Source: Oleiharenicola lentus | GTDB taxonomy: Bacteria; Verrucomicrobiota; Verrucomicrobiia; Opitutales; Opitutaceae | Assembly (NCBI RefSeq): GCF_004118375.1 | Contig: NZ_SDHX01000002.1 | Span: 547,001 to 611,000 of the forward strand | Direction of reading: 5' to 3' | DNA length: 64,000 bases | Shown here: positions 1-64,000 of the stretch, piece by piece | Layout of the letters: every line of letters starts with the position of its first letter | Position numbering within the stretch: the first letter of the stretch is position 1 | The notes under the pieces: model-generated | Database searches by the model: none | Told to the model about the DNA's origin: nothing | What the model saw: the letters and a program-made list of their open reading frames with translations, nothing else | Made by a program: the position numbers and the translations under genes

Positions 1-95
1 GCAAAGCGCACGGCATCAAAACCCAGGGCCCGCAGCTGCTCGCGCAGTTTTTCGCGCTGCGCTCCCGTCACCACCGGGCCTGCCTGCGTGGTCAT
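1..95 (-). CDS. queG: Epoxyqueuosine reductase N-terminus (QueG-like), partial
   Basis: Only the first 31 codons lie in the window; the gene runs off the left edge. The visible protein begins MTTQAGPVVTGAQREKLREQ and continues LRALGFDAVRFA, which resembles the N-terminal helix of QueG, where a Leu-Arg/Lys rich helix precedes a G-F-D-A-V-G/R motif. QueG is an iron-sulfur and cobalamin enzyme that reduces epoxyqueuosine to queuosine in tRNA. The ATG overlaps the TGA of aroK by an ATGA junction, which indicates translational coupling in one minus-strand operon. The catalytic and Fe-S cysteines are outside the window, so the call rests on the N-terminus alone. Confidence 0.6.
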   Translation of the reverse strand, partial: MTTQAGPVVTGAQREKLREQLRALGFDAVRF

Positions 96-622
96 TTCTT
101 GCCGAACGACGCGGCTTCCTGACGATACACGCGCAGCACATGGGCCGCGATTTCACGCAACGGCCGCTTGTCGGTCAGCACCAGCGTGCCCGACCGGCGG
201 TAAAGAGCCTCGCGCTGGGCGTAGAGGTCGCGCAGGCGCTGCTCGGGATTCTCCACCGCCAGCAAGGGCCGGTGCGTCGCGTGCAGCGTACGCTGGATGA
301 TCGTGTCGATCGGGGCATGCATGCAGACCACCACGCCGCGCCCACGCAGCAGCTCCAGCATGCCGGGCGGCACGATCAGGCCGCCGCCGCACGACACCAC
401 GCAGCGTTTCGCCGGATGCCCGCGCTCGACAAACCCGCGCTCCATTGCTCGGAACGCCGCTTCGCCCTGCTCCGCGAAGATCTGCGACACGGGTTTGCCC
501 TGCAGCCGCTCGATCTCGTGGTCGCTGTCCACGAAGTCGAAGCCCACCTGCCGCGCCACGAGCCGGCCGACGGTGCTCTTGCCCGTGCCCATGAAACCGA
601 CGAGGTAGAGGTTGGTGTCCAT
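92..622 (-). CDS. aroK: Shikimate kinase
   Basis: Phosphorylates shikimate with ATP in the chorismate (aromatic amino acid) pathway, in the cytoplasm. The protein of 176 residues starts MDTNLYLVGFMGTGKST, giving the Walker A loop GTGKST near residues 10-17. DSDHEIE is the shikimate and Mg binding motif, CGGGLIVPP corresponds to the substrate-binding GGG segment, and the lid with TxxRPLL follows (HATHRPLL). The reading frame is open further upstream, but this start leaves the normal short N-terminus before the P-loop and an AAGG sequence lies immediately upstream. Length matches the family. The 3' end overlaps the next gene by ATGA. Confidence 0.95.
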   Translation of the reverse strand: MDTNLYLVGFMGTGKSTVGRLVARQVGFDFVDSDHEIERLQGKPVSQIFAEQGEAAFRAMERGFVERGHPAKRCVVSCGGGLIVPPGMLELLRGRGVVVCMHAPIDTIIQRTLHATHRPLLAVENPEQRLRDLYAQREALYRRSGTLVLTDKRPLREIAAHVLRVYRQEAASFGKK

Positions 623-696
623 CCTTGGCCGCAAGCGAAGGGTCCGCCCCGCCCCGGCGCAAGTCCGCTTCGCAGCGTTGCGCGTCACGGACCGGG

Positions 697-730
697 CAAA
701 ACAAAAACGCCCCCCATGAAGGGAGGCGTT
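697..730 (-). terminator. Intrinsic terminator after the FKBP gene
   Basis: Read on the minus strand, a 9-bp GC-rich stem (ACGCCTCCC at 729-721 with GGGGGGCGT at 715-707, one G-T wobble) closes a 5-nt loop. It is followed by a T-rich run corresponding to the A-rich plus-strand bases 699-707. It sits 27 bp after the stop codon of the FKBP gene and so separates it from aroK. Confidence 0.8.
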
Positions 731-756
731 GCGGAAAGCGAAATGCAGAAGGGCGG

Positions 757-1650
757 TTACTTGGCCGCGGGAGCGGGAGGCGCATCCTTGATGCCGACGA
801 TTTCGACGTCAAAGACGAGAGTGGCGCCGGGCGGAATGGCGCCGGGGGCGCCGTTGTCGCCATAGGCGAGCGCGGGCGGGATGTGCAGCTTCAGCTTGCT
901 GCCGACCGATCCCTTCTGGAGGCCCTCGAACAGGCCGGGAATGATGCCCTGCGGGCTCTGCGGCGTGGCCGCCTGCAGCAGCAGGTCCGCCGGCTGCGGC
1001 GCCTCGACATTCGAATCAAACACCTGGCCGTTCACGAGCGCGCCGGTGTAGCGGATGCTGACAACCTGGCCGGGCTTCGGCGCATTACCTTTGCCGGCCT
1101 GCACCACCTCATAAACGAGCCCGCTCGGCAGCACCACGGCGTTCTTGTTCTCCTTCAGCTTGGTGAAATACTCGGTGCCCGCAGCCAGCTGGGCCGCGCG
1201 GATCTTGCCAAGGAAAACCTCCTGCTTCTTGCCCATGAATTCCTGCAGCTGCACCTGAACCTGCTGCGGGTCGTAGGGCAGGTCCTTGCCACTGAGCGCG
1301 AGGGCGATGCCCCGGAGCATCGATTCGCGGAGGGCCGGGGTGATCTCCAGCGCCTGCAGCTGGGTGGCCATGCGGGTCTCCAGCATGAAAATGTAGCCGT
1401 AGGCCTCCATCAGCTGCGCCTCGGTGAACTTCGTCGGCGCGCCGGGGGCGGCAGCCGCCGGAGCCGCGGCGGCGGGAGCCGACGCGGGCGCCGCGGCCTT
1501 CGGGGCCGGGGTTGACGCCGCCGGGGCCGGAGCGGGCTTGTTCGGCGAGGTTACGCCGGGAACTTCAAATTTGACCGCGTCCTGAGCGGAAGCGGCGACC
1601 AGCAAGCTCAGACCGACGAGGCCTGCAACGATGCGAGAGGTGAATTTCAT
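757..1650 (-). CDS. Exported FKBP-type peptidyl-prolyl isomerase
   Basis: Likely periplasmic cis-trans prolyl isomerase and folding helper of the FkpA/Mip type. The start MKFTSRIVAGLVGLSLLVAA is a classical Sec signal peptide ending ASA-QDA. A long Ala/Pro-rich linker (about residues 35-75) precedes a helical dimerisation-like region (about 80-175), with the FKBP domain in the last 110 residues (YEVVQAGKGNAPKPGQVVSI, then GTALVNG-type strand, GLQKGSVGSKLKLHIPPALA, and AYGDNGAPGAIPPGATLVFD). The frame is open 43 codons upstream, but the signal peptide fixes the start. A terminator follows. A 176-bp divergent space separates it from the LOG-like gene. Confidence 0.92.
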   Translation of the reverse strand: MKFTSRIVAGLVGLSLLVAASAQDAVKFEVPGVTSPNKPAPAPAASTPAPKAAAPASAPAAAAPAAAAPGAPTKFTEAQLMEAYGYIFMLETRMATQLQALEITPALRESMLRGIALALSGKDLPYDPQQVQVQLQEFMGKKQEVFLGKIRAAQLAAGTEYFTKLKENKNAVVLPSGLVYEVVQAGKGNAPKPGQVVSIRYTGALVNGQVFDSNVEAPQPADLLLQAATPQSPQGIIPGLFEGLQKGSVGSKLKLHIPPALAYGDNGAPGAIPPGATLVFDVEIVGIKDAPPAPAAK

Positions 1651-1826
1651 GTAGGATTGGGGAGCCCGGTTGGGAAACGGCCCGGGTGGATTTGTGCCGT
1701 CAAAGAGTCCGAAGTTGCGCAGCCCCCCTGCAAAAATCAACCCCTTAGGCGGCAGCGATTCGCGCGGGAACCGATCCAACCCCGGGCTTGTCTCGCCCCG
1801 CCTCCGCTTCCACCCTGCTCAATCCC

Positions 1827-3737
1827 ATGAACGAAAACCAATTCTGGCACAGCACCGACGGCCAGATCCTCACCGTCCGCGCCAAGGGCACCGACCGTCT
1901 CACCCTCACCGTCGCCTTCTGGCCGCGCCATCCGGCCGAGATGGAGTTCCTCCGCAGCCACCTTGCCGCCCTCCGTTTCACCGAGCGCAGTTCACTCGCC
2001 CGCATCGGCATCGAGATGATCACGAGCGGCGCCCCGACCGTGGATGGCAACCGCCTCCTCCTCACCGCCGAGGCCTTCATTTACGACCACAGTTTCCCCA
2101 ACGCCCCCTACTGGCAGAAGCTCCTGCGCCCGGGTGCGCCCGTCGGCCGCCTCTTCTACGCGCCCGCCGCCGCCAAGCTCTCCGCCACCGAGATCTGGAC
2201 CGCCATCCGCGAGAACCACCTCAAGCTGCCCAACACGATCTCGATCGACAGTTCCGGCCGCGTGTTCTTCACGCCGCACCCGGTCAGCTACACGCTCAAC
2301 CCGCGGCTCATCCGGGTGAACTTCGAGCACATCGTCTCCGGCTACGCGGGCCGCAGCTTCCTCGACAAGGTGCAGGTGCGTCACGACGCCGCGCCGCTCA
2401 CCATCGCGCCGCACTCGGGCGTGCTCACCAGCTGCTCGATGTATCTGCGCGAACACTTCGTCGTGCTCAGTCCGGGCGAGGGCAACTTCGGCCTGCACAC
2501 CTCGGCCGTGCTCCTCGACCCGATCAAGACCTCCGGCACCAACATCATGCTGGAGATCTACAACACCGGCGAACAACCCGTCGTTAACCCGATGGTCTCG
2601 GTCGAAATCTTCCGCGCGCCGCCCTCCGAGGACGCCGAGGCCAAGACCCTCGCCAAGAAACGCCAGCGTCTCCTGGCCACGACCAAGGGCCTCTACAAGT
2701 GCCTCGACTCTGCCCCCGCCATCGAAAGCACGGAGGCCAAGCCGCGCACCAAGATCAGCGTCCGCGGCCAGAGCGCCACGATGGAGAACCGCGCGCTCTT
2801 CATCCGCGCCAACGACGAGGACCTCAAGAAGCTCCTCGCCAAGGACGCCTGCCCGATCGGCGCGCGCACCATGATCCAGGCCCTCGACGCCCACGTGCCC
2901 GACGCCGACACGCTGATCGTGGACTACTTCCCCGACCTGCTGGAACACACCGAGCTCGTCACCCGCCTCGGCGACTCGCGCCTCAAGCGCGTCATCTTCC
3001 GCAAGGCCTCGCGCACCCACGGCTACTTCCTGTCGTCCAACGCGCACGCCCGCCTCGACATGCTCCACTCGCTCGGCATCCCGGTTTACTGGTATGACGA
3101 GCAGACGAAGGACCTCTACCTGCACACCTACCGCCGCGACCACGGTTTCTTCGTGCGCGAGGAGATGGCCCGCAAATTCCAGGAGGCGACGATCCTCGCC
3201 TTCTACGGCTCGGCCGTTGGCCTCGACCAGGCCGACACCGACCGCATCTCCGCGCTCGTCCACCAGCTCACGACCTTCATGGGCTCCAACCTCGGTGTGC
3301 TCACCGGCGGCGGCGGCGGCGTGATGCGCCTCGCCACCGAGCAGGCCCGCGGCAAGGGCGCGCTCACCGGCGCGTGCTTCCTCGAACTCGAGGCTCAGCC
3401 GCCCGAGCTCGGTGTCGATTTCTTCAACACCTTCCAGGAAAGCTCGCGCCACTTCCGCCAAAAATGGTTCGAGGCGGCCGACTTTTGCATCTTCAACGTC
3501 GGCGGCGTTGGCACGTTGGAGGAGATCGGCATCGAGCTCTGCAACCTCAAGCTCGGCATCCGCCCGCGCGTCCCCTACGTGTTTTTCAACGCCAAGTTCT
3601 GGGGCGACCTCCGCCGCCAGGTGAACACGATGATCAAGGACAAGCGCGCCCCCGCCTGGATGAACGACTACATCCTCTTCACCGACGACCCCGCCGAGGT
3701 CATCGCCTTCTACCGCCGGACGCTGAAGGTGCTGTGA
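1827..3737 (+). CDS. Large protein with C-terminal LOG-like Rossmann domain
   Basis: The protein is 636 residues. The last roughly 180 residues look like the LOG / lysine-decarboxylase-like nucleotide-binding fold: [18 protein letters not shown], the glycine-rich GGGGGVM segment, and GGVGTLEE, which matches the family signature PGGxGTxxE except that Pro is replaced by Val. LOG enzymes release nucleobase or ribose phosphate from nucleoside monophosphates. The first 440 residues are soluble, have no recognised motif and are the unusual part. The start is MNENQFWHSTD, and the frame is open 13 codons further upstream. No Shine-Dalgarno is visible. The adjacent membrane protein gene begins 13 bp downstream and may be co-transcribed. 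Substrate unknown. Confidence 0.7.
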   Translation: MNENQFWHSTDGQILTVRAKGTDRLTLTVAFWPRHPAEMEFLRSHLAALRFTERSSLARIGIEMITSGAPTVDGNRLLLTAEAFIYDHSFPNAPYWQKLLRPGAPVGRLFYAPAAAKLSATEIWTAIRENHLKLPNTISIDSSGRVFFTPHPVSYTLNPRLIRVNFEHIVSGYAGRSFLDKVQVRHDAAPLTIAPHSGVLTSCSMYLREHFVVLSPGEGNFGLHTSAVLLDPIKTSGTNIMLEIYNTGEQPVVNPMVSVEIFRAPPSEDAEAKTLAKKRQRLLATTKGLYKCLDSAPAIESTEAKPRTKISVRGQSATMENRALFIRANDEDLKKLLAKDACPIGARTMIQALDAHVPDADTLIVDYFPDLLEHTELVTRLGDSRLKRVIFRKASRTHGYFLSSNAHARLDMLHSLGIPVYWYDEQTKDLYLHTYRRDHGFFVREEMARKFQEATILAFYGSAVGLDQADTDRISALVHQLTTFMGSNLGVLTGGGGGVMRLATEQARGKGALTGACFLELEAQPPELGVDFFNTFQESSRHFRQKWFEAADFCIFNVGGVGTLEEIGIELCNLKLGIRPRVPYVFFNAKFWGDLRRQVNTMIKDKRAPAWMNDYILFTDDPAEVIAFYRRTLKVL

Positions 3738-3750
3738 CGCGTCCGCGGCC

Positions 3751-4746
3751 ATGAAACCCCTCCAGCAGGTGATTTTCGCCGCGGGTCTCCTGATCCTCGG
3801 CGGCATCACCTGGCTGATCCTCACCCGGCCAAAACCGCAGGCGTTGTGGTTAATGCTGGAGGCACCGTCGCGGATAGCTCCCGGAGAAACCGTAACAATC
3901 CGGGCGATGCCCAACGGCATCAGCCGCGACCGGAAGCTGACCCTTGATCTCCACGGCACAACCGCTCGCCACCAGTCGCTGCGCGTGGTCAGCCATGGGC
4001 GCTCGCAAGTCATCGGCCCCGCGGGTCAGGTCATCGAGTTCCTCCTGACCGTGCCCGCCCGCCCCGACCTCGCGACGGTGCATGCCATCGTTTACGTCTC
4101 GCCCGACGGCGCCTGGGCACATCGCAGCCACGTCGCCAAATCCGAACCGATCCCGGTCGAGGTCGGCCCTGCTACAGACCGGGAACTGCGCCCGCTTCAC
4201 GTCCATGACCACACGCCCGACCCGGAAGTCCCACGCGTGGAGCTCCCCGCCCTGCGCGGGTTGCTGGTCATGCTTTGGCTCATCGTGGCGGGAGCCCTGG
4301 CTGTACGTTTTCTGAATCACTCAGAAAAAAACGGACGCGGACGCTCTCTCGCCCTCATCACCGCCAGCCTGGCCATCGCTGGCTCGGAGATTTTCCGCTT
4401 CGAACCCTATGCGAGCGAGCTGGCCCGGCAGTTTGCCCGAAAATACGGCTTCTACGACGGACGCCTCCTGCCCCAGCAGATCGCCATCGTCGTCACCGTC
4501 GTCGTCGTGGCCTCGCTCGCCGCGTTCATCCTCTTCAAAGCCCGCAACCGCCGCCTCGTGCTCGGACTCCTCGGCCACGCCGCGATCGCCACCGCCGCCA
4601 TCCTGTCGTTGCACGAGATGGATGCCCTGCTGTTCGCGACGCTCGGCGGCGCCCCGATAGAGCAGCTCGCCAAGATGTCCACGGTCTCCCTCGCCCTCTG
4701 GGGCCTGCGCCCGCTGGTTACTTCGCCGGCGCCCGGTGCTGCCTGA
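3751..4746 (+). CDS. Unrecognised multi-pass membrane protein
   Basis: The protein is 331 residues and I do not recognise a family. One N-terminal membrane segment (about residues 7-24, LLILGGITWLIL) is followed by an extracytoplasmic region of about 130 residues rich in beta-prone sequence (RIAPGETVTIRAMPNG, TVHAIVYVSPDG) that could be an Ig-like domain. About four further helices follow (LLVMLWLIVAGALAV, IAIVVTVVVVASLAAFILF, LLGHAAIATAAILSL and the C-terminal VSLALWGLRPLV). It lies 13 bp after the LOG-like gene. Its last 29 bp overlap the convergent gene ending at 4718. Function cannot be assigned. Confidence 0.75.
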   Translation: MKPLQQVIFAAGLLILGGITWLILTRPKPQALWLMLEAPSRIAPGETVTIRAMPNGISRDRKLTLDLHGTTARHQSLRVVSHGRSQVIGPAGQVIEFLLTVPARPDLATVHAIVYVSPDGAWAHRSHVAKSEPIPVEVGPATDRELRPLHVHDHTPDPEVPRVELPALRGLLVMLWLIVAGALAVRFLNHSEKNGRGRSLALITASLAIAGSEIFRFEPYASELARQFARKYGFYDGRLLPQQIAIVVTVVVVASLAAFILFKARNRRLVLGLLGHAAIATAAILSLHEMDALLFATLGGAPIEQLAKMSTVSLALWGLRPLVTSPAPGAA

Positions 4747-5392
4747 TGTAGGCGTCCACGACTTTCTCGGTCAGGACGTATTTCCAGCCCTCGGCGGTCT
4801 GTTGATACTCGGTGCCGTCGCGGGGGACGTTGGGCATGCGCAACCGGATGCGACCGACGCTGACTTCCTCGGGTGTCGCGGTGGCCAGGATGTCATGGCG
4901 CGGAAAAGGTCGCGACATGACACTCTCGGTGAGCAAGGCCGCCACGGTTTCGTCCACGGACTTCCATTGGGCCCGGACGTTTTCAGGCAAGGCGGCCACG
5001 AAGGCCTCGACTTTGGGCCGGGCGGCTTCCTCGACGAACAGCAGGCGCTGCACGGCCTCGATGTCGCCGCGATCGCAGGCCCAGGCGAAGGTCTGCAAGG
5101 TGGCCAGCGGCGTGGCGTTGCCCTCGTTGCGGTAATACTCGGCCATCCGCGAAACCGGCGTGGCCGCAGGGGAGGAAGCCGTTCCCGCGGCGACTGAGTC
5201 GCTCGAAGTCGGCGGCGGAACGGCCGACTGCCGGGCCATGACGCGCTGATGGGCCTCGAGCAGCATGCGGCTGTTCTGCGAACGCAGATGGCGCGCCTCC
5301 CGGGCGCGGCCTTGCTGGAAGTAATGAAGCCCGCCAGCGGTGACCACCGCCGACACCACGGCCACGATCAGGGAGGTTTTCAACGGAGACAT
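4718..5392 (-). CDS. Membrane-anchored copy of a sigma-fusion C-terminal domain (module 1)
   Basis: The protein is 224 residues: one N-terminal membrane helix (LIVAVVSAVVTAGGLHYF), a short charged helical stretch (REARHLRSQNSRMLLEAHQR) that may be a coiled coil, a Pro/Ser/Ala linker, then a domain with ATPLATLQTFAWACDRGD near residues 93-110 and QTAEGWKYVLTEKVVDAYI near the end. The same pattern (G-x-A-T, AWA-x-D-x-G-D, Q-x-TA-[ED]-GWKY) occurs in the gene at 6945 and in the C-terminal parts of both sigma factors here, so these are one domain family. It could be an NTF2/SnoaL-like fold, but that is a guess. It starts 5 bp after the sigma gene and is surely in its operon. Confidence 0.75.
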   Translation of the reverse strand: MSPLKTSLIVAVVSAVVTAGGLHYFQQGRAREARHLRSQNSRMLLEAHQRVMARQSAVPPPTSSDSVAAGTASSPAATPVSRMAEYYRNEGNATPLATLQTFAWACDRGDIEAVQRLLFVEEAARPKVEAFVAALPENVRAQWKSVDETVAALLTESVMSRPFPRHDILATATPEEVSVGRIRLRMPNVPRDGTEYQQTAEGWKYVLTEKVVDAYIRQHRAPAK

Positions 5393-5397
5393 GGACG

Positions 5398-6828
5398 TTA
5401 TTTTTGAACCAGCTTGGCGAGCGTCTGGCTGTTGAGGTTTTTCGGCATGTGGATGACGCCCACCTCGGGGATGACGTATTTCCAGCCATCAGCAGTCAGC
5501 TGATACTCGTGATTGTTGTGGTCGCTGCCCTTGCGGCGCATGGCCACCCGGTCGGGCTTGAGTTCGACTTCCACCATGAACCGCTCGATCAGGTCGGCAC
5601 CCGGGGGCGGCGCCTCGAGGCAAGTGGCCGCCAGCACCAGACCATAAAAAGCCTCCGGCGTCGGATACTCGGTCCGGATGGCTTCCGGCATCGTGGCCAG
5701 AATTTCCAGCGCCTTCGCCCGGGCGGCGGCATCGAAGGTGATAACCTTGGCCAGTTCGTCGGGATCGCAGATGTCGCTGGCCCAGGCAAAAGTGAACGAC
5801 GCGTCGCGTGCAGTCGCGATGCCGTGATTGCGATGGCCGCGGGGAGTTACGTCGGACGCACCGGCCGAAACGGAACTCGTCCCACCGGCCGTCGCGCCGG
5901 CCACCCGAGCGGCGTGGCGTTCCTCCAGCACGCGGGCAATTCCGGTAGCAGTCGTGGCAAATTCCCTGGCCACGGCGTCCACCTTCTCGGCCGGCGCATC
6001 GGCTGCCGTGGCCTGCGCGAGGCGCGCGTTCTCGGCGCGGAGCGTGGCCAGCTCCTCGGCGCTGACAGTGGGCACAACGGAGGTCCAGACAAGGGCGGTG
6101 ACGCCGGCGGCAATCACCGCGCTGAGCGCGGGGGCGGTTATTTTGCTCATAAGAAGGAAAGAAACAACGCCTCCGGTCGCCGGAGCGGCAGCGAGAGCGG
6201 CGGAGGTCACGTTCGACGCCAGACCCGCAGGTGCCAGGGCAAACGCCTGGTTGGCTAGTAGTAGACCCAACGCCACCGTGGTCGAAGTGACACCCCGCCG
6301 CCCCAAGTGAAACCGAAGCTTTTCCAGCGCCCGATCCGTGCGCATGCGGGCGGCGTTCTCCGACAGGTTCATCCGTGCTCCGACCTCGGCGAAGCTCAGG
6401 CCCTCGAAATAGCGCAACAACATGGCCTCGCGGTCCGACTCCTTCAGTTCGTCCAGCGCCTCGTCGAGCACCGGGCGTAAACGCTCCCAATCGATCGAAA
6501 AATCCGCGGGGACGGTGTCAGGCATGTTGGCGAAGGCTTGCGCGCTGCGCTGACGGCTTTGCTCCGCGCGCATCACGTCAATCGCCGCATTTCGGGTGCA
6601 GCGGTAGAGCCAGCCGACCAGCGCCGGGTGCCGGTCAAGTTGTGTGGCTCTACGCGCCAGTTCGATGAACACTTTTTGCGAGATATCCTCGGCGAGGTGC
6701 ACACGGCCGCCCGTCCGACGCAAGGCGGCGGCATACACCAGGCCGAGGTGGCGCTGCACAAGTTCAGCAAAGGCCCGTTCGTCGTGTTGCCGGGAATAGC
6801 GTCGGAGGAGTTCGGCATCGGGTGACAT
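5398..6828 (-). CDS. ECF-type sigma factor fused to membrane segment and C-terminal domain (module 1)
   Basis: The protein is 476 residues. Sigma region 2 is about residues 10-85 (YSRQHDERAFAELVQRHLGL; WLYRCTRNAAIDVMR) and region 4 is about 110-175 (LKESDREAMLLRYFEGLSF; NLSENAARMRTDRALEKLRF). A hydrophobic Ala-rich stretch and a clear membrane helix (SAVIAAGVTALVWTSVV, about 230-250) follow, then a helical region and a C-terminal domain (about 335-476) like that of the neighbouring anchored protein. The enzyme partner would be RNA polymerase core; the C-terminal part would lie outside the cytoplasm. I chose the ATG at 6828 because it aligns with the only possible start of the paralogue at 9065. 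An ATG at 6843, with GGAGG seven bases upstream, is a real alternative. Confidence 0.88.
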   Translation of the reverse strand: MSPDAELLRRYSRQHDERAFAELVQRHLGLVYAAALRRTGGRVHLAEDISQKVFIELARRATQLDRHPALVGWLYRCTRNAAIDVMRAEQSRQRSAQAFANMPDTVPADFSIDWERLRPVLDEALDELKESDREAMLLRYFEGLSFAEVGARMNLSENAARMRTDRALEKLRFHLGRRGVTSTTVALGLLLANQAFALAPAGLASNVTSAALAAAPATGGVVSFLLMSKITAPALSAVIAAGVTALVWTSVVPTVSAEELATLRAENARLAQATAADAPAEKVDAVAREFATTATGIARVLEERHAARVAGATAGGTSSVSAGASDVTPRGHRNHGIATARDASFTFAWASDICDPDELAKVITFDAAARAKALEILATMPEAIRTEYPTPEAFYGLVLAATCLEAPPPGADLIERFMVEVELKPDRVAMRRKGSDHNNHEYQLTADGWKYVIPEVGVIHMPKNLNSQTLAKLVQK

Positions 6829-6854
6829 GCGGTTACACTCCATAAACGGACCTC

Positions 6855-6871
6855 CAGAAAAAACCGCACAA
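6855..6871 (-). promoter_or_regulatory. Conserved upstream motif of sigma gene, copy 1
   Basis: Minus-strand TTGTGCGGTTTTTTCTG lies 26 bp before the start at 6828. The same sequence with one fewer T occurs 29 bp before the paralogous sigma gene at 9065. The bases following it also align (CGTTTATGGAG against CGGTTATAAGG). It could be part of a shared, perhaps self-regulated, promoter or a leader element. Confidence 0.5.
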
Positions 6872-6944
6872 TTTTTCTGCCAAACACCCGCAAAATCCCC
6901 CGAATGCCAACAACTCCGAAGTGCGCGCCCCAATGCGTTACAGA

Positions 6945-7661
6945 TCAGCGCTGCGGGGGAGGTTGCGACATTTTTTTGATGTAGTCATCAACGACGTCGC
7001 CGATGATCACATATTTCCACCCCTCGGCTGTTTGCCGAAACTGCAGCCCGGAAACGATGGCGCCGGGCAGCTTTAGCGTGACCCTTCCCTTCGTTATCGG
7101 CTCGATTTTGGCCAGCGCCAGAACTTCGCTTCCCGGATAAGGCTGTTCGATGCCATTGTGCACGATGATGGCAGCGGCCGCCTCCTCGACGGAACTCCAC
7201 TCGGCGCGTATCTCGGTCGGCATGGCAGTATAAATTGCGTTGGCCCTGGGTCTGGCCTCATCATCGAAAATGAAAAGTCTCGCCATCGTCCCAACGTCGC
7301 CTTGGTCGCAAGCCCAGGCCATGGTTTGCAAGGTGGCTATCGGGGTCGCCTGTCCTGCATTGAAATAGACCCTCACTGGCCAACGTCGGCTCCCACCCGC
7401 TGGCGGCGGCCGATCGGTAACGGGTCGGGAGTTCACTTTAGTCGGAGCGCCTGCCTGGTTGCTCGCTGCGCTTTGAACCGCAGGATCAAGTGCCAACGGT
7501 CGAGAGGGCTCCCGTTGACTGATGACCCTTCGCATCTGTGCGTTTTCCTTAGTCAAACGCGCTCTCTCGTGGTCGCGTTCCAATCGCGCGTAGTACTGGC
7601 TGCAAAGCACGCCGACTAAGGAGACCAAGGTAGAGATCAGGGTTATCTTCAAGAAGGCCAT
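6945..7661 (-). CDS. Membrane-anchored copy of a sigma-fusion C-terminal domain (module 2)
   Basis: The protein is 238 residues with the same plan as the gene at 4718. It has an N-terminal membrane helix (ITLISTLVSLVGVLCSQYY), a charged helical segment (ERDHERARLTKENAQMRR), a linker, then the shared domain with GQATPIATLQTMAWACDQGD, a middle segment MPTEIRAEW, and QTAEGWKYVIIGDVVDDYI close to the end. It starts 9 bp after the stop of the second sigma gene, so the two should be one transcript. Base composition is visibly less GC-rich than the aroK or purD regions. It and 4718 are closer to one another than to the sigma C-termini, as expected if the two-gene unit was duplicated as a whole. Confidence 0.75.
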   Translation of the reverse strand: MAFLKITLISTLVSLVGVLCSQYYARLERDHERARLTKENAQMRRVISQREPSRPLALDPAVQSAASNQAGAPTKVNSRPVTDRPPPAGGSRRWPVRVYFNAGQATPIATLQTMAWACDQGDVGTMARLFIFDDEARPRANAIYTAMPTEIRAEWSSVEEAAAAIIVHNGIEQPYPGSEVLALAKIEPITKGRVTLKLPGAIVSGLQFRQTAEGWKYVIIGDVVDDYIKKMSQPPPQR

Positions 7662-7670
7662 GGCGGTCGT

Positions 7671-9065
7671 TCAGTTCAGGCCCAGTTTCACCACGATTTC
7701 ATTATTCAGTAGCTTCATCAGTCCAGCATCACCTCCTGGTCTGATCGAAAACTGTATCTTCCAACCGTCCGCAGTTCGCACCATAGGGGCGCCACTTCCT
7801 GTCGAGCCAGCTTTGCGCAACACCACCCGCTCAGGGCTGACGTCCGTCGCGACGTACTTCCTGATCTGCTCGACGCCGGTCGGAGGTTTCAACACAGCGG
7901 CAATCAACTGCGCATGAACGAAGAGTTCTTGCGGAGTGTGGTATCGCGCCCGGATCGATTCGGGCGCTCGGGCGTACAGCCCTTCCAACTCCTTCTGCCC
8001 TGCTTCGTCGAAGGTGATCAGATTGCCCAAAGCAACGGCGTTGCCCGCATCGAGCGCCCAGGCATAACTCAGCAAGGCATCCTCTGCCGTCGCCTGGCCA
8101 TGGTCGCTATGCCTTCCTATTACTTCCGCCTGTTTTTCTGTTGTCCGCCCTTCAACCAGGAGCGCGGCGGGCATTGCCGACGCGGCCATCCTGGGTGTTG
8201 CCGGGTCAATCACAGGCTGATCTCGCAAAGCCGCCATGGCGACGGAGAGCCGGGAGTTTTCAGCCTGCAGGACAGCCAATTCGCCACGGCTGGCACGTGC
8301 TTCCGATAGGGACCAGCCCAAGCTGGTAAATCCTGCCACTAATCCCGCCCCGATCCAAACCGCAGCCACTTTATTCAAAGCCAAAAGGCCCAGTAGCGAT
8401 GCGAGGGTGCCAGCCGGGGCCGCCGCTATCGCCGCTGCGGTCACGCTGGACGCCAGTCCAGCAGGAGCAGTCGCCAGCGTCTGGTTCGCCAACAACAGGC
8501 CCAAGGCCGCCGTCGTGGAGGAGACCCCCCGCTTACCCAACTGCGCGCGAAGTTTGTCGAGAGCCCGCTCTGTGCGCATCCGGGCTGTGTTTTCGGATAG
8601 ATTCATGCGCTCGCCCACCGCGGCAAAGCTTAGCCCGTCAAAATAGCGCAACAGCATAATCTGACGGTCCGCCTCCTTGAGATCATCCATGGCTTCATCA
8701 ATCACCGGGCGCAGATTTCCCCAGTCGGCCTGGGGTTCCGCGTCTAAGGAATCATCCGCCATGGCAGTGAACGATTGGGTGAGTTTTTGGTGACGAATCT
8801 CGCTTCGGGCGGCATCAATCGCCGCATAGCGGGTGCTGCGATGAAGCCACCCTATCAATGCCGGGTGGTGTTGCAGCGAGGCCGCTTTATGTGCGAGATC
8901 AGTGAATACTTTCTGTGCGATTTCCTCCGCCACATGGGTGCGCCCATGGGTCCGTCGCAGGGCCGCGGCATAGACTAGATTGAGATGTCTCCGGACCAAT
9001 TCGGAAAAGGCCCTTTCATCGTGCGCTTTGACGTAACGGTGGAGGAGTTCGGCATCAGTGGGCAT
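7671..9065 (-). CDS. ECF-type sigma factor fused to membrane segment and C-terminal domain (module 2)
   Basis: The protein is 464 residues and a clear paralogue of the gene at 5398. Region 2 has HDERAFSELVRRHLNLVYAA and AEEIAQKVFTDLAHKAASL; region 4 has LKEADRQIMLLRYFDGLSFA and MNLSENTARMRTERALDKL. After an Ala-rich hydrophobic stretch (TAALGLLLANQTLATAPAGL) comes a membrane helix (VAAVWIGAGLVAGFTSLGW, about residues 230-250), a short heptad-like region (ELAVLQAENSRLSVAMAAL) and the C-terminal domain (AWALDAGNAVALGNLITFDE; RTADGWKIQFSI). The start MPTDAELL is the only reasonable one. An anti-sigma factor gene is not evident next to it; the fused part may take that role. Confidence 0.88.
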   Translation of the reverse strand: MPTDAELLHRYVKAHDERAFSELVRRHLNLVYAAALRRTHGRTHVAEEIAQKVFTDLAHKAASLQHHPALIGWLHRSTRYAAIDAARSEIRHQKLTQSFTAMADDSLDAEPQADWGNLRPVIDEAMDDLKEADRQIMLLRYFDGLSFAAVGERMNLSENTARMRTERALDKLRAQLGKRGVSSTTAALGLLLANQTLATAPAGLASSVTAAAIAAAPAGTLASLLGLLALNKVAAVWIGAGLVAGFTSLGWSLSEARASRGELAVLQAENSRLSVAMAALRDQPVIDPATPRMAASAMPAALLVEGRTTEKQAEVIGRHSDHGQATAEDALLSYAWALDAGNAVALGNLITFDEAGQKELEGLYARAPESIRARYHTPQELFVHAQLIAAVLKPPTGVEQIRKYVATDVSPERVVLRKAGSTGSGAPMVRTADGWKIQFSIRPGGDAGLMKLLNNEIVVKLGLN

Positions 9066-9094
9066 GCGGGCTTAACCCTTATAACCGCGCCCCG

Positions 9095-9110
9095 CAGAAA
9101 AACCGCACAA
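9095..9110 (-). promoter_or_regulatory. Conserved upstream motif of sigma gene, copy 2
   Basis: Minus-strand TTGTGCGGTTTTTCTG lies 29 bp before the ATG at 9065 and matches the element at 6855-6871. A TTATAA sequence lies 17 bp after the TGCGGT core and could serve as a -10 region. Without expression data this remains a candidate. Confidence 0.5.
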
Positions 9111-9156
9111 ATATTCCTTTTTTTCCTTTTTTCCGCTCAAACCCATTCCTTTGGTT

Positions 9157-11019
9157 TCAAGCCCAAGTGCGTATTCCGATGAGTCCCCAGGCCAGGCCAA
9201 AACCGGTGATAAAAACAAGACCGAGCGTCACGAGTACGGCATGCCAGTAGGCCACGCGATTCATCGGCGTCTTGCGGTGGCGCCAAAGCCCCGCCACGCA
9301 AAAGGTTGCGCTTAGCGGAATCAGTAGGGTGTCGAGCATCAATCCGACCGACCAGATATTCATTGTGCCCACGATGTGGATATGCCCCTCCTGGACTTTG
9401 AGGTAGAAGGCGATAAAACCCACGATCCCGACCACACCCACCAAGGGCCATGTCCGCGGTCCAAGCGGGCCGGCATTCTTCAATCGTCCGAACGCCAGAC
9501 GAAGCCCCCAGACCACCGCGAACAGCACCGAGCTCAGCAAGATACCGAACGAGTAAAGCATTCCGTATTGCACGGACCAAAATCCAAACTTCGAGATGCG
9601 CCGGAAGGTGCCCAAATAGCATTGCAGTAGCGTTTCGCCGTTCTCTCCCGTGATCACGGCGAGTTCCGGCTTCGCGCCGTCATGCAGGCGAAAAAGATTA
9701 CCGGACACCGGCACCCACCTCAATGCCCCCCGCATCATGATCATTTCCTTCTCCTCCACCCGGATTTTTCGAATGCTCCCGAAATACTCCATGAAGTCGC
9801 GATATCCTTCATCACGCGGAGCGATATTGGCATAGAGGCCGTTGAAATCCTGATTCACAATTGCCGGCATCGGACCCGCGGGCGGGGACGCCTTCTCCGG
9901 GGCATGGCGCATCGCGTACAGCCGCACCAAATTATTTACCCTGGCAAAAGCGCTCACGTTATTTGAGTTGAGCATGACCACCAGGCCGATGCCCAGCTCC
10001 GGACAATATTCCATGGTCACGAAGCATGCGTCATGATTGCCATTGTGGCCATGCCACTCGTAACCGCGCGAGAACATCGCGCGGTTATACAAGCCATAGC
10101 CAACCGTCACCCCCGCTTGAGCCGACGGTAAAGTGGTCGGCACTTCGAGACGGTCGATCGATGCTTCCCGCAGAATCTGCCGACCATCAAAACTGCCGCG
10201 CATCAGATGAAAGCGCACGTAGTTGGCCATGTCTTCGACCGAGGCGTTCACGGCACCCGAGGGACGATAGATGAGGTGGGAATAAGACGCTACTTTGTGG
10301 CTTCGGCTCCAATACATCGTGGTCAGGTTCGATTGCACTTCCGGCGTCAGAAAGTAGCTCGCGGTGTGCATCTGGAGTGGGACAAAAAAATTGTCGCGGA
10401 CATAGTCCTCGAAGCGTTGCCCCGATGCTTTCTCGATCACGGCCGCCACCAAGGCTGGTCCCACGCTACTGTAGGCGTAGCGCGAACCGGGACGCCAGCG
10501 GATGACCCGGTATTGCGGGGCAAAATTCAGCGCCTGGGCCAGCGTGACCGGAGTGGAATCATTGTGTGCATACTCGCTGAAACGACAATCGGGGATGCCA
10601 GAGGTTTGCTCCAGCAAATGCACGAGGCGCACCGGATCCGTGGATTCCCAAGCGTTCTCCACAGGATATTCCGGCACCCATTGCCGCAACGTATCGGTCA
10701 GCTTCAGTTTCCCTTCCTCCTGTAACTTCAGTGCTGCGAGTGCCACAAACTCCTTTGACGTCGAGCCGATGCGAAAAATCGTTTTGGTCGTCACGGGCTG
10801 ATTAGCCGCCTCGTCCGCCAAGCCCAGTCCGGCCATCCACTCAATCTTGTCTCGGGACACAATCGCGACTGCTGCTCCCGGCGTTTGCCTTTCCTTAAGC
10901 ACTTTCTCTATCGCCTGCCGCAACTCTTCAACCGTCTGCGGCCCTGTATTTTCGGCAAAGAGGATTGGACCAGCAAGGAACACGAACAGGCTAAGATAGA
11001 ACTGAGGCTTAAAAAACAT
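9157..11019 (-). CDS. Exported serine hydrolase, beta-lactamase class C / DD-peptidase-like, with C-terminal membrane helices
   Basis: The protein is 620 residues. An N-terminal signal sequence (FYLSLFVFLAGPILFAEN) precedes the hydrolase domain. The nucleophile motif S-x-x-K is in RIGSTSKEFVALA (about residue 88), the second motif is the YSS of RYAYSSVGPAL in place of the usual Y-x-N, and HGHNG stands where K-T-G would be, as in many esterase-like members. The last 150 residues hold about four membrane helices (YSFGILLSSVLFAVVWGL, GVVGIVGFIAFYL and others). Substrate could be peptidoglycan peptides, a D-amino peptide or an ester; it need not be a beta-lactamase. GC content is lower than in surrounding genes. 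No partner gene is evident. Confidence 0.85.
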   Translation of the reverse strand: MFFKPQFYLSLFVFLAGPILFAENTGPQTVEELRQAIEKVLKERQTPGAAVAIVSRDKIEWMAGLGLADEAANQPVTTKTIFRIGSTSKEFVALAALKLQEEGKLKLTDTLRQWVPEYPVENAWESTDPVRLVHLLEQTSGIPDCRFSEYAHNDSTPVTLAQALNFAPQYRVIRWRPGSRYAYSSVGPALVAAVIEKASGQRFEDYVRDNFFVPLQMHTASYFLTPEVQSNLTTMYWSRSHKVASYSHLIYRPSGAVNASVEDMANYVRFHLMRGSFDGRQILREASIDRLEVPTTLPSAQAGVTVGYGLYNRAMFSRGYEWHGHNGNHDACFVTMEYCPELGIGLVVMLNSNNVSAFARVNNLVRLYAMRHAPEKASPPAGPMPAIVNQDFNGLYANIAPRDEGYRDFMEYFGSIRKIRVEEKEMIMMRGALRWVPVSGNLFRLHDGAKPELAVITGENGETLLQCYLGTFRRISKFGFWSVQYGMLYSFGILLSSVLFAVVWGLRLAFGRLKNAGPLGPRTWPLVGVVGIVGFIAFYLKVQEGHIHIVGTMNIWSVGLMLDTLLIPLSATFCVAGLWRHRKTPMNRVAYWHAVLVTLGLVFITGFGLAWGLIGIRTWA

Positions 11020-11181
11020 GAAGTAATGAGTGGTTCACATTCTAACCGCCCACCGGTTCAAGAATCGCACAAACTTTCCCCTCTCCCCTCTGTATTCCAT
11101 GTCTTCAGTGCTTAAACCGCTCACCACCTTTGAGACTCAGCTTTACGACTGGCCTCATCCGTGCCCATCTTGGAGTCATCC

Positions 11182-12477
11182 GTGGTTAAACAACTTCCCT
11201 CCACCGTCCTCATCGTCGGTTCCGGCGGGCGCGAGCACGCGCTTGCCCAGGCGCTTGCCCTGTCTCCAGCCAAGCCCCGGCTGCTCTGCGCACCCGGCAA
11301 CGCCGGTATCGCCGCCGACGCCACCTGTTTTCCTGTCGCCGCCGACAACATCGCCGGCCTCGTCGCCCTTGCACAGCGGGAGAAGGTCGACTTCGTGGTC
11401 GTCGGCCCCGAGGTGCCGCTTTCACTTGGCCTCGTGGACGCGCTCACGAAGGCCGGCATTCCCGCCTACGGCCCCAAGGCCGACGGCGCCCGCCTCGAAG
11501 CCTCCAAAGTTTTCACCAAGCAGATCCTCCTAAAATACAAGATCCCGACCGCCCCGGCCGGCATCTTCACCGAGATCGAGCCCGCCCTCGCCTACGTCCG
11601 CCAGCGCGGCGCGCCGATCGTGATCAAGGCCGACGGTCTCGCGGCCGGCAAAGGTGTGATCGTCGCCCAGACGCTCGTCGAGGCCGAGGCGGCGGTGCGA
11701 GACATGCTTGCGGGCAACAAATTCGGTTCCGCTGGCAGCCAGATCCTCGTCGAGGACTGCATGTTCGGTGACGAGACCTCGATCCTCGTCGTCGTGTCGG
11801 GCCGCGACTACGTCATTTTGCCCGTCTCGCAGGACCACAAGCGCATCGGCGACGGCGACACCGGTCCCAACACCGGCGGCATGGGCACCTACTCGCCCGC
11901 CGAGGTCGTCACGCCCGACCTGCTCGCCCGCATCGACCGCGAGATCGTAAAGCCCTCCGTGGACGCCATCGCGAGCGAGGGCATCGATTTCCGCGGCACG
12001 CTGTTCATCGGCATCATGCTGACCAAGGACGGCCCAAGCGTGCTCGAATACAACACGCGCTTCGGCGACCCCGAGACGCAGGTCGTGCTCCCACGCATCA
12101 AGAACGACCTGCTCGCGCTCCTGTGGGCCGCCGCCCGCGGTGAACTGCACGGCGCGCAACTCGACGTGCGCCCCGAGGCTGCGATCTGCGTCGTCGTCGC
12201 CGCGAAGGGTTATCCCGACGCCTACCCGAAAGGTGATGTCATCACTTTCCCTTCTCCCTCCTCCCTTCCCCCTGCCACCTTCATCTACCACGCCGGCACC
12301 GCAAAGAACGCCACCGGCCAGATTGTGATGAACGGCGGCCGCGTGCTCGGCGTCACCGCGCTCGCGCCGACACTGCGTGAAGCCGCCGACCGCGCCTACG
12401 CCGCCTGCGAGGCGATCCAGTGTGTCTCGAAATACTACCGCCGCGACATCGGCGCCCGTCAGTTGAACCGCCAATGA
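11182..12477 (+). CDS. purD: Phosphoribosylamine-glycine ligase
   Basis: ATP-dependent ligation of phosphoribosylamine with glycine, second step of purine synthesis, cytoplasmic. The protein is 431 residues. It begins with the N-domain ([17 protein letters not shown]), followed by the ATP-grasp region ([19 protein letters not shown]), [17 protein letters not shown], and the metal-binding [12 protein letters not shown]. No ATG is available; I chose the GTG at 11182 because GGAG lies seven bases upstream and it gives the normal N-terminus. A GTG at 11161 is also in frame. The stop overlaps the next ATG. GlyA, which makes glycine, lies 1.3 kb downstream, a sensible metabolic link. Confidence 0.95.
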
Positions 12478-13109
12478 GACCGCTGCTGTCCGTCCTGTGT
12501 CTCCTGTCCTCCGTGCTCGGCCCGCTGGCCCGCGCCGCCACCCCGGTCGAGCTCGCCGCCGACGTCAGTTACCTGCGCATCCACTCCATCGTCCTGGAGC
12601 GCGAGGCCATCGCCAGCGCGTTGCTCAAGTCCCGTGCGCTCGTGCTCGACCTGCGCTACCCGCTCGACGAACGCGATGCCGGCGAAACGCTGCGTCAGGA
12701 ACTGGCCACCCACCCGGCCAAACCGCGACTCTATGTTCTGGTCAGCCCCGCCACACCCGTGCCGGTCGTCGGCGCGATCGCTTCGAGCCAGACCAAACTC
12801 ATCACCCTCGGGGTGAAGGGCTCGCGCCCCGAGCCGCAGGTCGTGGTGTTGCAGACCGCCGCGGACGACCGCCGCGCCTTCGATGCACTGACGCAAGGCA
12901 CGCCTCTCGCCGAACTCATTTCCGGCAAGATGGACAAGGAGCGCTACGACGAGGCGGCGCTCGTGCTGGAGTTCAAGAACGGCCAGACCGAAGTGATTCC
13001 GCCCGTGGTCTCGTCCGCCCCGGCCGCCGAAAAACCGGCTCGCCTGACCGACCGCGTGCTCCAGCGCGCCCTGCACCTGCACCGGGCACTGCAGGCCCTG
13101 AAGCGGTGA
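12474..13109 (+). CDS. Small exported protein of unknown function
   Basis: The protein is 211 residues. The start [20 protein letters not shown] ends in ARA-ATPVE, a Sec signal peptide. The mature part has a Rossmann-like or S41-peptidase-like alternation of strands and helices ([39 protein letters not shown]) but no catalytic motif I can name. The C-terminus is basic and helical ([19 protein letters not shown]). Its ATG overlaps the purD stop (ATGA), so it is translated with purD. Function unknown. Confidence 0.75.
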
Positions 13110-13189
13110 TTTGACGTCCCTGCGCGCGCTGGCATGGTCCATTTCCTGCCTTGGCTGTCCTCCGTCCTCAGCCCACTGTCCTCCGCTAA

Positions 13190-13681
13190 ATGCCCACGCC
13201 CGGCCACATCCTCGTCGTCTGCACCGGCAACATCTGCCGCAGCCCGATGGGTCAGGGTTTGCTCGCCCACGCGCTCCAAGCCCAGCCCGAGCCGCTCCGC
13301 AGCCTGAAGGTCATTTCCGCCGGCGTCGCCGCGCACACCGGCGAACCAATCTCCGAAAACTCCGTGGTGGCGCTCCGCAAGGTGGGCATCGACATCAGCC
13401 ACCTGCACAGCCAGGGCCTCACCCAGAAGATGCTCGACGATGCCCTCGTGGTCTTCGGCATGACCGAGTCGCACCGCAGCATCATCCGCGCCCGGGCCCG
13501 GCCGGTGCCGGAGCATCTTTACCTGTTCCGCGACTTCCTGCCTCCGCCGGCCAGCAAGGAGATCGGCGACCCCTACGGCGGCCCGCTGAAGCTTTACGAA
13601 TCTGTGCGCGACGAAATGGTCGAGGCTGTGCCGGCCATCGTGGCCTTCCTTAAGACACTCGTGGAGGGCCGGAAGGCCTGA
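13190..13681 (+). CDS. Low-molecular-weight protein phosphatase
   Basis: The protein is 163 residues with the P-loop VCTGNICRSP (Cys at about residue 11) and the general acid in DPYGG (about residue 126), both complete. The family removes phosphate from protein tyrosine or arginine. In Bacillus YwlE, an arginine phosphatase, the residue before the second Cys of the loop is Thr. Here it is Ile, as in tyrosine phosphatases, so tyrosine is the better guess. The gene stands directly before glyA, as ywlE stands near glyA in Bacillus. The start at 13190 gives the normal short N-terminus. Its stop codon overlaps the left arm of the inverted repeat before glyA. Confidence 0.92.
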   Translation: MPTPGHILVVCTGNICRSPMGQGLLAHALQAQPEPLRSLKVISAGVAAHTGEPISENSVVALRKVGIDISHLHSQGLTQKMLDDALVVFGMTESHRSIIRARARPVPEHLYLFRDFLPPPASKEIGDPYGGPLKLYESVRDEMVEAVPAIVAFLKTLVEGRKA

Positions 13682-13767
13682 TTTTCGATTTTCGATTCTC
13701 GATTTTTGATTTCCGGTCCGCTCTGCTTGGACCTTAATCGAAAATCGAGAATCCTAAATCGAAAATC
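13680..13767. repeat. AT-rich 32-bp imperfect inverted repeat before glyA
   Basis: The left arm 13680-13711 is built from GATTTTC-like words. The right arm 13736-13767 is its reverse complement with three mismatches, separated by 24 bp. The right arm ends four bases before the glyA ATG. The composition is far below the local GC. As RNA it would fold into a long hairpin next to the start codon; as DNA it belongs with other pre-start word repeats in the window. Confidence 0.8.
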
Positions 13768-13771
13768 TCTC

Positions 13772-15040
13772 ATGTCCCTGAACGCCGCCCCCCTGTCCCA
13801 GCTTGATCCCGAAGTTTACGCCGTCGTCGCCGGCGAGCTCGCCCGCCAGCAGAGCCACATTGAGCTGATCGCCTCGGAGAACTTCACCTACCCGGCCGTG
13901 ATCGAGGCCATGGGCAGCGTGCTCACCAACAAATACGCCGAAGGCTATCCGGCCAAGCGCTGGTATGGCGGCTGCGAGCAGGTGGACAAGGTCGAGGTCC
14001 TCGCCATCGAGCGCGCGAAGAAGCTCTTCAACGCCGAACACGCCAACGTCCAGCCGCACTCCGGCTCGCAGGCCAACTTCGCCGTGTATACCTCCGTCCT
14101 CACGCCGGGCGACAAGATCCTCGGCATGAACCTCAGCCACGGCGGACACCTCACCCACGGCAACCCGGCCAACTTCTCCGGCAAACTCTACCAGTTCGTG
14201 CAATACGGCGTGCGAGAGGACACCGGCCTGATCGACTACGACGAGCTCGCCGCCGTCGCCCTCCGCGAGAAGCCCAAGATGATCACGGTCGGCGCCTCGG
14301 CCTACTCGCGCGTGATCGACTTCGCCCGCATGGGCGAGATCGCCCGCTCGGTCGGCGCCCTGCTCTTCGCCGACATCGCGCACATTGCCGGGCTCGTCGC
14401 CACCGGGCACCACCCCTCGCCGTTCCCGCACGCCGACTTCGTCACGACCACCACGCACAAGACCCTGCGCGGCCCCCGCGGCGGCCTCATTCTCTGCAAG
14501 GCGGCCCACGCCAAGGCCATCGACTCCGCCGTGTTCCCCGGCGGCCAGGGCGGCCCGCTCATGCACGTCATCGCCGCCAAGGCCGTGTGCTTCGGCGAGT
14601 GCCTCAAGCCCGAGTTCAAGACCTACAGCGGCCAGGTTATCGCCAACGCCCGGGCCCTCGCCGCCGCCATGGTGGCCCGCGGCTACAAGATCAACTCCGG
14701 CGGCACCGACAACCACCTCATGCTGGTGGACCTCCGCGCCAAGTTCCCCGAACTGACCGGCAAGGTCGCCCAGGAGACGCTCGATAAGGCCAACATCACC
14801 TGCAACAAGAACACCGTGCCCTTCGAGACCCGCTCGCCCTTCCAGGCCTCGGGCATCCGCCTCGGCACCCCGGCGATGACCAGCCGCGGCCTGAAGGAGG
14901 CCGACATGACCGAGATCGCCGGCCTGATCGACGGCGTGCTCTCCACCATCGGCAAGCCCGAGGAGGCCGCGATCATCGCCGCCACCAAGCAGAAGGTCGT
15001 CACCCTGACCTCGCGCTTCCCGCTGCCCTACAAGCTCTGA
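13772..15040 (+). CDS. glyA: Serine hydroxymethyltransferase
   Basis: PLP-dependent transfer of the serine hydroxymethyl group to tetrahydrofolate, giving glycine and 5,10-methylene-THF; cytoplasmic. The protein is 422 residues, the normal length. The PLP lysine is in [13 protein letters not shown] (Lys about 230). Other family motifs present are [45 protein letters not shown] and [14 protein letters not shown]. The frame is open upstream through the repeat, but [18 protein letters not shown] aligns with the family start. No Shine-Dalgarno is visible because an AT-rich hairpin occupies that place. Neighbours purD and the phosphatase suggest a shared transcript. Confidence 0.97.
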
Positions 15041-15123
15041 GCCTGCCGTCCGTCACGGAAACCCGGCCCGGGCCCGGCCAGTTTTCCGTGGCGTAGTTCG
15101 CTCCATCCGTTAGCCTCCGCCCC

Positions 15124-17739
15124 ATGGCCCCGTCGAGTTTTCTGACCAAGTATCGCCGCGGCACCGTCGCGCTGGTCCTCTTGCTCGGCGCCTCCCTTTC
15201 GGTCCTGATGTGGGACTTGGCCACCCGTCAGGAAAGCGAACGTCTCCGCACCGCGTTCCTGAGCCGGGCCCAGACCCAGGCCGCTGTCGCCCAGCAGCGC
15301 CTCAGCGCCTATCAGGAGATGGTTTACAACCTGCGCGACGCCTTCATCGGCCAATCCACGGTCAGCCGCGAGGAATTTGGCCGCGTCAGCCGCTCGCTGT
15401 TCGAGCGCCATGCCGGCGTGCAAGCGCTCCAGTGGGTGCAGATCGTGCCTCACGAGCAAAGAACCGCGTTTGAGCAACAGGTTGCCGGCGAGTTGAATCG
15501 TCCCTTCCTCATCCGGCAGCGTCAGGCGGATGGCTCGCTCCTGCCCGCGGCTGTCGGAGCGGAATATTTCGTCATCAATTATCTCGAGCCCCTGGCCGGC
15601 AACGAGGCCGTGCTCGGCTACGACGTGCTGACCGCGCCGACCGCCCCCATCTTGCAAGCCGCCCGCACGGACCGGCAGTTCAAGGTCACTCCCGTCCTGC
15701 GTCTGGCCCAGTCCACCCCCGGCCAGTCCGAGCCCGGAGTGATCTTCATCCTGCCCTACTGGCGCACCAACGGCTCGGACCGCGGCGTGGAGGGCTTCTT
15801 GCAGGGGGTCTTCCTCGTGCAGACCATGCTTTCCCAATCCCACCAGCTGACGACGAACGAGGCACTGGACACCTATTATTTCGACGTGAGCGACGGCACC
15901 AACCCCCAGGTGCTCTATGCGAACTTCGGCGGCGCAGAGCCCCTGCGCGACAATCCCCGCCTGTCCCTGTCCCTCCCGGCCGATGATCCGGCCGACCTGC
16001 AGACGACCTTCATCATGGGCGGACGCACCTGGAAAATGGTCATCCGGCAGAATGCGGAATGGGCCCGGTTGTCCCGGTCAAACCAGCCGCGGATCATCCT
16101 CGGCGCCGGCCTGATCATCACAGCGCTGCTCGCGCTGTTCGTGAACAGCCTGCTCCAGCGCACCGCCCAGATCGAGCGCGTCGTGCACGAGCGCACCCGC
16201 CAGCTTCGCGCCAGCGAGGCCCGGCTACAGGACATCCTGGACCACAGCCCCGCACTGATCTTCCTGAAGGATCTCGAGGGTCGCTTCCTCCTCTGCAACG
16301 AGGCGTTTTGCCGCTACAGCCGCTGCCCACGCGAAAAGATCATCGGCCGGCTCGACGGGGATTTTGTCCCGGGGGAAGATGCCCGCCGGTTTCGCGAGAT
16401 GGACGCCCAGGTGCTGGCCGCGGGCAAACCGATAGAGTTCGAAATTCGGTCCACCGATCCGGCAGACAAGACCCTCTACCTCACCCACAAGTTCCCGCTG
16501 CTGGACGAACGGGGCCGACCCTACGCCCTCTGCGGCATCGCCACCGACATCACCGACCGCCAGGCCGCCGAGGAACACAAGCGCCTGCTGGAGCGCAAGC
16601 TGCTCGAGGCCCAGAAATTGGAGAGTCTGGGGGTGCTGGCCGGCGGCGTCGCCCACGACTTCAACAACATCCTCACCTCCATCCTCGGCAACGCCTCGCT
16701 CGCCGCGCTCGACCTGCCCGAAAACCACAGGGTCCGCCGCCAGCTCGCGCAGATCGAACGCGCTGCCCAACGCGCCGCCGATCTCTGCTCGCAGATGCTG
16801 GCCTACGCAGGCCGCGCCACCGTTCTCACCGCCCCGGTCAACCTCTCCGAACTTATCCGCGACACCGCCGCCCTGCTGGAAATCAGCGTCGGCAAGCGCG
16901 TGCGCCTCGACCTGCAGCTCGACGACCAGGCGCCCGCGGTCTTGGGCGACGCCACCCAGCTGCGCCAGATCGTGATGAACCTCGTCATCAACGCCGCCGA
17001 CGCGATGGATCAGCGCGCCGACGGCGTCGTGATCGTCCGCACCGCCACCCACGACCTTGCCGCCGCGTTCTTCGAGGAGGCCATCCACTCGCCCAAGCGG
17101 CCGGCCGGCCGCTACGTCGGCCTGGAGGTGAGCGACAACGGCAGCGGCATGCCCCCGGAGGTGTTGGCCCGCATCTTCGAGCCGTTTTTCACCACCAAAT
17201 TCTCGGGCCGCGGCCTCGGCCTCGCCGCGGTGCTCGGCATCGTGCAGAGTCACGGCGGAGCGCTGTTCGTCGAGTCGACCCCGGGCAAAGGGACGACTTT
17301 CCGACTGTTCCTCCCGGCCACCCAGGTCCAGGCCGCCGGCACCCGCGCCCCCTTTGCGCCCATTCCGGGATCATTGCGCGGAACCGTGCTCGTGGTGGAT
17401 GATGAGGAATCGGTGCGACTCGTTGGCATGCAGACCCTCACCGTTCTCGGGGTGACCGCCCTCGGAGCCGCCGATGGCGAAGCCGCGATCGAACTGTTGC
17501 GCACGCATGCGGGACCGATCGACCTCGTGCTGCTCGATCTGACCATGCCCGGCCTTTCGGGCGACGAGACTCTGCGCCGGTTGCGGGAAATCCGGCCGGA
17601 CCTGCGGGCCATCATCATGAGCGGCTTCAGCGAAGGGGAGATCATGCAGCGTTGCGCCGATCTCGGCATCGCCGGCTACCTGCCCAAACCCTTCGACGTC
17701 GCAACCCTGACCGCCAAGGTCCAGCCGCTGCTCGGCTGA
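15124..17739 (+). CDS. Hybrid sensor histidine kinase with CHASE, PAS and receiver domains
   Basis: The protein is 871 residues. A membrane helix (about 13-30) and a second one (about 323-343, GAGLIITALLALFVNSLL) flank an extracytoplasmic CHASE-type sensor region. A PAS domain follows (about 361-480, DHSPALIFLKDLEGRFLLCN), then the histidine-kinase dimerisation helix with His511 in GGVAHDFNNILTSILGN, an ATPase domain (DNGSGMPPEVLARIFEPFF, GRGLGLAAVLGI), and a C-terminal receiver (VLVVDDEES, phospho-acceptor Asp805 in LLDLTMPG, KPF). The kinase would transfer phosphate to its own receiver and perhaps onward to a phosphotransfer protein not present here. No separate response regulator is adjacent. 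Signal unknown. Confidence 0.95.
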   Translation: MAPSSFLTKYRRGTVALVLLLGASLSVLMWDLATRQESERLRTAFLSRAQTQAAVAQQRLSAYQEMVYNLRDAFIGQSTVSREEFGRVSRSLFERHAGVQALQWVQIVPHEQRTAFEQQVAGELNRPFLIRQRQADGSLLPAAVGAEYFVINYLEPLAGNEAVLGYDVLTAPTAPILQAARTDRQFKVTPVLRLAQSTPGQSEPGVIFILPYWRTNGSDRGVEGFLQGVFLVQTMLSQSHQLTTNEALDTYYFDVSDGTNPQVLYANFGGAEPLRDNPRLSLSLPADDPADLQTTFIMGGRTWKMVIRQNAEWARLSRSNQPRIILGAGLIITALLALFVNSLLQRTAQIERVVHERTRQLRASEARLQDILDHSPALIFLKDLEGRFLLCNEAFCRYSRCPREKIIGRLDGDFVPGEDARRFREMDAQVLAAGKPIEFEIRSTDPADKTLYLTHKFPLLDERGRPYALCGIATDITDRQAAEEHKRLLERKLLEAQKLESLGVLAGGVAHDFNNILTSILGNASLAALDLPENHRVRRQLAQIERAAQRAADLCSQMLAYAGRATVLTAPVNLSELIRDTAALLEISVGKRVRLDLQLDDQAPAVLGDATQLRQIVMNLVINAADAMDQRADGVVIVRTATHDLAAAFFEEAIHSPKRPAGRYVGLEVSDNGSGMPPEVLARIFEPFFTTKFSGRGLGLAAVLGIVQSHGGALFVESTPGKGTTFRLFLPATQVQAAGTRAPFAPIPGSLRGTVLVVDDEESVRLVGMQTLTVLGVTALGAADGEAAIELLRTHAGPIDLVLLDLTMPGLSGDETLRRLREIRPDLRAIIMSGFSEGEIMQRCADLGIAGYLPKPFDVATLTAKVQPLLG

Positions 17740-17791
17740 GCCGGAAACAAGCTTTGCGCGCGGGCCGGTTTCGCTCAACTTGGCGGCTTTT

Positions 17792-19132
17792 GTGACTTCC
17801 GCCACGCCAGCTCAACCCGCCAAGCCGCTCTCCCTGGGCGTCATCTTCCTGACACTCTACATCGACCTGATCGGCTTCTCGATCTTCTTCCCGGTCGGCC
17901 CGGCCATGCTGGAGTGGTATGTGAACCGCGAGGCTGAGGGCGGCCTGCTGGGCACCCTCATCCGCCATCTGGAGGCGCTGGCCCACGCCGCACACGCCTC
18001 CGACCTGGCCACCGGCGCGCTGTTCGCCGGTGCCCTCGGCTCGGTCTATGCGCTGATGCAGTTCGTTTTTTCGCCGGTCTGGGGCGCCCGCTCCGACCGC
18101 ACCGGACGCCGGCCCGTGCTGCTGATGACCATCGCGGGCAACGCCTTCAGCTACCTGCTGCTGTTCTTCAGCGGCAATTTTCTGCTCTTCTTCGCCGGCC
18201 GCATTCTTGGCGGCATCATGGGCGGCAATATCGCCGTGGCCATCGCCGCGGTCTCCGACGTGACCTCGCGCGAGAACCGCGCCAAGGGAATGGGCATTGT
18301 CGGCGTGGCCTTCGGCCTCGGTTTCCTGACCGGACCGGCCATCGGCGGCCTCACCGCCGGGTTCAACCTGCTCGACCGCTGGCCGGGCCTCGCGGCGTGG
18401 GGCGTCCATCCGTTCAGCGTGCCGGCGGCCATCGCCTTCGCCCTGTGCCTGCTCAACCTCTTCTGGGTTCAGGCCCGTTTCACCGAGACGTTGCCCCCGG
18501 AGGCCCGCGGCGGGGCGGCCGCAACCTTGCGCGAGCGCAACCCGCTGCACTCCCTCTTCCAGCAACCCGACGCCGCCATCCGCCGCGTCAACCTCGTGGG
18601 CTTCGTGGTGACCTTCGGTTTCAGCTTCTTCGAGTCGGTCATCAGCTTCTTCACGGCCGACGCCCTCCACTACAGCCCGCGCGACCTCACGCTGATTTTC
18701 GTCAATATCGGCCTCGTTTCCATCGTCACCCAAGGCGTGCTCGCGCGGCGCTTCGTGCCGAAGCTTGGTGAAAAATTTTCCGCCGTCGCCGGCATGGCGC
18801 TCATTGGCGTGGCGTTCGCCGGGCTCGGCTACGCCATTGGCGTCGCGAAATCGGCCCCGCTGATGTATCTGATGCTCACGCTCAGCACCATCGGCTCGGG
18901 CTTCGCCAACGTCGCCCTCTCCTCGCTGGTCTCGCTCTATGCCAAGCCCGAGGAACAGGGCAAGGTCCTCGGCATTTACCGGTCGCTCGGCTTCCTTGCC
19001 CGGGCGCTCAGCCCGGCCGTTGCCGGCTGGCTTTTCTTCAACTCGGGCGGCACGATCACCTTCGTGATCGCCAGTGTCATCCTGCTCGTCTCCGCCGCCC
19101 TTGGCACCGGCCTGCCGCGGCCGCACAAATGA
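17792..19132 (+). CDS. Major facilitator superfamily transporter
   Basis: The protein is about 446 residues with twelve predicted membrane helices. The first is LGVIFLTLYIDLIGFSIFF, and the A-like motif between helices 2 and 3 is GARSDRTGRRPVLL, typical of the drug-efflux (TetA-like) branch. A loop of about 60 residues between helices 1 and 2 is larger than usual (VNREAEGGLLGTLIRHLEAL). Substrate cannot be deduced. The start is uncertain: GTG at 17792 or TTG at 17780, both in frame; no ATG is available before the first helix. The stop overlaps the next ATG (ATGA), linking it to the aspartyl protease gene. Confidence 0.9.
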   Translation: MTSATPAQPAKPLSLGVIFLTLYIDLIGFSIFFPVGPAMLEWYVNREAEGGLLGTLIRHLEALAHAAHASDLATGALFAGALGSVYALMQFVFSPVWGARSDRTGRRPVLLMTIAGNAFSYLLLFFSGNFLLFFAGRILGGIMGGNIAVAIAAVSDVTSRENRAKGMGIVGVAFGLGFLTGPAIGGLTAGFNLLDRWPGLAAWGVHPFSVPAAIAFALCLLNLFWVQARFTETLPPEARGGAAATLRERNPLHSLFQQPDAAIRRVNLVGFVVTFGFSFFESVISFFTADALHYSPRDLTLIFVNIGLVSIVTQGVLARRFVPKLGEKFSAVAGMALIGVAFAGLGYAIGVAKSAPLMYLMLTLSTIGSGFANVALSSLVSLYAKPEEQGKVLGIYRSLGFLARALSPAVAGWLFFNSGGTITFVIASVILLVSAALGTGLPRPHK

Positions 19133-20376
19133 CCACGGACCACAGACCACGGACCACCGCCGCGATCCCGGCCGGTCTTCGGCCGGCCAGGCTGTTCTGT
19201 CTTCTGACGACCGTCCTCTGTCTTCTGGCCATGACGGGCTGCATCAGCCGTGGCGACCGGTCGCCGGCTGCGACCCGCGTCGTGCCGCAGCCGGTGCGCG
19301 TACCGGCCCGCATCCTCTCGAATTTCTTCCTCGTCGAGGCGAAACAGGATGACGGGAAGACCTACCGTTTCATGGTCGATACGGGCTCGTCGGTGATGCT
19401 CGTGTCGCCGGCGCTCGGCGACGCCCTCAAGCGCAAGGAACGCAAGGGCACCCCGCCCCGCACGCTCCCGGTGCGCGGCGCCAACGGCCGGGAAGTCACC
19501 CTGCCCGCGATCATCCTCCGCCACTTCCAGCTCGGGGACGCCCACTTCGACCGCGTGCCGGCCATCGTCTATGATTTCTCCGACCTCTCGGCGCACCTCG
19601 GCGTGACCATTGACGGCGTCGTGGGCTTCCCGCTGTTCCGCGACACGCTGCTCACCCTCGACTACCCGGCCGCCCAGCTCGAGATCGCCCCGCACCCTGT
19701 CGTCGCGCCCGCGATCGTGAACAACGCCCGCACCACGGTGCTCGCCTACAATCGCGACCAGACCACCCCGCTCGTGCCGGTGCAGATGGGCAACGAGTCC
19801 TTCTTCGCCCTCCTCGACACCGGCAGCGACCTCGGCCTCTCGCTCAATCCCGCCGGTCTGAATCCGCGCTTCGTCCACGGTCCGCGCGTCGGCATGATCG
19901 TTTCCTCCCTGCACGGGGACAACCGCCAGCTCGTCGGCCGCCTCCAGCAGAACATCACGCTGGGCAACCTGGTGGTGCACCAGCCGGTGGTGGATCTCAC
20001 CGACCAGCTCTCCTCGCTCGGCGGGGAACTGCTGCGCAACTTCCGCATCACCTTCGACCAGCAGCGCCACCTGGTGACCTTGGCCCGCGCTGCCGAGGGC
20101 CCGGTCGAGATGACGGGCCGCCGGAGCACCGGCCTCTCCTTCCGCCGTTTCCCCAACTATTGGCGCCTGCTCGCGGTGGTGCCGGACACGCCCAACAGCA
20201 AACTTCCCGCCCAGCCCGGCGACCTTTGCGTGCGCATCAATGGCGAACTGATCGAGCACTGGACCTTCGAACGCTACGCCGAGCTGGTCCGCACCTCGCC
20301 CCGGATCACCTACACTTTCCTTTCCGGTTCGCAGGAATCCGACCACGAGGTGCAGGTCTTCGAGCTGGTGCCGTAG
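19129..20376 (+). CDS. Lipoprotein-like aspartyl protease with two DTG lobes and PDZ-like tail
   Basis: The protein is 415 residues. The N-terminus has a hydrophobic stretch ending LLAMTGC, a probable lipobox (Cys about 39). Two retropepsin-like halves follow in one chain, one with MVDTGSSVMLV (about residue 84) and one with LLDTGSDLGLSL (about residue 230), each providing a catalytic Asp, so a monomer may form a complete active site. The end (LPAQPGDLCVRINGELIEHW) is like the PDZ domain found on bacterial retropepsin-like proteins. It is probably a periplasmic, membrane-anchored protease of unknown target. It is translationally coupled to the MFS gene. Confidence 0.85.
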   Translation: MTTDHRPRTTAAIPAGLRPARLFCLLTTVLCLLAMTGCISRGDRSPAATRVVPQPVRVPARILSNFFLVEAKQDDGKTYRFMVDTGSSVMLVSPALGDALKRKERKGTPPRTLPVRGANGREVTLPAIILRHFQLGDAHFDRVPAIVYDFSDLSAHLGVTIDGVVGFPLFRDTLLTLDYPAAQLEIAPHPVVAPAIVNNARTTVLAYNRDQTTPLVPVQMGNESFFALLDTGSDLGLSLNPAGLNPRFVHGPRVGMIVSSLHGDNRQLVGRLQQNITLGNLVVHQPVVDLTDQLSSLGGELLRNFRITFDQQRHLVTLARAAEGPVEMTGRRSTGLSFRRFPNYWRLLAVVPDTPNSKLPAQPGDLCVRINGELIEHWTFERYAELVRTSPRITYTFLSGSQESDHEVQVFELVP

Positions 20377-20377
20377 A

Positions 20378-20423
20378 CCGGGTGGAGCCCGCGTTCCGCG
20401 CGGGCTGATCGCAACTCACCCGG
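20378..20423. terminator. Nested palindromes between convergent genes
   Basis: The outer arms CCGGGTG (20378-20384) and CACCCGG (20417-20423) enclose a perfect 8-bp hairpin AGCCCGCG/CGCGGGCT (20386-20393 and 20399-20406, 5-nt loop). It lies between two convergent genes and may stop both transcripts, although no T-run follows. It may instead be a dispersed palindromic repeat. Confidence 0.5.
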
Positions 20424-20451
20424 CAAGCGCACGCGGAGCGCAGGCTGCTGC

Positions 20452-21765
20452 TTAGCTCACCATCTCGAACAAAAACGCCCCGGCGCCATCATGCCCGTCG
20501 GTCCAGGGATAGGCTTGGACGCTGCGCACCAGCTTGGCCCGGCTGCCCACGCGGCTCGCGAGGAAGGCCTTGATGACGCCGTCGTTTTCGTCGGCGTCCA
20601 CGCTGCAGGTCGAATAAACCAACCGGCCACCGGGACGCACCAGCCGCGCGGCGGCGTGCAGGAGCGAGAGCTGCTGTTGGGCGTGTCGGGCAAAATCGCC
20701 GTCCTGCAACCGCCACTTCACGTCGATGCGGTGGCGCATGACCCCGGTGTTGGAGCACGGCGCGTCGAGCAGCACGGCATCGTAGCTCTCGGGGAGACTA
20801 AGGTTGCGGTAGAACACGGTGTTCACCTTCGCGAGGTCGGCCTCGACCATCGCCACGTTCACCCCGTGCGGGGCGCGGGACAGATTTTCCTTCAGGCGCT
20901 GGAGCCGCGGATCGGGTTTCCCGGGGGCCGCAGGCTCGTCGAGGGCGACGACCTTGCCGGTCTTCATGGTGTCGGCGATGAACAGGCTCTTGCCGCCCGG
21001 CGCGGCGCAGGCGTCGAGGATCGATTCGCCGGCCACAGGCGCCAACAAACCGATGCACAGGCGGGTGGAGGGATCCTGCAGGTAGAGCGCCCCTTCGGTC
21101 GCGAGCTTGCGGATTTCGTCCCAATGCCCGGCCTTCACTTCATAAAATCCGGCCCACTGGGTCGGGGCCAGAAAGGCGGGCACGGGGGCGTCCGACCGCC
21201 AGCGGGCATAAACCGGCGCGGGCTGCTGGTTCCACTCCAGGAGTTTTCGGGTGGTCTCGAGGCCAAACTGCCTCGTCCACCGGTTCACCAGCCATTCTGG
21301 ATGGGCAAACTCCGTGGCCAGGTCGGCGGGGCTCACGGTCAGCCGGTCGGCCATTTTGCGGGCAACCGCGTTGACCAGGCGGGCCTCCTTGGGGCTGGTG
21401 ACCGACTTGGCCCGCTCCACGGCGTGATGAATAACCTTGGCCGTGAGGTCCGGCCCGCCTTCCAAAAGTTCGAAACCGGCAATCATCAGCACGGCCTTCA
21501 CCTTGGTGCGCGGTTGGTGGGCCATCAGGCCGGCCAGGGCGGCCTCCAGCCGGCTGGCCCAGCGGACCACGCCATAAAACAGCTGCTGCGCCCGGGCGCG
21601 CTCCTGCGGACTCAGACCCGCCGCAAGTCCTTCCAGCAGCGTATCCACGCGCTCGGACCGCGCCAGCCATCGCTCGACCAGCCCGGCGGCCGCCACCCAG
21701 CCGCTCGGCTGGGGCTTGGAGACTTCCGGAGCCGGATTTAAACCCTGTTTGACATCCCTCATCAT
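20452..21765 (-). CDS. rsmB: 16S rRNA m5C methyltransferase, RsmB/Fmu type
   Basis: SAM-dependent methylation of a cytosine (C967 in E. coli numbering) in 16S rRNA. The protein is 437 residues. The N-terminal third is a NusB-like RNA-binding domain (ERARAQQLFYGVVRWASRLE). The catalytic part has the SAM motif LDACAAPGGKSLFIAD, the DAPCSNTGVMRHR motif with one catalytic Cys, and the second Cys in LVYSTCSVDADEN. The start may be ATG at 21765 or the next ATG at 21762; a longer frame would run into the divergent gene. Only about 40 bp separate it from the GreA-like gene, so the two promoters must overlap. Confidence 0.92.
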   Translation of the reverse strand: MMRDVKQGLNPAPEVSKPQPSGWVAAAGLVERWLARSERVDTLLEGLAAGLSPQERARAQQLFYGVVRWASRLEAALAGLMAHQPRTKVKAVLMIAGFELLEGGPDLTAKVIHHAVERAKSVTSPKEARLVNAVARKMADRLTVSPADLATEFAHPEWLVNRWTRQFGLETTRKLLEWNQQPAPVYARWRSDAPVPAFLAPTQWAGFYEVKAGHWDEIRKLATEGALYLQDPSTRLCIGLLAPVAGESILDACAAPGGKSLFIADTMKTGKVVALDEPAAPGKPDPRLQRLKENLSRAPHGVNVAMVEADLAKVNTVFYRNLSLPESYDAVLLDAPCSNTGVMRHRIDVKWRLQDGDFARHAQQQLSLLHAAARLVRPGGRLVYSTCSVDADENDGVIKAFLASRVGSRAKLVRSVQAYPWTDGHDGAGAFLFEMVS

Positions 21766-21806
21766 TGTCGCCTGAACTAATCGGTTCACCGACTCGATAC
21801 GCAATT

Positions 21807-23657
21807 ATGAATTCTGAAGCCATCTCCGCGATCCTCAGCAAGCAACCCGCCCTCAAGGCGTCCAAAGCCAAGCTGGAGGCGATGGAACCCGGCTCCTACG
21901 TTGTCCACCGCAGCTGGGGTTTCGGCCAGATCAAGGACTACGACGACGCCGACCAGAAGCTCGTCATCGACTTCAAGGGCAAGAAAGGCCACCGCATGGA
22001 TCCGTCCTTCTGCGTCGGCAGCATGGACGTGCTCTCGCCCAAGCACATCCTCGCCCGCAAGGAGACCGAGCCGGCCAAGATCAAGCAGCTCATCGAGGAT
22101 GACCCGGTCCAGCTCGTGATCGACACCCTCTCCGCCTACCCGAACAATGCCGCCAGCGCGATTGAGCTGGAGATCGTTCTCGCGCAGGTGGTTGGCGACG
22201 AGAAATTCAAAAAGTGGTTCACCAGCGTCAAGAAGCAGCTCATCAAGGACCCCCGCGTCGGCGTCCCCGCCAAGAAGACCGAGCTCTACGTGCTCCGGGA
22301 CGAGCCTGTGACCGCCGAGTCGGAGATCATGGAGGAGTTCTCCAACACCCGCTCCGCGCGCCGCCGCATCTCCCTCGCCGAAGATCTGCTCGCCGCCTCC
22401 ATCAAGGACGAGGCGAAGCAGTCGCTCGGCACCGTGCTCAACGGCATCACCGAGGCCGTGCGCGACAGCAACCAGCTCGATGCCGCCGAGCGCCTCTACG
22501 GCGCCTTTGTGCGCGATGAGCTCGCCAAGATTCTCGGCCACGACGTCGGAGCCAACTCGCCCAACCAGTCCGAGCTGATCAAGGAAGTCCGCGGCCTGCC
22601 CGCCATCGCCGAGAAGATCCCCGTACACTTCCAGTCCCGTTTCCTCGATCTCGTGAAGGAAACCCACCCCCTCGAGTGGCGCGAGATCACCTTCGCCCTC
22701 CTCAAGACCTCGCAGGGCAAGTTTACCACCGAGTGCATCAACTTCCTCCTGGAGAACGGCCAGGCCGACGAGCTCGCCGCCGTGCTCAAACGCTGGAAGA
22801 CCGAACAGAATCTCCGCGCCCCGGTCTTGCTCTGGATCATCAAGAACCGCCACTCGAAGAAGTTCGGCAAGCTCCTGCACGACCTCATCAACCCGCGCCT
22901 GCTCGGGGCGATCTTCTTCGCCATCGACTACGAAGCCCTGCAGTCCGCCGGCACCCGCCGCATCCCCCTGGCCGAGGCCCTGAGCGACGACGCCGAGCTC
23001 ATTTCCGACCTGCTCGCCACGGCTGACACCGAGACCGCCCGCGACCTCGGCAACAGCCTGCTGCTCAACCAGGGTTTTGAGGAGCTCACCAAGAAGTCTC
23101 TCCTCGCCCGCTTCATCAAGCTGTTCCCCTCCCTCCAGTCGCTCGTCTCCGGCGAGGCCGACTCCAAGGAAGACCAGCTGCTCGTGTCCCGCGACAGCTA
23201 CGAGAAGAAGCGCGTGGAATACGAGGAGATCGTCTCCAAGCGCATCCCCGACAACTCCAAGGCCATCGCCACGGCCCGCGAGCACGGCGACCTCAAGGAA
23301 AACTCCGAGTTCAAGATGGCCAAGCAGGACCAGTCCGTCCTCATGGGCCAGAAGGCCCAGCTCGAGCGTGACCTCGCCCGCGCCCGCATCACCGATTTCG
23401 CCGAAGCCACCACCGACCAGGTCTCCGTCGGCACCGTCGTGGACCTCCGCGATGTCGCCAGCGGCAAGGCTGTCCGCTACTCCGTGCTCGGCGCCTGGGA
23501 CAGCGATCCTGAAACCCACCGCATCGCCTACAAGACCCCGCTCGGACAGGCTCTCCTGGGCCGCAAGGTCGGCGAGCATGTGAAGCTCAAGATCGGTGGC
23601 GTGCAGCACGAGTATCAGCTCGCCGGCATCACCCGCTTCGTGGACGCCAAGTCCTGA
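21807..23657 (+). CDS. greA: Long GreA-type transcription factor with N-terminal CarD-like segment
   Basis: The protein is 616 residues, four times a normal GreA. Near residues 26-75 is MEPGSYVVHRSWGFGQIKDY and the following beta-rich segment, which looks like the RNA-polymerase-interacting domain of CarD/CdnL. About 380 residues of helical sequence with no recognised motif follow. The last 160 residues are a complete GreA: coiled coil with HGDLKENSEFKMAK (acidic tip) and the FKBP-like C-terminal domain (VSVGTVVDLRDVASGK; LGQALLGRKVGEHVKL). GreA rescues backtracked RNA polymerase by stimulating transcript cleavage. Long GreA proteins are known in Chlamydiae, consistent with a PVC-group organism. 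A strong terminator follows. Confidence 0.9.
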   Translation: MNSEAISAILSKQPALKASKAKLEAMEPGSYVVHRSWGFGQIKDYDDADQKLVIDFKGKKGHRMDPSFCVGSMDVLSPKHILARKETEPAKIKQLIEDDPVQLVIDTLSAYPNNAASAIELEIVLAQVVGDEKFKKWFTSVKKQLIKDPRVGVPAKKTELYVLRDEPVTAESEIMEEFSNTRSARRRISLAEDLLAASIKDEAKQSLGTVLNGITEAVRDSNQLDAAERLYGAFVRDELAKILGHDVGANSPNQSELIKEVRGLPAIAEKIPVHFQSRFLDLVKETHPLEWREITFALLKTSQGKFTTECINFLLENGQADELAAVLKRWKTEQNLRAPVLLWIIKNRHSKKFGKLLHDLINPRLLGAIFFAIDYEALQSAGTRRIPLAEALSDDAELISDLLATADTETARDLGNSLLLNQGFEELTKKSLLARFIKLFPSLQSLVSGEADSKEDQLLVSRDSYEKKRVEYEEIVSKRIPDNSKAIATAREHGDLKENSEFKMAKQDQSVLMGQKAQLERDLARARITDFAEATTDQVSVGTVVDLRDVASGKAVRYSVLGAWDSDPETHRIAYKTPLGQALLGRKVGEHVKLKIGGVQHEYQLAGITRFVDAKS

Positions 23658-23676
23658 GCGTTGGCTTAACTTGGAG

Positions 23677-23696
23677 GCGGGGTGCCCTCACCCCGC
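23677..23696. repeat. Perfect 8-bp GC-rich hairpin
   Basis: GCGGGGTG (23677-23684) pairs with CACCCCGC (23689-23696) around a 4-nt loop, 20 bp after the greA stop and just before the terminator. It has no T-run and may stabilise the 3' end or be a remnant of a dispersed repeat. Confidence 0.55.
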
Positions 23697-23706
23697 TCAC
23701 CTCACC

Positions 23707-23732
23707 GGCCGCGCCACATGCGCGGCCTTTTT
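23707..23732 (+). terminator. Intrinsic terminator after greA-like gene
   Basis: GGCCGCGC (23707-23714) pairs perfectly with GCGCGGCC (23720-23727), loop of five bases, followed by TTTTTG and further T-rich sequence. Classical rho-independent form. Confidence 0.88.
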
Positions 23733-23795
23733 GTTTTCCGCCGCCGCCGGAACGTCCGGATGTCCTTGTTTTGCCATCCCACCTCACGGGGCCGG

Positions 23796-23831
23796 ACAAT
23801 CGTAAATCTGAAATCGTAAATCATAAATTGT
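23796..23831. repeat. AT-rich word repeat before the ArsR-methyltransferase gene
   Basis: Short words CGTAAATC, TGAAAT, CGTAAATC, ATAAAT follow one another, flanked by ACAAT (23796-23800) and ATTGT (23827-23831), which can pair. It lies 36 bp before the next start codon and contrasts with the GC-rich surroundings. It resembles the element before glyA. Confidence 0.6.
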
Positions 23832-23867
23832 CATAGGCCTGCTTTCTCCCCATAGGTCTGGGGCCGC

Positions 23868-24806
23868 ATGACCGACTCCTGGGACAGTCTCAAGGTTCTC
23901 TCCGACCCCACCCGGCTCCGCCTGCTCGCCCTTCTGCTGAAGGAGGAACTTTCCGTGGCCGAACTTCAGGAAATCCTCGGCATGGGCCAGTCCCGCATCT
24001 CCTCCCAGCTCGGCCTGCTCCGTCAGGCTGGCTTTGTCAGCGACCGTCGTGACGGCAAAAAGGCCTTCTATTCCCTGCGCGCCGACCTGAGCCCGAAGCT
24101 GCTCACCGTGCTCCGTGCCGCCTGTGACTCCGTGGCCGACCTGCCGGAGTCGGCCGAGGATCGGGGCAGCCTCGAGCGCACGCTGCAGAAACGCCGCCAG
24201 CACTCTGAGCAGTATTTCAACCTCATCGCCGGCCGTCTCGGCAAGGGCTACTGCCCCGGGCGTTCGTGGGAAGCCCTTGGCCATCTCGCGCTGCGCCTCG
24301 TGCCCGCCATCACCGTGGCCGACCTCGGCGCCGGCGAGGGCCTCGTCTCCCAGCTTCTCGCCCGCCGCGCCGAGAAGGTCTGGTGCATCGACAACTCCCC
24401 CAAGATGGTCGAGGTCGGCACCGAACTCGCGAAGAAGAACGGCCTGGCCAACCTCACCTACAAGCTCGGCGACATCGAGCAGGTGCCCCTGCCCGACAAG
24501 TCAGTGGACCTCGCCATCCTCTCGCAGGCCCTGCACCACGCCAGCCACCCGCAGACCGCCGTCAACGAAGCCTTCCGCATCCTCAAGCCCGGCGGCCAGC
24601 TCCTCGTGCTCGATCTCAAGGAGCACGACTTCGAAAAGGCCCGGGAAGCCTACGGTGATCTCTGGCTCGGCTTCAAGGAGAGCGCCCTGCACGGATTCCT
24701 CAAGTCCGCCGGCTTCACCAAGGTCGAGGTCAATATCGTCGCCCGCGAGGAGAACGAGCCGCACTTCGAGACCCTGCTGGCCAGCGGCTTGAAGGGCGGA
24801 AAATAA
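23868..24806 (+). CDS. ArsR-type DNA-binding domain fused to SAM-dependent methyltransferase
   Basis: The protein is 312 residues. The first 95 are a winged helix of the ArsR family ([47 protein letters not shown]). From about residue 140 comes a class I methyltransferase with the SAM motif [16 protein letters not shown], acidic [12 protein letters not shown], and the motif [18 protein letters not shown]. Fusions of this type are known in bacteria and are often thought to sense SAM or its products, but no methionine-cycle gene is adjacent here. No metal-binding Cys pair of classical ArsR is visible. It is transcribed alone or with the DoxX-like gene 74 bp downstream. Confidence 0.88.
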
Positions 24807-24880
24807 CCGCCGCTCGCGCGATTCCGCCGCCCAACCGGTCTGATGCCCCGCCACGGCATCGATCGGGTAAACTGCTCCCC

Positions 24881-25345
24881 ATGTCCGCCGTCTGGGCCTC
24901 CCTCGATCGCCTGCACGCCGCCGCCCGGCGCAACCGCTGGCTGGCCCGGCTGGCAATCCTCACGCGCGTCCTGCTGGCCCTCGGTTTTCTGCCGTCGGGC
25001 TGGACCAAGCTCGTGGGCCACCGCTTCACCACGCTGCCGCTGGAAAACCCCGTCGGCTTCTTCTTCGAGGGGCTCTACCGCACGGGCTGGTATTGGAACT
25101 TCCTCGGCGCGGCCCAGCTGCTGGCCGCCCTCCTTCTCCTGATCCCGCGCACCACCACGCTCGGGGCGGTGCTCTACTTTCCAATCATCGTGAACATCTT
25201 CCTCATCACGCTCTCGATGCACTTCAGCGGCACCCCGGTCATCACGGGCCTGATGCTGCTCGGCAGCGGCTTCCTGCTCTGCTGGGACTACGACCGCCTC
25301 GCCCCGATCCTGCGTCCGCGGCCCGCGCCTTTGGCGGGCCGATAG
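24881..25345 (+). CDS. DoxX-like small membrane protein
   Basis: The protein is 154 residues with four membrane helices ([68 protein letters not shown]). The first-helix pattern L-x-x-G-F-L-P-S-G-W-x-K-L and the length fit the DoxX group, whose members associate with quinone or redox proteins, but no partner is next to it. The ATG at 24881 gives a basic N-terminus ([10 protein letters not shown]). Specific function unknown. Confidence 0.75.
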
Positions 25346-25351
25346 GATTGA

Positions 25352-26278
25352 TCATCCGGTCGGGTCCGTGCGCACGGTCCACTGGTTGTCGAGCCGCCGG
25401 GTCAGGTCCAGCGGGTCGCCGACTCCGACCGTGCCGCGCGCCACCTGGTAGGCCCAGACCTGGAAGTAGCTCAGTGTCGCTCCGCCAAAAATCGTGGAGA
25501 AGGCGCCATCCACGGCGTCCTGCCCGCACGCCACCTTGATCCGGCCGATGCGGGGCGCATGGAAACGCGCATCCGTGGTGAACCACTCGCCGCCGAGATA
25601 GACCTCGGCGTAGGCGTGAAAGTCCATGTGCCCCTCCGGGTCGGGCCAGCCGATGTCGGGCAGATGGCCGGTCACGTAGCGTGCCGGGACGTTGAAGCAG
25701 CGGTTCAGGGCAATCGCGAGATGGGCGAAATCCCGGCACACGCCGTAACCGCGTTGCAACACATCCCAGGCGGACAGGTCGGGCCGGCCGGACATGTAGC
25801 GGTATTCCAGATTGTCGTGGATCCAGCGGCTGATCGCCTGCACGCGCGCCCACCCGTGCTCGACGGTGCCGAATTTCTCCCAGGCGAAATTCGCCAGCTT
25901 GTCCGAGTCGCAATACCGGCTCGGCATGGCGTAGCGCAGGACCGCCGGCGGCAGGGCGACCGCGGCCTGCGGCGCCCGGTCCACCAAGTCATGGTTGTCC
26001 GGCCGGGAAGAGACCCGCACGATGGCGTCGTGCCGGAAGAAATTGCTCCCCGGCCGCAGCTGCACCCGGCTGACCTGGTTGCCATGGCTGTCGCTGAACT
26101 GCTCGGCGGGCAGGTTGTCGCCCAGGGAAAGTGCCTGGAAGACGACCTCATGGTTGCGGTTGCGGCAGGGCTGGAGATTCAGGAGGAGCATGGCCGAGCC
26201 GGTCACCTCATAAACCAGGCTGCAGCCCACGCGCACGGTCACATCAAGCACGGGCGATGGGGAGCTGGACGTCGCCAT
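25352..26278 (-). CDS. Transglutaminase-like cysteine peptidase family protein
   Basis: The protein is 308 residues. The N-terminal third is the beta-rich region typical of bacterial transglutaminase-like proteins (LDVTVRVGCSLVYEVTGSAM). The core carries the presumed catalytic triad: Cys in GYGVCRDFAHLAIALNRCF, His in HMDFHAYAEVYLGG, Asp in TTDARFHAPRIG. Members act as peptidases or amide-forming enzymes; the substrate is not predictable. There is no signal peptide, so it is likely cytoplasmic. MATSSSPSPVLDV is the chosen start; the frame is open 12 codons further. It is convergent with the DoxX-like gene, only 6 bp apart. Confidence 0.85.
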   Translation of the reverse strand: MATSSSPSPVLDVTVRVGCSLVYEVTGSAMLLLNLQPCRNRNHEVVFQALSLGDNLPAEQFSDSHGNQVSRVQLRPGSNFFRHDAIVRVSSRPDNHDLVDRAPQAAVALPPAVLRYAMPSRYCDSDKLANFAWEKFGTVEHGWARVQAISRWIHDNLEYRYMSGRPDLSAWDVLQRGYGVCRDFAHLAIALNRCFNVPARYVTGHLPDIGWPDPEGHMDFHAYAEVYLGGEWFTTDARFHAPRIGRIKVACGQDAVDGAFSTIFGGATLSYFQVWAYQVARGTVGVGDPLDLTRRLDNQWTVRTDPTG

Positions 26279-26345
26279 GATGCCCAGCGGGCTGCACAAA
26301 GCCGGCCAACGCAACCTCTATCGGTCGGGTGCGGGGAAGACCTGC

Positions 26346-28109
26346 CTACTCCGCCTTCATCCGTTCGTTGTAGAATGCCTCGACCAGCGCGAAGGTCTTC
26401 TTCGCATCGCTCTGCTTGAGCGCCTCGGCGGCAAGCTTCTTTGCGTCGCTCATTTTCATCGCCCGGACCAGGTAGCGCACGGAGGGCACGAGCGTGGGCG
26501 TCATGCTCAGCTCGTCCACGCCCAGGCCGAGCAGCAGGGGCGCGTAGAGGGCATCGCCGGCCATCTCGCCGCACACGCTGACCTTCAGGCCGCGGGCATG
26601 CCCGGTTTCCACGATCTGCCGGAGCACGCGGATGACCGCGGGGTGCGTGGGATCGTAGAGGTGGGCGATGCGGCTGTTGCCGCGATCGATGGCCAGCAGG
26701 TATTGGATGAGATCGTTGGTGCCGATGCTGAAGAATCCGCTGCGCTCGGCCAGCAGGTCGCCCGCGATCGCGGCGCTCGGTATCTCGATCATCGTGCCCA
26801 CGCTGACGTTGTCGTCGAAGGCGAGATTGCGTTGCCGGAGCTCGGCCTTGGCTTCGGCGAGGAGGCTGTTCGCCCGGTCCAGCTCCTCGACGCCGCTGAT
26901 CATCGGATACATCACCTCGACCTTGCCGTGGGCACTGGCGCGCAGGATGGCGCGCAGCTGGGTCTTGAACAGCTCGGGATTCTCCAGGCACATGCGGATC
27001 GCGCGGAACCCCAGGAAAGGATTGGCTTCGGGCCCGATCAGCGTGGGATCGCCCGGCAACGGCTTGTCGCCTCCGACGTCCAGCGTGCGGATCGTCACCG
27101 GCGCCGGAGCCAGGCCGGCCACGATCTCCCGGTAGGCGGCGTATTGCTGGTCCTCGGTCGGCATCCGGTCGGTGCTGAGGAACAGAAACTCTGTGCGGTA
27201 AAGTCCCACGCCGGCCGCGCGGTATTGCTTCACGAGCGCGATCTCGTCGGGCTTCTCGATGTTCGCGCGCAGCGAGACCGCCACGCCGTCGAGGGTCTCG
27301 GCCGGCAGGTCATTGGCGGCGAGCAGGCGCGACTCGAAGGTCTGCTTGGCTTTCTGGATCTTGCCGTAGCGGAACAGCGTCTGCTCCGACGGATTGATGA
27401 CCACCACGCCCTCGTAGCCGTCCACGAGCAGCCAATCCGTGTCCTTCAGGCGGGTGGTGAGGCCCTCGGCGCCCACCACCGCGGGAATCTTCATCGAGCG
27501 GGCGACAATCACCGCGTGGCTGGTGCGGCTGCCGGCGTCGGTCACGATGCCGAGCGCGGCGCTGCGGTCGATCCCCGCGGCCTCGGAGGGCGAGATGTCG
27601 TTCGCCACGATGATCCGCTTGTCCACCAGCTCCGTGAGACTGCCGGCGGTCTGGCCGAGGAGCACATGGAGCACACGCTTGGCCACGTCCTTGATGTCGG
27701 CGGCACGTTCGCGGAGATACTCGTCGTCAATCTCGGCAAAGGCCTGGATGTAGCGCTGGGCGACGGCGTTGAAGCAGGTCTCGATGTTCAGGCCGCTCTT
27801 CTGGAAATCGCGGATGGTCTCGCCGATCAGCGCCTGGTCCTCCAGCACCATCAGGTGCGCGTCAAAGATCAGCGCCTCCTCCTCGCCGAGGTTCTGGGTG
27901 ACCTGCTCGCGGATCTTGGCCACCTGCTGGCGCGTGGCGATCAGCGCCTGCTCGAAGCGCGCGATCTCGGCCACCCGCTTGTCGGGGTCCACCGAGTAGC
28001 GCGGGATCTCCAGCTCGCTCTGCAGGTAGAGAAACACCTGTCCGTAGGCGATGCCTTTGGAAGCGGCGAGGCCCTGGACGATAATTTCGCTTTTGGCGGG
28101 GGTCGGCAT
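26346..28109 (-). CDS. ptsI: Phosphoenolpyruvate-protein phosphotransferase (enzyme I)
   Basis: Transfers phosphate from PEP to HPr in the phosphotransferase system; cytoplasmic. The protein is 587 residues, normal for enzyme I. The phosphorylated His198 is in DAGSRTSHAVIVARS. The PEP-binding barrel has GLYRTEFLFL, RTLDVGGDKPLP, GTNDLIQYLLAIDRGN, and the Cys region VSVCGEMAGD. The start MPTPAKSEIIVQGLAASKG is fixed by alignment to the family. HPr and sugar-specific EII genes are not in the window, so it may act in a regulatory PTS or with partners elsewhere. It follows ispE by 52 bp on the same strand and could share its transcript. Confidence 0.96.
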   Translation of the reverse strand: MPTPAKSEIIVQGLAASKGIAYGQVFLYLQSELEIPRYSVDPDKRVAEIARFEQALIATRQQVAKIREQVTQNLGEEEALIFDAHLMVLEDQALIGETIRDFQKSGLNIETCFNAVAQRYIQAFAEIDDEYLRERAADIKDVAKRVLHVLLGQTAGSLTELVDKRIIVANDISPSEAAGIDRSAALGIVTDAGSRTSHAVIVARSMKIPAVVGAEGLTTRLKDTDWLLVDGYEGVVVINPSEQTLFRYGKIQKAKQTFESRLLAANDLPAETLDGVAVSLRANIEKPDEIALVKQYRAAGVGLYRTEFLFLSTDRMPTEDQQYAAYREIVAGLAPAPVTIRTLDVGGDKPLPGDPTLIGPEANPFLGFRAIRMCLENPELFKTQLRAILRASAHGKVEVMYPMISGVEELDRANSLLAEAKAELRQRNLAFDDNVSVGTMIEIPSAAIAGDLLAERSGFFSIGTNDLIQYLLAIDRGNSRIAHLYDPTHPAVIRVLRQIVETGHARGLKVSVCGEMAGDALYAPLLLGLGVDELSMTPTLVPSVRYLVRAMKMSDAKKLAAEALKQSDAKKTFALVEAFYNERMKAE

Positions 28110-28161
28110 GTCGGCGCGCTGCGCAATTAACGAACCGGCGCGCGACCCGGTCAATGCGGAA

Positions 28162-29055
28162 CTAGGCCAGCCGCGCCTCCCGCATGAAAATTTCCGTCCC
28201 CCACAACTCGCGGATGCGGGCAATCAGGGCCGATGTAACCTGCCCGTCACGCAACAACGCGTAACAAGTGCTGCCGCTGCCACTCATGGCGGCCGCGACC
28301 CCGAACTCCCGACGCAATTTTTCCAGCAGCACCGGCAGCGCGAGGTATTTCTCAAACGCCGCCGGCTCCATGTTGTTGAACAAAAGTTCCTCAGCCGGCG
28401 CCGCCCCGCCCAGCCATGCCGCCAGCTTGGTCTCGGCCTCGGGCGCCGGCAGGTAGTCGGTGCCGCGCGCCACCATGCGCCCATAGGCCCACGGCGTGCT
28501 GATGCCGAATCCGGGCTTGAACAGCAGCGCGGAACGCCCGCGCAACCGCTCCGTCGCGGCCACCGGCAGCAATTCCACCCGCTCGCCGCGTCCGCGCATC
28601 ACCACCGGCGCATCACGCAAAAACAGCACGCAGTCCGACCCCAACCCCGCAGCCAGGCGTTCGAGACCGGCGGCCTCAAGCCTGTCGCCGGAGAGCCGGT
28701 TCAGTGCCCGCAACGCCGCCACCGCGTTGCTGCTGCCGCCCCCCAGGCCCGCGCCCATCGGGATGCGCTTGGTCAGTTTGAAGCGCACCGTCTCGCGCCA
28801 CCCCGTGGCATTCGCAAAGGCCTCCGCTGCCTTTAGCACGAGGTTGCTCCCATCCGCCGGCACCTCGGCCTGGTCGCACTCCAACGAAAAAACTCCCCCG
28901 GCCTCCGTTCTCCGGCCACCGGTTTCCGCCTTCAGCTCGTCCCCGAAGTCCAGCGGCGCCGCCACCGACACAAGGTCATGGAACCCATCCGCCCGGCGGC
29001 CGGTCACGGCCAGGAACAGGTTGATCTTCGCGGGGCTGAAAACGGTCACGTCCAT
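28162..29055 (-). CDS. ispE: 4-diphosphocytidyl-2-C-methyl-D-erythritol kinase
   Basis: ATP-dependent kinase of the MEP isoprenoid pathway, a GHMP-family enzyme. The protein is 297 residues. It has the start MDVTVFSPAKINLFLAVTGR with the substrate lysine motif PAKINL, the ATP loop PMGAGLGGGSSNAVAALRAL, and the C-terminal SGSGSTCYALL motif. Length is normal. It is divergent from pyrF, ispD and ispF, the last two of which act immediately before and after it in the same pathway. The frame is open 20 codons upstream of the chosen ATG. Confidence 0.96.
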   Translation of the reverse strand: MDVTVFSPAKINLFLAVTGRRADGFHDLVSVAAPLDFGDELKAETGGRRTEAGGVFSLECDQAEVPADGSNLVLKAAEAFANATGWRETVRFKLTKRIPMGAGLGGGSSNAVAALRALNRLSGDRLEAAGLERLAAGLGSDCVLFLRDAPVVMRGRGERVELLPVAATERLRGRSALLFKPGFGISTPWAYGRMVARGTDYLPAPEAETKLAAWLGGAAPAEELLFNNMEPAAFEKYLALPVLLEKLRREFGVAAAMSGSGSTCYALLRDGQVTSALIARIRELWGTEIFMREARLA

Positions 29056-29161
29056 GCGGCGGCACCACTCATGCACGATATTCCCACGCGCTCCTAGCCC
29101 AAAAGCCCGACGCATTTCTCTCTTTGATTAGTGTGCATTAGTGTCCATTAGTGGTGCCCCG

Positions 29162-29860
29162 ATGCCCTGCGACCTGATCCTCGCCCTCGATGTCCCCACG
29201 CGCGAAGAAGCCGCGCCGATCCTCCGCCAGTTGCGCGGCCAGCTCCGCTGGGTGAAGCTCGGCCTCCAGATGTTCACCGCCTACGGGCCGAACTACGTGC
29301 GCGAGGTCGCCGGCATGGGCTTCGACATCTTCCTCGACCTGAAACTGCACGACATCCCCAACACCGTCGGCAAGGCGGTCGAGTCGCTCGGGCCGCTGCC
29401 GATCAAGATGCTCACGCTCCACACCTCCGGCGGCGGCGAAATGATGCGTTTCGCCAAGGCCGCCCAGGAAAAAACCAATCCCAACCTCCTGCTCCTCGGC
29501 GTGACCGTACTGACCTCGACCGACGCCGCCGGCCTCAACGAAATCGGCGTGGGCGTCTCGCCCGCCGAGCAGGTCGCCCGCCTCGGTAAGCTCGCCACCG
29601 TCTCCGGCCTGCGCGGCTTGGTCTGTTCGCCGCTCGAGGTCGAATTGCTCCGCCGTACCCTCCCCGCTTCCACGCAACTGGTCACCCCCGGCATCCGCCC
29701 CTCCGGCGAGGCTGGCGGCGACGACCAGAAGCGCGTGATGTCACCTGCCGAGGCCGCCCGCGCCGGCTCCAGTTACATCGTTGTCGGCCGCCCCATCCTC
29801 AAGGCCGCCGATCCCGCCGCCGCCGCCCGCGCCATCCTCGCCGAGCTCAACGGCGCCTGA
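29162..29860 (+). CDS. pyrF: Orotidine 5'-phosphate decarboxylase
   Basis: Last step of UMP synthesis. The protein is 232 residues. The start MPCDLILALDVPTREEAAP carries the first barrel strand; the catalytic motif is FLDLKLHDIPNTV with the Asp-Lys-x-x-Asp pattern, and the C-terminal phosphate loop is VTPGIRP and YIVVGRPILKAADP. Length is normal. The ATG at 29162 follows a string of TTAGTG words (29127-29155). A GTG at 29141 within that string is in frame but gives an unlikely N-terminus. It lies 40 bp before ispD in one operon. Confidence 0.96.
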   Translation: MPCDLILALDVPTREEAAPILRQLRGQLRWVKLGLQMFTAYGPNYVREVAGMGFDIFLDLKLHDIPNTVGKAVESLGPLPIKMLTLHTSGGGEMMRFAKAAQEKTNPNLLLLGVTVLTSTDAAGLNEIGVGVSPAEQVARLGKLATVSGLRGLVCSPLEVELLRRTLPASTQLVTPGIRPSGEAGGDDQKRVMSPAEAARAGSSYIVVGRPILKAADPAAAARAILAELNGA

Positions 29861-29900
29861 TCCCCAAACCCAGATCCTAAACCCCGGACCCCGCACTCCC

Positions 29901-30605
29901 ATGTCCCGCACCGCCGCCATCCTCCTCGCCGCCGGAAGCAGCCGCCGCATGAATGGCGCGGTGGAGGACAAGGTTCTCGCCCCTCTTGGCGGCAAGCCGG
30001 TCTTCGCCCATTCTGCCGCCACCTTCGTGCGCAGCGGCGTCGTGGATTTCTTCGTGGTCACCTACCGCGACCAGGCCCAGATGGTCGGCCTCTCCGCCTA
30101 CGCGCCCACGCCCGCCATCTTCGTGCGCGGCGGAGCGGAACGGCAGGATTCGGTCGCCGCCGCGCTCGCCGAGCTGCCCGACGACATCAGCCATGTCTTC
30201 ATTCACGACTGCGCCCGCCCGCTGGTGCGCGCCGAGCAGCTGGTCGGCCTCTACAAGATCGTCCGCCGCGAGCACGCCGTCGTCCTCGCCCACCGCGTGA
30301 CCGACACCATCAAGGACCACCGCGGCGAAGGCCGCCTACGCACCCTCGACCGCAAGCACCTCTGGGCCATGGAAACCCCCCAGGTCTTCGCCCGCGAACT
30401 CATCTGCAAGGCCTACGCCAAGGTCGCCGCTCGCAAACTCTCCATCACCGACGACGCCTCCGCCGTGGAACGGCTCAAGCACCCGGTCGCCCTGCTGGAG
30501 AACCCGCACCCGAATCCCAAGCTCACCACCCCCGCCGACCTCGCCTATCTGGAGTTCCTGCTCACGCAGAACACCGGCTCACGCCCGCCGTTCGCCGCGC
30601 ATTGA
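29901..30605 (+). CDS. ispD: 2-C-methyl-D-erythritol 4-phosphate cytidylyltransferase
   Basis: Transfers CMP to MEP in isoprenoid synthesis. The protein is 234 residues. The nucleotide-binding N-terminus is ILLAAGSSRRMNG with Lys in EDKVLAPLGGKPV, the second motif is GGAERQDSVAAAL, then HDCARPLV, and the C-terminal KLTTPADLAYLE. The substitution of the usual G-x-G-x-R-M loop by GSSRRMNG is common in the family. The ATG at 29901 is chosen because the family starts with this strand. The pathway order ispD-ispF with pyrF in front is preserved as an operon. Confidence 0.95.
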   Translation: MSRTAAILLAAGSSRRMNGAVEDKVLAPLGGKPVFAHSAATFVRSGVVDFFVVTYRDQAQMVGLSAYAPTPAIFVRGGAERQDSVAAALAELPDDISHVFIHDCARPLVRAEQLVGLYKIVRREHAVVLAHRVTDTIKDHRGEGRLRTLDRKHLWAMETPQVFARELICKAYAKVAARKLSITDDASAVERLKHPVALLENPHPNPKLTTPADLAYLEFLLTQNTGSRPPFAAH

Positions 30606-30653
30606 GTCCGATTTTCTCGTGTGTTTTGTGGGTTTCGGGGTGACCTTCCTCCC

Positions 30654-31133
30654 ATGAATTTTCGCATCGGCCACGGCTACGACATCCACCGCACCATCGC
30701 GGGCCGGCCCCTCGTCCTCGGCGGCGTGCAGTTTGACGCCCCTTTCGGCCTCGACGGCCACTCCGACGCCGACGCGCTCACCCACGCCATCTGCGACGCC
30801 CTGCTCGGCGCCGCCGGCCTGCCCGACATCGGCCACTTTTTTCCGAACACCGACCCGCAGTGGAAGAATGCCGACTCCCAGGTCCTGCTTCAGCGCGTGG
30901 TCGCCGCGTTGCACGAGCGCGGTTGGTCCCCGGTCAACGTGGACGCCACGCTCATCGCCGAGAAACCCAAGATCGCCCCCCGCCTCGCCGAAATGAAGGC
31001 CGCCCTCGCCCGCTCCACCGGCCTGCCCGTGGATGCCGTCGGCCTGAAAGCCACGACCAACGAGGGCAGCGACGACATTGGCCGCGGGCTCGCCATCGCC
31101 GCCCACGCCGTCGCGCTGATCCGAAAAGCTTAG
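30654..31133 (+). CDS. ispF: 2-C-methyl-D-erythritol 2,4-cyclodiphosphate synthase
   Basis: Forms the cyclic diphosphate of the MEP pathway; a trimeric zinc enzyme. The protein is 159 residues. The zinc ligands are in GHGYDIHR (Asp, His) and the later His of DADALTHAICDALLGA; GLPDIGHFFPNTDPQWK is the flexible loop region, and TTNEGSDDIGRGLAIAAHAV is the C-terminal strand. Length is normal. The ATG at 30654 follows a TTTTGTGG-rich spacer. It ends 45 bp before the palindromic repeat at 31179. Confidence 0.96.
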   Translation: MNFRIGHGYDIHRTIAGRPLVLGGVQFDAPFGLDGHSDADALTHAICDALLGAAGLPDIGHFFPNTDPQWKNADSQVLLQRVVAALHERGWSPVNVDATLIAEKPKIAPRLAEMKAALARSTGLPVDAVGLKATTNEGSDDIGRGLAIAAHAVALIRKA

Positions 31134-31178
31134 GGACGGCGCGACGCCGCGATTCGATTCAAGGTGAACTCCCATCCC

Positions 31179-31260
31179 GTCATCCTGAGCGCAGCGAAGG
31201 ATCCAGCCGCATGACCGCTAGCGTTTATCATTCTCGATTCCTCGCTTCGCTCAAAATGAC
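31179..31260. repeat. 82-bp palindromic repeat, copy 1 (supplies a start codon)
   Basis: It begins GTCATCCTGAGCGCAGCGAA and ends TCGCTTCGCTCAAAATGAC; the two ends are imperfect inverted copies of one another. The element at 36071-36152 has the same length and the same order of bases with scattered changes. The GTCATCCTGAGCGnAGCGAAGGATC core is a repeat type widespread in bacterial genomes. The final ATGAC contains the start codon assigned to the binding-protein gene; an internal ATG at 31211 is in the same frame. Confidence 0.85.
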
Positions 31261-32866
31261 CCGCTACGGGATTTTGTGCCTTTCGTGTTTTTTGTGGCCC
31301 TTTTTGGCATCCTGCTCGAAGCGTGAGACTGCCGTCGAGCGCGGCCTTCGCGAACAGGTGCTCCACCGCGGCCTCGCCGCCGACCTCTCGGGCCTCGACC
31401 CACACCTGATCACCGGGCTGCCCGAGATCAACGTCGCCTCCACGCTCTTCGAAGGGCTCGTCGGCGAACACCCCGAAACCGGCGCACCCGTGCCCGCAGT
31501 CGCCGAGCGCTGGGAAATCTCCGCCGACGGCCTGACCTGGACCTTTCACCTCCGCGCCAACGCCAAATGGTCCAACGGCGAGCCCGTCACCGCCCACGAT
31601 TTCGTGGCTTCCATCCAACGCGTGCTCAACAAATCACTCGGCGCCGACAACGCCGCGATGCTCTTCGTCCTCGCGAACGCCGAGTCCTGGTATCAGGGCG
31701 GGGTGACCGACTTCGCCCAAGTGGGCGCCCTCGCCCTCGACGACCGCACCCTCCGCCTCACGCTCGCCCATCCCGCACCCTACCTCCCTTCTCTGCTCTG
31801 CCTCCCGGTTTGGTATCCTGTCCCTCTGCGGACCCTCGAACAACACGGCGGCAGCACCGCGCGCGACACCCGCTGGACCGAGCCCGCCAACCTCGTGGGC
31901 AACGGTCCCTTCGTGCTCAAGGTCAACCGCCGCAGCGAGGTGATCATCGTCGAGAAATCCCCGACCTATTGGGACGCCGCCACCGTGCGTCTCCGCGCCA
32001 TCCACTTTCACCCCGCCGCCGATGTGGACGCCGAGGAACGCGCCTTCCGCGCCGGCCAGCTGCACCTCACCGAGGCCCTGCCGGTTGCCAAGGTGGACAG
32101 CTACCGGAAGGAAAAATCACCGGCGCTGCGCATCAGCCCTTTTCTCGACACCTACTTCTATCGGCTCAACACCACGCGTCCGGGCCTCGACAACGCCCTC
32201 GTGCGCCGCGCCCTCAGTCTCGCGCTCGATCGGGCGGCCATCACCGACAAGATCACCCGTGGCGGCCAGCGTCCCGCCGCGAGCTTCACCCCGCACGGCT
32301 TGGATGGCTACACCCCGCCCGCGTCCCTGCGTGAAGACACCGCCGAGGCAAAGCGCCTGCTCGCGGAAGCGGGTTTTCCCGAAGGCCGCGGCCTGCCTCC
32401 GCTGGAGATCATGATCAACAGCTCCGGCAATCACCGCGTGATCGCCGAGGCCGTGCAACAGATGTGGCGGCGGCTCGGCGTGACGGTCGAGGTCAACAAC
32501 ATGGAGCAATCCTCCCTCTTCGCGAAACGCCGCGCCCTCGACTATTCCGTGCTCCGCTCGGAGTGGGTGGCGGATTTCGCCGACCCGAAGTCCTTCCTCG
32601 ATGTCTTCCGCGGCGGCTCGAGCAACAACCACACCGGGTGGAACAACCTCCGCTACGACGCCCTGCTCCACGCCGCTGATCGCACCGCCGAACCGGCGGC
32701 ACGCCATGAGCTGCTCGCCCAGGCCGAAACCTTGTTGCTGGAGGAACTGCCCATCATTCCGATCTACCATTTCACGACCGTCCGGCTCGTGCATCCCGCC
32801 GTGCGCGGCTGGCACCCGCTGCCCCTCGACCGGCACCCTTACAAGCATGTGTGGCTGGAGCAGTAG
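31256..32866 (+). CDS. Oligopeptide-binding lipoprotein of an ABC transporter, paralogue 1
   Basis: The protein is 536 residues of the OppA/DppA family (periplasmic solute-binding, type 5). The signal sequence ends FLASC, a good lipobox, so it is a lipoprotein. Family motifs: PEINVASTLFEGLVG, AERWEISADGLTWTFHLRAN, NGPFVLKVNRRSEVIIVEKS, and near the end PIIPIYHFTTVRLV. The ATG at 31256 is the last part of the palindromic repeat. ATG at 31211, inside the repeat and preceded by AAGGA at proper distance, would add 15 residues and has the better ribosome site. The stop overlaps the next gene by 20 bp. It is the first of three tandem paralogues. Substrate probably peptides, not proven. Confidence 0.92.
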   Translation: MTRYGILCLSCFLWPFLASCSKRETAVERGLREQVLHRGLAADLSGLDPHLITGLPEINVASTLFEGLVGEHPETGAPVPAVAERWEISADGLTWTFHLRANAKWSNGEPVTAHDFVASIQRVLNKSLGADNAAMLFVLANAESWYQGGVTDFAQVGALALDDRTLRLTLAHPAPYLPSLLCLPVWYPVPLRTLEQHGGSTARDTRWTEPANLVGNGPFVLKVNRRSEVIIVEKSPTYWDAATVRLRAIHFHPAADVDAEERAFRAGQLHLTEALPVAKVDSYRKEKSPALRISPFLDTYFYRLNTTRPGLDNALVRRALSLALDRAAITDKITRGGQRPAASFTPHGLDGYTPPASLREDTAEAKRLLAEAGFPEGRGLPPLEIMINSSGNHRVIAEAVQQMWRRLGVTVEVNNMEQSSLFAKRRALDYSVLRSEWVADFADPKSFLDVFRGGSSNNHTGWNNLRYDALLHAADRTAEPAARHELLAQAETLLLEELPIIPIYHFTTVRLVHPAVRGWHPLPLDRHPYKHVWLEQ

Positions 32867-34367
32867 TCGAAGCAAATGGGCCCTCTACGCCATAGGGACC
32901 CTGTTGGGCCTTTGCGGAGGTTGTTCGAAGCGTGAACTGCCGACGCCCACCGAGTCCGTCCTGCGCATCGCCCAGCGCAACGAGCCCGCGACCCTCGACC
33001 CGCAGCTCGCCACGCTGCCCGACGAATTCTTCATCCTGCGCGCGGTCAGCGAAGGCCTCGTGACGCCCAATCCCGACGGCGGCACACCCCTGCCCGGCGT
33101 GGCCGAGCGCTGGGAATCCTCCGCCGACGGCCTGACCTGGACCTTCCACCTGCGCGCCAACGCGAAGTGGTCCAATGGCGACCCGGTCACGTCGCGGGAC
33201 TTCGCCTTCACCGTGGCGCGCGCCCACACGCCGGGCTCCCTCTCGCCAAAGACTGCGCTCTTCCAGAATGTGGAGGCGACCGGTTCGCTCGACGCGCACA
33301 CGTTCATCGTGCGGCTCCGCCGGCCCGATGACGGCTTCCTCGCCCTGGCCGCCAGCGGCCCATGGCTGCCGGTGCATGCGCCGACGGTGACCCGCCACGG
33401 TGCACAGTGGACCCGCCCCGGGCACTTCGTGGGCAACGGACCGTTCACCCTCGCCGAGTGGCTGCCCAACCAGCGGATCACCGTGATCAGAAACCCCGCC
33501 TACTGGAACGCCGACGCCGTCAAGCTGGAGGCCATGCAATTCCTTGCCTTCGACAGCAGCGATACCGAGGAACGCGCCTTCCGCGCCGGCCAGATCGATG
33601 TCAGCATGACCGTCCCCTTCGCCAAGCTGGAGAGTTACCGGCAGAGCAGCCCGACGCTGATGCACACCGTCCCGCTCCATGAGACCCGCTACATCGCCCT
33701 CAACGTCACCCGGCCGCCGCTCAACGATGTGCGGGTCCGCCGCGCCCTGAGCCTCGCCCTCGACCGCCGGGTGCTGGTGGAGAAGGTGATGAAGGGCGGG
33801 CAGCGGCCCGCCTACGCCTTTGCTTCGCCGGGACTGGGTGGCTACCAACCGGCCGCGCAACTCACCGAGGATGCCACCGAGGCCCGGCGACTCCTCGCCG
33901 AGGCAGGGTTCCCCGGCGGCAAGGGGTTTCCCGCCCTCGAACTCACCACCTGGGGCGCCGGTAACCTCGTGCTCGAGGCCATCCAGCAGCGCTGGCGCAC
34001 CGAGCTTGGGATCACGGTGTCGATCATTCAGCGCGAGGCCCACACGCACCTCGTGAGCCTCGCCAAGGGCGACTACGCCCTCGGCTACGCCACCGCCATT
34101 CCCGACTACGACAGCCCGCTCGACGTGCTGCAGCGTCTCGTCTCCGGCGACCCGGGCAACTACCCGCAATGGCGCAACCCGTCCTACGACCGGCTGGTCT
34201 CTACCGGCGATCTCACCGGGGCCGAGCAGGTCCTGCTGGATGAACTTCCCCTGATCCCCCTCTACTACAACAACCGCAATTACCTCCTGCGCCCCGGGGT
34301 CCGCGGCTGGCGTGAGGACGCCCTTTGGACGCGTTTCTACCAGAACGTCCGCTTCGGGGAAAAATGA
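32847..34367 (+). CDS. Oligopeptide-binding lipoprotein, paralogue 2
   Basis: The protein is 506 residues and the same family as its neighbours. It starts MCGWSSSRSKWALYAIG and has GLCGGC as a weaker lipobox, directly followed by SKREL as in paralogue 1 (SKRET). It shares the nearly identical block AERWESSADGLTWTFHLRAN and the C-terminal LPLIPLYYNNRNYLL. It overlaps the 3' end of paralogue 1 in another frame by 20 bp, so the two are translated together. It lacks about 30 residues relative to the others, mainly through shorter loops. Tandem duplication explains the arrangement; ligand range has probably diverged. Confidence 0.92.
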   Translation: MCGWSSSRSKWALYAIGTLLGLCGGCSKRELPTPTESVLRIAQRNEPATLDPQLATLPDEFFILRAVSEGLVTPNPDGGTPLPGVAERWESSADGLTWTFHLRANAKWSNGDPVTSRDFAFTVARAHTPGSLSPKTALFQNVEATGSLDAHTFIVRLRRPDDGFLALAASGPWLPVHAPTVTRHGAQWTRPGHFVGNGPFTLAEWLPNQRITVIRNPAYWNADAVKLEAMQFLAFDSSDTEERAFRAGQIDVSMTVPFAKLESYRQSSPTLMHTVPLHETRYIALNVTRPPLNDVRVRRALSLALDRRVLVEKVMKGGQRPAYAFASPGLGGYQPAAQLTEDATEARRLLAEAGFPGGKGFPALELTTWGAGNLVLEAIQQRWRTELGITVSIIQREAHTHLVSLAKGDYALGYATAIPDYDSPLDVLQRLVSGDPGNYPQWRNPSYDRLVSTGDLTGAEQVLLDELPLIPLYYNNRNYLLRPGVRGWREDALWTRFYQNVRFGEK

Positions 34368-34425
34368 GCCGGCCCGGTCTGCGGGCCGCACTTGCGCTGG
34401 CGCAGACCGTGCTTTCTGTCGGCGC

Positions 34426-36039
34426 ATGCTAAAACTTCTTCTTTGGCCGACGGCCCTCCTTGCTCTGCTGGCCACCAGTGCCTGCGGACGCAAGGAACCG
34501 GCCGCCAATCCCGGCGAAGGTCCGGCCCCCAGGATCCTCCTCTACGGCAACGGCGCCGAGCCGCAGGACCTCGACCCGCAGACCGTGACGGGCGTCCCGG
34601 AGAACAAGCTGATCAACGCCTTCTTCGAAGGCCTGGTCTCCTACGGCAACGAGGAGACCGACACCGTGGGCGGCGTCGCCGAGCGCTGGGACATTTCGCC
34701 GGACGGGCTGACCTACACGTTCCACCTGCGCGCCAACGCGAAGTGGTCCAATGGTGATCCGGTCACCGCCACGGACTTCGTGCGCTCCTACCAGCGCATC
34801 CTCACCCCGGAAATCGCCGCCGAATACGCCTACAAGTTCTACGCCGTCGTCGGCGCCGAGGATTTCCAGAAGGGCACACTGAAGGATTTCAGCCGGGTCG
34901 GTTTCCGCGCCATCGACGAGCGCACCCTCGAGGTCCGACTCAAACACCGCGTCCCCTACCTGCTTGAGGCCATGAAGCACTACGCGTGGTTCCCCGTGCA
35001 CATCCCCACGGTCGGGAAGCACGGCGGCCTCGCCAAGCGCGGCACCGCCTGGACCCGCGAGGAGAACATCGTGGGCAACGGTCCCTTCGTCCTGAAGAGC
35101 TGGCGCCCCAACCAGAAGATCGTCGCCACCCGCTCGCCCACCTACTGGGACCGCGCCACCGTCAAGCTCGACGAGATCCATTTCTTTCCGACCGAAAACC
35201 TGGAGACGGAGGAGCGCATGTTCCGCACCGGCCAGCTGCACAAAACCTACGAGCTGCCCGCCGCCAAGATCGACGTGTATCAGCGCGACTTTCCGGAATC
35301 CTACCGCTCCGACCCCTACTACGGCTCGTATTTCTTCCGCTTCAACGTCACCCGCAAGCCCCTTAACGACGTGCGCGTGCGGCGCGCGCTTTCCCTCGCC
35401 ATTGACCGCGAGAGCCTCGTGAAGAACGTCGTGCGCGGTGGCATGGTGGCCGCCTATGGTCTCACCCCGCCCTCCACCAAGTTCACCGCTCGCGCCCGGC
35501 TGACCGGCGACGTCGCGGAAGCCCGACGCCTGCTCGCCGAGGCCGGTTATCCGGAAGGCCGCGGCTTCCCGCGGATCGAACTGCTCTACAACACCCACGA
35601 GAACCACCGCCGCGTCTGCGAGGCCCTGCAGGAAATGTGGCGCCAGAACCTCGGCATCGAGGTCGGCCTGCTGAACCAGGAGTGGAAGGTCTATATCCGC
35701 AGCATGGACGTGCTCGACTACGACATGGCCCGGGGCGGCTGGATCGGCGACTACTACGACCCGAACTCCTTCTACGACACCTTCATCACCGGCGGCGGCA
35801 ACAACCGCACCGGCTGGTCCAACGCGCGCTACGACCAGCTGCTGCGCGACACCGGCACCGCCCCCGACGAAACCGCACGCATGGAGCTCTACCAGCAGAT
35901 GGAGGAAATCATCGTTCAGGACCTCCCCGTCATGCCGGTTTATTTCTACCGCAAGATATTCGCCCTCTCGCCCAAGGTCTATTGGCCCGCCAATCCAATG
36001 GACAACCAGAACTGGAAATTCGTCCGCTTCAAGGAATAG
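34426..36039 (+). CDS. Oligopeptide-binding lipoprotein, paralogue 3
   Basis: The protein is 537 residues. The signal peptide MLKLLLWPTALLALLATSAC ends in a lipobox TSAC. The core motifs are PQDLDPQTVTGVPENKLINA, AERWDISPDGLTYTFHLRAN and LPVMPVYFYRKIFAL, closest to the OppA type from other bacteria. The frame is open upstream into paralogue 2, but the signal peptide defines the start. It is followed by the second copy of the 82-bp repeat and then the permease genes, so it is probably the dedicated receptor of this importer. Peptide or muropeptide ligand possible. Confidence 0.93.
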   Translation: MLKLLLWPTALLALLATSACGRKEPAANPGEGPAPRILLYGNGAEPQDLDPQTVTGVPENKLINAFFEGLVSYGNEETDTVGGVAERWDISPDGLTYTFHLRANAKWSNGDPVTATDFVRSYQRILTPEIAAEYAYKFYAVVGAEDFQKGTLKDFSRVGFRAIDERTLEVRLKHRVPYLLEAMKHYAWFPVHIPTVGKHGGLAKRGTAWTREENIVGNGPFVLKSWRPNQKIVATRSPTYWDRATVKLDEIHFFPTENLETEERMFRTGQLHKTYELPAAKIDVYQRDFPESYRSDPYYGSYFFRFNVTRKPLNDVRVRRALSLAIDRESLVKNVVRGGMVAAYGLTPPSTKFTARARLTGDVAEARRLLAEAGYPEGRGFPRIELLYNTHENHRRVCEALQEMWRQNLGIEVGLLNQEWKVYIRSMDVLDYDMARGGWIGDYYDPNSFYDTFITGGGNNRTGWSNARYDQLLRDTGTAPDETARMELYQQMEEIIVQDLPVMPVYFYRKIFALSPKVYWPANPMDNQNWKFVRFKE

Positions 36040-36070
36040 GTTCGCTGATTAAAATTACCTCCCCTCGCCT

Positions 36071-36152
36071 GTCATCCTGAGTGCAACGAAGGATCCGGCA
36101 TCATGATCGCCAGCGTCTTTCCCTCTGGATTCTTCTCTTCGTTCCGAATGAC
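36071..36152. repeat. 82-bp palindromic repeat, copy 2
   Basis: It begins GTCATCCTGAGTGCAACGAA and ends CTTCGTTCCGAATGAC, with the same length and internal spacing as 31179-31260, and inverted ends. It lies between the third binding protein and the permease genes. The internal ATG (36102) and the terminal ATG are conserved in frame, but a TGA follows after MTE, so here it encodes only a short peptide. Confidence 0.85.
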
Positions 36153-36227
36153 CGAATGAGCGTCTGCGCTTTTCCTTCTGGCTTCCACCTTCCGTCCCCT
36201 GTCTCCTGAGCCCCGCTTCCCGCACTC

Positions 36228-37145
36228 ATGATCCGCTTTGTTTTCCGTCGCCTCCTCCAGACCCTCCCGGTCCTGTTCGTGATCGTCACGGCGACCTTCT
36301 TCATGGTGCGCTTCGTGCCGGGCGGTCCTTTCACCGCCGAGAAGGCCGTCCCGCCCGAGATCATGCGAAACCTCGAGGCGCATTACGGCATGGATAAGCC
36401 GCTGTGGCAGCAATACCTCGACTACCTCGGCAAGGTGTTGCGCGGTGACCTCGGACCCTCGTTCAAGTATTCCAACCGCACGGTCAACGAGATCATCGGC
36501 GACAAGCTGCCCGTGTCGCTCGAACTCGGCGGTCTGGCCCTCGGCGTCGCGCTCCTGATCGGCCTCCCCTTGGGCGTGCTCGCCGCCGTGCGTCGCAACA
36601 CCTGGCTCGACTACAGCTGCGGCATGGTGGGCATGGCGGGCATCTGCGTGCCGACCTTCGTGCTCGGCCCGCTGCTCGTGCTGTTCTTCGCCATCCACCT
36701 CGGCTGGTTCAACGCCTCGGGCTGGTATGGCCCGGCGGACCGGGTGCTGCCCGCCACGGTGCTGGGGTTTGTCTATGCCGCCTACATCATGCGCCTGACC
36801 CGCGGCGGCATGCTCGAGGTGCTCAACCAGGACTTCATCCGCACCGCGCGCGCCAAGGGCGCCTCGGAGGCGCGCATCATTTTCCGCCATGCCTTGCGCG
36901 GCGGTCTGCTGCCGGTGGTCGCCTTTCTCGGGCCCGGCATCGCGGGCATCCTCACGGGCTCGTTCGTGATCGAAACCATCTTCCAGATTCCCGGCCTCGG
37001 CCGGGAGTTCGTGAACAGCGCCTTCAACCGCGACTACACCCTCGTGCTCGGCACCGTCATCCTCTACGCGAGCCTGATCGTGATCTGCAACCTGATCGTG
37101 GACGTCCTCCAGGTCTGGCTCAACCCCCGCCTGAAGTTCGAATGA
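36228..37145 (+). CDS. oppB: Oligopeptide ABC transporter permease (OppB type)
   Basis: The protein is 305 residues with six membrane helices. N-terminal FVFRRLLQTLPVLFVIVTAT is typical of OppB/DppB; GMDKPLWQQYLDYLGKVLRG follows. The ATPase-contact EAA loop is TARAKGASEARIIFRHALRG, and the end is PGLGREFVNSAFNRDY. It works as a heterodimer with the downstream permease, whose ATG overlaps its stop (ATGA). The ATPase subunits OppD and OppF are not in the window. The ATG at 36228 gives the family start. Confidence 0.93.
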   Translation: MIRFVFRRLLQTLPVLFVIVTATFFMVRFVPGGPFTAEKAVPPEIMRNLEAHYGMDKPLWQQYLDYLGKVLRGDLGPSFKYSNRTVNEIIGDKLPVSLELGGLALGVALLIGLPLGVLAAVRRNTWLDYSCGMVGMAGICVPTFVLGPLLVLFFAIHLGWFNASGWYGPADRVLPATVLGFVYAAYIMRLTRGGMLEVLNQDFIRTARAKGASEARIIFRHALRGGLLPVVAFLGPGIAGILTGSFVIETIFQIPGLGREFVNSAFNRDYTLVLGTVILYASLIVICNLIVDVLQVWLNPRLKFE

Positions 37146-38026
37146 GCACCCCGGCCGCCAATCCCCCCGCCGCCGAACACGGCTCTTCGCCCTGGCACGA
37201 CGCCTGGCTCCGCCTGCGCCGCAACCGCCTGGCCGTCACCGGCGGCATCATGCTCATCGTGCTCGCGCTGGCCTGCCTCATCGGCCCCTGGATAAGTCCC
37301 TACGACTACGCGGAGCAGGACCTCGACAACACCTTCGCCGCGCCCGGCGCGAAACACTGGCTCGGCACCGACCAGCTCGGCCGCGATCTGCTGGTTCGCA
37401 TCCTTTACGGCGGGCGCATCTCGCTCGGCGTCGGCCTCTGCGCCACCTTCGTGGCCCTGACGATCGGCGTCATCTACGGCGCCGTCGCCGGCTGGGTCGG
37501 CGGCCGCACCGACGCCGTGATGATGCGCATCGTGGACATCATCTACGCCCTGCCCTTCACCATCTTCGTCATCCTGCTGATGGTCTTTTTCGGCCGGAAC
37601 ATCGTGCTGCTCTTCGTGGCCATCGGCGCGGTCGAATGGCTGACGATGGCGCGCATCGTCCGCGGCCAGATCATGTCGCTGAAGAAAATGGAGTTCATCG
37701 AGGCCGCCCGCTCCCTGGGCTTCGGCAACCGCCGCATCATCTTCCGCCACCTCCTGCCCAACGCCCTCGGCCCGATCATCGTCTATGCCACGCTCACGAT
37801 CCCGGCCGTCATGCTGCTCGAGGCCTTCCTCAGCTTCCTCGGCCTCGGCGTGCAGCCGCCGATGAGTTCGTGGGGCACGCTCATCAAGGACGGCGCCGAA
37901 AAGATGGAAGAATACTGGTGGCTGCTGGTGTTCCCCGGCGCCCTGTTTTCGCTCACTCTCTTCTCCCTCAATTTCCTCGGCGACGGGTTGCGAGATGCAC
38001 TGGATGTGAGGGCGGCCAAGGACTGA
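37142..38026 (+). CDS. oppC: Oligopeptide ABC transporter permease (OppC type)
   Basis: The protein is 294 residues. It has the OppC/DppC pattern: a short cytoplasmic start, LRRNRLAVTGGIMLIVLALA, then APGAKHWLGTDQLGRDLLVR, the first family signature, and the EAA loop EAARSLGFGNRRIIFRHLLP, with FLGLGVQPPMSSWGTLIKDG near the end. Six membrane helices are expected. It is translationally coupled to oppB. The next gene is an unrelated ABC exporter, so the importer's ATPases must be encoded elsewhere or shared with another system. Confidence 0.93.
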   Translation: MSTPAANPPAAEHGSSPWHDAWLRLRRNRLAVTGGIMLIVLALACLIGPWISPYDYAEQDLDNTFAAPGAKHWLGTDQLGRDLLVRILYGGRISLGVGLCATFVALTIGVIYGAVAGWVGGRTDAVMMRIVDIIYALPFTIFVILLMVFFGRNIVLLFVAIGAVEWLTMARIVRGQIMSLKKMEFIEAARSLGFGNRRIIFRHLLPNALGPIIVYATLTIPAVMLLEAFLSFLGLGVQPPMSSWGTLIKDGAEKMEEYWWLLVFPGALFSLTLFSLNFLGDGLRDALDVRAAKD

Positions 38027-38106
38027 CGGAACCACCGGCGCGGCCGGGTTTCCCAGTATTTCCTTCTGGCTTCTGAATTCCGGATTCTGGATTCTCCGCC
38101 CAAGCA

Positions 38107-39855
38107 ATGCTCCGCCGTTTCCGCCCCTATTTTCACTACCTGCGAGAGCACCGTTCCGTCCTGGCGGTCGCCATCCTCTGCGGTGTGATTGCCGGCTTGG
38201 CCACCGGCGCCGGGCTGCCGCTGATGGTGAAGTTCGTCTTCCCGGTGATTTTCGGCGAGGATGCCGCGGCCCTGACCACCTGGGAACTCGCCGGCATCGT
38301 GATCTGGCTGCCGCTGATCTTCACCATCCGCGGTGTCGCCGGCTACCTGAACGCCTACCTCATCCAGCTCGCCGGCACCCGGGTCTTGGAATCCATCCGC
38401 CGCGACTACTTCCGCAAGCTCCAGATCCTCCCGCTGTCCTTCTTCGGCCGCCATTCCTCCGGCGACCTGATTTCCCGCGGCTTGGCCGATACCAACCAGC
38501 TGCAGGTCGCGCTGACCACCGTCGCGAATGAGATCATCAAGAGCCCGGCCACCCTCATCGGCAGCGTGGGCGGCATCATCTACCTCGCCTACGACATCGA
38601 GGGCCTGACGCTCGTGCTGGTCTGCCTCGCCGCTGTGCCGCTGACCGTGCTGCCCGTCCGCCACATCGGCAAGAAACTTGCCCGCCGCTCCGGTGGCATC
38701 CAGAAGGAACTCGGCGCCGTCACCAGCCGCTTCAACGAAAACCTCGCCGCCGCCCGCGAGATCCGCGCCTTCAGCCTGGAGGAGCGCGAAACGGAGCGCT
38801 TCAGCCTGGTCACCCGCGCGCTGATCACGGCGCAGATGAAGTTCGTGAAATACGAGAAGGCGCTCGCCCCGCTCATCGAGATCATCTCGGCCGTCGGCAT
38901 CGCGGGCACCCTGCTCTACGCCTACCGCATCCGGCTCGAGCAGGCCGACTTCGTCGCCCTCGTCACCGCGCTCTACGCCGCCTACGACCCGGTGAAGCGC
39001 CTCGGCGCGTTGAACAACGAAACCAAGCGCGGCCTCGGCGCCCTCGAGCGGCTCGAAGCGGTCTTCAACGAACCCGTGAGCATCCAGGATCCGGCGCAAC
39101 CGGTCGCCGTCGGCCGCCTGCGCGGTGAGATCGCCTTCGAAAACGTCACCTTCGCCTACGGCGACACGCCCGCCCTGCGCGCCATCTCCGCCACGATCTC
39201 CGCCGGCACCGTCTGCGCGCTGGTCGGCCCCAGCGGCGCGGGCAAGAGCACCTTCGCCAACCTCGTGCCGCGCTTCTACGAAGTCGGAGCCGGCCGCGTG
39301 ACGATCGATGGTCTCGACGTGCGCCAGATGAAGCTCGCCGACCTGCGCCGCAACATCGCCCTCGTCTCGCAGGAACCCGTGCTCTTCAACGACACGATCT
39401 ACCAGAACCTCCTGCTCGGCCGCTCCGACGCCACGCGCGAGGAGGTCTTGGCCGCCGCCCGCGACGCCCACGCCGACGAGTTCATCCAGAAACTCGAGGG
39501 CGGACTCGGCTACGACACGGTCGTGGGCGAACGCGGCAACCGCCTCTCGGGCGGACAAAAACAGCGCATCGCCATCGCTCGCGCCTTCCTGCGCAACGCC
39601 CCAATCTTGATTCTCGACGAGGCCACCAGCGCGCTCGACTCCGACAGCGAGGCCGCCGTGCAGGATGCGCTGCGCAAGCTCGTGGTCGGCAAAACCGTGC
39701 TGATCATCGCCCACCGCTTCAGCACGATCCGCGACGCCTCGCAGATCCTCGTGTTCGACAAGGGGTCGCTTGCCGCCCAGGGCGACCACGCCTCGCTCTA
39801 CGCCGGCAACGCTCTCTACAAGTCGCTCTACGATCGGCAGGCGGCGGCGCCGTAG
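38107..39855 (+). CDS. ABC exporter, MsbA-like half transporter
   Basis: The protein is 582 residues: six membrane helices (about 1-310) fused to an ATPase domain (about 335-575). Walker A is GPSGAGKST, the signature is LSGGQKQR, Walker B is ILILDEATSALD, and the H-loop is IIAHRF. It works as a homodimer, exporting a lipid or hydrophobic compound; MsbA (lipid A flippase) is the best-known relative, but sequence alone does not settle the substrate. The ATG at 38107 follows a TTCTGGATTC word repeat. It stands in front of the DciA-like gene. Confidence 0.93.
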   Translation: MLRRFRPYFHYLREHRSVLAVAILCGVIAGLATGAGLPLMVKFVFPVIFGEDAAALTTWELAGIVIWLPLIFTIRGVAGYLNAYLIQLAGTRVLESIRRDYFRKLQILPLSFFGRHSSGDLISRGLADTNQLQVALTTVANEIIKSPATLIGSVGGIIYLAYDIEGLTLVLVCLAAVPLTVLPVRHIGKKLARRSGGIQKELGAVTSRFNENLAAAREIRAFSLEERETERFSLVTRALITAQMKFVKYEKALAPLIEIISAVGIAGTLLYAYRIRLEQADFVALVTALYAAYDPVKRLGALNNETKRGLGALERLEAVFNEPVSIQDPAQPVAVGRLRGEIAFENVTFAYGDTPALRAISATISAGTVCALVGPSGAGKSTFANLVPRFYEVGAGRVTIDGLDVRQMKLADLRRNIALVSQEPVLFNDTIYQNLLLGRSDATREEVLAAARDAHADEFIQKLEGGLGYDTVVGERGNRLSGGQKQRIAIARAFLRNAPILILDEATSALDSDSEAAVQDALRKLVVGKTVLIIAHRFSTIRDASQILVFDKGSLAAQGDHASLYAGNALYKSLYDRQAAAP

Positions 39856-39882
39856 CGCCGCTAAGTTTCAAGGGCCAAGGAT

Positions 39883-39945
39883 CAAGTAACAAGGGGCGGA
39901 CAAGCGGACACACGTCTTGCCACTTGTTACTTGTTACTTGTTACT
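39883..39945. repeat. CAAGTAACAAG inverted repeat with tandem ACTTGTT units
   Basis: CAAGTAACAAG (39883-39893) is the exact reverse complement of CTTGTTACTTG (39923-39933). The right side is a tandem run of three ACTTGTT units (39922-39942). It ends 10 bp before the proposed GTG start of the next gene. The composition is AT-rich against a GC-rich genome. Confidence 0.75.
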
Positions 39946-39952
39946 TCGCGTC

Positions 39953-40336
39953 GTGCCCCCCGACGAACCCAAGGAGTTTTCAAGAGAGGTGGAGAACCTC
40001 ATCGCCGGCTTCCGCGGGCTGCCCGTGGACGAAGGCCGCTCCAAGCGCCGCAAGACCCAGGAGCTCGGCCCGCTGATCGACGAGCTGCTCGTCAAATACC
40101 GCATCAGCCACGACTCGCTCGAGCACAGCATCCGCGAGAAATGGCCCGAGCTCGTCGGTGTCGCCAATGCCACCTACTCCCATCCGCTCATCGTCGAGCG
40201 CAACCTTCTCGTCGTGCTCGTCTCCCACGCCGTGGTGCGCAACGAACTATTCCACCACCGCAGCATGATCCTCGAAAAGCTGCGCAAGCTCCCCGGCTGC
40301 GATGGGATCAAGGGGCTGGCGCTGCGATCCAATTGA
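39953..40336 (+). CDS. DUF721 / DciA-like protein
   Basis: The protein is about 127 residues. The segment LGPLIDELLVKYRISHDSLE, then REKWPELVGVANATYSHPLI and the strand NLLVVLVSHAVVRNELFHHR match the DUF721 family, which includes DciA, the loader of the replicative DNA helicase in many bacteria that lack DnaC. There is no ATG; the GTG at 39953 (VPPDEPKEF) is the best start. A TTG at 39917 is in frame but would translate the tandem repeat. The C-terminus is basic. The following small gene starts 20 bp later. Confidence 0.75.
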   Translation: MPPDEPKEFSREVENLIAGFRGLPVDEGRSKRRKTQELGPLIDELLVKYRISHDSLEHSIREKWPELVGVANATYSHPLIVERNLLVVLVSHAVVRNELFHHRSMILEKLRKLPGCDGIKGLALRSN

Positions 40337-40356
40337 GATCCATCTATCTTCGCCCC

Positions 40357-40692
40357 ATGCTCCCCAAAACGCTCGCCCGACTTCCCTACTTTCTTCGTTG
40401 GTTGTGCCTTCTCTCAGCTGTCGGCCTGATTGCCGCATTGCTTCTTCCTTTTGAAGGTCGAGTTGCCAGCAAAAGCGCCGTCGAACTCAGTCTCGTTCTG
40501 CTTCTTGGTGTATGGATGATTTTAAAAATCGGCATGCTGGACATGGCGCGCGCCCGCAACATCGGTTGGTCGCCTTGGATGGCCTTGTTGTGCTTGGTGC
40601 CGCTGGTGAGCGGCATCATGCAAATCCTTCTCTTCGTCATGCCGCCCAAGCAAAACGGGGACACCCTGTCTCAGCGGTCCCCTGCAAATTAA
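40357..40692 (+). CDS. Small DUF805-like membrane protein
   Basis: The protein is 111 residues with three membrane helices (FLRWLCLLSAVGLIAALLL, VELSLVLLLGVWMILKIG, WMALLCLVPLVSGIMQILLF). The segment with an R-x-R-x-I-G-W-S-P-W pattern before the last helix resembles DUF805 proteins (R-L-H-D-x-G-x-S-G-W). It is less GC-rich than its neighbours. The frame is open far upstream but would run antiparallel in reading to the DciA-like gene, so the ATG at 40357 is taken. Function unknown. Confidence 0.65.
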   Translation: MLPKTLARLPYFLRWLCLLSAVGLIAALLLPFEGRVASKSAVELSLVLLLGVWMILKIGMLDMARARNIGWSPWMALLCLVPLVSGIMQILLFVMPPKQNGDTLSQRSPAN

Positions 40693-40733
40693 CGCTTGCG
40701 CGGCATGGGGCCGGCTTGGTTAGTTACGGCTTA

Positions 40734-40844
40734 CGTTAGTTGAATCCCGCTGGTCGCGGGGTTCGACCACGGTCAGTCCGGGCAACCGGACACTAACGGT
40801 GTCGCCGGCCCTCCACAAGCGGGCGACACGGGGCGAAAGCCCCG
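40734..40844 (+). ncRNA. Structured leader RNA before rpsO
   Basis: A 7-bp closing stem (CGTTAGT 40734-40740 with ACTAACG 40792-40798) encloses two hairpins: CCCGC/GCGGG (40746-40750, 40756-40760) and GTCCGG/CCGGAC with a GCAA tetraloop (40776-40791). A third stem of 8 bp follows (GTGTCGCC 40799-40806 with GGCGACAC 40822-40829), and then a hairpin GGGGC/GCCCC with a GAAA tetraloop (40830-40843). An alternative stem TGGTCG/CGACCA (40751-40756, 40764-40769) would exclude the first hairpin. The ATG of rpsO is 31 bases downstream with no Shine-Dalgarno. S15 leaders are known to be bound by S15 for autoregulation; this one I cannot place in a known class. Confidence 0.6.
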
Positions 40845-40874
40845 CCAAAGACCGCGTCATCAACCACATAAACC

Positions 40875-41138
40875 ATGTCACAACCCGTTAAATCCGAAGT
40901 CATCGCCCAGTATAAAACCCACGAGAAGGACACCGGCTCCAGCGACGTCCAGATCGCGCTGCTCACCGCCCGGATCAATCACCTGACCGAGCACCTGCGC
41001 ACGCATCGCAAGGACTTCCACAGCCGCCGCGGCCTTCTCCAAATGGCGAGCCGCCGTCGCAAGCTCCTTGATTACGTCAAGAGCGAGGACCTCGCCAAAT
41101 ACAACGACCTGCTGCAGAAGCTCAACCTGCGCAAGTAA
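40875..41138 (+). CDS. rpsO: Ribosomal protein S15
   Basis: Small-subunit protein that binds the 16S rRNA central domain. The protein is 87 residues (family about 88). Its motifs are [39 protein letters not shown] and [12 protein letters not shown], fully conserved. No ribosome-binding sequence is visible; the ATG follows an A/C-rich stretch. A structured leader lies upstream, and a terminator 12 bp downstream separates it from pnp, the usual neighbour. Confidence 0.98.
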
Positions 41139-41150
41139 CCCGTTTTCACG

Positions 41151-41179
41151 AAAGGCGGCCCACCGACGGGCCGCCTTTT
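41151..41179 (+). terminator. Intrinsic terminator after rpsO
   Basis: AAAGGCGGCCC (41151-41161) pairs with GGGCCGCCTTT (41168-41178), loop ACCGAC, with a TTTT end. The A-rich left flank lets it act in both directions. It reduces read-through into pnp, whose own leader region of about 180 bp (41180-41363) shows no strong element. Confidence 0.88.
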
Positions 41180-41363
41180 GTTCATCCTCCAGAAGCAGAA
41201 CCACGGGACATTTCCGCTTGCCGCCCCGGCGCCGCCGGGACCGCAATCCGAAATTTCCCGGGAGCTGATTCAGAGGGGAACCGAAACGGCATCATCCGAA
41301 CCCCGCGCTCCGGCACCGGCAATCCGGCCGGCCGTCGCGCACCCCTGTTAGAGAAATCCGATC

Positions 41364-43568
41364 ATGAATCAGAAACACAATGTTACGGTGCCCGGTCTGG
41401 GCATCACGTTCTCCACCGGCACCTACGCCTCCCTCGCCAACGGCGCGGTCAACGTCAATGTCGGCGAGACCAACGTCTTCGTCACCGCCTGCGTCGCGCA
41501 GACCATGCGCCCCGGCCAGGACTTCTTCCCGCTCACCGTCGATTACCGCGACAAGTATGCCGCGGCCGGCCGTTTCCCGGGTGGCTACTTCAAGCGCGAG
41601 GGCCGTCCCTCCGAGAAGGAAATCCTGACCTCCCGCCTCTGCGACCGCCCCTGCCGCCCGCTCTTCCCCGAGGGCTTCCTCAATGAGGTGCAGATCATCG
41701 GCCAGCTCATGTCGGCCGACCAGCTGAACGACTCCGACATCCCGATGGTCAACGGCGCCAGCGCCGCCCTCGCGATCTCCGATATCCCGTGGAACGGGCC
41801 GATCGCCGCCGTCCGCGTCGGCCTCATCGACGGCGCCTTCGTCGCCAACCCGAACCTCGACCAGATGCAGTCCTCGTCGCTCGACCTGATCTACGTCGGC
41901 AACGAGAAGGACATGCTCATGATCGAGGGTTCCGCCGACCAGCTCCCCGAAGAGGAGTTCATCAAGGCGCTCGAGTTCGGCCACCAGTCCATCCAGCCGA
42001 TCATCGCCGCGATCAAGGAGCTCGTGAAGCTCGCCGGCAAGCCGAAGGCCACGTTCGCCCTCGTCGGCGCCACCCCCGAGGCCCGCGCCATCATCGAGCG
42101 CGTCGTCCCGACCGAGCGCATCGTCACCGCCATCTTCGGCCACGAAAAGGCCGTCCGCTCCGCCAACGTCAAGAAGCTCAAGGAGGAGGCCAAGGCCGCC
42201 CTCGTTGCCGAGCTGGGCGCCGACAAGTTCACCGACGTGGACCTGAACGTCGTGTTCGAGGACCTCCAATACAAGGCCTACCGCCAGAACGTCCTCGCCA
42301 AGGGCGTGCGCGCCGACGGCCGCGGCGAGAAGGCCCTTCGCCCGCTGAACGCGAGCGTCGGCGTCCTCCCCCGCGTGCACGGCTCCGCCACCTTCCAGCG
42401 CGGCGACACCCAGAACATCGCCATCACCACCCTCGGACCGACCAAGGAAGCCCAGGAGATGGACGGCCTCACCGGCGGCGCGACCTCCAAGTCGTTCATC
42501 CTCCACTACAACTTCCCCCCGTTCTCCGTGGGCGAGACCGGCCGCTTCACCGGCCCGGGCCGCCGCGAAATCGGCCACGGCGCGCTCGCCGAGCGCTCCC
42601 TCGTCCCCGTGCTCCCGCCCGAGGATGTCTTCCCCTACTCGATCCGCGTCGTCTCCGAGATCATGGCCTCCAACGGCTCGACCTCGATGGCCTCGATCTG
42701 CGGCGGCTGCCTCGCCCTCATGGACGCCGGCGTGCCGATCATCGCCCCCGTCGCCGGCATCAGCTGCGGTCTCATGACCGAGGCCAACGCCGACGGCTCG
42801 ATCAAGAAGTGGGTCACGATCACCGACATCCTCGGTGAAGAGGATCACTTCGGCGACATGGACTTCAAGGTCGCCGGCACCACCAAGGGCATCACCGGCT
42901 TCCAGCTGGACCTCAAGATCAACGGCCTGCCCTTCGAGATCGCCAAGGCCGCCATCATGCAGTGCCGCGAGGCCCGCATCGAGATCCTCAAGGTCATGCT
43001 CGGCTCCCTGCCGGCCCCCCGCAAGGACCTCAGCAAATATGCCCCGCGCATCCAGACGATCCAGATCGATCCCGAGAAGATCGGCCTGCTCATCGGGCCC
43101 GGCGGCAAGACCATCCGCCGCATCACCGAGACGACCGGCGCACAGATCGACATCGCCGAGGACGACTCCGGCAAGGTCTTCATCTACTCGAACAACGCCG
43201 ACGCCATGAACCGCGCCGTGCAGGAAATCGACGCCCTCTGCGGCGGCGGTTCCCAGATCGAGATCGGCAAGATCTACACCGGCCGCGTCACCGGCACCAA
43301 GGAGTTCGGCGCCTTCGTCGAGTGCCTCCCGGGCAAGGAAGGCCTCGTGCACATCTCGGAGCTCGCGGACTTCCGCGTGCGCCGCACCGAGGACGTCGTC
43401 AAGGTCGGCGACTCCATCACGGTGAAGTGCGTCGGCATCGACGAGCGTTCCGGCAAGGTCCGCCTCAGCCGCAAGGCCGCGATGAAGGAACTCGAGGAGC
43501 AGAAGCAGGCCGCCGGCGGTGAAGCCGCCCCGGCCGCCCCCGCCCCCGAGGCCCCCGCCGCCCAATAA
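41364..43568 (+). CDS. pnp: Polyribonucleotide nucleotidyltransferase
   Basis: PNPase, phosphorolytic 3'-5' RNA degradation, cytoplasmic trimer. The protein is 734 residues. Two RNase-PH-like cores (first with [20 protein letters not shown]; second with [20 protein letters not shown]), a helical linker, the KH domain ([20 protein letters not shown], about residues 570-620) and the S1 domain ([20 protein letters not shown], about 635-705) are complete. The C-terminus is a short Ala/Pro-rich tail. The start [13 protein letters not shown] has the family form. It follows rpsO as in many bacteria; a terminator follows it. Confidence 0.98.
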
Positions 43569-43610
43569 GTGGAGCGCGTTGCGCCCCAACGCACATCTCT
43601 CCCCTCTTCA

Positions 43611-43640
43611 AGCCGCGTCTCCGGACGCGGCTTTTTCTTT
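43611..43640 (+). terminator. Intrinsic terminator after pnp
   Basis: AGCCGCGT (43611-43618) pairs with ACGCGGCT (43625-43632) around CTCCGG, followed by TTTTTCTTT. It ends 33 bp before the convergent gene's stop codon. A weaker hairpin GCGTTG/CAACGC lies shortly before it. Confidence 0.88.
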
Positions 43641-43672
43641 GCGCGGTGCAGGCGGTCCGGTGCATTTCCGCC

Positions 43673-44614
43673 CTATTTCTTCGGCCCGGCCTGCGAGGCA
43701 TCCTGCTCCTTCGCCTCCCCGAGAAACTTCAGGTCGCCGAGCTCCACCGTGCCCTTGCTCTCCTCGCCGCGCTTGAGCCGGCCGCTGTCCTGGCCGAAAT
43801 ACTTCGACGCCCCCTTCAGCATGGCGGCGAAGCTGTCGTCGAAGCGGTTGCCCGGCGCGCGCACGCTGACACGCGTCTGCCAGCGCAGCACCTTCTTCTG
43901 GTGGTTCACGAGCTGGTCGAAGTCGTAGGCCGAGACGATGATGTAGTAGCGCGACTCCTCAATATCGGCCATGAGATCGTTGTAACGGTCCCCGCCTCCG
44001 GCCCAGCGCCGGATGTCGTCGGAGTCGTTGATGTCGTCGAGATAGCCCAGCAGCCGGGCGTTGGGCAGGTTGATCTGGTCCCGGGCGCGGTTCTCCGCCA
44101 TCAGCATCAGCATGGCGCTCTCGTCCGTCCCGCCGCCACCACCCGCCCCGTCGGTTGGCACCGCCGACATGTTGCGCTCCATGCTGCCCATCCCCTGCGG
44201 TCCGTTGCCCGCCATGGAGGTGGCCACCTGATTCACCGCCTGGCTGTAGTTGCCGCTGTTGAAGGCGATCGTCGTGCCCCAGTGCAGCACGATCATCAGA
44301 TCCGCCTGCTTGGCACTTTGGGCGTAATGGTAATTTTGCTGCGCGAGCAACCGGGCGGCAATCTGCGCCACCTCCGGGTAGGTTACCCGATCCACCGTGA
44401 CATCACTGCCCGTGCCGGCGATGCGCCCGCCATTGGCCAGGCCGTAGAACTCCGGCTTGAAGGAGCCGTCCTTCTGCCGCTCGCGCTTATAATCCTTCGC
44501 AGCCCGCGCGTAAACCGCCGTGGCCACCGTCTCGTCGGCGGCCAAAACGGTTGATGAAACAACCCCGGCGACCAGCACCGAAAAAATGATCCTGCTGCAA
44601 GATATGCGCCTCAT
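43673..44614 (-). CDS. Exported protein of unrecognised paralogous family, member A1
   Basis: The protein is 313 residues with a Sec signal peptide (FSVLVAGVVSSTVLA-ADE). The mature chain has the family pattern: TVATAVYARAAKDYKRE, ANGGRIAG, a segment HYAQSAKQADLMIVLHWGT, then a variable Gly/Ser-rich insert, NLPNARLLGYLDDI, RRWAGGGDRYNDLMADIEES, YYIIVSAYDFDQL, WQTRVSVRAPGN, YFGQDSGRLKRGE and KGTVELGDLKFLGEA. I do not recognise the family. A-type members carry INLPNA and RRWAGGG or QRWAGGG and are closer to 45672 than to the two B-type genes. It is the last gene of four that overlap by 4 bp. Probably periplasmic or outer-membrane associated. Confidence 0.8.
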   Translation of the reverse strand: MRRISCSRIIFSVLVAGVVSSTVLAADETVATAVYARAAKDYKRERQKDGSFKPEFYGLANGGRIAGTGSDVTVDRVTYPEVAQIAARLLAQQNYHYAQSAKQADLMIVLHWGTTIAFNSGNYSQAVNQVATSMAGNGPQGMGSMERNMSAVPTDGAGGGGGTDESAMLMLMAENRARDQINLPNARLLGYLDDINDSDDIRRWAGGGDRYNDLMADIEESRYYIIVSAYDFDQLVNHQKKVLRWQTRVSVRAPGNRFDDSFAAMLKGASKYFGQDSGRLKRGEESKGTVELGDLKFLGEAKEQDASQAGPKK

Positions 44615-45675
44615 TTGCTCTCCTCCTTCTCGGTTGGCTCTGTTTCCTCATCGGCCGGCTCATTCGCGGGCTGCTCTTCTACCTCCTGATTTCTGGCCTC
44701 GCCGAGGTACTTCAGCTCGCCCAACTCGACCGTGCCCTTCGTCCCTTCGCCGCGGACGAGCTTGCCGCTGTTCTGTCCGAAATACAGCGAGGCGTTCTTC
44801 AACATCGCCAGATAGGTGTCGTTGAAACTGTTGCCCGGCGAACGCACACTCACCCGCGTTTGCCAGAGCAGCTTCTTCTTTTTCTTCTGCTCCAGCTCAG
44901 GCAGGTCGTAGGCCGAAACCACAATATAGTAGCGCGACTCCTCGATGTCGCCGATCAGGTCGTTGTAGCGGTCCCCGCCCCCGGCATAGCGGCGGATGTC
45001 GTTGGCGTCCGCGAGATCGTCCACATAGCCGAGCACCCGTGCGTTCGCCTCGTTCAACCGGTCGCGCACCCGGTCATCGGACAGCGACTGGACAAAGGAG
45101 CTCTCCACCGAGTTGGCGGCGGTAACCACCGCCATCTCCTCATTGGTGGCCCATTGGATGCTGCGGTTTAATCCGTTGGTCGCGTTCTTGGACAGATCCT
45201 GGCCTTCGTAAATGGGTCTGGCGGCATACTCATCAAAGGGGGCCGGATTGTTCAGTTTATACTGGTCCATGCCGAGCGAAGCCATCGCGGAACGCAGGGA
45301 TGCGACATTCTGTTGTTGGTGCATGCCGTTGGGCGCGATTGTGCTGCCCCAGTTCAGGACCAGGAGCAGCTTCGCCTGCTCCTTTGTCTGGGCCAGATGG
45401 TAGTTCTGCGTCGTGAGCAACTGCCGGGTGATCCCCGCCACCTCCAGGTAGGTGACCTTTTCCACCGTGATATCGCTCGCGGTGCCCTCGATCCGACCGC
45501 CTTCGGTCATGGCATAGAACTCGGGCTTGTAGCTGCCGTCCTTGGCCTTCTCGCGCTTGTAGCCCTTGCTGATGCGCGAATACACGGCCGTGGCGACGGT
45601 GTCCGCCGCCGGACAGAGCACCGCTCCAGCCAACACAAACATGATCGCCGTCATTCGGCCTGCCTGGGGGTTCAT
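44611..45675 (-). CDS. Exported protein of unrecognised paralogous family, member B1
   Basis: The protein is 354 residues with a signal peptide (MTAIMFVLAGAVLCPAA). It is B-type: it shares VRDRLNEANARVLGYVDDLA and RRYAGGGDRYNDLIGDIEES with the gene at 46616, and has a longer middle insert (QQQNVASLRSAMASLGMDQY) than the A type. The rest follows the family pattern (LLLVLNWGSTIAPNGMH, YYIVVSAYDLPEL, WQTRVSVRSPGNSFN, YFGQNSGKLVRGEGTKGTVE). The C-terminus is acidic (PADEETEPTEKEESK). GGAGAGCAAATG at its end forms both its last codons and the ribosome site plus start of member A1. Function unknown. Confidence 0.8.
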   Translation of the reverse strand: MNPQAGRMTAIMFVLAGAVLCPAADTVATAVYSRISKGYKREKAKDGSYKPEFYAMTEGGRIEGTASDITVEKVTYLEVAGITRQLLTTQNYHLAQTKEQAKLLLVLNWGSTIAPNGMHQQQNVASLRSAMASLGMDQYKLNNPAPFDEYAARPIYEGQDLSKNATNGLNRSIQWATNEEMAVVTAANSVESSFVQSLSDDRVRDRLNEANARVLGYVDDLADANDIRRYAGGGDRYNDLIGDIEESRYYIVVSAYDLPELEQKKKKKLLWQTRVSVRSPGNSFNDTYLAMLKNASLYFGQNSGKLVRGEGTKGTVELGELKYLGEARNQEVEEQPANEPADEETEPTEKEESK

Positions 45676-46619
45676 TTGCTCTCCTTGGTTTGGGATTCTA
45701 CAGGTTTGTCCTTCACTTCGCCGAGGAACTTCAGATCGCCGAGCTCAACCTTCGCCTTTTCCTGTTCCGTCCGTACGAGCTTGCCGCTGTCGCGGCCAAA
45801 GTAGGGCGAAGCGCTCTTCAGCATGGGCACAAAGCTTTGGTCAAAGCTGTTGCCCGGTGAGCGCACGCTCACGCGGGTCTGCCACAACAGCCGCTTCTTG
45901 CCGCCCTTCAGCAGCTCGGGAAAATCGTAGGCGGTGATGACAATATAGTAGCGGGGTTCCTCGAGCTCGGCGAGGAGGTCGTTGTAGTTGTCCCCGCCAC
46001 CCGCCCAGCGCTGGATGCCGTCGGCCTCGTTGATCGCATCGAGATAGCCGAGGATCTTCGCATTGGGCAGGTTGATGTCGTCGCGGACCTTGTTCTCCAT
46101 CCGCAGCATGAGGAGATACTCGGCCATCGCATCGACTTTGGTCGAGGGCTCGCCCATGGCGATATCCCTCTCAGCTGCCCCCGACTGATTCGCATACATC
46201 TTGTCCTTCGCCAACATCTCGGCTGCACGGGACAATTGCTGGACCGCATAGTTGTAGTTCATGCCGTTGAAACTGAGCGTCTCCCCCCAGTTCAGGACGA
46301 GCAGCAGCTTCGCCTGCTCCTTGGACTGCGCGTAATGGTAGTTCTGTTGCGCCAGAAAGCGGGCGGTGATTTCCGCGACCTCGGGATAGGTCACCCGGTC
46401 GATCGTGTTGTCGCTGGTGGTGCCCGCGATGCGCCCGCCGTTGCTCAGCGCGTAGTATTCCTCTTTGTAGCTACCGTCCTTGGCCTGGGCGCGCTGGTAA
46501 CCGCTGCCGACACGCGCATAGACCGTCGTGGCCACCGTATCGGCGGCGGCAAGGCCGCTTCCGACGAAAACCAGGGGCGCCAGCACCGCCGCCCGCAGAC
46601 CAGCCTGGACCCGCTTCAT
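45672..46619 (-). CDS. Exported protein of unrecognised paralogous family, member A2
   Basis: The protein is 315 residues with a signal peptide (AAVLAPLVFVGSGLA-AAD). It is A-type, as in the gene at 43673: DDINLPNAKILGYLDAI, QRWAGGGDNYNDLLAELEEP, HYAQSKEQAKLLLVLNWGE. The C-terminal segment is YFGRDSGKLVRTEQEKAKVE then LGDLKFLGEVKDKPV. Its ATG overlaps the preceding stop by ATGA, preceded by GTGGAGCC. The pair B2-A2 followed by B1-A1 indicates duplication of a two-gene unit. Function unknown; the strong conservation of the Tyr/Asp-rich YYIV-AYDF block suggests a structural or ligand-binding core. Confidence 0.8.
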   Translation of the reverse strand: MKRVQAGLRAAVLAPLVFVGSGLAAADTVATTVYARVGSGYQRAQAKDGSYKEEYYALSNGGRIAGTTSDNTIDRVTYPEVAEITARFLAQQNYHYAQSKEQAKLLLVLNWGETLSFNGMNYNYAVQQLSRAAEMLAKDKMYANQSGAAERDIAMGEPSTKVDAMAEYLLMLRMENKVRDDINLPNAKILGYLDAINEADGIQRWAGGGDNYNDLLAELEEPRYYIVITAYDFPELLKGGKKRLLWQTRVSVRSPGNSFDQSFVPMLKSASPYFGRDSGKLVRTEQEKAKVELGDLKFLGEVKDKPVESQTKESK

Positions 46620-47644
46620 GGCTCCACCTCCTCGTCGGACGCGGCCTCATCTTCCTGGGCCGGCTGCTCCGCGACCGGTTCCTTGGCCTCGCCGAGATAC
46701 TTCAGCTCGCCCAACTCGACCGTGCCCTTCGTCTCCTCGCCTCGGACAAGCTTGCCGCTGTTCTGTCCGAAATACAGCGAGGCGTTCTTCAACATCGCCA
46801 GGTAGGTGTCGTCGAAATTGTTGCCCGGCGAACGCACGCTCACCCGGGTATGCCACAGCAGCTTCCTCTTTTTCTTCTGCTCCAGCTCCTTGAAATCGTA
46901 GGCCGAGACCACGATGTAGTAGCGAGACTCCTCGACGTCACCGATGAGGTCGCTGTAACGGTCGCCGCCACCCGCATAGCGGTGGATGCCGTTGGCGGCG
47001 GCCAGGTCGTCCACGTAGCCCAGAACGCGCGCATTTGCCTCGTTCAGCCGGTCCCGGACCCGGTCATCCACCAGAGATTGGAGAAAGGAACCCTCGACCG
47101 AGCCCGCGGCACTGACCACGGCCATTTCCTCGTTGGTCGCAAACTGCGGGCTCCTGTTGAAACCGGCCGCGGCGTTCTTCGCGACATCCTGGCCGCCATA
47201 GGTGGAGGTGACCGTTTGATTCGCGGTGGCCGAGGTTTCGCCGAGCGCCGCCAGCGCGGCCCGGGCGGAGGCGACATTCATCTCCTTGTGCATGCCATTG
47301 GGTGCAATCGTGCTGCCCCAATTCAGCACCAAAAGCAGCGTCGCCTGCTCCTTCGTCTCCGCCAGATGATAGCTTTGCGTGGCCAAAACTCGCCGTGCTA
47401 TCTGCGCCACCTCACCATAACTGACCCGATCCACGGTGATGTCACTCGTTGTGCCATCGATCCGGCCGCCATTGGTCATGGCATAGTATTCCGGCATGAA
47501 GCTGCCGTCTTTGGCCTTCTCGCGCTTGTAGCCCTTGCTGACGCGTGAATAAACCGCGGTGGCAACCGTCTCGGCGGCGACAGCAAAGGTGACGGCCAGC
47601 AAAAGGCCACCAGCCAGCGCGGCGGTGCGAAAGCGGAGACGCAT
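46616..47644 (-). CDS. Exported protein of unrecognised paralogous family, member B2
   Basis: The protein is 342 residues with a signal peptide (TAALAGGLLLAVTFAVAA-E). It is the first gene of the four-gene unit and B-type (VRDRLNEANARVLGYVDDLA; HRYAGGGDRYSDLIGDVEES; HTRVSVRSPGNNFDDTY). The C-terminus is acidic (EDEAASDEEVEP). No Shine-Dalgarno precedes the ATG at 47644, although a strong one with an ATG in another frame is found 110 bp upstream at 47753. Likely co-translated with the downstream three genes. A fifth, more distant member is at 62530. Function unknown. Confidence 0.8.
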   Translation of the reverse strand: MRLRFRTAALAGGLLLAVTFAVAAETVATAVYSRVSKGYKREKAKDGSFMPEYYAMTNGGRIDGTTSDITVDRVSYGEVAQIARRVLATQSYHLAETKEQATLLLVLNWGSTIAPNGMHKEMNVASARAALAALGETSATANQTVTSTYGGQDVAKNAAAGFNRSPQFATNEEMAVVSAAGSVEGSFLQSLVDDRVRDRLNEANARVLGYVDDLAAANGIHRYAGGGDRYSDLIGDVEESRYYIVVSAYDFKELEQKKKRKLLWHTRVSVRSPGNNFDDTYLAMLKNASLYFGQNSGKLVRGEETKGTVELGELKYLGEAKEPVAEQPAQEDEAASDEEVEP

Positions 47645-47750
47645 GGGGATCAGGGGTTCGGCCGGCCGAATTGGCCCCTTCGGCAGCCGGGGGTGTGGGT
47701 GTGCAGGGAAACTGTTTCGGTGACTCGTTCAAGCCAAGGCTGTTCCGGGC

Positions 47751-47762
47751 CATTTGCTCTCC
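47751..47762 (-). promoter_or_regulatory. Ribosome site and ATG in the leader of the paralogue array
   Basis: Minus-strand GGAGAGCAAATG is identical to the two gene junctions at 44612-44623 and 45673-45684, where it starts the next paralogue. Here its ATG at 47753 opens a 103-codon frame that overlaps member B2 in another frame. It may be a remnant of a lost upstream copy or a real translated leader. Confidence 0.45.
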
Positions 47763-47824
47763 CTATAGAATAGACTAGCCCTACCCATTTCGACCCCGGA
47801 CGAGGGCGGTCTGGCCCACAGGGG

Positions 47825-48613
47825 TTACTCCACCTCGACGAGTCTTTGAATGTGATGCTCCGGAATGGCGGCCAAGGATCCATCAGGCCGCGCGATCAGC
47901 ACCTGACCGCTCGCGTCGATGCCGGCGAAGGCCCCCTCCGTTTCCGGCAGATCGGTCTCTGCCACCGCCTCCAGCCACACGTGGCGTCGCGGCCCCCAGC
48001 AGGGGTTCAGCTCCGGCACAAGGCCGGCAAGGCGCGTCGCAGCAAACTCCTCGTGTGCACGGCGGATGCCGTCCAACACGGGCTCGATCAGCTGCCCCGG
48101 ACCGGTCAGGGCGCGGTCGCAGTGATCGAGCAGTCGCCCGGCGCTGTAACGCAGGGTGTGATCCTCCAGCCAGGGCCGGTTCGTGATGTTGATGCCGATG
48201 CCCACCAGCAGCGTGCGCGGGCCGCCCTGTTCCACCAGGATGCCGCCCACCTTGCGCGGGCCGATCATCAGGTCGTTGGGCCACCGCAGCCGCAGGTCCT
48301 CCACGCCCAGTTCCGTCAAGGCGAGCAACGCGCCCCGGCCGATCGCGAGCGCAAATCCCCGCCACGCCGCCGCGTTGCCGTCAAAGGGCACGACCGCGGT
48401 CAGGTAGAGCCCGCCGACATCGGAGGTGAAGGTCCGCTCGCGCTGTCCGCGTCCCCCGGTCTGATGCGCGGCGACTACGGCCGCCCAGGCCGGCAGATCG
48501 GCGGCGATCCGCTGCGTCGAGTCAGCCTGCTCCAGCCGCTGCACCGCCCAGCCGGCTTCCGGGAAGGCGGCAAGGGTGATGGGAGGCGGGGCGATGGCAT
48601 GAACCGGTTCCAC
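47825..48613 (-). CDS. birA: Biotin-[acetyl-CoA-carboxylase] ligase, monofunctional
   Basis: Attaches biotin via biotinyl-AMP to the lysine of carrier proteins. The protein is 262 residues. The biotin/ATP motif is GGRGQRERTF, and RLRWPNDLMIGPRKVGGILV contains the catalytic lysine segment. The C-terminal SH3-like domain is present (AFAGIDASGQVLIARPDG). The helix-turn-helix domain of E. coli BirA is absent, so it should not be a repressor. The start is a GTG at 48613; the gene directly follows the Na+-pump beta subunit, one base after its stop. Its position at the end of the biotin-dependent island suggests the carrier at 51576 as its main substrate. Confidence 0.93.
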   Translation of the reverse strand: MEPVHAIAPPPITLAAFPEAGWAVQRLEQADSTQRIAADLPAWAAVVAAHQTGGRGQRERTFTSDVGGLYLTAVVPFDGNAAAWRGFALAIGRGALLALTELGVEDLRLRWPNDLMIGPRKVGGILVEQGGPRTLLVGIGINITNRPWLEDHTLRYSAGRLLDHCDRALTGPGQLIEPVLDGIRRAHEEFAATRLAGLVPELNPCWGPRRHVWLEAVAETDLPETEGAFAGIDASGQVLIARPDGSLAAIPEHHIQRLVEVE

Positions 48614-48614
48614 T

Positions 48615-49781
48615 TCAGATGATGCCGAGACCCTTCAGGATCGAGAGCATGATGGCGGCGGCCATGACCGAACCGATCTGGCCGCCGGTGTTGGCGCCCA
48701 TGGCGTGCATGAGCAGGTGGTTTTGCTTGTTCCAGCGCTGGCCTTCGTTCTGCACAAGCCGCGCGGCCATCGGGTAGGCCGAGATGCCGGCCGCGCCGAC
48801 CATGGGGTTCACTTTGCCGCCGGAGAGGTAATACCAGAGCTTGCCCAGCAGCACGCCACCGGCTGTGTCGGTGACAATCGCCAGCAACCCGAGGCCAAAT
48901 ACCATCAACGTCTGGACCTTCAGGAACTCGGGGCCGTTCATCGTGCCGCCGATGGCGAGGCCGAGGAACAGCGTGGAGATGTTGGCGATCTCGTTCTCGC
49001 TCGCCTTGGTCAGGCGCGAGACGGCGCCGCTGACCTTCATGAAGTTTCCGAGCATCACCATGCCCATCAGCGGCAGGCCCTTCGGGGCGATGATGCCCGT
49101 GATGGCGGTCACGATCAGCGGAAACGCGATGAGCGCGGCCTTGGAAACCTTGCCGCGGCCGCTGGGCATCGGCGTGGCACGCTCCTTCTGCGTCGTGAGC
49201 AGGCGCATGATCGGCGGTTGCAGGATCGGCACCAGGGCCATGTAGGAATAGGCCGCCACCGCCAGCGCGCCGACCATCGCGGTCGGGATCTTGTTCAGGC
49301 CGGCAAATAGGTTCGAAACGTAGATCACGGTCGGGCCGTCGCAGGCGCCGATGACGGCCACCGACACGGCCTCCTCCTTCGTAAATCCGAGCATCAGCGC
49401 CACGATCAGCGTCAGGAAGATGCCGAGCTGCCCGGCCGCGCCGAACAGCAACAGCTTGGGATTCGAGAGCAGCGGCGTGAAATCGGTCATCGAGCCGATC
49501 GCGATGAAGATCAGCAGCGGGAACAGCTCGTTGCCGATGCCCATGTTGTAGAGCGAGCGCAGCACCCCCTCGTGGTCCATGACCTCGCTGAGGGGAAGGT
49601 TGGCCAGCAGGCAGCCGAAGCCGATGGGCAGCAGCAGCAGCGGTTCCACGTCCTTGGCAATCGCGAGGTAGAACATCGCGAACGCGATGGCGATCATCAC
49701 GAGGTTGGGCCCGCCGTGCGCGGCGAGGTGGCGGCAGCCCTCGGCGAGGGCCGACAGTCCGGCGAGGATGGCGTCGATCAT
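48615..49781 (-). CDS. mmdB: Na+-translocating decarboxylase beta subunit
   Basis: Membrane subunit of the OadB/MmdB/GcdB family that takes carboxyl groups from carboxybiotin and drives Na+ export. The protein is 388 residues with about ten membrane segments. The family hallmark is VIGACDGPTVIYVSNLFAG, with the Asp needed for Na+ binding, and a further conserved block is LGANTGGQIGSVMAAAI-like MGANTGGQIGSVMAAA at the end. Length is normal to slightly short. The start at 49781 follows the stop of the small gamma-like gene by one base. Which decarboxylase it serves (oxaloacetate or methylmalonyl-CoA) is decided by the neighbours, where MmdA and the mutase favour methylmalonyl-CoA. Confidence 0.94.
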   Translation of the reverse strand: MIDAILAGLSALAEGCRHLAAHGGPNLVMIAIAFAMFYLAIAKDVEPLLLLPIGFGCLLANLPLSEVMDHEGVLRSLYNMGIGNELFPLLIFIAIGSMTDFTPLLSNPKLLLFGAAGQLGIFLTLIVALMLGFTKEEAVSVAVIGACDGPTVIYVSNLFAGLNKIPTAMVGALAVAAYSYMALVPILQPPIMRLLTTQKERATPMPSGRGKVSKAALIAFPLIVTAITGIIAPKGLPLMGMVMLGNFMKVSGAVSRLTKASENEIANISTLFLGLAIGGTMNGPEFLKVQTLMVFGLGLLAIVTDTAGGVLLGKLWYYLSGGKVNPMVGAAGISAYPMAARLVQNEGQRWNKQNHLLMHAMGANTGGQIGSVMAAAIMLSILKGLGII

Positions 49782-49782
49782 G

Positions 49783-49935
49783 TCAGGTGCCCTCCTTGTC
49801 GCCGGCGGGCTTTTCGGGACGCACCGGCAGCAGCCGTGTGAGCAGGCCGATCAGCAGGGTGAGCAGGTAGAGGGTCAACATGGTGCCGCCCATGCCGACG
49901 AGCAGAAGAGTGAGACCGAAGGTCCAGGTGTCCAT
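49783..49935 (-). CDS. Small OadG-like (gamma) membrane subunit
   Basis: The protein is 50 residues, short enough to be missed by length filters. It begins MDTWTFGLTLLLVGMGGTML and has one membrane helix followed by a basic LTRLLPVRPEKPAG tail. The G-L-x-x-x-x-x-G-M-G-x pattern is that of the N-terminal helix of OadG/MmdD, which binds the beta subunit and helps complex assembly. There is no C-terminal alpha-binding domain. It lies between terC and mmdB with gaps of 19 and 1 bp. Veillonella methylmalonyl-CoA decarboxylase also has an additional tiny subunit (MmdE), although that one resembles the C-terminus of MmdD. Confidence 0.75.
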   Translation of the reverse strand: MDTWTFGLTLLLVGMGGTMLTLYLLTLLIGLLTRLLPVRPEKPAGDKEGT

Positions 49936-49954
49936 GGTGGGAAACGGTTGCGGT

Positions 49955-50935
49955 TCAGAGGGAGGCGGAGTCCGCGGCGGTCCCCGGCGTGCCCGTTGTC
50001 CGGTTGTGCCAGACCGAGAGCACGATCGAGACGGCGAGGATGAGGCCGATCACGAGCAGCGAGACGAAGGTGTGGGCCTTGAACCAGTGCTCCACCGGCG
50101 CATACATGCCGGCGATCATCTTGGCTCCGATGAACAGCAGGATGAGGCTCACACCGTGCTTGAGAAACTTGAACATCCCCATGATGCCGCGAATGGCGAA
50201 GAACAGGGAGTTCAGGCCGAGCACCGCGAACACGTTGGAAGTGAGCACCACGAACGGGTCCTGGCTGATGCCCATGATCGCGGGAATCGAGTCGAGTGCG
50301 AACAGCACGTCGGTGCTGCCGATCACCAGGAACACGAGGAACAGCGGCGTCACGCCCCACTTGCCGTCCTTCACCAGCGCCAGCCGGCGCGAGCCGGGTT
50401 CCAGCGGATGCACGGGCAGCAGCTTGGAGGCGAGGCGGTGCAGGAGGTTCTTCTCCGGGTGCACCTGTTCGTCCTCGTCGGCCGTGAGCATCTTCCAGGC
50501 GGTCCAGACCAGCAGCGCGCCGAACAGGTAGAGCAGCCAGTGGAACTTCATCACCAGCGCGATGCCGAAAAGGATGAAGAGGATGCGCAACGCGATCGAA
50601 AGGAAGATACCGAGCTTGATCAGCTTCGGTTGCGCCTCTTCGCCCACGCCCATCAGCGAAAAGATGAGGATGAACACGAACAGGTTGTCCACCGACAGCG
50701 AATATTCCGTCAGGTAACCCGCCAGGTAGAGCATCGCGGTCTCGTGCCCGGTGGGATGAAAGAACCACACCGCCACGCCAAACAGCAGCGCAACCGTGAT
50801 CCACAACCCCGTCCAGCGCAGGGCCGAGCCGACGCCCACCACCGAGTGGCGGTGGGTCACGACAAACAGATCAATCGCCGAGACGACCACGAAGATCGTC
50901 CAAAACGAAATCCAAAGCACGGTTATGGGGTTCAT
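49955..50935 (-). CDS. TerC-family integral membrane protein
   Basis: The protein is 326 residues with seven to nine membrane helices. The two conserved TerC acidic motifs are present: LSVDNLFVFILIFSLMGVG and LFALDSIPAIMGISQDPFVV. Members are linked to tellurite resistance, metal (Mn) export and pH tolerance. It lies within the Na+-decarboxylase operon, 14 bp after the gamma-like gene and 19 bp before the small subunit, which is not the usual context. A role in ion or metal balance for this complex is a guess. The start MNPITVLWISFWTIF is the only sensible one. Confidence 0.9.
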   Translation of the reverse strand: MNPITVLWISFWTIFVVVSAIDLFVVTHRHSVVGVGSALRWTGLWITVALLFGVAVWFFHPTGHETAMLYLAGYLTEYSLSVDNLFVFILIFSLMGVGEEAQPKLIKLGIFLSIALRILFILFGIALVMKFHWLLYLFGALLVWTAWKMLTADEDEQVHPEKNLLHRLASKLLPVHPLEPGSRRLALVKDGKWGVTPLFLVFLVIGSTDVLFALDSIPAIMGISQDPFVVLTSNVFAVLGLNSLFFAIRGIMGMFKFLKHGVSLILLFIGAKMIAGMYAPVEHWFKAHTFVSLLVIGLILAVSIVLSVWHNRTTGTPGTAADSASL

Positions 50936-50949
50936 GGGAAAGCACGGCG

Positions 50950-51336
50950 TCAGCGGATTTGGTGGGACTGAAACACCTCACGGCGGCCCTCACGCGACCA
51001 GGCCTGGGCGTGGTCGCTGGGTGGCACGACCGCCACGACCCGGGCGTTCGCACCGAAGAGGCAATGCACCGCGGCCGCGATGACCGCGACCTCGTCGCTT
51101 GTGGGTCCTGCCGGAACCGGCAGCGAAGGCGCCGCGACCACCGGTTTCGGCGGGACGGCCAGCGCCTCCTTGAGCGCCGCGACCTCGGTGCGGAGGTTGC
51201 TCACCGAGGAGGCCAGCCAGGCCACGGCCACGATCAGCAGGCCGAGGAGAACGGTGCCCGTCTCGAGGCCGCCCGCGGCGGGTGCGGCCACGGCTTCGGC
51301 GACAGGCAGGACAAAGAATACAGGCAATGGGTTCAC
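50950..51336 (-). CDS. mmdD: OadG/MmdD-like gamma (delta) subunit
   Basis: The protein is 128 residues. There is a short N-terminal part, one membrane helix (TGTVLLGLLIVAVAWLASSV, about residues 26-45), a helical stretch (LRTEVAALKEAL), a Pro/Ala-rich linker, then SDEVAVIAAAVHCLFG and REGRREVFQSHQIR, which resemble the C-terminal region of OadG/MmdD that contacts the carboxyltransferase. Thus the full gamma plan is present in this protein, in contrast to the 50-residue one. Its start overlaps the stop of the small gene at 51333 by 4 bp. The assignment is by pattern and context; the sequence has diverged. Confidence 0.7.
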   Translation of the reverse strand: MNPLPVFFVLPVAEAVAAPAAGGLETGTVLLGLLIVAVAWLASSVSNLRTEVAALKEALAVPPKPVVAAPSLPVPAGPTSDEVAVIAAAVHCLFGANARVVAVVPPSDHAQAWSREGRREVFQSHQIR

Positions 51337-51554
51337 AGGGAGGTTATCTTGTCGGAGCCCGCGCCGCGCCGGTCGTCGATGAGCAGCGCCAGCGCGCCCA
51401 TGCCGGCGTAGGCCACCAGCTGGCCGAGGGCGTCGAGCGCGGTGCGCTCTAGCGGTGACCAGCCGGGCAGGAAGAAACGCGGGAGATCCAGCCCGAAGAA
51501 CAGGGCGATGCCCATCAGCACAAGGGCGGCCAGGCGGAGGGTCCGTGGTTTCAT
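51333..51554 (-). CDS. Small membrane protein of unknown function
   Basis: The protein is 73 residues with two short membrane helices (LAALVLMGIALFFGLDL and LGQLVAYAGMGALALLI) and a basic N-terminus (MKPRTLR). It sits 21 bp after the biotin carrier gene and overlaps the gamma-like gene by 4 bp, so it is expressed together with the Na+ pump. I do not recognise it; it could be an assembly helper of the complex. Confidence 0.65.
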   Translation of the reverse strand: MKPRTLRLAALVLMGIALFFGLDLPRFFLPGWSPLERTALDALGQLVAYAGMGALALLIDDRRGAGSDKITSL

Positions 51555-51575
51555 CGGGCCGGGTGGATTGGAGTT

Positions 51576-51989
51576 TCAGGCGAGGGTGAGCAGGGCGGCG
51601 CCTTCTTCGACGGCTTCGCCGGGTGAGGTATGCACGGCGGCGACCTTGCCGGCGCGCGGGGCATAGACGAAGGTGTTCATCTTCATGGCCTCGAGGGTCA
51701 CGAGTTGTGCGCCTTCGGCGACAGCGTCGCCGACCTTGACGTCGATGGAGACGACCTTGCCGGCCAGCGGGCTGGGAATGCCGCCGGTACCGGCGGCGGC
51801 GGGCGGCGGAGCGGCGGGGGCGGCGGGGGCGGCGGCGGGAGCCACCGGCACGGGCGCGGCGGCCACGGGTGCGGGCGCGGAAGCCGCCACCGGGGCAACC
51901 GGCGCGCGGGTCGGCGCGGAGGCATCGTCGAGCATTTCGACGAGCACGTCATAGACTTTGCCATCCACGGTGACGCGGAGTTTTTTCAT
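51576..51989 (-). CDS. mmdC: Biotin carboxyl carrier protein of the decarboxylase
   Basis: The protein is 137 residues. It starts MKKLRVTVDGKVYDVLVEML, then a long Ala/Pro linker (about residues 28-65), and ends in a biotinyl domain with the biotin lysine in the LEAMKMNTFVYAP motif (Lys about 103). The carrier moves the carboxyl group from the carboxyltransferase to the membrane beta subunit. Its N-terminal strand resembles the very last residues of the OadA-like protein in this island (VNGQRHDVLVE), so one carrier may serve both MmdA and OadA. It lies 18 bp after mmdA. Confidence 0.93.
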   Translation of the reverse strand: MKKLRVTVDGKVYDVLVEMLDDASAPTRAPVAPVAASAPAPVAAAPVPVAPAAAPAAPAAPPPAAAGTGGIPSPLAGKVVSIDVKVGDAVAEGAQLVTLEAMKMNTFVYAPRAGKVAAVHTSPGEAVEEGAALLTLA

Positions 51990-52007
51990 GGGAAGGTGCG
52001 GTTGGGA

Positions 52008-53561
52008 TTAGAGCGGGATATTTCCGTGCTTCTTGGGCGGACGGGTCTCCCGCTTGGAAAGCGTGTTGCGCAGCGCCATCGCCAGCGTCGCGCGGGTCTG
52101 CGCGGGCTCGATCACGTCGGTGATGAAGCCCTTGCGGGCCGCCTCGAACGGGGAGGAGAACTTCTCGCGATACATCGCGACCAGCTCGGCCTCCTTCGCC
52201 TTCGGGTCGGTGGCGCCGGCGATGTCCCGCTTGAACAGGATCTTCACCGCGCCCTCGGCGCCCATCACCGCGATTTCGGCCGTGGGCCAGGCATAGACCA
52301 TGTCCGCGCCCATGTCGGCACTGCACATGGCGAGGTAGGCGCCGCCGTAGGCCTTGCGGAGGATGACCGTGAGCTTCGGTGCCGTGGCCGCCGCGTAGGC
52401 GAAAAGCATCTTCGCGCCGTGACGGATGATGCCGCCGCGTTCCTGGGCCAGGCCGGGCATGAAGCCGGGAATGTCCACCAGCGTTACGATCGGGATGCTG
52501 TAAACGTTGCAGGTGCGGATGAAGCGCGCACCTTTGTCGGAAGAATCGATGTCGAGGGTGCCGGCCTTCACCAGCGGCTGGTTGGCCACGATGCCGCAGA
52601 CCACACCCTGGATGCGCCCGAAGCCCACCACGAGGTTCTTGGCCCAGTCCTTCTGCACCTCGAGGAAATCACCGCCGTCCACCAGACGGGCGATGACCTT
52701 CAGCACATCAAACGGTGCCTTGGGGTCCGCGGGAATGATCTCGTTGAGCTGCGGGTCCGGCGCAAGGTCGAGCGCGGGCGTCAGCTTGTGCGGGGCGTCG
52801 GCGATGTTGTTCGACGGGAGGAACGAGAGCAGCTTGCGCGTGAGTTCGAGCGCCTGCGTGTCGTTCTCTGTCGTGAAGTGGATGTTGCCGCTGATCGAGG
52901 CGTGCGCCGTGGCGCTGCCGATCTCGTCCATCGTCACGCTCTGGCCGGTCGCCGCCTTGATGACGTCGGGGCCGCAGATGAACATGTTGGCATTCTGTTT
53001 CGTCATGATGACGAAGTCCGTGAGCGCCGGACTGTAGGCGGCGCCGCCGGCACAGGGACCGGCGATGACCGACACCTGCGGCACGAGGCCCGAGGCCTGG
53101 ACGTTGCGGAAGAACACCTGGCCGTAGCCCGAGAGCGAGTCGTCGCCCTCCTGGATGCGTGCGCCGCCGGAGTCGTTGATGCCGATGATCGGCATGCCAG
53201 CCTTCATGGCGTAGTCCATGAGGTCGCTAATCTTCTTCGAGTGGATGCGACCGAGCGAGCCGCCGCAGATCGTGAAGTCCTGGCTGAAGGCCGCCGCGGG
53301 CCGGCCGTTGACGTAGCCAACGCCCGTCACGACGCCGTCGCCGGGGAAACTCTTGTCGTCGAGACCGAAGCCGTGGCAGTCGTGGTCGGCGTGCATGCCC
53401 CACTCCATGAAGGTGTGCGGGTCAAACAGGGCGACGAGGCGCTCGCGCGCTCCGAGCAGCCCCTTGGCGTGGCGGGCTTCGAGCTTGTCGGCGCCCCCGC
53501 CGGTGAGGGCGAGGTGCCGGCGCTCGGCCAGCGTTTCCATCAGCGGTGCGGCGATAGGCAT
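52008..53561 (-). CDS. mmdA: Methylmalonyl-CoA carboxyltransferase / propionyl-CoA carboxylase beta subunit
   Basis: The protein is 517 residues, the normal length for the MmdA / 12S / PccB family of the crotonase superfamily. The oxyanion-hole motifs are SGGARIQEGDDSLSGYGQVF and, in the second half, PGFMPGLAQERGGIIRHGAK; the CoA-binding region has VIAGPCAGGAAYSPALTDF. It transfers CO2 between methylmalonyl-CoA and biotin. Association with a Na+ pump, a carrier and the mutase indicates methylmalonyl-CoA decarboxylase or transcarboxylase, not an ATP-driven carboxylase; no biotin carboxylase gene is in the window. The start is at 53561, 12 bp after the epimerase. Confidence 0.94.
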   Translation of the reverse strand: MPIAAPLMETLAERRHLALTGGGADKLEARHAKGLLGARERLVALFDPHTFMEWGMHADHDCHGFGLDDKSFPGDGVVTGVGYVNGRPAAAFSQDFTICGGSLGRIHSKKISDLMDYAMKAGMPIIGINDSGGARIQEGDDSLSGYGQVFFRNVQASGLVPQVSVIAGPCAGGAAYSPALTDFVIMTKQNANMFICGPDVIKAATGQSVTMDEIGSATAHASISGNIHFTTENDTQALELTRKLLSFLPSNNIADAPHKLTPALDLAPDPQLNEIIPADPKAPFDVLKVIARLVDGGDFLEVQKDWAKNLVVGFGRIQGVVCGIVANQPLVKAGTLDIDSSDKGARFIRTCNVYSIPIVTLVDIPGFMPGLAQERGGIIRHGAKMLFAYAAATAPKLTVILRKAYGGAYLAMCSADMGADMVYAWPTAEIAVMGAEGAVKILFKRDIAGATDPKAKEAELVAMYREKFSSPFEAARKGFITDVIEPAQTRATLAMALRNTLSKRETRPPKKHGNIPL

Positions 53562-53573
53562 GGGGAAAGTCGG

Positions 53574-53993
53574 TTAGTGGGCGACGGCCTCGGGCTTCAG
53601 GGCGCAGAGCTCGGTGAGCACGCCGCGCGTGGATTTTGGATGCAGGAAGGCGACGAGCTTGCCGGCCGCGCCCTCAAAGGGTTTCTCGTGGATCAGGCGC
53701 ACGCCGGCATCGGCGGCCTGCTTGAGCTGCGCCCCGATGTCATCGGTGCGGAAAGCGACGTGATGAACGCCTTCGCCCTTTTCCGCGAGGAACTTGGCGA
53801 TCGGGCTCTCGGGCGCCGTGGGTTCGAGGAGCTCCAGATGCACCCCGCCGGCGTCGAAGAACGCCGTGCGCACTTTCTGCGAGGCAACTTCCTCCCGCCC
53901 GAGGCAGGTGAGTCCGAGGGCTTTTTCGTAGAGCGGAATCGCCTCGTCGAGCGAGCGGACCGCGATGCCGAGGTGGTCAATGGCTTGGATCAT
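53574..53993 (-). CDS. mce: Methylmalonyl-CoA epimerase
   Basis: Interconverts (S)- and (R)-methylmalonyl-CoA, linking the carboxyltransferase and the mutase. The protein is 139 residues of the glyoxalase/VOC fold: start IQAIDHLGIAVRSLDEAIP with metal His, then Glu/Gln region HLELLEPTAPES, second half GVHHVAFRTDDI and C-terminal LTELCALK. Length is normal. The frame is open 21 codons upstream of the chosen ATG at 53993, but the family begins with this strand. It is followed by mmdA after 12 bp and preceded by a 207-bp gap containing a palindrome. Confidence 0.94.
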   Translation of the reverse strand: MIQAIDHLGIAVRSLDEAIPLYEKALGLTCLGREEVASQKVRTAFFDAGGVHLELLEPTAPESPIAKFLAEKGEGVHHVAFRTDDIGAQLKQAADAGVRLIHEKPFEGAAGKLVAFLHPKSTRGVLTELCALKPEAVAH

Positions 53994-54135
53994 GGTGTGA
54001 CGGTTTCGACCGGCAACGTGAGTGTATCCGATGCAAGCCGCGTGCTCTCCGCACATCTTGCCAACTCATGCGCACCGCTACTGGCCGCCCGCCAAATCCC
54101 GGGCCATTTGGGAAACTTATCGTGCGTGGGTCCCC

Positions 54136-54164
54136 TGGAGGGCTCAGCTGGAGCTGAGCCTCCA
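54136..54164. repeat. GC-rich palindrome between meaB and the epimerase gene
   Basis: TGGAG and GCTCAGCT (54136-54149, one extra G at 54141) pair with AGCTGAGC and CTCCA (54152-54164) around two bases, a 13-bp stem. It has no T-run. The words resemble dispersed palindromic repeats of related genomes, and it may separate the two transcripts. Confidence 0.55.
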
Positions 54165-54200
54165 CAAGACGAGTTCGGAGCACCGCCCCGATTTCGCTCC

Positions 54201-55301
54201 TCACTTCTTCGCGATCTTCGCCAGCAAGCGCCGCGCTCCGGCCGTGGGTGAAAGCGAACCCGCCGCCACCCGGCGCACCACTTCCGCCTGCTCGGCTCGC
54301 ACCGCCGGATCGGCGAGCATCAGCTCCTTCAGCCCTTCCTCGATCTGTGTCTGCAGCCACGTCAACTGCTGCGTGCCGCGCCGCACCTCAAAGTCTCCCC
54401 TCCCCCGCGCCTGCGCAATGAATTGCTCGACCGTGTCCCACACGGCGCCCACGCCCTCTCCGGTTTGCGCAGAACAGGCCAGCACCGGCGGCTGCCATGC
54501 CCCCTCCTTGCCCGCAAGGTACTGCAGCGCCCGGGTAAATTCCAGCCGCGCCGCCTCGGCGCGCGCGCGGTTGTCTCCGTCGGCCTTGTTCACCACCAGC
54601 AGGTCCGCGAGTTCAATGATGCCCTTCTTCATGCCCTGCAGCTCATCGCCCGCCCCGGCGATCAGGAGCACGAGAAAACAGTCCACCATGTCGCGCACGA
54701 GCACCTCGCTCTGCCCCACCCCGACGGTCTCCACCAACACGGTGTCGAAGCCCGCCGCCTCGCACAGCGCAATCGTCTCGCGCGTCCGTCGGGCCACGCC
54801 CCCGAGTTCGCAGCCGCTCGGCGAGGGCCGGATGAACGCCGCCGGATGACGCGACAGCCGCTCCATGCGCGTTTTGTCGCCGAGGATGCTGCCGCCTGTC
54901 ACCGGACTGCTCGGATCCACGCTCAGCACGGCCACCTGCCAGCCGTCTTCACATAGTTGCAGGCCGAGCGCCTCGATGAATGTGCTTTTCCCTGCGCCCG
55001 GCACGCCGGTGATGCCGATGCGCAGCGCGGCGCCGGCCCGGTCGTTGACCAACGCGAGCAACTCTTCCGCCGCCTCCCGGTGCGCGGCCGAGCGGCTTTC
55101 CACGAGAGTGATGCCACGAGCGAGTGCCACCCGATCCCCGGCCAGAATGCGCTTGGCCAGTTCCGCCAGGCCTATCTCCGGCGCGGCCACCTTCACGCGC
55201 GCGACCGAGGCTCCGGCGGGAGTGCCTGGCACGATCCGCGTGGCGAAGCCCTCGCCGCCCTCCGGCGGCACCCAGTCGGGTTGGTAGGAATCAGGTTTCA
55301 C
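54201..55301 (-). CDS. meaB: Methylmalonyl-CoA mutase-associated GTPase MeaB
   Basis: G-protein chaperone that loads and protects the cobalamin cofactor of methylmalonyl-CoA mutase. The protein is 366 residues. Walker A is GITGVPGAGKSTFIEALG, the DPSSPVTGGSILGDKTRM switch region follows, then DTVLVETVGVGQSE and the guanine specificity motif VVNKADGDN. The N-terminus is about 30 residues longer than usual (MKPDSYQPDWVPPEGGEG). It lies 184 bp after mutB, with hairpins between, so it may have its own promoter. Position with the mutase and epimerase supports the assignment. Confidence 0.95.
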   Translation of the reverse strand: MKPDSYQPDWVPPEGGEGFATRIVPGTPAGASVARVKVAAPEIGLAELAKRILAGDRVALARGITLVESRSAAHREAAEELLALVNDRAGAALRIGITGVPGAGKSTFIEALGLQLCEDGWQVAVLSVDPSSPVTGGSILGDKTRMERLSRHPAAFIRPSPSGCELGGVARRTRETIALCEAAGFDTVLVETVGVGQSEVLVRDMVDCFLVLLIAGAGDELQGMKKGIIELADLLVVNKADGDNRARAEAARLEFTRALQYLAGKEGAWQPPVLACSAQTGEGVGAVWDTVEQFIAQARGRGDFEVRRGTQQLTWLQTQIEEGLKELMLADPAVRAEQAEVVRRVAAGSLSPTAGARRLLAKIAKK

Positions 55302-55390
55302 CGCGAAATTTCCTCGGCGTTACGGTTTTTCCTGTAGCTGCGCTTGAATTCCGGCTGGGCGGGATGAAAGCGTGGCTGAATCCCGACCGC

Positions 55391-55461
55391 GTGGTCGCGA
55401 CGCTCCAACGCGGCCACCCCCCGGCCGAGCGGAAGCTTGGCCCTCCAGGACCGGCGGTCCT
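55391..55461. repeat. Two hairpins between mutB and meaB
   Basis: GTGGTCGCG (55391-55399) pairs with CGCGGCCAC (55409-55417) with one wobble pair; 30 bp further AGGACC (55447-55452) pairs with GGTCCT (55456-55461) around GGC. No T-run follows on either strand. They could attenuate read-through from mutB or be palindromic repeats. Confidence 0.5.
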
Positions 55462-55485
55462 GTGCGTGGAGAACATCATCGCGAC

Positions 55486-57663
55486 TCAGGTCACCGGGGC
55501 CACGCCGAGTCTTTCCAGCACCTGCGCGGCCGATTGGGGAATGGGCGTGCCGGGACCGAAGACGGCCGCGGCGCCGTTATCCTGCAGGAACGCGTAGTCC
55601 TGCGCGGGAATGACACCGCCGCACACGACGAGGATGTCGCCGCGGCCCTGTTTCTCCAGCTCGCCCACGAGCTGCGGGAGCAGCGTCTTGTGGCCGGCGG
55701 CCAGCGAACTCATGGCGACCACATGCACATCGTTCTCGACCGCCATGCGGGCCGCCTCCTCGGGCGTTTGGAAGAGCGGGCCGATGTCCACGTCGAAACC
55801 CATGTCGGCCATGGCGGTGGCGACGACCTTGGCGCCGCGGTCGTGACCGTCCTGACCGAGCTTGGCGATGAGGATGCGCGGGCGCCGGCCCTCGCGTTCG
55901 GCAAAGGCATCGGTCTGGGCACGCACCTTGGCGACGTCGTCGCGGCCGGTGTAGGCCGAACGATAGACCCCTGCCACCGAGCGGATCTGCGCCTGATAAC
56001 GGCCAAAGTGTTTTTCCAGCGCGTCGGAGATTTCGCCGAGCGTGGCGCGGGCCTTGGCGGCCTCGACACTGAGCGCGAGGAGGTTGCCCTCGCCGGTGCG
56101 CGCGCTCTCGGCCAGCGCGTCGAGCGTCTGGCGGACCTTGGCGTTGTCGCGGTTGGCCTTGAGCTGCTGCAGCTGCTTGATCTGTGCCTCGCGCACGGCG
56201 GTGTTGTCCACTTCCAGGATTTCCATGGGGGCCTCCTTCTCCAGCTGGTATTTGTTCACGCCGACTATCGTCTCGGCGCCGGAATCGATCTGCGCCTGGC
56301 GGCGGGCCGCGGCTTCCTCGATGCGGAGCTTGGGCACGCCGGTTTCGATGGCTTTGGCCATGCCGCCGAGTTTCTCGACCTCCTCGATGTGTGCCCAGGC
56401 CTTGTGCGCGAGCTCGTGGGTGAGCCGCTCGACGTAGTAGGAACCGCCCCAGGGATCGACCACGGAGCAGATCCCGCTCTCGGCCTGGAGGAAGAGTTGG
56501 GTGTTTCGCGCGATGCGGGCGGAGAAATCCGTCGGCAGCGCGATGGCCTCGTCGAGCGAGTTGGTGTGCAGGCTCTGCGTGTGGCCGAGCACGGCGGCCA
56601 TGGCCTCGACGCAGGTCCGCGCGACGTTGTTGAACGGGTCCTGCTCGGTGAGCGACCAGCCCGAGGTCTGAGAGTGCGTGCGCAGCGCCATGGACTTCGG
56701 GTTCTTCGGGTTGAACTGCTTCACAAGCTTCGCCCACAACAGGCGGCCGGCGCGCATCTTGGCGATCTCCATGAACGGGTTCTTGCCTTGCGCCCAGAAG
56801 AACGAGAGGCGCGGCGCGAACTCGTCGATCGCCATCCCGGCTTTCAGGCCGGTGCGCAGGTATTCGAGGCCGTCGGCCAGCGTGTAGGCCAGCTCGAGGT
56901 CGGCCGTGGCGCCTGCCTCCTGCATGTGATAGCCGGAGATCGAGATTGAATTGAACTTCGGCATGTTCTTCGACGTGAACGCGAAGATGTCTGCGATGAT
57001 CCGCATCGAGGGCGTGGGCGGATAGATGTAGGTGTTCCGCACCATGTATTCCTTCAGGATGTCGTTCTGGATCGTCCCGGACAGCTGCTCGAGCTTCGCG
57101 CCCTGCTCCAGCGCCGCCACGATGTAGAACGCCAGCACCGGCAGCACCGCGCCGTTCATCGTCATCGAGACGCTGATGCGGTCGAGCGGGATGCCGCTGA
57201 AGAGCGCCTGCATGTCGAGCACGCTGTCCACGGCCACGCCGGCCTTGCCCACGTCGCCCACCACGCGCGGGTGGTCGCTGTCGTAGCCGCGGTGCGTGGC
57301 GAGATCGAAGGCCACCGACAGGCCCATCTGCCCGGCCGCGAGGTTCCGCTTGTAGAAGGCGTTGGACTCGGTCGCGGTCGAGAACCCCGCGTATTGGCGG
57401 ATCGTCCACGGCTTCTGCACATACATCGTCGCATAGGGCCCGCGCAGGAAAGGCGCGATGCCCGCCGTGTAGTCGAGGTGCGTCGCGTCGGCGAGGTCGG
57501 CCGGCCCATAGACGGGCTTCACGCCGATCTGCTCAAGCGTCTGCCACTCGCCGACAGTATCCGGGCCGCCGTGCGCGCTGCGGGCGAGCTTGCGCCAGGC
57601 CGAGGCGCTGCCGGGGGCCGGGACGGTTTCGAAGGGAACCTGGGTGTAGTCGGGGAATTTCAT
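55486..57663 (-). CDS. mutB: Methylmalonyl-CoA mutase large (catalytic) subunit
   Basis: Adenosylcobalamin-dependent isomerisation of methylmalonyl-CoA and succinyl-CoA. The protein is 725 residues (normal). N-terminal CoA barrel: [20 protein letters not shown]-like [56 protein letters not shown]. The C-terminal cobalamin-binding domain has the ligand motif [17 protein letters not shown], with the Asp and His needed for cobalt. It forms a heterodimer with the small subunit encoded 12 bp upstream. The island thus can convert succinyl-CoA to propionyl-CoA when joined by MmdA. Confidence 0.96.
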
Positions 57664-57675
57664 GGTGCGTGGGAC

Positions 57676-59814
57676 TCAGAGGCCGAGTTTGTCCTGGAAG
57701 CGGCCGAGCAGTTGCGCGCAGTTGGCGCGGAGGTGGATGAACTCGTCCACGCCGGCGGTGCGGAACTGCTCCTGCAACGCGGGCGTCGCGGGCAGACCGG
57801 CGAGCACGACGGTCGGCGGGTTGGGACCGGCCTTCAGTTCGCCGGCGAGCGGCGGCACGAGGGCCGGATAGGTGTCGTCGGTCGAGCAGATCACCACGAT
57901 GGGCGCGCCGGATTCGCGTGCCGCGGCCGCGGCGGCGGCCGGAGTCTCAAAGCCCTTGTTCGACACGACCTCAAAACCGCCGGCGGCGAAGAACCCGGTG
58001 GAGAAGTCGGCGCGGCCGGCGTGCTGCTTGCGCGGGCCGAGGTTGGCGAGAAACACCTTGGGCCGGGCGCCCGTGCGCATAAGATGGGCGTCGGCGCGCT
58101 GGCGCAGCCGCTCGAAGGGCTCGGCGCGGCGCCGGATGCGCAGACGCGCGACCGGCGGCTCCTCGACGGCCCCGGCGCGGAGGACCTTGCCCACTTCGCC
58201 GAGGGTGGCGCCGCAGCCAAAGGCCTCGATCAGACGCTTCATGACGGTCGCGGGGGTGGCGCCAAGCAGATCGGCCAGGCGGCCCATGACCTCGGCGTCG
58301 CGCTCCGGCGCGGTCGCCATGCGATAGGCGCAGACCTGCCGGGCGCGGCGCGAGGCCAGTGCGCCGTAGTCGGGCAACTCGGCGGCAGCGGGCTTCTCCT
58401 TGAGGTTCGGGTGGAGGTTCGTGCCGATGATGCCATCGCGACGTGACTCGACCGCGGCGAGGCGCTCGGCGGCAACCTGGTCCACGATGCCCTGGGGGAA
58501 TCCCGTGCGGATGGCCGCGGCCATCCCGCCGCGCTTCTCCACGTCTTGAAACAGCGCCCAGGCCTTGGCGGCGAGCTGACGCGTGAGTGCCTCGACATAC
58601 CAGGAGCCGCCGGCGGGATCAACCACGCGGCCCAGCCCGCACTCCTCGGCCAGGATCACCTGGATGTTGCGGGCGAGGCGGCGCGAGAAATCGTCGGGCA
58701 CGCGGAAACACTCGTCGAAGGGCGCCACATGCAGGCTCTCGCAACCGCCGATGACCGCGGCGAATGCCTCGGTGGTCGTGCGGAGAAGGTTCACGTGGGC
58801 GTCGAGCACGGTCTTGTTCCAGAGCGAGGTGCGCGCATGGAAGACCAGCCGGCCGGCCTCGGCCGGAGCGCCGGCGGCGGTGACCGCCCGTTCCCAGAGC
58901 AGGCGCGCGGCCCGGAACTTGGCGACCTCCATGAAGAAGTTCGAACCGCTCGAGAACGTGAAGAGGAAGGACGGCGCGGCGCGCCCGGGCAGGATGTGCC
59001 GGTCGGTCAGCGCGCGCAGGTAATCCACGCCCGTGGCCAGGCCGAAGGCCAGCTCGTGCACGGCGGAACCGCCGGCGTCGGCCCAGTGGTTGGCGGCGAC
59101 GCCGACCGTGCGCAGCGGCGAACCGGTGCGCGTGGCCCACTCGGTGAGCACGGCCATGTCGTCGTAAGCGGCCTGCAAGCCCGCGGGCAGCGTGCCGCGG
59201 CCGAGCCACTCGGAGAACGGGTCGGCGAGCACACCGCCGCGCAGGTCCGTCGGTTTCTTGCCCTGCTCGATCATCGCCGAGGCGAACATCGCCGTGAGCG
59301 GGAGTGCAGAAATGCCGGCGGGCACATGGACGGGCACGGCCGAGAGGTCCACGCCACGCAGCGCGCGGGCGAAATCATCGAGCGTCGCGAGCGACAGCCC
59401 GCAGCCGCCGACTTCGCCGGCCCGGGCCTCGTCGGGGTCGAGCCCGAGGCGCGTGGCAATGTCGAGGAGCAGGTTGACGGAATTCTGCCCGCGGTTGAGG
59501 TCCTGCAACAGTGCGGCGTTGAACTCCGGCGGCGTGCCATAGGGCAGTTCCTGGCAAATCTGCCAGCCGTGCGCCCGGGCGCCGAGGGCGTCGGCCCCGC
59601 GACCATAGGGCGGCAGGCCCGGCCATTCGCCGGCGGCGACGCCGGCATCGGCGCGCGTGTAGATCGGCTGAAGGTCGATGCCCTCGGGGGTGCGCGTCAC
59701 GAGCTTCTTCTCGAACGGCGCGCCCTCCAGCGATTCCTCCGCGACCTTGCGCCAGTCGGTCGGCGCAGGCGGCGGAAACTCGGCAAAGAGATTCGGCGTG
59801 GCGGTGGTTTTCAT
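57676..59814 (-). CDS. mutA: Methylmalonyl-CoA mutase small subunit
   Basis: Non-catalytic partner of MutB. The protein is 712 residues. The N-terminal region is TDWRKVAEESLEGAPFEKKL, with a barrel domain similar to MutB but more divergent. In the C-terminal domain the cobalamin-ligand motif is replaced (LGPRKQHAGRADFSTGFF instead of D-G-H-D-R-G), as expected for the inactive subunit. The frame is open 117 codons upstream in low-complexity Arg/Pro sequence; MKTTATPNLFAEFPPPAP is the natural start. It is 121 bp downstream of the OadA-like gene and 12 bp before mutB. Confidence 0.93.
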   Translation of the reverse strand: MKTTATPNLFAEFPPPAPTDWRKVAEESLEGAPFEKKLVTRTPEGIDLQPIYTRADAGVAAGEWPGLPPYGRGADALGARAHGWQICQELPYGTPPEFNAALLQDLNRGQNSVNLLLDIATRLGLDPDEARAGEVGGCGLSLATLDDFARALRGVDLSAVPVHVPAGISALPLTAMFASAMIEQGKKPTDLRGGVLADPFSEWLGRGTLPAGLQAAYDDMAVLTEWATRTGSPLRTVGVAANHWADAGGSAVHELAFGLATGVDYLRALTDRHILPGRAAPSFLFTFSSGSNFFMEVAKFRAARLLWERAVTAAGAPAEAGRLVFHARTSLWNKTVLDAHVNLLRTTTEAFAAVIGGCESLHVAPFDECFRVPDDFSRRLARNIQVILAEECGLGRVVDPAGGSWYVEALTRQLAAKAWALFQDVEKRGGMAAAIRTGFPQGIVDQVAAERLAAVESRRDGIIGTNLHPNLKEKPAAAELPDYGALASRRARQVCAYRMATAPERDAEVMGRLADLLGATPATVMKRLIEAFGCGATLGEVGKVLRAGAVEEPPVARLRIRRRAEPFERLRQRADAHLMRTGARPKVFLANLGPRKQHAGRADFSTGFFAAGGFEVVSNKGFETPAAAAAAARESGAPIVVICSTDDTYPALVPPLAGELKAGPNPPTVVLAGLPATPALQEQFRTAGVDEFIHLRANCAQLLGRFQDKLGL

Positions 59815-59935
59815 GGGCAAAGCGGTGGTCGGAGGTGGATCTTCGCGCGGGTCGTAGCCGCGGCGGTCACGCCGCTGGCCAGCCGGCTGACCCCGGCTGC
59901 GACCGAACGGGACCCCGAGCTGACATGACCCCGGT

Positions 59936-61456
59936 TCACGACGCGGTCTCCTCCACGAGCACGTCGTGGCGCTGGCCGTTGACGGTGAGCAGGAAGTGAT
60001 TGGGCGCACCATTGCGCGCGGCCACGGGGGCGGCGGCGCGGACCGTGGTGGGCACGGTGACGGCGGCAGCCGGGACAGGCTCAGCCGGTTTCGCGGCGGC
60101 CGGGGCCGGCGCGACGGCGGGCGCGGGCTTGAGCAGCGCCTCGGTCTCGCGCGGGAACATCGCAAAAAGCACGGCGAGGTCGTCGGTGACGGGCAGGCCC
60201 TTGTCGGCGAGTTCCTTCTTCAACGCGGGCAGGCGCGGTGACAGCAGATCGGCGGGACGGACGGTAACGGGCTCCTGCCCGGACTTCTTCGCCGCGAGCG
60301 CCCGCAGTTCGGCATCAACCGGACCGGGTGTGCGGCCGTAGCGGCCGAGGGCGACGTCGATGGTGTTCTGCGCGAGGTTGGCCCAGCGGCCGAACTTCAC
60401 GTTGAGCATCGCCTGCGTGCCGACGATCTGCGAGGTGGGCGTGACCAGCGGAATCCAGCCGAGCGCGGCGCGCACGACCGGAACTTCGGCCATGACCTCG
60501 GCGAAGCGTGCCTCCATTTTCATTTCCTTCAGCTGATTCCGGAAATTGGAGAGCATGCCGCCGGGCACCTGGTAGCAGAGCGCGTCGCTGTCCACCCGGT
60601 CGTTCACCGGGCTCATGAAGGCGGCGAGTTCCTTCGCCACCTGCTCGAAGTGCGTGCGCAGCGCCGCGAGCGGATCAATCGGGAAATGCGGGGCGCGGGG
60701 GTTTCCGGCCAGCATCGCGAGCATCCGCACGGTGTCGGGCTGGCCGGTGCCGTTGGCGAAGGGGGCGATGGAAGTCTCGACGGTGTCCACCCCTGCCTCG
60801 ATGGCGGCGTAGTAGGAGGCGCCGGCGAGGCCGGCGGTGTCGTGGCTGTGCAGCACGACCGGCAGCGCGTGCCGGGCCTTGATGGCCTTCACGAGGTCGT
60901 AGGCGATGCGCGGCGGGATCAGGCCGGCCATGTCCTTGATGCAGATCGAATCCACGCCGAGCTCGACGAGTTCGTCGGCGAAGGCCGCGAGGCGCTCCGG
61001 CGTGTGGACCGGGCTCGTCGTGTAGCAGATCGCGCCCTGGGCGTGGCGGCCGGCGGCCTTCACGGCGCGGATGGGCGTGCGGAGGTTGCGCGCGTCGTTG
61101 AGCGCGTCGAAGATGCGGAACACGTCGAGCCCGTGCGCCGCGGTGCAGCGCACGAAGGCCTCGACCACGTCGTCGGGGAAGCTCGTGTATTGGACGAGGT
61201 TCTGGCCGCGCAGGAGCATCATCTGCGGCGTCTTGGGTGCCGCAGCCTTGAGGCGGTCGAGGCGGGTGAAGGGGTTTTCCTTCAGGAAACGCAGGCAGGA
61301 GTCGATCGTCGCCCCGCCCCAGGTTTCCAGGGCGCCGAAGCCGAGTGCATCGAGCGTGGGCGCGGCCGGCAGCATCTGCTCGGTGGTCATGCGGGTGGCC
61401 GCCAGCGACTGGTGGCCGTCGCGCAGGACCGTGTTGTTGAAAAGGACGGGTTTCAT
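59936..61456 (-). CDS. OadA-like carboxyltransferase lacking the biotin domain (5S-like)
   Basis: The protein is 506 residues of the pyruvate carboxylase / oxaloacetate decarboxylase alpha family. Its motifs are LRDGHQSLAATRMTTEQMLP, LETWGGATIDSCLRFLKENP, the metal site HSHDTAGLAGASYYAAIEAG, and the second-half region QVPGGMLSNFRNQLKEM. After an Ala/Pro linker it ends at VNGQRHDVLVEETAS, the first strand of a biotinyl domain, with no EAMKM motif. Length and domain loss resemble the 5S subunit of Propionibacterium transcarboxylase (about 505 residues, no biotin). It would transfer CO2 between pyruvate/oxaloacetate and a separate biotin carrier, probably that at 51576. Confidence 0.88.
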   Translation of the reverse strand: MKPVLFNNTVLRDGHQSLAATRMTTEQMLPAAPTLDALGFGALETWGGATIDSCLRFLKENPFTRLDRLKAAAPKTPQMMLLRGQNLVQYTSFPDDVVEAFVRCTAAHGLDVFRIFDALNDARNLRTPIRAVKAAGRHAQGAICYTTSPVHTPERLAAFADELVELGVDSICIKDMAGLIPPRIAYDLVKAIKARHALPVVLHSHDTAGLAGASYYAAIEAGVDTVETSIAPFANGTGQPDTVRMLAMLAGNPRAPHFPIDPLAALRTHFEQVAKELAAFMSPVNDRVDSDALCYQVPGGMLSNFRNQLKEMKMEARFAEVMAEVPVVRAALGWIPLVTPTSQIVGTQAMLNVKFGRWANLAQNTIDVALGRYGRTPGPVDAELRALAAKKSGQEPVTVRPADLLSPRLPALKKELADKGLPVTDDLAVLFAMFPRETEALLKPAPAVAPAPAAAKPAEPVPAAAVTVPTTVRAAAPVAARNGAPNHFLLTVNGQRHDVLVEETAS

Positions 61457-61792
61457 GGGCAGGGGAAATGGATGGCACGCGCGCCCGCCTCTTTTGCCAC
61501 ACAGCCAGACCCGGCCCTTACCCTGGGAACCACGGAACCGGGTCTGCTCTTTTTTACCTGACTAAGCGGACTGACGCGTGCCATGCCGACAGCATACCCG
61601 CCCCCGCCTCCGCCAACTCGCCGCATCTTGCCGGGCACTGCGCACGGGTTGTGAGGGGTGGCTTAGCCCGCCCGCACTCGCGCCAAAAATCTGCATCGTT
61701 GCCAAGCGCAGGCGCTTGGGCTTGCGTATCGGCAATGGAGACGGTCGAAAAACCCACGAGACCGAATCACAGTGTTGGGCTTAACATTCTAA
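61457..61792. other. Intergenic region before the metabolic island
   Basis: About 336 bp without a convincing gene. It must hold the promoter of the minus-strand island starting at 61456, but I cannot point to clear -35/-10 boxes. I see no cobalamin-riboswitch-like conserved box. One hairpin, at 61507-61545, is listed separately. Confidence 0.6.
61507..61555 (+). terminator. Hairpin with T-run upstream of the island
   Basis: AGACCCGG (61507-61514) pairs with CCGGGTCT (61538-61545) around a 23-nt loop, and CTTTTTT follows at 61549-61555 on the plus strand. No plus-strand gene precedes it within the window, so it may terminate an antisense transcript. Read on the minus strand it lies in the leader of the OadA-like gene. 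Confidence 0.4.
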
Positions 61793-62149
61793 ATGAAGCT
61801 TAGCAAGTTGGCCGTCTGTTCGTTTCTCGCTGGTTCGATGCTTAACCAACCGGGATGCACATCTGTCCTCGTCGGAGCCTCGCTGCGCTGGCAAGAGAAT
61901 CAGAACAGGGCTGCGCGGCCTCATTTCGATGCGATCATCACAAGCAAAGTGAAAATAGGCGATACACTTTCGCATGCCCTGCAAGTGCTCACCGACGCTG
62001 GTCTCACATACTCGATCGACCGCTTCGATCACACGCTGGTTTCACTGTTGAGGACAGGCAAAGGCTGCGGCATTCAGTTTCGTGCGAAGCTCGATGATGG
62101 CGACCGCATCACGGATATCAAGGTGCAGGAATTACTCACTGGTCTATGA
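61793..62149 (+). CDS. Small exported protein, hypothetical
   Basis: The protein is 118 residues. The start MKLSKLAVCSFLAGSMLNQP is followed by GCTS, which looks like a lipoprotein signal although the lipobox (NQPGC) is imperfect. The rest (KIGDTLSHALQVLTDAGLTY; VSLLRTGKGCGIQFRAKLDD) is a compact alpha/beta pattern with DRITDIKVQELLTGL at the end. Less GC-rich than its surroundings. I recognise no family. It is isolated between non-coding regions with palindromes, so a recent acquisition or orphan gene is possible. Confidence 0.55.
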   Translation: MKLSKLAVCSFLAGSMLNQPGCTSVLVGASLRWQENQNRAARPHFDAIITSKVKIGDTLSHALQVLTDAGLTYSIDRFDHTLVSLLRTGKGCGIQFRAKLDDGDRITDIKVQELLTGL

Positions 62150-62529
62150 TTCAGTAAGATGGAGGCCAAACTCTGAGGGCCTGCTGTGCCGGAGCGCGCA
62201 GCGGGTCCCCGGTTGAACAAGCCCTGTGTCGAGTAAGAGCCCCAAAGGAGGCAATACTTTACCTTTTGCCTCAGTAGCCGAGGCAGGCCTCGCGCAAAGT
62301 CCGCTGAGGGCGCAAAGTCAGAGCGGAAACCCTGTCGGGCTTGGCCTCCTTGGCGCGAGGCCTTCCGGAGTGCGACAGCGATCAGAGGTGTCAGCCCTTG
62401 GTGCCTTCGTCTCTTTGTGGTGAATACGGCCTGAGTCCGGGGTTAGCGACCCCGGCTACAGCGGGGCAAAGCGCGAGCGTCGGTCTGGTCGTCGCAAGCG
62501 ACGACCCTACAAGATTCATTGAGCCGGGA
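62150..62529. other. Intergenic region with dispersed-type palindromes
   Basis: About 380 bp without a supported gene. A 65-codon frame (62226-62423) has no signal or RBS and looks accidental. The right part contains a GTG-word stretch (GGTGCCTTCGTCTCTTTGTGG near 62400) and two perfect hairpins listed separately. No promoter is recognised. Confidence 0.6.
62437..62506. repeat. Two perfect palindromes (REP-like)
   Basis: CCGGGGT (62437-62443) pairs with ACCCCGG (62449-62455), and GGTCGTCGC (62487-62495) pairs with GCGACGACC (62498-62506) around AA. They are placed 23 bp before the convergent stop of the gene at 62530 and have the look of dispersed palindromic units. Confidence 0.65.
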
Positions 62530-63546
62530 TTACTTCGTCGCGCCTTCCTCGGGCTGCTTCTCCGCCTCGGGCTGGGTCGTCCAGCCGGCGATGCCGAGGA
62601 AGCGCAGGTCCTCGAGGTTCACCTTGTATTGCGGGTAGAGCTTCTGTTCGAGGCCGTCGGTGTTCTGCCCGAAGCGGGAGGAGGAATAGGCGATGAGGGA
62701 CGCGGCCTTCTCGGCAAAACTGTTGCCCGGCGCCCGCATGCTCATGCGTGTGACCCAGCGGAGCTTGCTGGGCTTGCTGGCGCGGACGGTATGCTTGAAG
62801 TCGTAGGCCGAGAGAATGATGTAGTAGCGCGCTTCTTCAATGTCGGCAATGAGGTCGTTGAAGCGGTCGCCGCCGCCGGCGTAGCGCTGCGGTCCGTCGG
62901 CCTCGTTGATCTCATCCATGTAGCCGAGCAGGTGCGCGGTGCGGGCGTTGGACTGGTTGCGGGAGCGGTTGAGCATGTCCTGGATGATCATGTTGTTTTC
63001 CAGGTAGCTCTCGGCGGCCTGGGCCTCCATGTCCTCGACGGAGCCGGTGAGGTTGGCGTTGCCGGTGGGCGTGGCGCTGGCCGCGTTGGTGCGGGCCTGC
63101 TCGGCGAGCTGGCCCTTGGTGGACATGGTGTTCATCGAGCCGATCACGTTGTCGAGGCTGTCGCGGTAGGTGGGATCGCCGAAGGGCATCGTGCGGCCCC
63201 AGTTCACGACGAGCAGGAAATCCACCTTCTCGGGATCGGTCGCGGGGTAATAGCCCTGCCGCGCGAGGTGTTGGGCGAGGACGGTGGCGATGGCGACGAA
63301 CTTGATCTTCTCCTGCGAGTTGTCGCGGATGGTGCCGTCGGTGGGGCCGCCGTTGGTCATGGCATAGTATTCGCGCACCCAGCGGCCCTTCTCGTCCTTC
63401 ACGCGCCGGTAATCCTTGGCGGTGCGGGCAAACACGGAGGTGAGCACGGAGTTCTCGTCGTCCTCGGCGGCAGGACCGGAACCGGTGAGGAGAAACAGGC
63501 TGGCGAACAGGCTCGCCGCCAGGGGGCGCAGGGACGTGGGGTGCAT
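62530..63546 (-). CDS. Exported protein of the unrecognised paralogous family, distant member C
   Basis: The protein is 338 residues with a signal peptide (LAASLFASLFLLTGSGPAA-ED). It carries the family marks seen at 43.7-47.6 kb: SVFARTAKDYRRVKDEKGRW, YYAMTNGG, FLLVVNWGRTMPFGD, ARTAHLLGYMDEINEADGPQ, RYAGGGDRFNDLIADIEEAR, YYIILSAYDF, RMSMRAPGNSF and LEDLRFLGIAGWTTQPE. It is clearly more divergent than the four others among themselves and has no paralogue next to it. The frame is open far upstream; the signal peptide at 63546 sets the start. Function unknown. Confidence 0.78.
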   Translation of the reverse strand: MHPTSLRPLAASLFASLFLLTGSGPAAEDDENSVLTSVFARTAKDYRRVKDEKGRWVREYYAMTNGGPTDGTIRDNSQEKIKFVAIATVLAQHLARQGYYPATDPEKVDFLLVVNWGRTMPFGDPTYRDSLDNVIGSMNTMSTKGQLAEQARTNAASATPTGNANLTGSVEDMEAQAAESYLENNMIIQDMLNRSRNQSNARTAHLLGYMDEINEADGPQRYAGGGDRFNDLIADIEEARYYIILSAYDFKHTVRASKPSKLRWVTRMSMRAPGNSFAEKAASLIAYSSSRFGQNTDGLEQKLYPQYKVNLEDLRFLGIAGWTTQPEAEKQPEEGATK

Positions 63547-63661
63547 GAGACGGCATCTTGTTGAAATTTCATCCCCGGGCAAGCGGGCGGGCGTTCGCCC
63601 AATAGAGCGCGGTTTCCCGCTTTCATTCCGGGCGAATCGGGGTTTTCGTGTCCGGAAAGCC

Positions 63662-64000
63662 ATGAAGCTCCTGGTCACCAACGACGACGGCATCAACTCA
63701 GTCTTCCTGCACGAGCTGGTCTTCGCGCTCAAAGCCGCGGGGCACGAACTGTTTGTGGTGGCGCCGCTCACCGAGCAGAGCTGGACCGGGGCGTCCAAGA
63801 CCCGCAACCGCCCCGTGCAATCCGTGCGCGCCGAGCAGGGCTTCGGTTGCCCGACCTGGACGGTGGACGGCACGCCCTCGGACTGCGTGAACATCGCGAT
63901 CGCCCACCTGCTCCCGGGCAAGGTTGATGCCGTGGTCAGCGGCATGAACGTGGGTTTCAACTGCACGCTGGGCTTCGTGATCGCCAGCGGCACCGTCGCC
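63662..64000 (+). CDS. surE: 5'-nucleotidase SurE, N-terminal part
   Basis: The gene continues past the right edge; 113 codons are visible. The protein begins MKLLVTNDDGINSVFLHELV with the metal-binding NDDG motif, and continues with AAGHELFVVAPLTEQSW, DGTPSDCVNIAIAHL and SGMNVGFNCTL. SurE removes phosphate from nucleoside 5'- and 3'-monophosphates and needs a divalent metal. Only the 5' half is available, so length and the C-terminal swapped segment cannot be checked. It is divergent from the gene at 62530, with 115 bp between. Confidence 0.93.
   Translation, partial: MKLLVTNDDGINSVFLHELVFALKAAGHELFVVAPLTEQSWTGASKTRNRPVQSVRAEQGFGCPTWTVDGTPSDCVNIAIAHLLPGKVDAVVSGMNVGFNCTLGFVIASGTVA

Follow-up and report, generated by a model that had tools for sequence, protein, structure and literature searches.

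Two consecutive two-gene modules lie on the minus strand of the window, the 64,000-nucleotide stretch of Oleiharenicola lentus DNA analysed here, and all features given below are on this strand. Module 1 (4718–6828) consists of sigma 1 (476 aa, 5398..6828), an ECF sigma factor extended by a membrane helix and a C-terminal domain, and anchored partner 1 (224 aa, 4718..5392), which has a single N-terminal helix and, in its structure model, a coiled-coil-like stalk. Module 2 (6945–9065) contains sigma 2 (464 aa, 7671..9065), built from the same parts, and anchored partner 2 (238 aa, 6945..7661), again with a single N-terminal helix. The first-pass annotation had described two successive units of a membrane-fused sigma factor and an anchored protein, which open reading frames, Pfam and BLASTP confirm; the spacing it gave as 5–9 bp is 5 bp from sigma stop to partner start in module 1 and 9 bp in module 2. 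Sigma 1 has an alternative in-frame ATG at 6843, but this codon overlaps the predicted −10 box, so that 6828 is the likelier start. The two sigma factors are 49% identical in alignment, and the core of sigma 2 has a nearer relative in a sigma factor of another genome (81%). A recent tandem duplication of the two modules was therefore rejected.

In both sigma factors, sigma-70 regions 2 and 4 score above the Pfam cut-off (Sigma70_r2 3.5e-12 and Sigma70_r4 8.9e-13 in sigma 1; 5.4e-07 and 2.1e-13 in sigma 2), TIGR02937 is above cut-off, and regions 2 and 4 are the sole promoter-binding parts, as is the case for ECF sigma factors. Pfam gave no zinc-finger match in sigma 1 or 2, and a sequence-profile search for the FecR domain gave none in either at E up to 1. 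The core is followed by one clear hydrophobic stretch and then by the C-terminal domain. In sigma 1, the predicted membrane helix spans approximately residues 233–251 (6076..6132), with a hydropathy of 2.0 over 19 residues and a helix at 233–251 in a low-confidence model. Judged by hydropathy only, 87% of 70 sigma factors have a stretch exceeding 1.6 that separates core from domain. A second, weaker and alanine-rich segment precedes the helix and exceeds 1.6 in 41% of the 70; should it cross the membrane, the domain would lie on the cytoplasmic side. Four aligned sigma factors show good conservation of this alanine-rich segment, which is located between region 4 and the helix. Sibling sigma factors carry other families at the site of the C-terminal domain, with matches above cut-off to TonB_C (3 of 3 tested), ExbD (1 of 2) and SLBB (in one). 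These families are presumably extracytoplasmic, and on this basis we infer that the C-terminal domain of the sigma factors lies outside.

The same domain is found in all four proteins by profile match, i.e., at 5449..5835 in sigma 1 (E 4e-42), 4751..5134 in partner 1 (E 1e-44), 7740..8111 in sigma 2 (residues 321–444 of the open frame, E 1e-29) and 6984..7367 in partner 2 (E 2e-39). In BLASTP, sigma 1 and partner 1 are 31% identical over 142 columns (E 9e-18), sigma 2 and partner 2 are 29% identical over 122 (E 1e-12), and the domain also matches across the two modules. The earlier claim of one domain on both the sigma factor and the anchored protein is thus real in both modules. Of the marks given for it, G-x-A-T and TA-x-GWK are present in all four copies, whereas AWA-x-D-x-G-D is exact in both anchored proteins and reduced to AWA-x-D in the sigma factors. 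The proposed check by structure prediction was borne out in part: the order of elements in the AlphaFold models of sigma and partner is alike (helices, then a four-strand sheet), but the sigma 1 model (mean pLDDT 48.9) is too poor for a structure search. The partner 1 model is moderate (mean pLDDT 66.7); when residues 91–220 are taken in ten-residue blocks, 11 of the 13 have values of 71–87 and the remaining two of 58–64. A Foldseek search with the partner 1 domain placed NTF2-like structures in the top rows, with a best E of 0.11 and none ≤0.001, and the VIA Z values of ≤6.8 are within the range common for models without a clear match. Pfam matched DUF4878 in 5 of 66 domain members (best 6.7e-4). 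A match to Chlamy_scaf in 10 of the 66, with a better E-value (best 6.9e-5), was taken as chance because the structure lists indicate an NTF2-like fold. With moderate confidence, then, the modelled domain looks NTF2-like.

Both window partners have only five residues ahead of the hydrophobic stretch, and the mean is 5.3 in 58 partners when the first Met within the 14 residues preceding the stretch is taken as the start. Charge balance, scored for 58 of the 67 partners, favours an outside position of the domain in 39, is equal in 11 and is against it in 8. If the domain is outside, five residues leave no cytoplasmic part able to hold a sigma factor. The window partners have no Pfam match above cut-off, to an anti-sigma family or otherwise, which supports the earlier statement that no ordinary anti-sigma gene is present. 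A canonical anti-sigma factor in the partner was rejected, as it would need a cytoplasmic sigma-binding domain that a partner with its domain outside does not have. By eye, both proteins of most modules show a helix followed by a coiled-coil-like stalk, so that contact may run through the stalk or the helix. The stalks of true partners are modestly more alike than those of other pairings (mean percentile 0.68 over 51 pairs, kinship ignored).

Stand-alone genes for this domain directly follow a membrane-fused sigma factor in 55 of 67 cases in this genome and its relatives. Among these 55 modules, the sigma factor ends in TonB_C in 29, in the shared domain in 17, the window's two included, and in something else, mostly ExbD-like by eye, in nine. 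A third module of the same genome has a sigma factor with TonB_C in place of the shared domain. The neighbourhood survey suggested by the first-pass annotation therefore shows that the anchored domain protein recurs, but not always beside a sigma factor with the same domain: 38 of the 55 sigma factors end otherwise, and like-with-like contact cannot be general. Twelve of the 67 domain genes were counted without a sigma gene (one cut by a contig end, one behind a split sigma gene, L118, and ten with other neighbours), and six domain-bearing sigma factors have no separate partner. The pair is thus not obligatory. One of these six, L149 from a relative, is a single open frame comprising sigma factor, sigma-side domain and partner-side domain; its first domain groups with sigma-side copies and its second with partner-side copies. 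Of the evidence gathered, this fusion argues most strongly for joint action of the two domains. Within flanks of about 4 kb or less, no third gene recurred beside the modules in more than 6 of 52 loci.

A predicted self-promoter, TTGTGCGGTTT-N16-TAT, found by conservation about 43 nt before the start codon, is new in this analysis and absent from the first-pass annotation. It starts 43 nt upstream of the start codon in module 1 (6842..6871, contig 553842–553871) and 45 nt upstream in module 2 (9081..9110, contig 556081–556110). The 4.7 Mb genome contains exactly three exact matches, each before a module sigma gene, and no match with one mismatch. Among 63 sigma genes that had not been fetched by the motif, 42 have a promoter score of at least 9 and 56 of at least 8, while a good match is absent in seven; shuffled regions reach 9 in 0.15%. 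Across 59 sigma factors, the −35 base covaries with residue 158 (z 25) and the −10 base with residue 84 (z 13). Indeed, the top three of 4998 base/residue pairs are −35/158, −35/162 and −10/84, with residues in regions 4 and 2, a computed counterpart of the promoter contact by these regions that is typical of ECF sigma factors. At −35, G occurs with Asn158 in 35 of 38 cases, T with Asp in 14 of 14 and C with Asp/Glu in 7 of 7; −35 position 7 has no clear residue partner (best z 5.8). Independent base/residue changes amount to 12 on all branches and to three pairs, in the expected direction (p 0.25), on well-supported ones; the covariation thus rests on few well-supported independent changes. 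Since the variable promoter bases track the DNA-reading residues, each module sigma factor very probably reads its own promoter, in keeping with the autoregulation that many ECF sigma factors show.

Sigma 1 and sigma 2 share a predicted promoter code and probably cross-activate, and the code predicted for the third sigma factor, of the TonB_C type, differs at −10. At the stringency tested in this one genome, no targets were found besides the modules' own promoters. Two-mismatch matches number seven, against eight in a reversed control, and six of the seven fall inside open frames of more than 150 codons. A second pattern, one of whose matches is the promoter of the third module, gave 13 three-mismatch matches beyond its two exact ones, compared with 19 for the control.

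In IutY of Pseudomonas putida (ECF243), a single helix connects a sigma factor to a FecR-like periplasmic domain (PMC8999054, PMC9249621), and the protein undergoes cleavage of the Prc/RseP kind (PMC9249621). As in IutY, an ECF sigma factor, apparently one helix and a C-terminal domain, here presumably outside, form one chain with no separate anti-sigma factor. Unlike IutY, the proteins described here have no FecR profile match and a separate partner with the same domain, and the module's promoter seems to be read by its own sigma factor. ECF48, ECF52 and ECF53 of Actinobacteria (e.g., SCO4117) are likewise C-terminal fusions with helices, and for SCO4117, which also has an outside binding domain, release by proteolysis has been proposed (PMC8999054). 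The modules differ from them in phylum, in the presence of a partner gene and in giving no zinc-finger match. In FecI-FecR and TonB-linked cell-surface signalling, an envelope signal also reaches an ECF sigma factor across the inner membrane, and the sibling sigma factors carry TonB_C; here, however, sigma factor and membrane part are one chain, and no non-module gene family occurs in more than 6 of the 52 loci. No membrane helix separates the domain from the sigma core in the SnoaL group of ECF41 and ECF56. An NTF2-like C-terminal extension is a feature of ECF41, ECF56, ECF205, ECF294 and ECF295, with their SnoaL-like domain, including SigG1-RsfG. Contact of this domain with the sigma core has been reported or predicted for ECF41 and ECF56, and the ECF56 factor SigG1 is also bound by a co-transcribed neighbour (PMC7730460). 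By contrast, a hydrophobic helix intervenes between core and domain in the modules, and the partner carries the same domain. RsgI is a Gram-positive anti-sigma factor with a cytoplasmic sigma-binding part. RsgI9 of Clostridium thermocellum, whose structure (7sjy) is listed by the structure search with partner 1, has an NTF2-like domain outside the membrane as part of a protein that controls a sigma factor (PMC12203970), as is proposed for the modules, whereas the module partner, if its domain is outside, has no cytoplasmic sigma-binding part.

Taken together, these results suggest, with a probability of roughly 60%, that each pair works as an envelope-to-DNA switch complete in itself. The DNA-reading part of the sigma factor would be cytoplasmic and linked by one membrane helix and a stalk to an NTF2-like domain outside, and the partner, encoded a few bases downstream, would display the same domain type outside from its own helix. 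A complex of the two, formed via domain, stalk or both, would keep the sigma factor tethered and silent; it is plausible that contact between the domains outside the membrane exerts such control. An envelope change would alter the complex and open the sigma factor to proteolysis of the Prc/RseP kind, as in IutY, first in the periplasm and then within the membrane. The genome encodes M50 and S41 proteases, which we take to be of the RseP and Prc types, respectively, and such cleavage of the module sigma factors is possible. The freed sigma factor would then recruit RNA polymerase to the TTGTGCGGTTT-N16-TAT element upstream of the gene that encodes it, a step with strong computational support, and the module would thereby amplify itself.

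Other readings have to be weighed against this switch. The sigma factor might be the sensor by itself, as in IutY, with a partner that does not hold it but assists its outside domain as co-sensor, chaperone or ligand-binding helper; the six domain-bearing sigma factors without a separate partner, L149 among them, and the 38 module sigma factors without the shared domain are in line with this, but the tight gene coupling in 55 modules and the L149 fusion suggest that the partner is normally needed, which leaves this reading somewhat unlikely. A sigma factor that works at the membrane, binding RNA polymerase in its tethered form while domain contacts change only its conformation, is unlikely: the nearest studied architecture, IutY, is cleaved (PMC9249621), and proteases of both families are encoded, though these are common. 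The conserved alanine-rich segment would be a possible switch element in such a model.

The position of the C-terminal domain could also be cytoplasmic, behind a hydrophobic hairpin, with an action on the sigma core like that of SnoaL_2 in ECF41 or SigJ. Its NTF2-like appearance and the earlier hydrophobic segment in 41% of the sigma factors would agree with this, yet the TonB_C, ExbD and SLBB families at the same site, presumably extracytoplasmic, and the charge balance of 39 of 58 partners make it improbable. Because the upstream element was found by conservation only, its reader might be another regulator or the housekeeping sigma factor; the best covariation among 4998 pairs is with regions 4 and 2 of the module's own sigma factor, and such a reader is very improbable. 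Scarcely credible is an ordinary ECF sigma factor with a membrane anti-sigma factor as partner, which the gene order and the membrane partner would suggest, as the residues before the hydrophobic stretch are so few, no anti-sigma family is matched and the sigma factor is itself membrane-fused.

A separate anti-sigma factor holds most of the ECF sigma factors whose control is known. In the proposed switch, a single chain seems to serve as sensor, tether and sigma factor, and any action of the partner would have to come from the membrane or from outside. The membrane-fused ECF sigma factor is a known kind, as in IutY; the partner with the same domain is new. No sigma-TonB_C or sigma-ExbD fusion, nor this sigma/partner pair, appeared in literature titles among the matches listed, a weak negative with subscription papers outside the search. 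Tentatively, interchangeable outside domains (NTF2-like, TonB_C, ExbD-like, SLBB) may connect a whole family of sigma factors in this bacterial family directly to envelope machinery. Most of those found here would be governed by one type of anchored NTF2-like partner that does not touch the cytoplasmic part, each module having a promoter code to itself and, in the one genome searched and at the stringency applied, no target beyond the modules. With an exact promoter, a base-to-residue code and a natural one-gene fusion, the system is testable at once. The differing promoter codes among paralogues could serve as orthogonal parts, and if the versions with TonB_C and ExbD-like domains function as their appearance suggests, the Ton/Tol machinery or its outer-membrane clients could pass signals to RNA polymerase with no anti-sigma factor in between.

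The window contains two tandem gene pairs on the minus strand, each consisting of an ECF sigma factor and a membrane-anchored partner. In unit 1, sigma 1 (5398–6828) is followed after 5 bp by partner 1 (4718–5392), and in unit 2, sigma 2 (7671–9065) is followed after 9 bp by partner 2 (6945–7661). Sigma-70 regions 2 and 4 were detected in both sigma factors by Pfam, and the NCBIfam ECF superfamily model is above its cut-off for both among the 25 matches listed per sigma. The C-terminal domains that lie beyond the predicted membrane helices of the sigma factors gave no Pfam match above the cut-off, nor did the two partners, which also have no NCBIfam match. Each sigma C-terminal domain is homologous to its own partner, with E-values of 9e-18 (unit 1) and 1e-12 (unit 2). 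The first-pass annotation had described twin modules of a membrane-fused sigma factor and an anchored protein of like domain at 4718–9110; gene order and homology bear out both pairs and their gaps, and the coordinates are correct, position 9110 also being the upstream end of the predicted module 2 promoter. Partner 1 and a convergent membrane-protein gene (3751–4746) overlap tail to tail by 29 bases (4718–4746). At locus L023, whose anchored protein shows 87% identity, the sigma gene directly adjoins a gene that by eye resembles purD. Neither module 2 nor a serine-hydrolase-like gene (9157–11019) separates the two there (compare 6945–11019 in the window); this block has therefore been inserted or lost.

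A search with P0002 through 150 genomes of the family to which the window belongs, its own genome counted, detected the shared domain in 38. An alignment search that scored at most 10 candidates per genome detected it in 12 of 387 genomes sampled across the phylum, all 12 within this family. When the DNA around the family-genome matches was collected and a duplicate locus (L025) dropped, 67 stand-alone domain genes were obtained. The pairing, for which the first-pass annotation had suggested a neighbourhood survey, recurs: a sigma gene lies immediately upstream of 55 of the 67 genes (three of these pairs being in the genome of the window), and according to profiles built for this analysis 17 of the 55 sigma factors end in the same domain. 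When the partner start codon closest to the sigma stop is used, the gap ranges from −14 to +87 nt in 53 of the 55 pairs and is near 300 nt in the other two. By the same profiles, the remaining sigma factors end in TonB_C (29) or otherwise (9), TonB_C being confirmed by Pfam in all three sigma factors tested. One of the 29 is sigma 3, encoded on another contig of the same genome (C1; L022:3180–4475, minus strand), which carries TonB_C (PF03544, 2.3e-18) and precedes an anchored domain protein. Three of the nine others were run through Pfam, giving ExbD in two (3.1e-6, above the cut-off, and 0.01, below it) and a TPR match below the cut-off in the third; five more are ExbD-like by eye. Same-family sigma factors with further extensions also occur: one ends in an SLBB domain above the Pfam cut-off (L101:5213–6505, plus strand), and two have long C-termini that are Spy/LTxxQ-like by eye (L101:747–2501 and L100:7298–9049), the one tested giving no Pfam match. 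Locus L100 (G023:C102:38500–50500) contains five same-family sigma genes in 12 kb, with partner genes between them and differing −35 variants, and looks like an expanding paralogue array.

Twelve of the 67 domain genes were counted without a sigma gene: one cut by a contig end (L112), one behind an apparently split sigma gene (L118) and ten with other neighbours. At L118 (4083–5540, plus strand), the sigma frame stops after the stalk, and the next frame encodes a helix-less domain that the domain tree places among the sigma-side copies; the two look like a domain-bearing sigma split into two frames. Three sigma-less proteins (L098:4384–5388, L103:4869–5675 and L113:4462–5247) are each encoded next to a similar gene for a membrane protein, and in L103 and L113 an ABC ATPase gene can be seen by eye as well. 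In the domain tree, these three group with other sigma-less copies. Conversely, six domain-bearing sigma factors have no separate partner. Among them, a 627-residue open frame in the window's genus (L149) comprises a sigma factor and two domains. The domain tree places the first of these among the sigma-side copies and the second among those of partners, so the frame resembles a naturally fused version of both genes in which the partner's helix was lost. In this tree, which is unrooted and based on few columns, domain-bearing sigma factors form two well-separated groups, perhaps three. The domain has therefore passed between partner and sigma on two or more occasions.

The AlphaFold model of partner 1, built from a four-row alignment, consists of a helix-rich first part and a four-stranded sheet, with pLDDT values of 71–87 in 11 of 13 ten-residue blocks (residues 91–220). 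Top Foldseek rows were NTF2-like, ketosteroid-isomerase-like or SnoaL-like, with a best E-value of only 0.11 and none at or below 0.001. The 50 matches listed by VIA-align were mostly NTF2-like chains and included the outside domain of RsgI9, an anti-sigma factor. Their Z values went up to 6.8, and the tool itself warns that values of this size often arise for models that match nothing clearly. Of the 67 stand-alone members, 66 were submitted to Pfam; five matched DUF4878 (best 6.7e-4) and two DUF4864, both NTF2-like families. With moderate confidence, the shared domain is NTF2-like.

A common motif, TTGTGCGGTTT-N16-TAT, begins 42–45 nt upstream of the start codons of sigmas 1, 2 and 3 and is their predicted self-promoter. 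The 4.7 Mb genome contains exactly three exact matches, all before these sigma genes, no match with one mismatch, and seven with two mismatches versus eight in the reversed control; TTGTGCGGTT alone occurs eight times, three of them at modules, versus 14 in the control. A looser pattern had many matches in the 150 family genomes, and of 28 loci that could be placed, 11 precede a same-family sigma gene and 17 do not. Upstream regions scored at least 9 for 45 of 66 sigma genes; because three of the 45 had been fetched by the motif itself, the fair count is 42 of 63, with seven of the 63 below 8. Only 0.15% of shuffled regions reached 9. Autoregulation of the module sigma factors, as predicted from sequence, is strongly supported by computation.

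Among the sites chosen by score, two −35 positions are variable and most others nearly constant. Covariation was analyzed in 59 sigma factors scoring at least 8, including the three motif-fetched ones, all G with Asn. Position 4 of the −35 element follows residue 158 in region 4 (G-Asn, 35/38; T-Asp, 14/14; C-Asp/Glu, 7/7), and residue 162, one helix turn beyond, also follows the −35 base (C-Lys, 6/7). A −10 base follows residue 84 in region 2 (G-Lys, 15/19). These are the top three of 4998 base–residue pairs (z = 25 for −35/158, 14.7 for −35/162 and 13.4 for −10/84); kinship inflates such scores, yet it should not single out residues 158, 162 and 84. The −35 base changes 12 times on the tree, and well-supported branches give only three independent pairs, in the expected direction, so that significance is out of reach from those alone. 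In the close relative L024, the base differs along with the residues. The code is the same for sigmas 1 and 2; sigma 3 differs at −10.

Membrane-fused ECF sigma factors and NTF2-like extensions are both already described (PMC8999054, PMC9249621, PMC8103513, PMC7730460, PMC12203970). Among the titles listed by literature searches, none pointed to a membrane-fused sigma factor with a like-domain anchored partner, to exchange of the probable outside domain with TonB_C or ExbD-like ones, or to a module-only promoter.

TonB_C, ExbD and SLBB on sibling sigma factors, together with charge balance, suggest that the shared domain lies outside the membrane; charge balance favours this in 39 of 58 partners, is equal in 11 and is against it in eight. 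If so, neither partner in the window has a domain in the cytoplasm, and they cannot be classical anti-sigma factors. The partner would hold the sigma factor, and proteolysis may release it: M50 and S41 proteases are encoded in the same genome, and IutY is a precedent for proteolytic release of a membrane-fused sigma factor (PMC8999054, PMC9249621).
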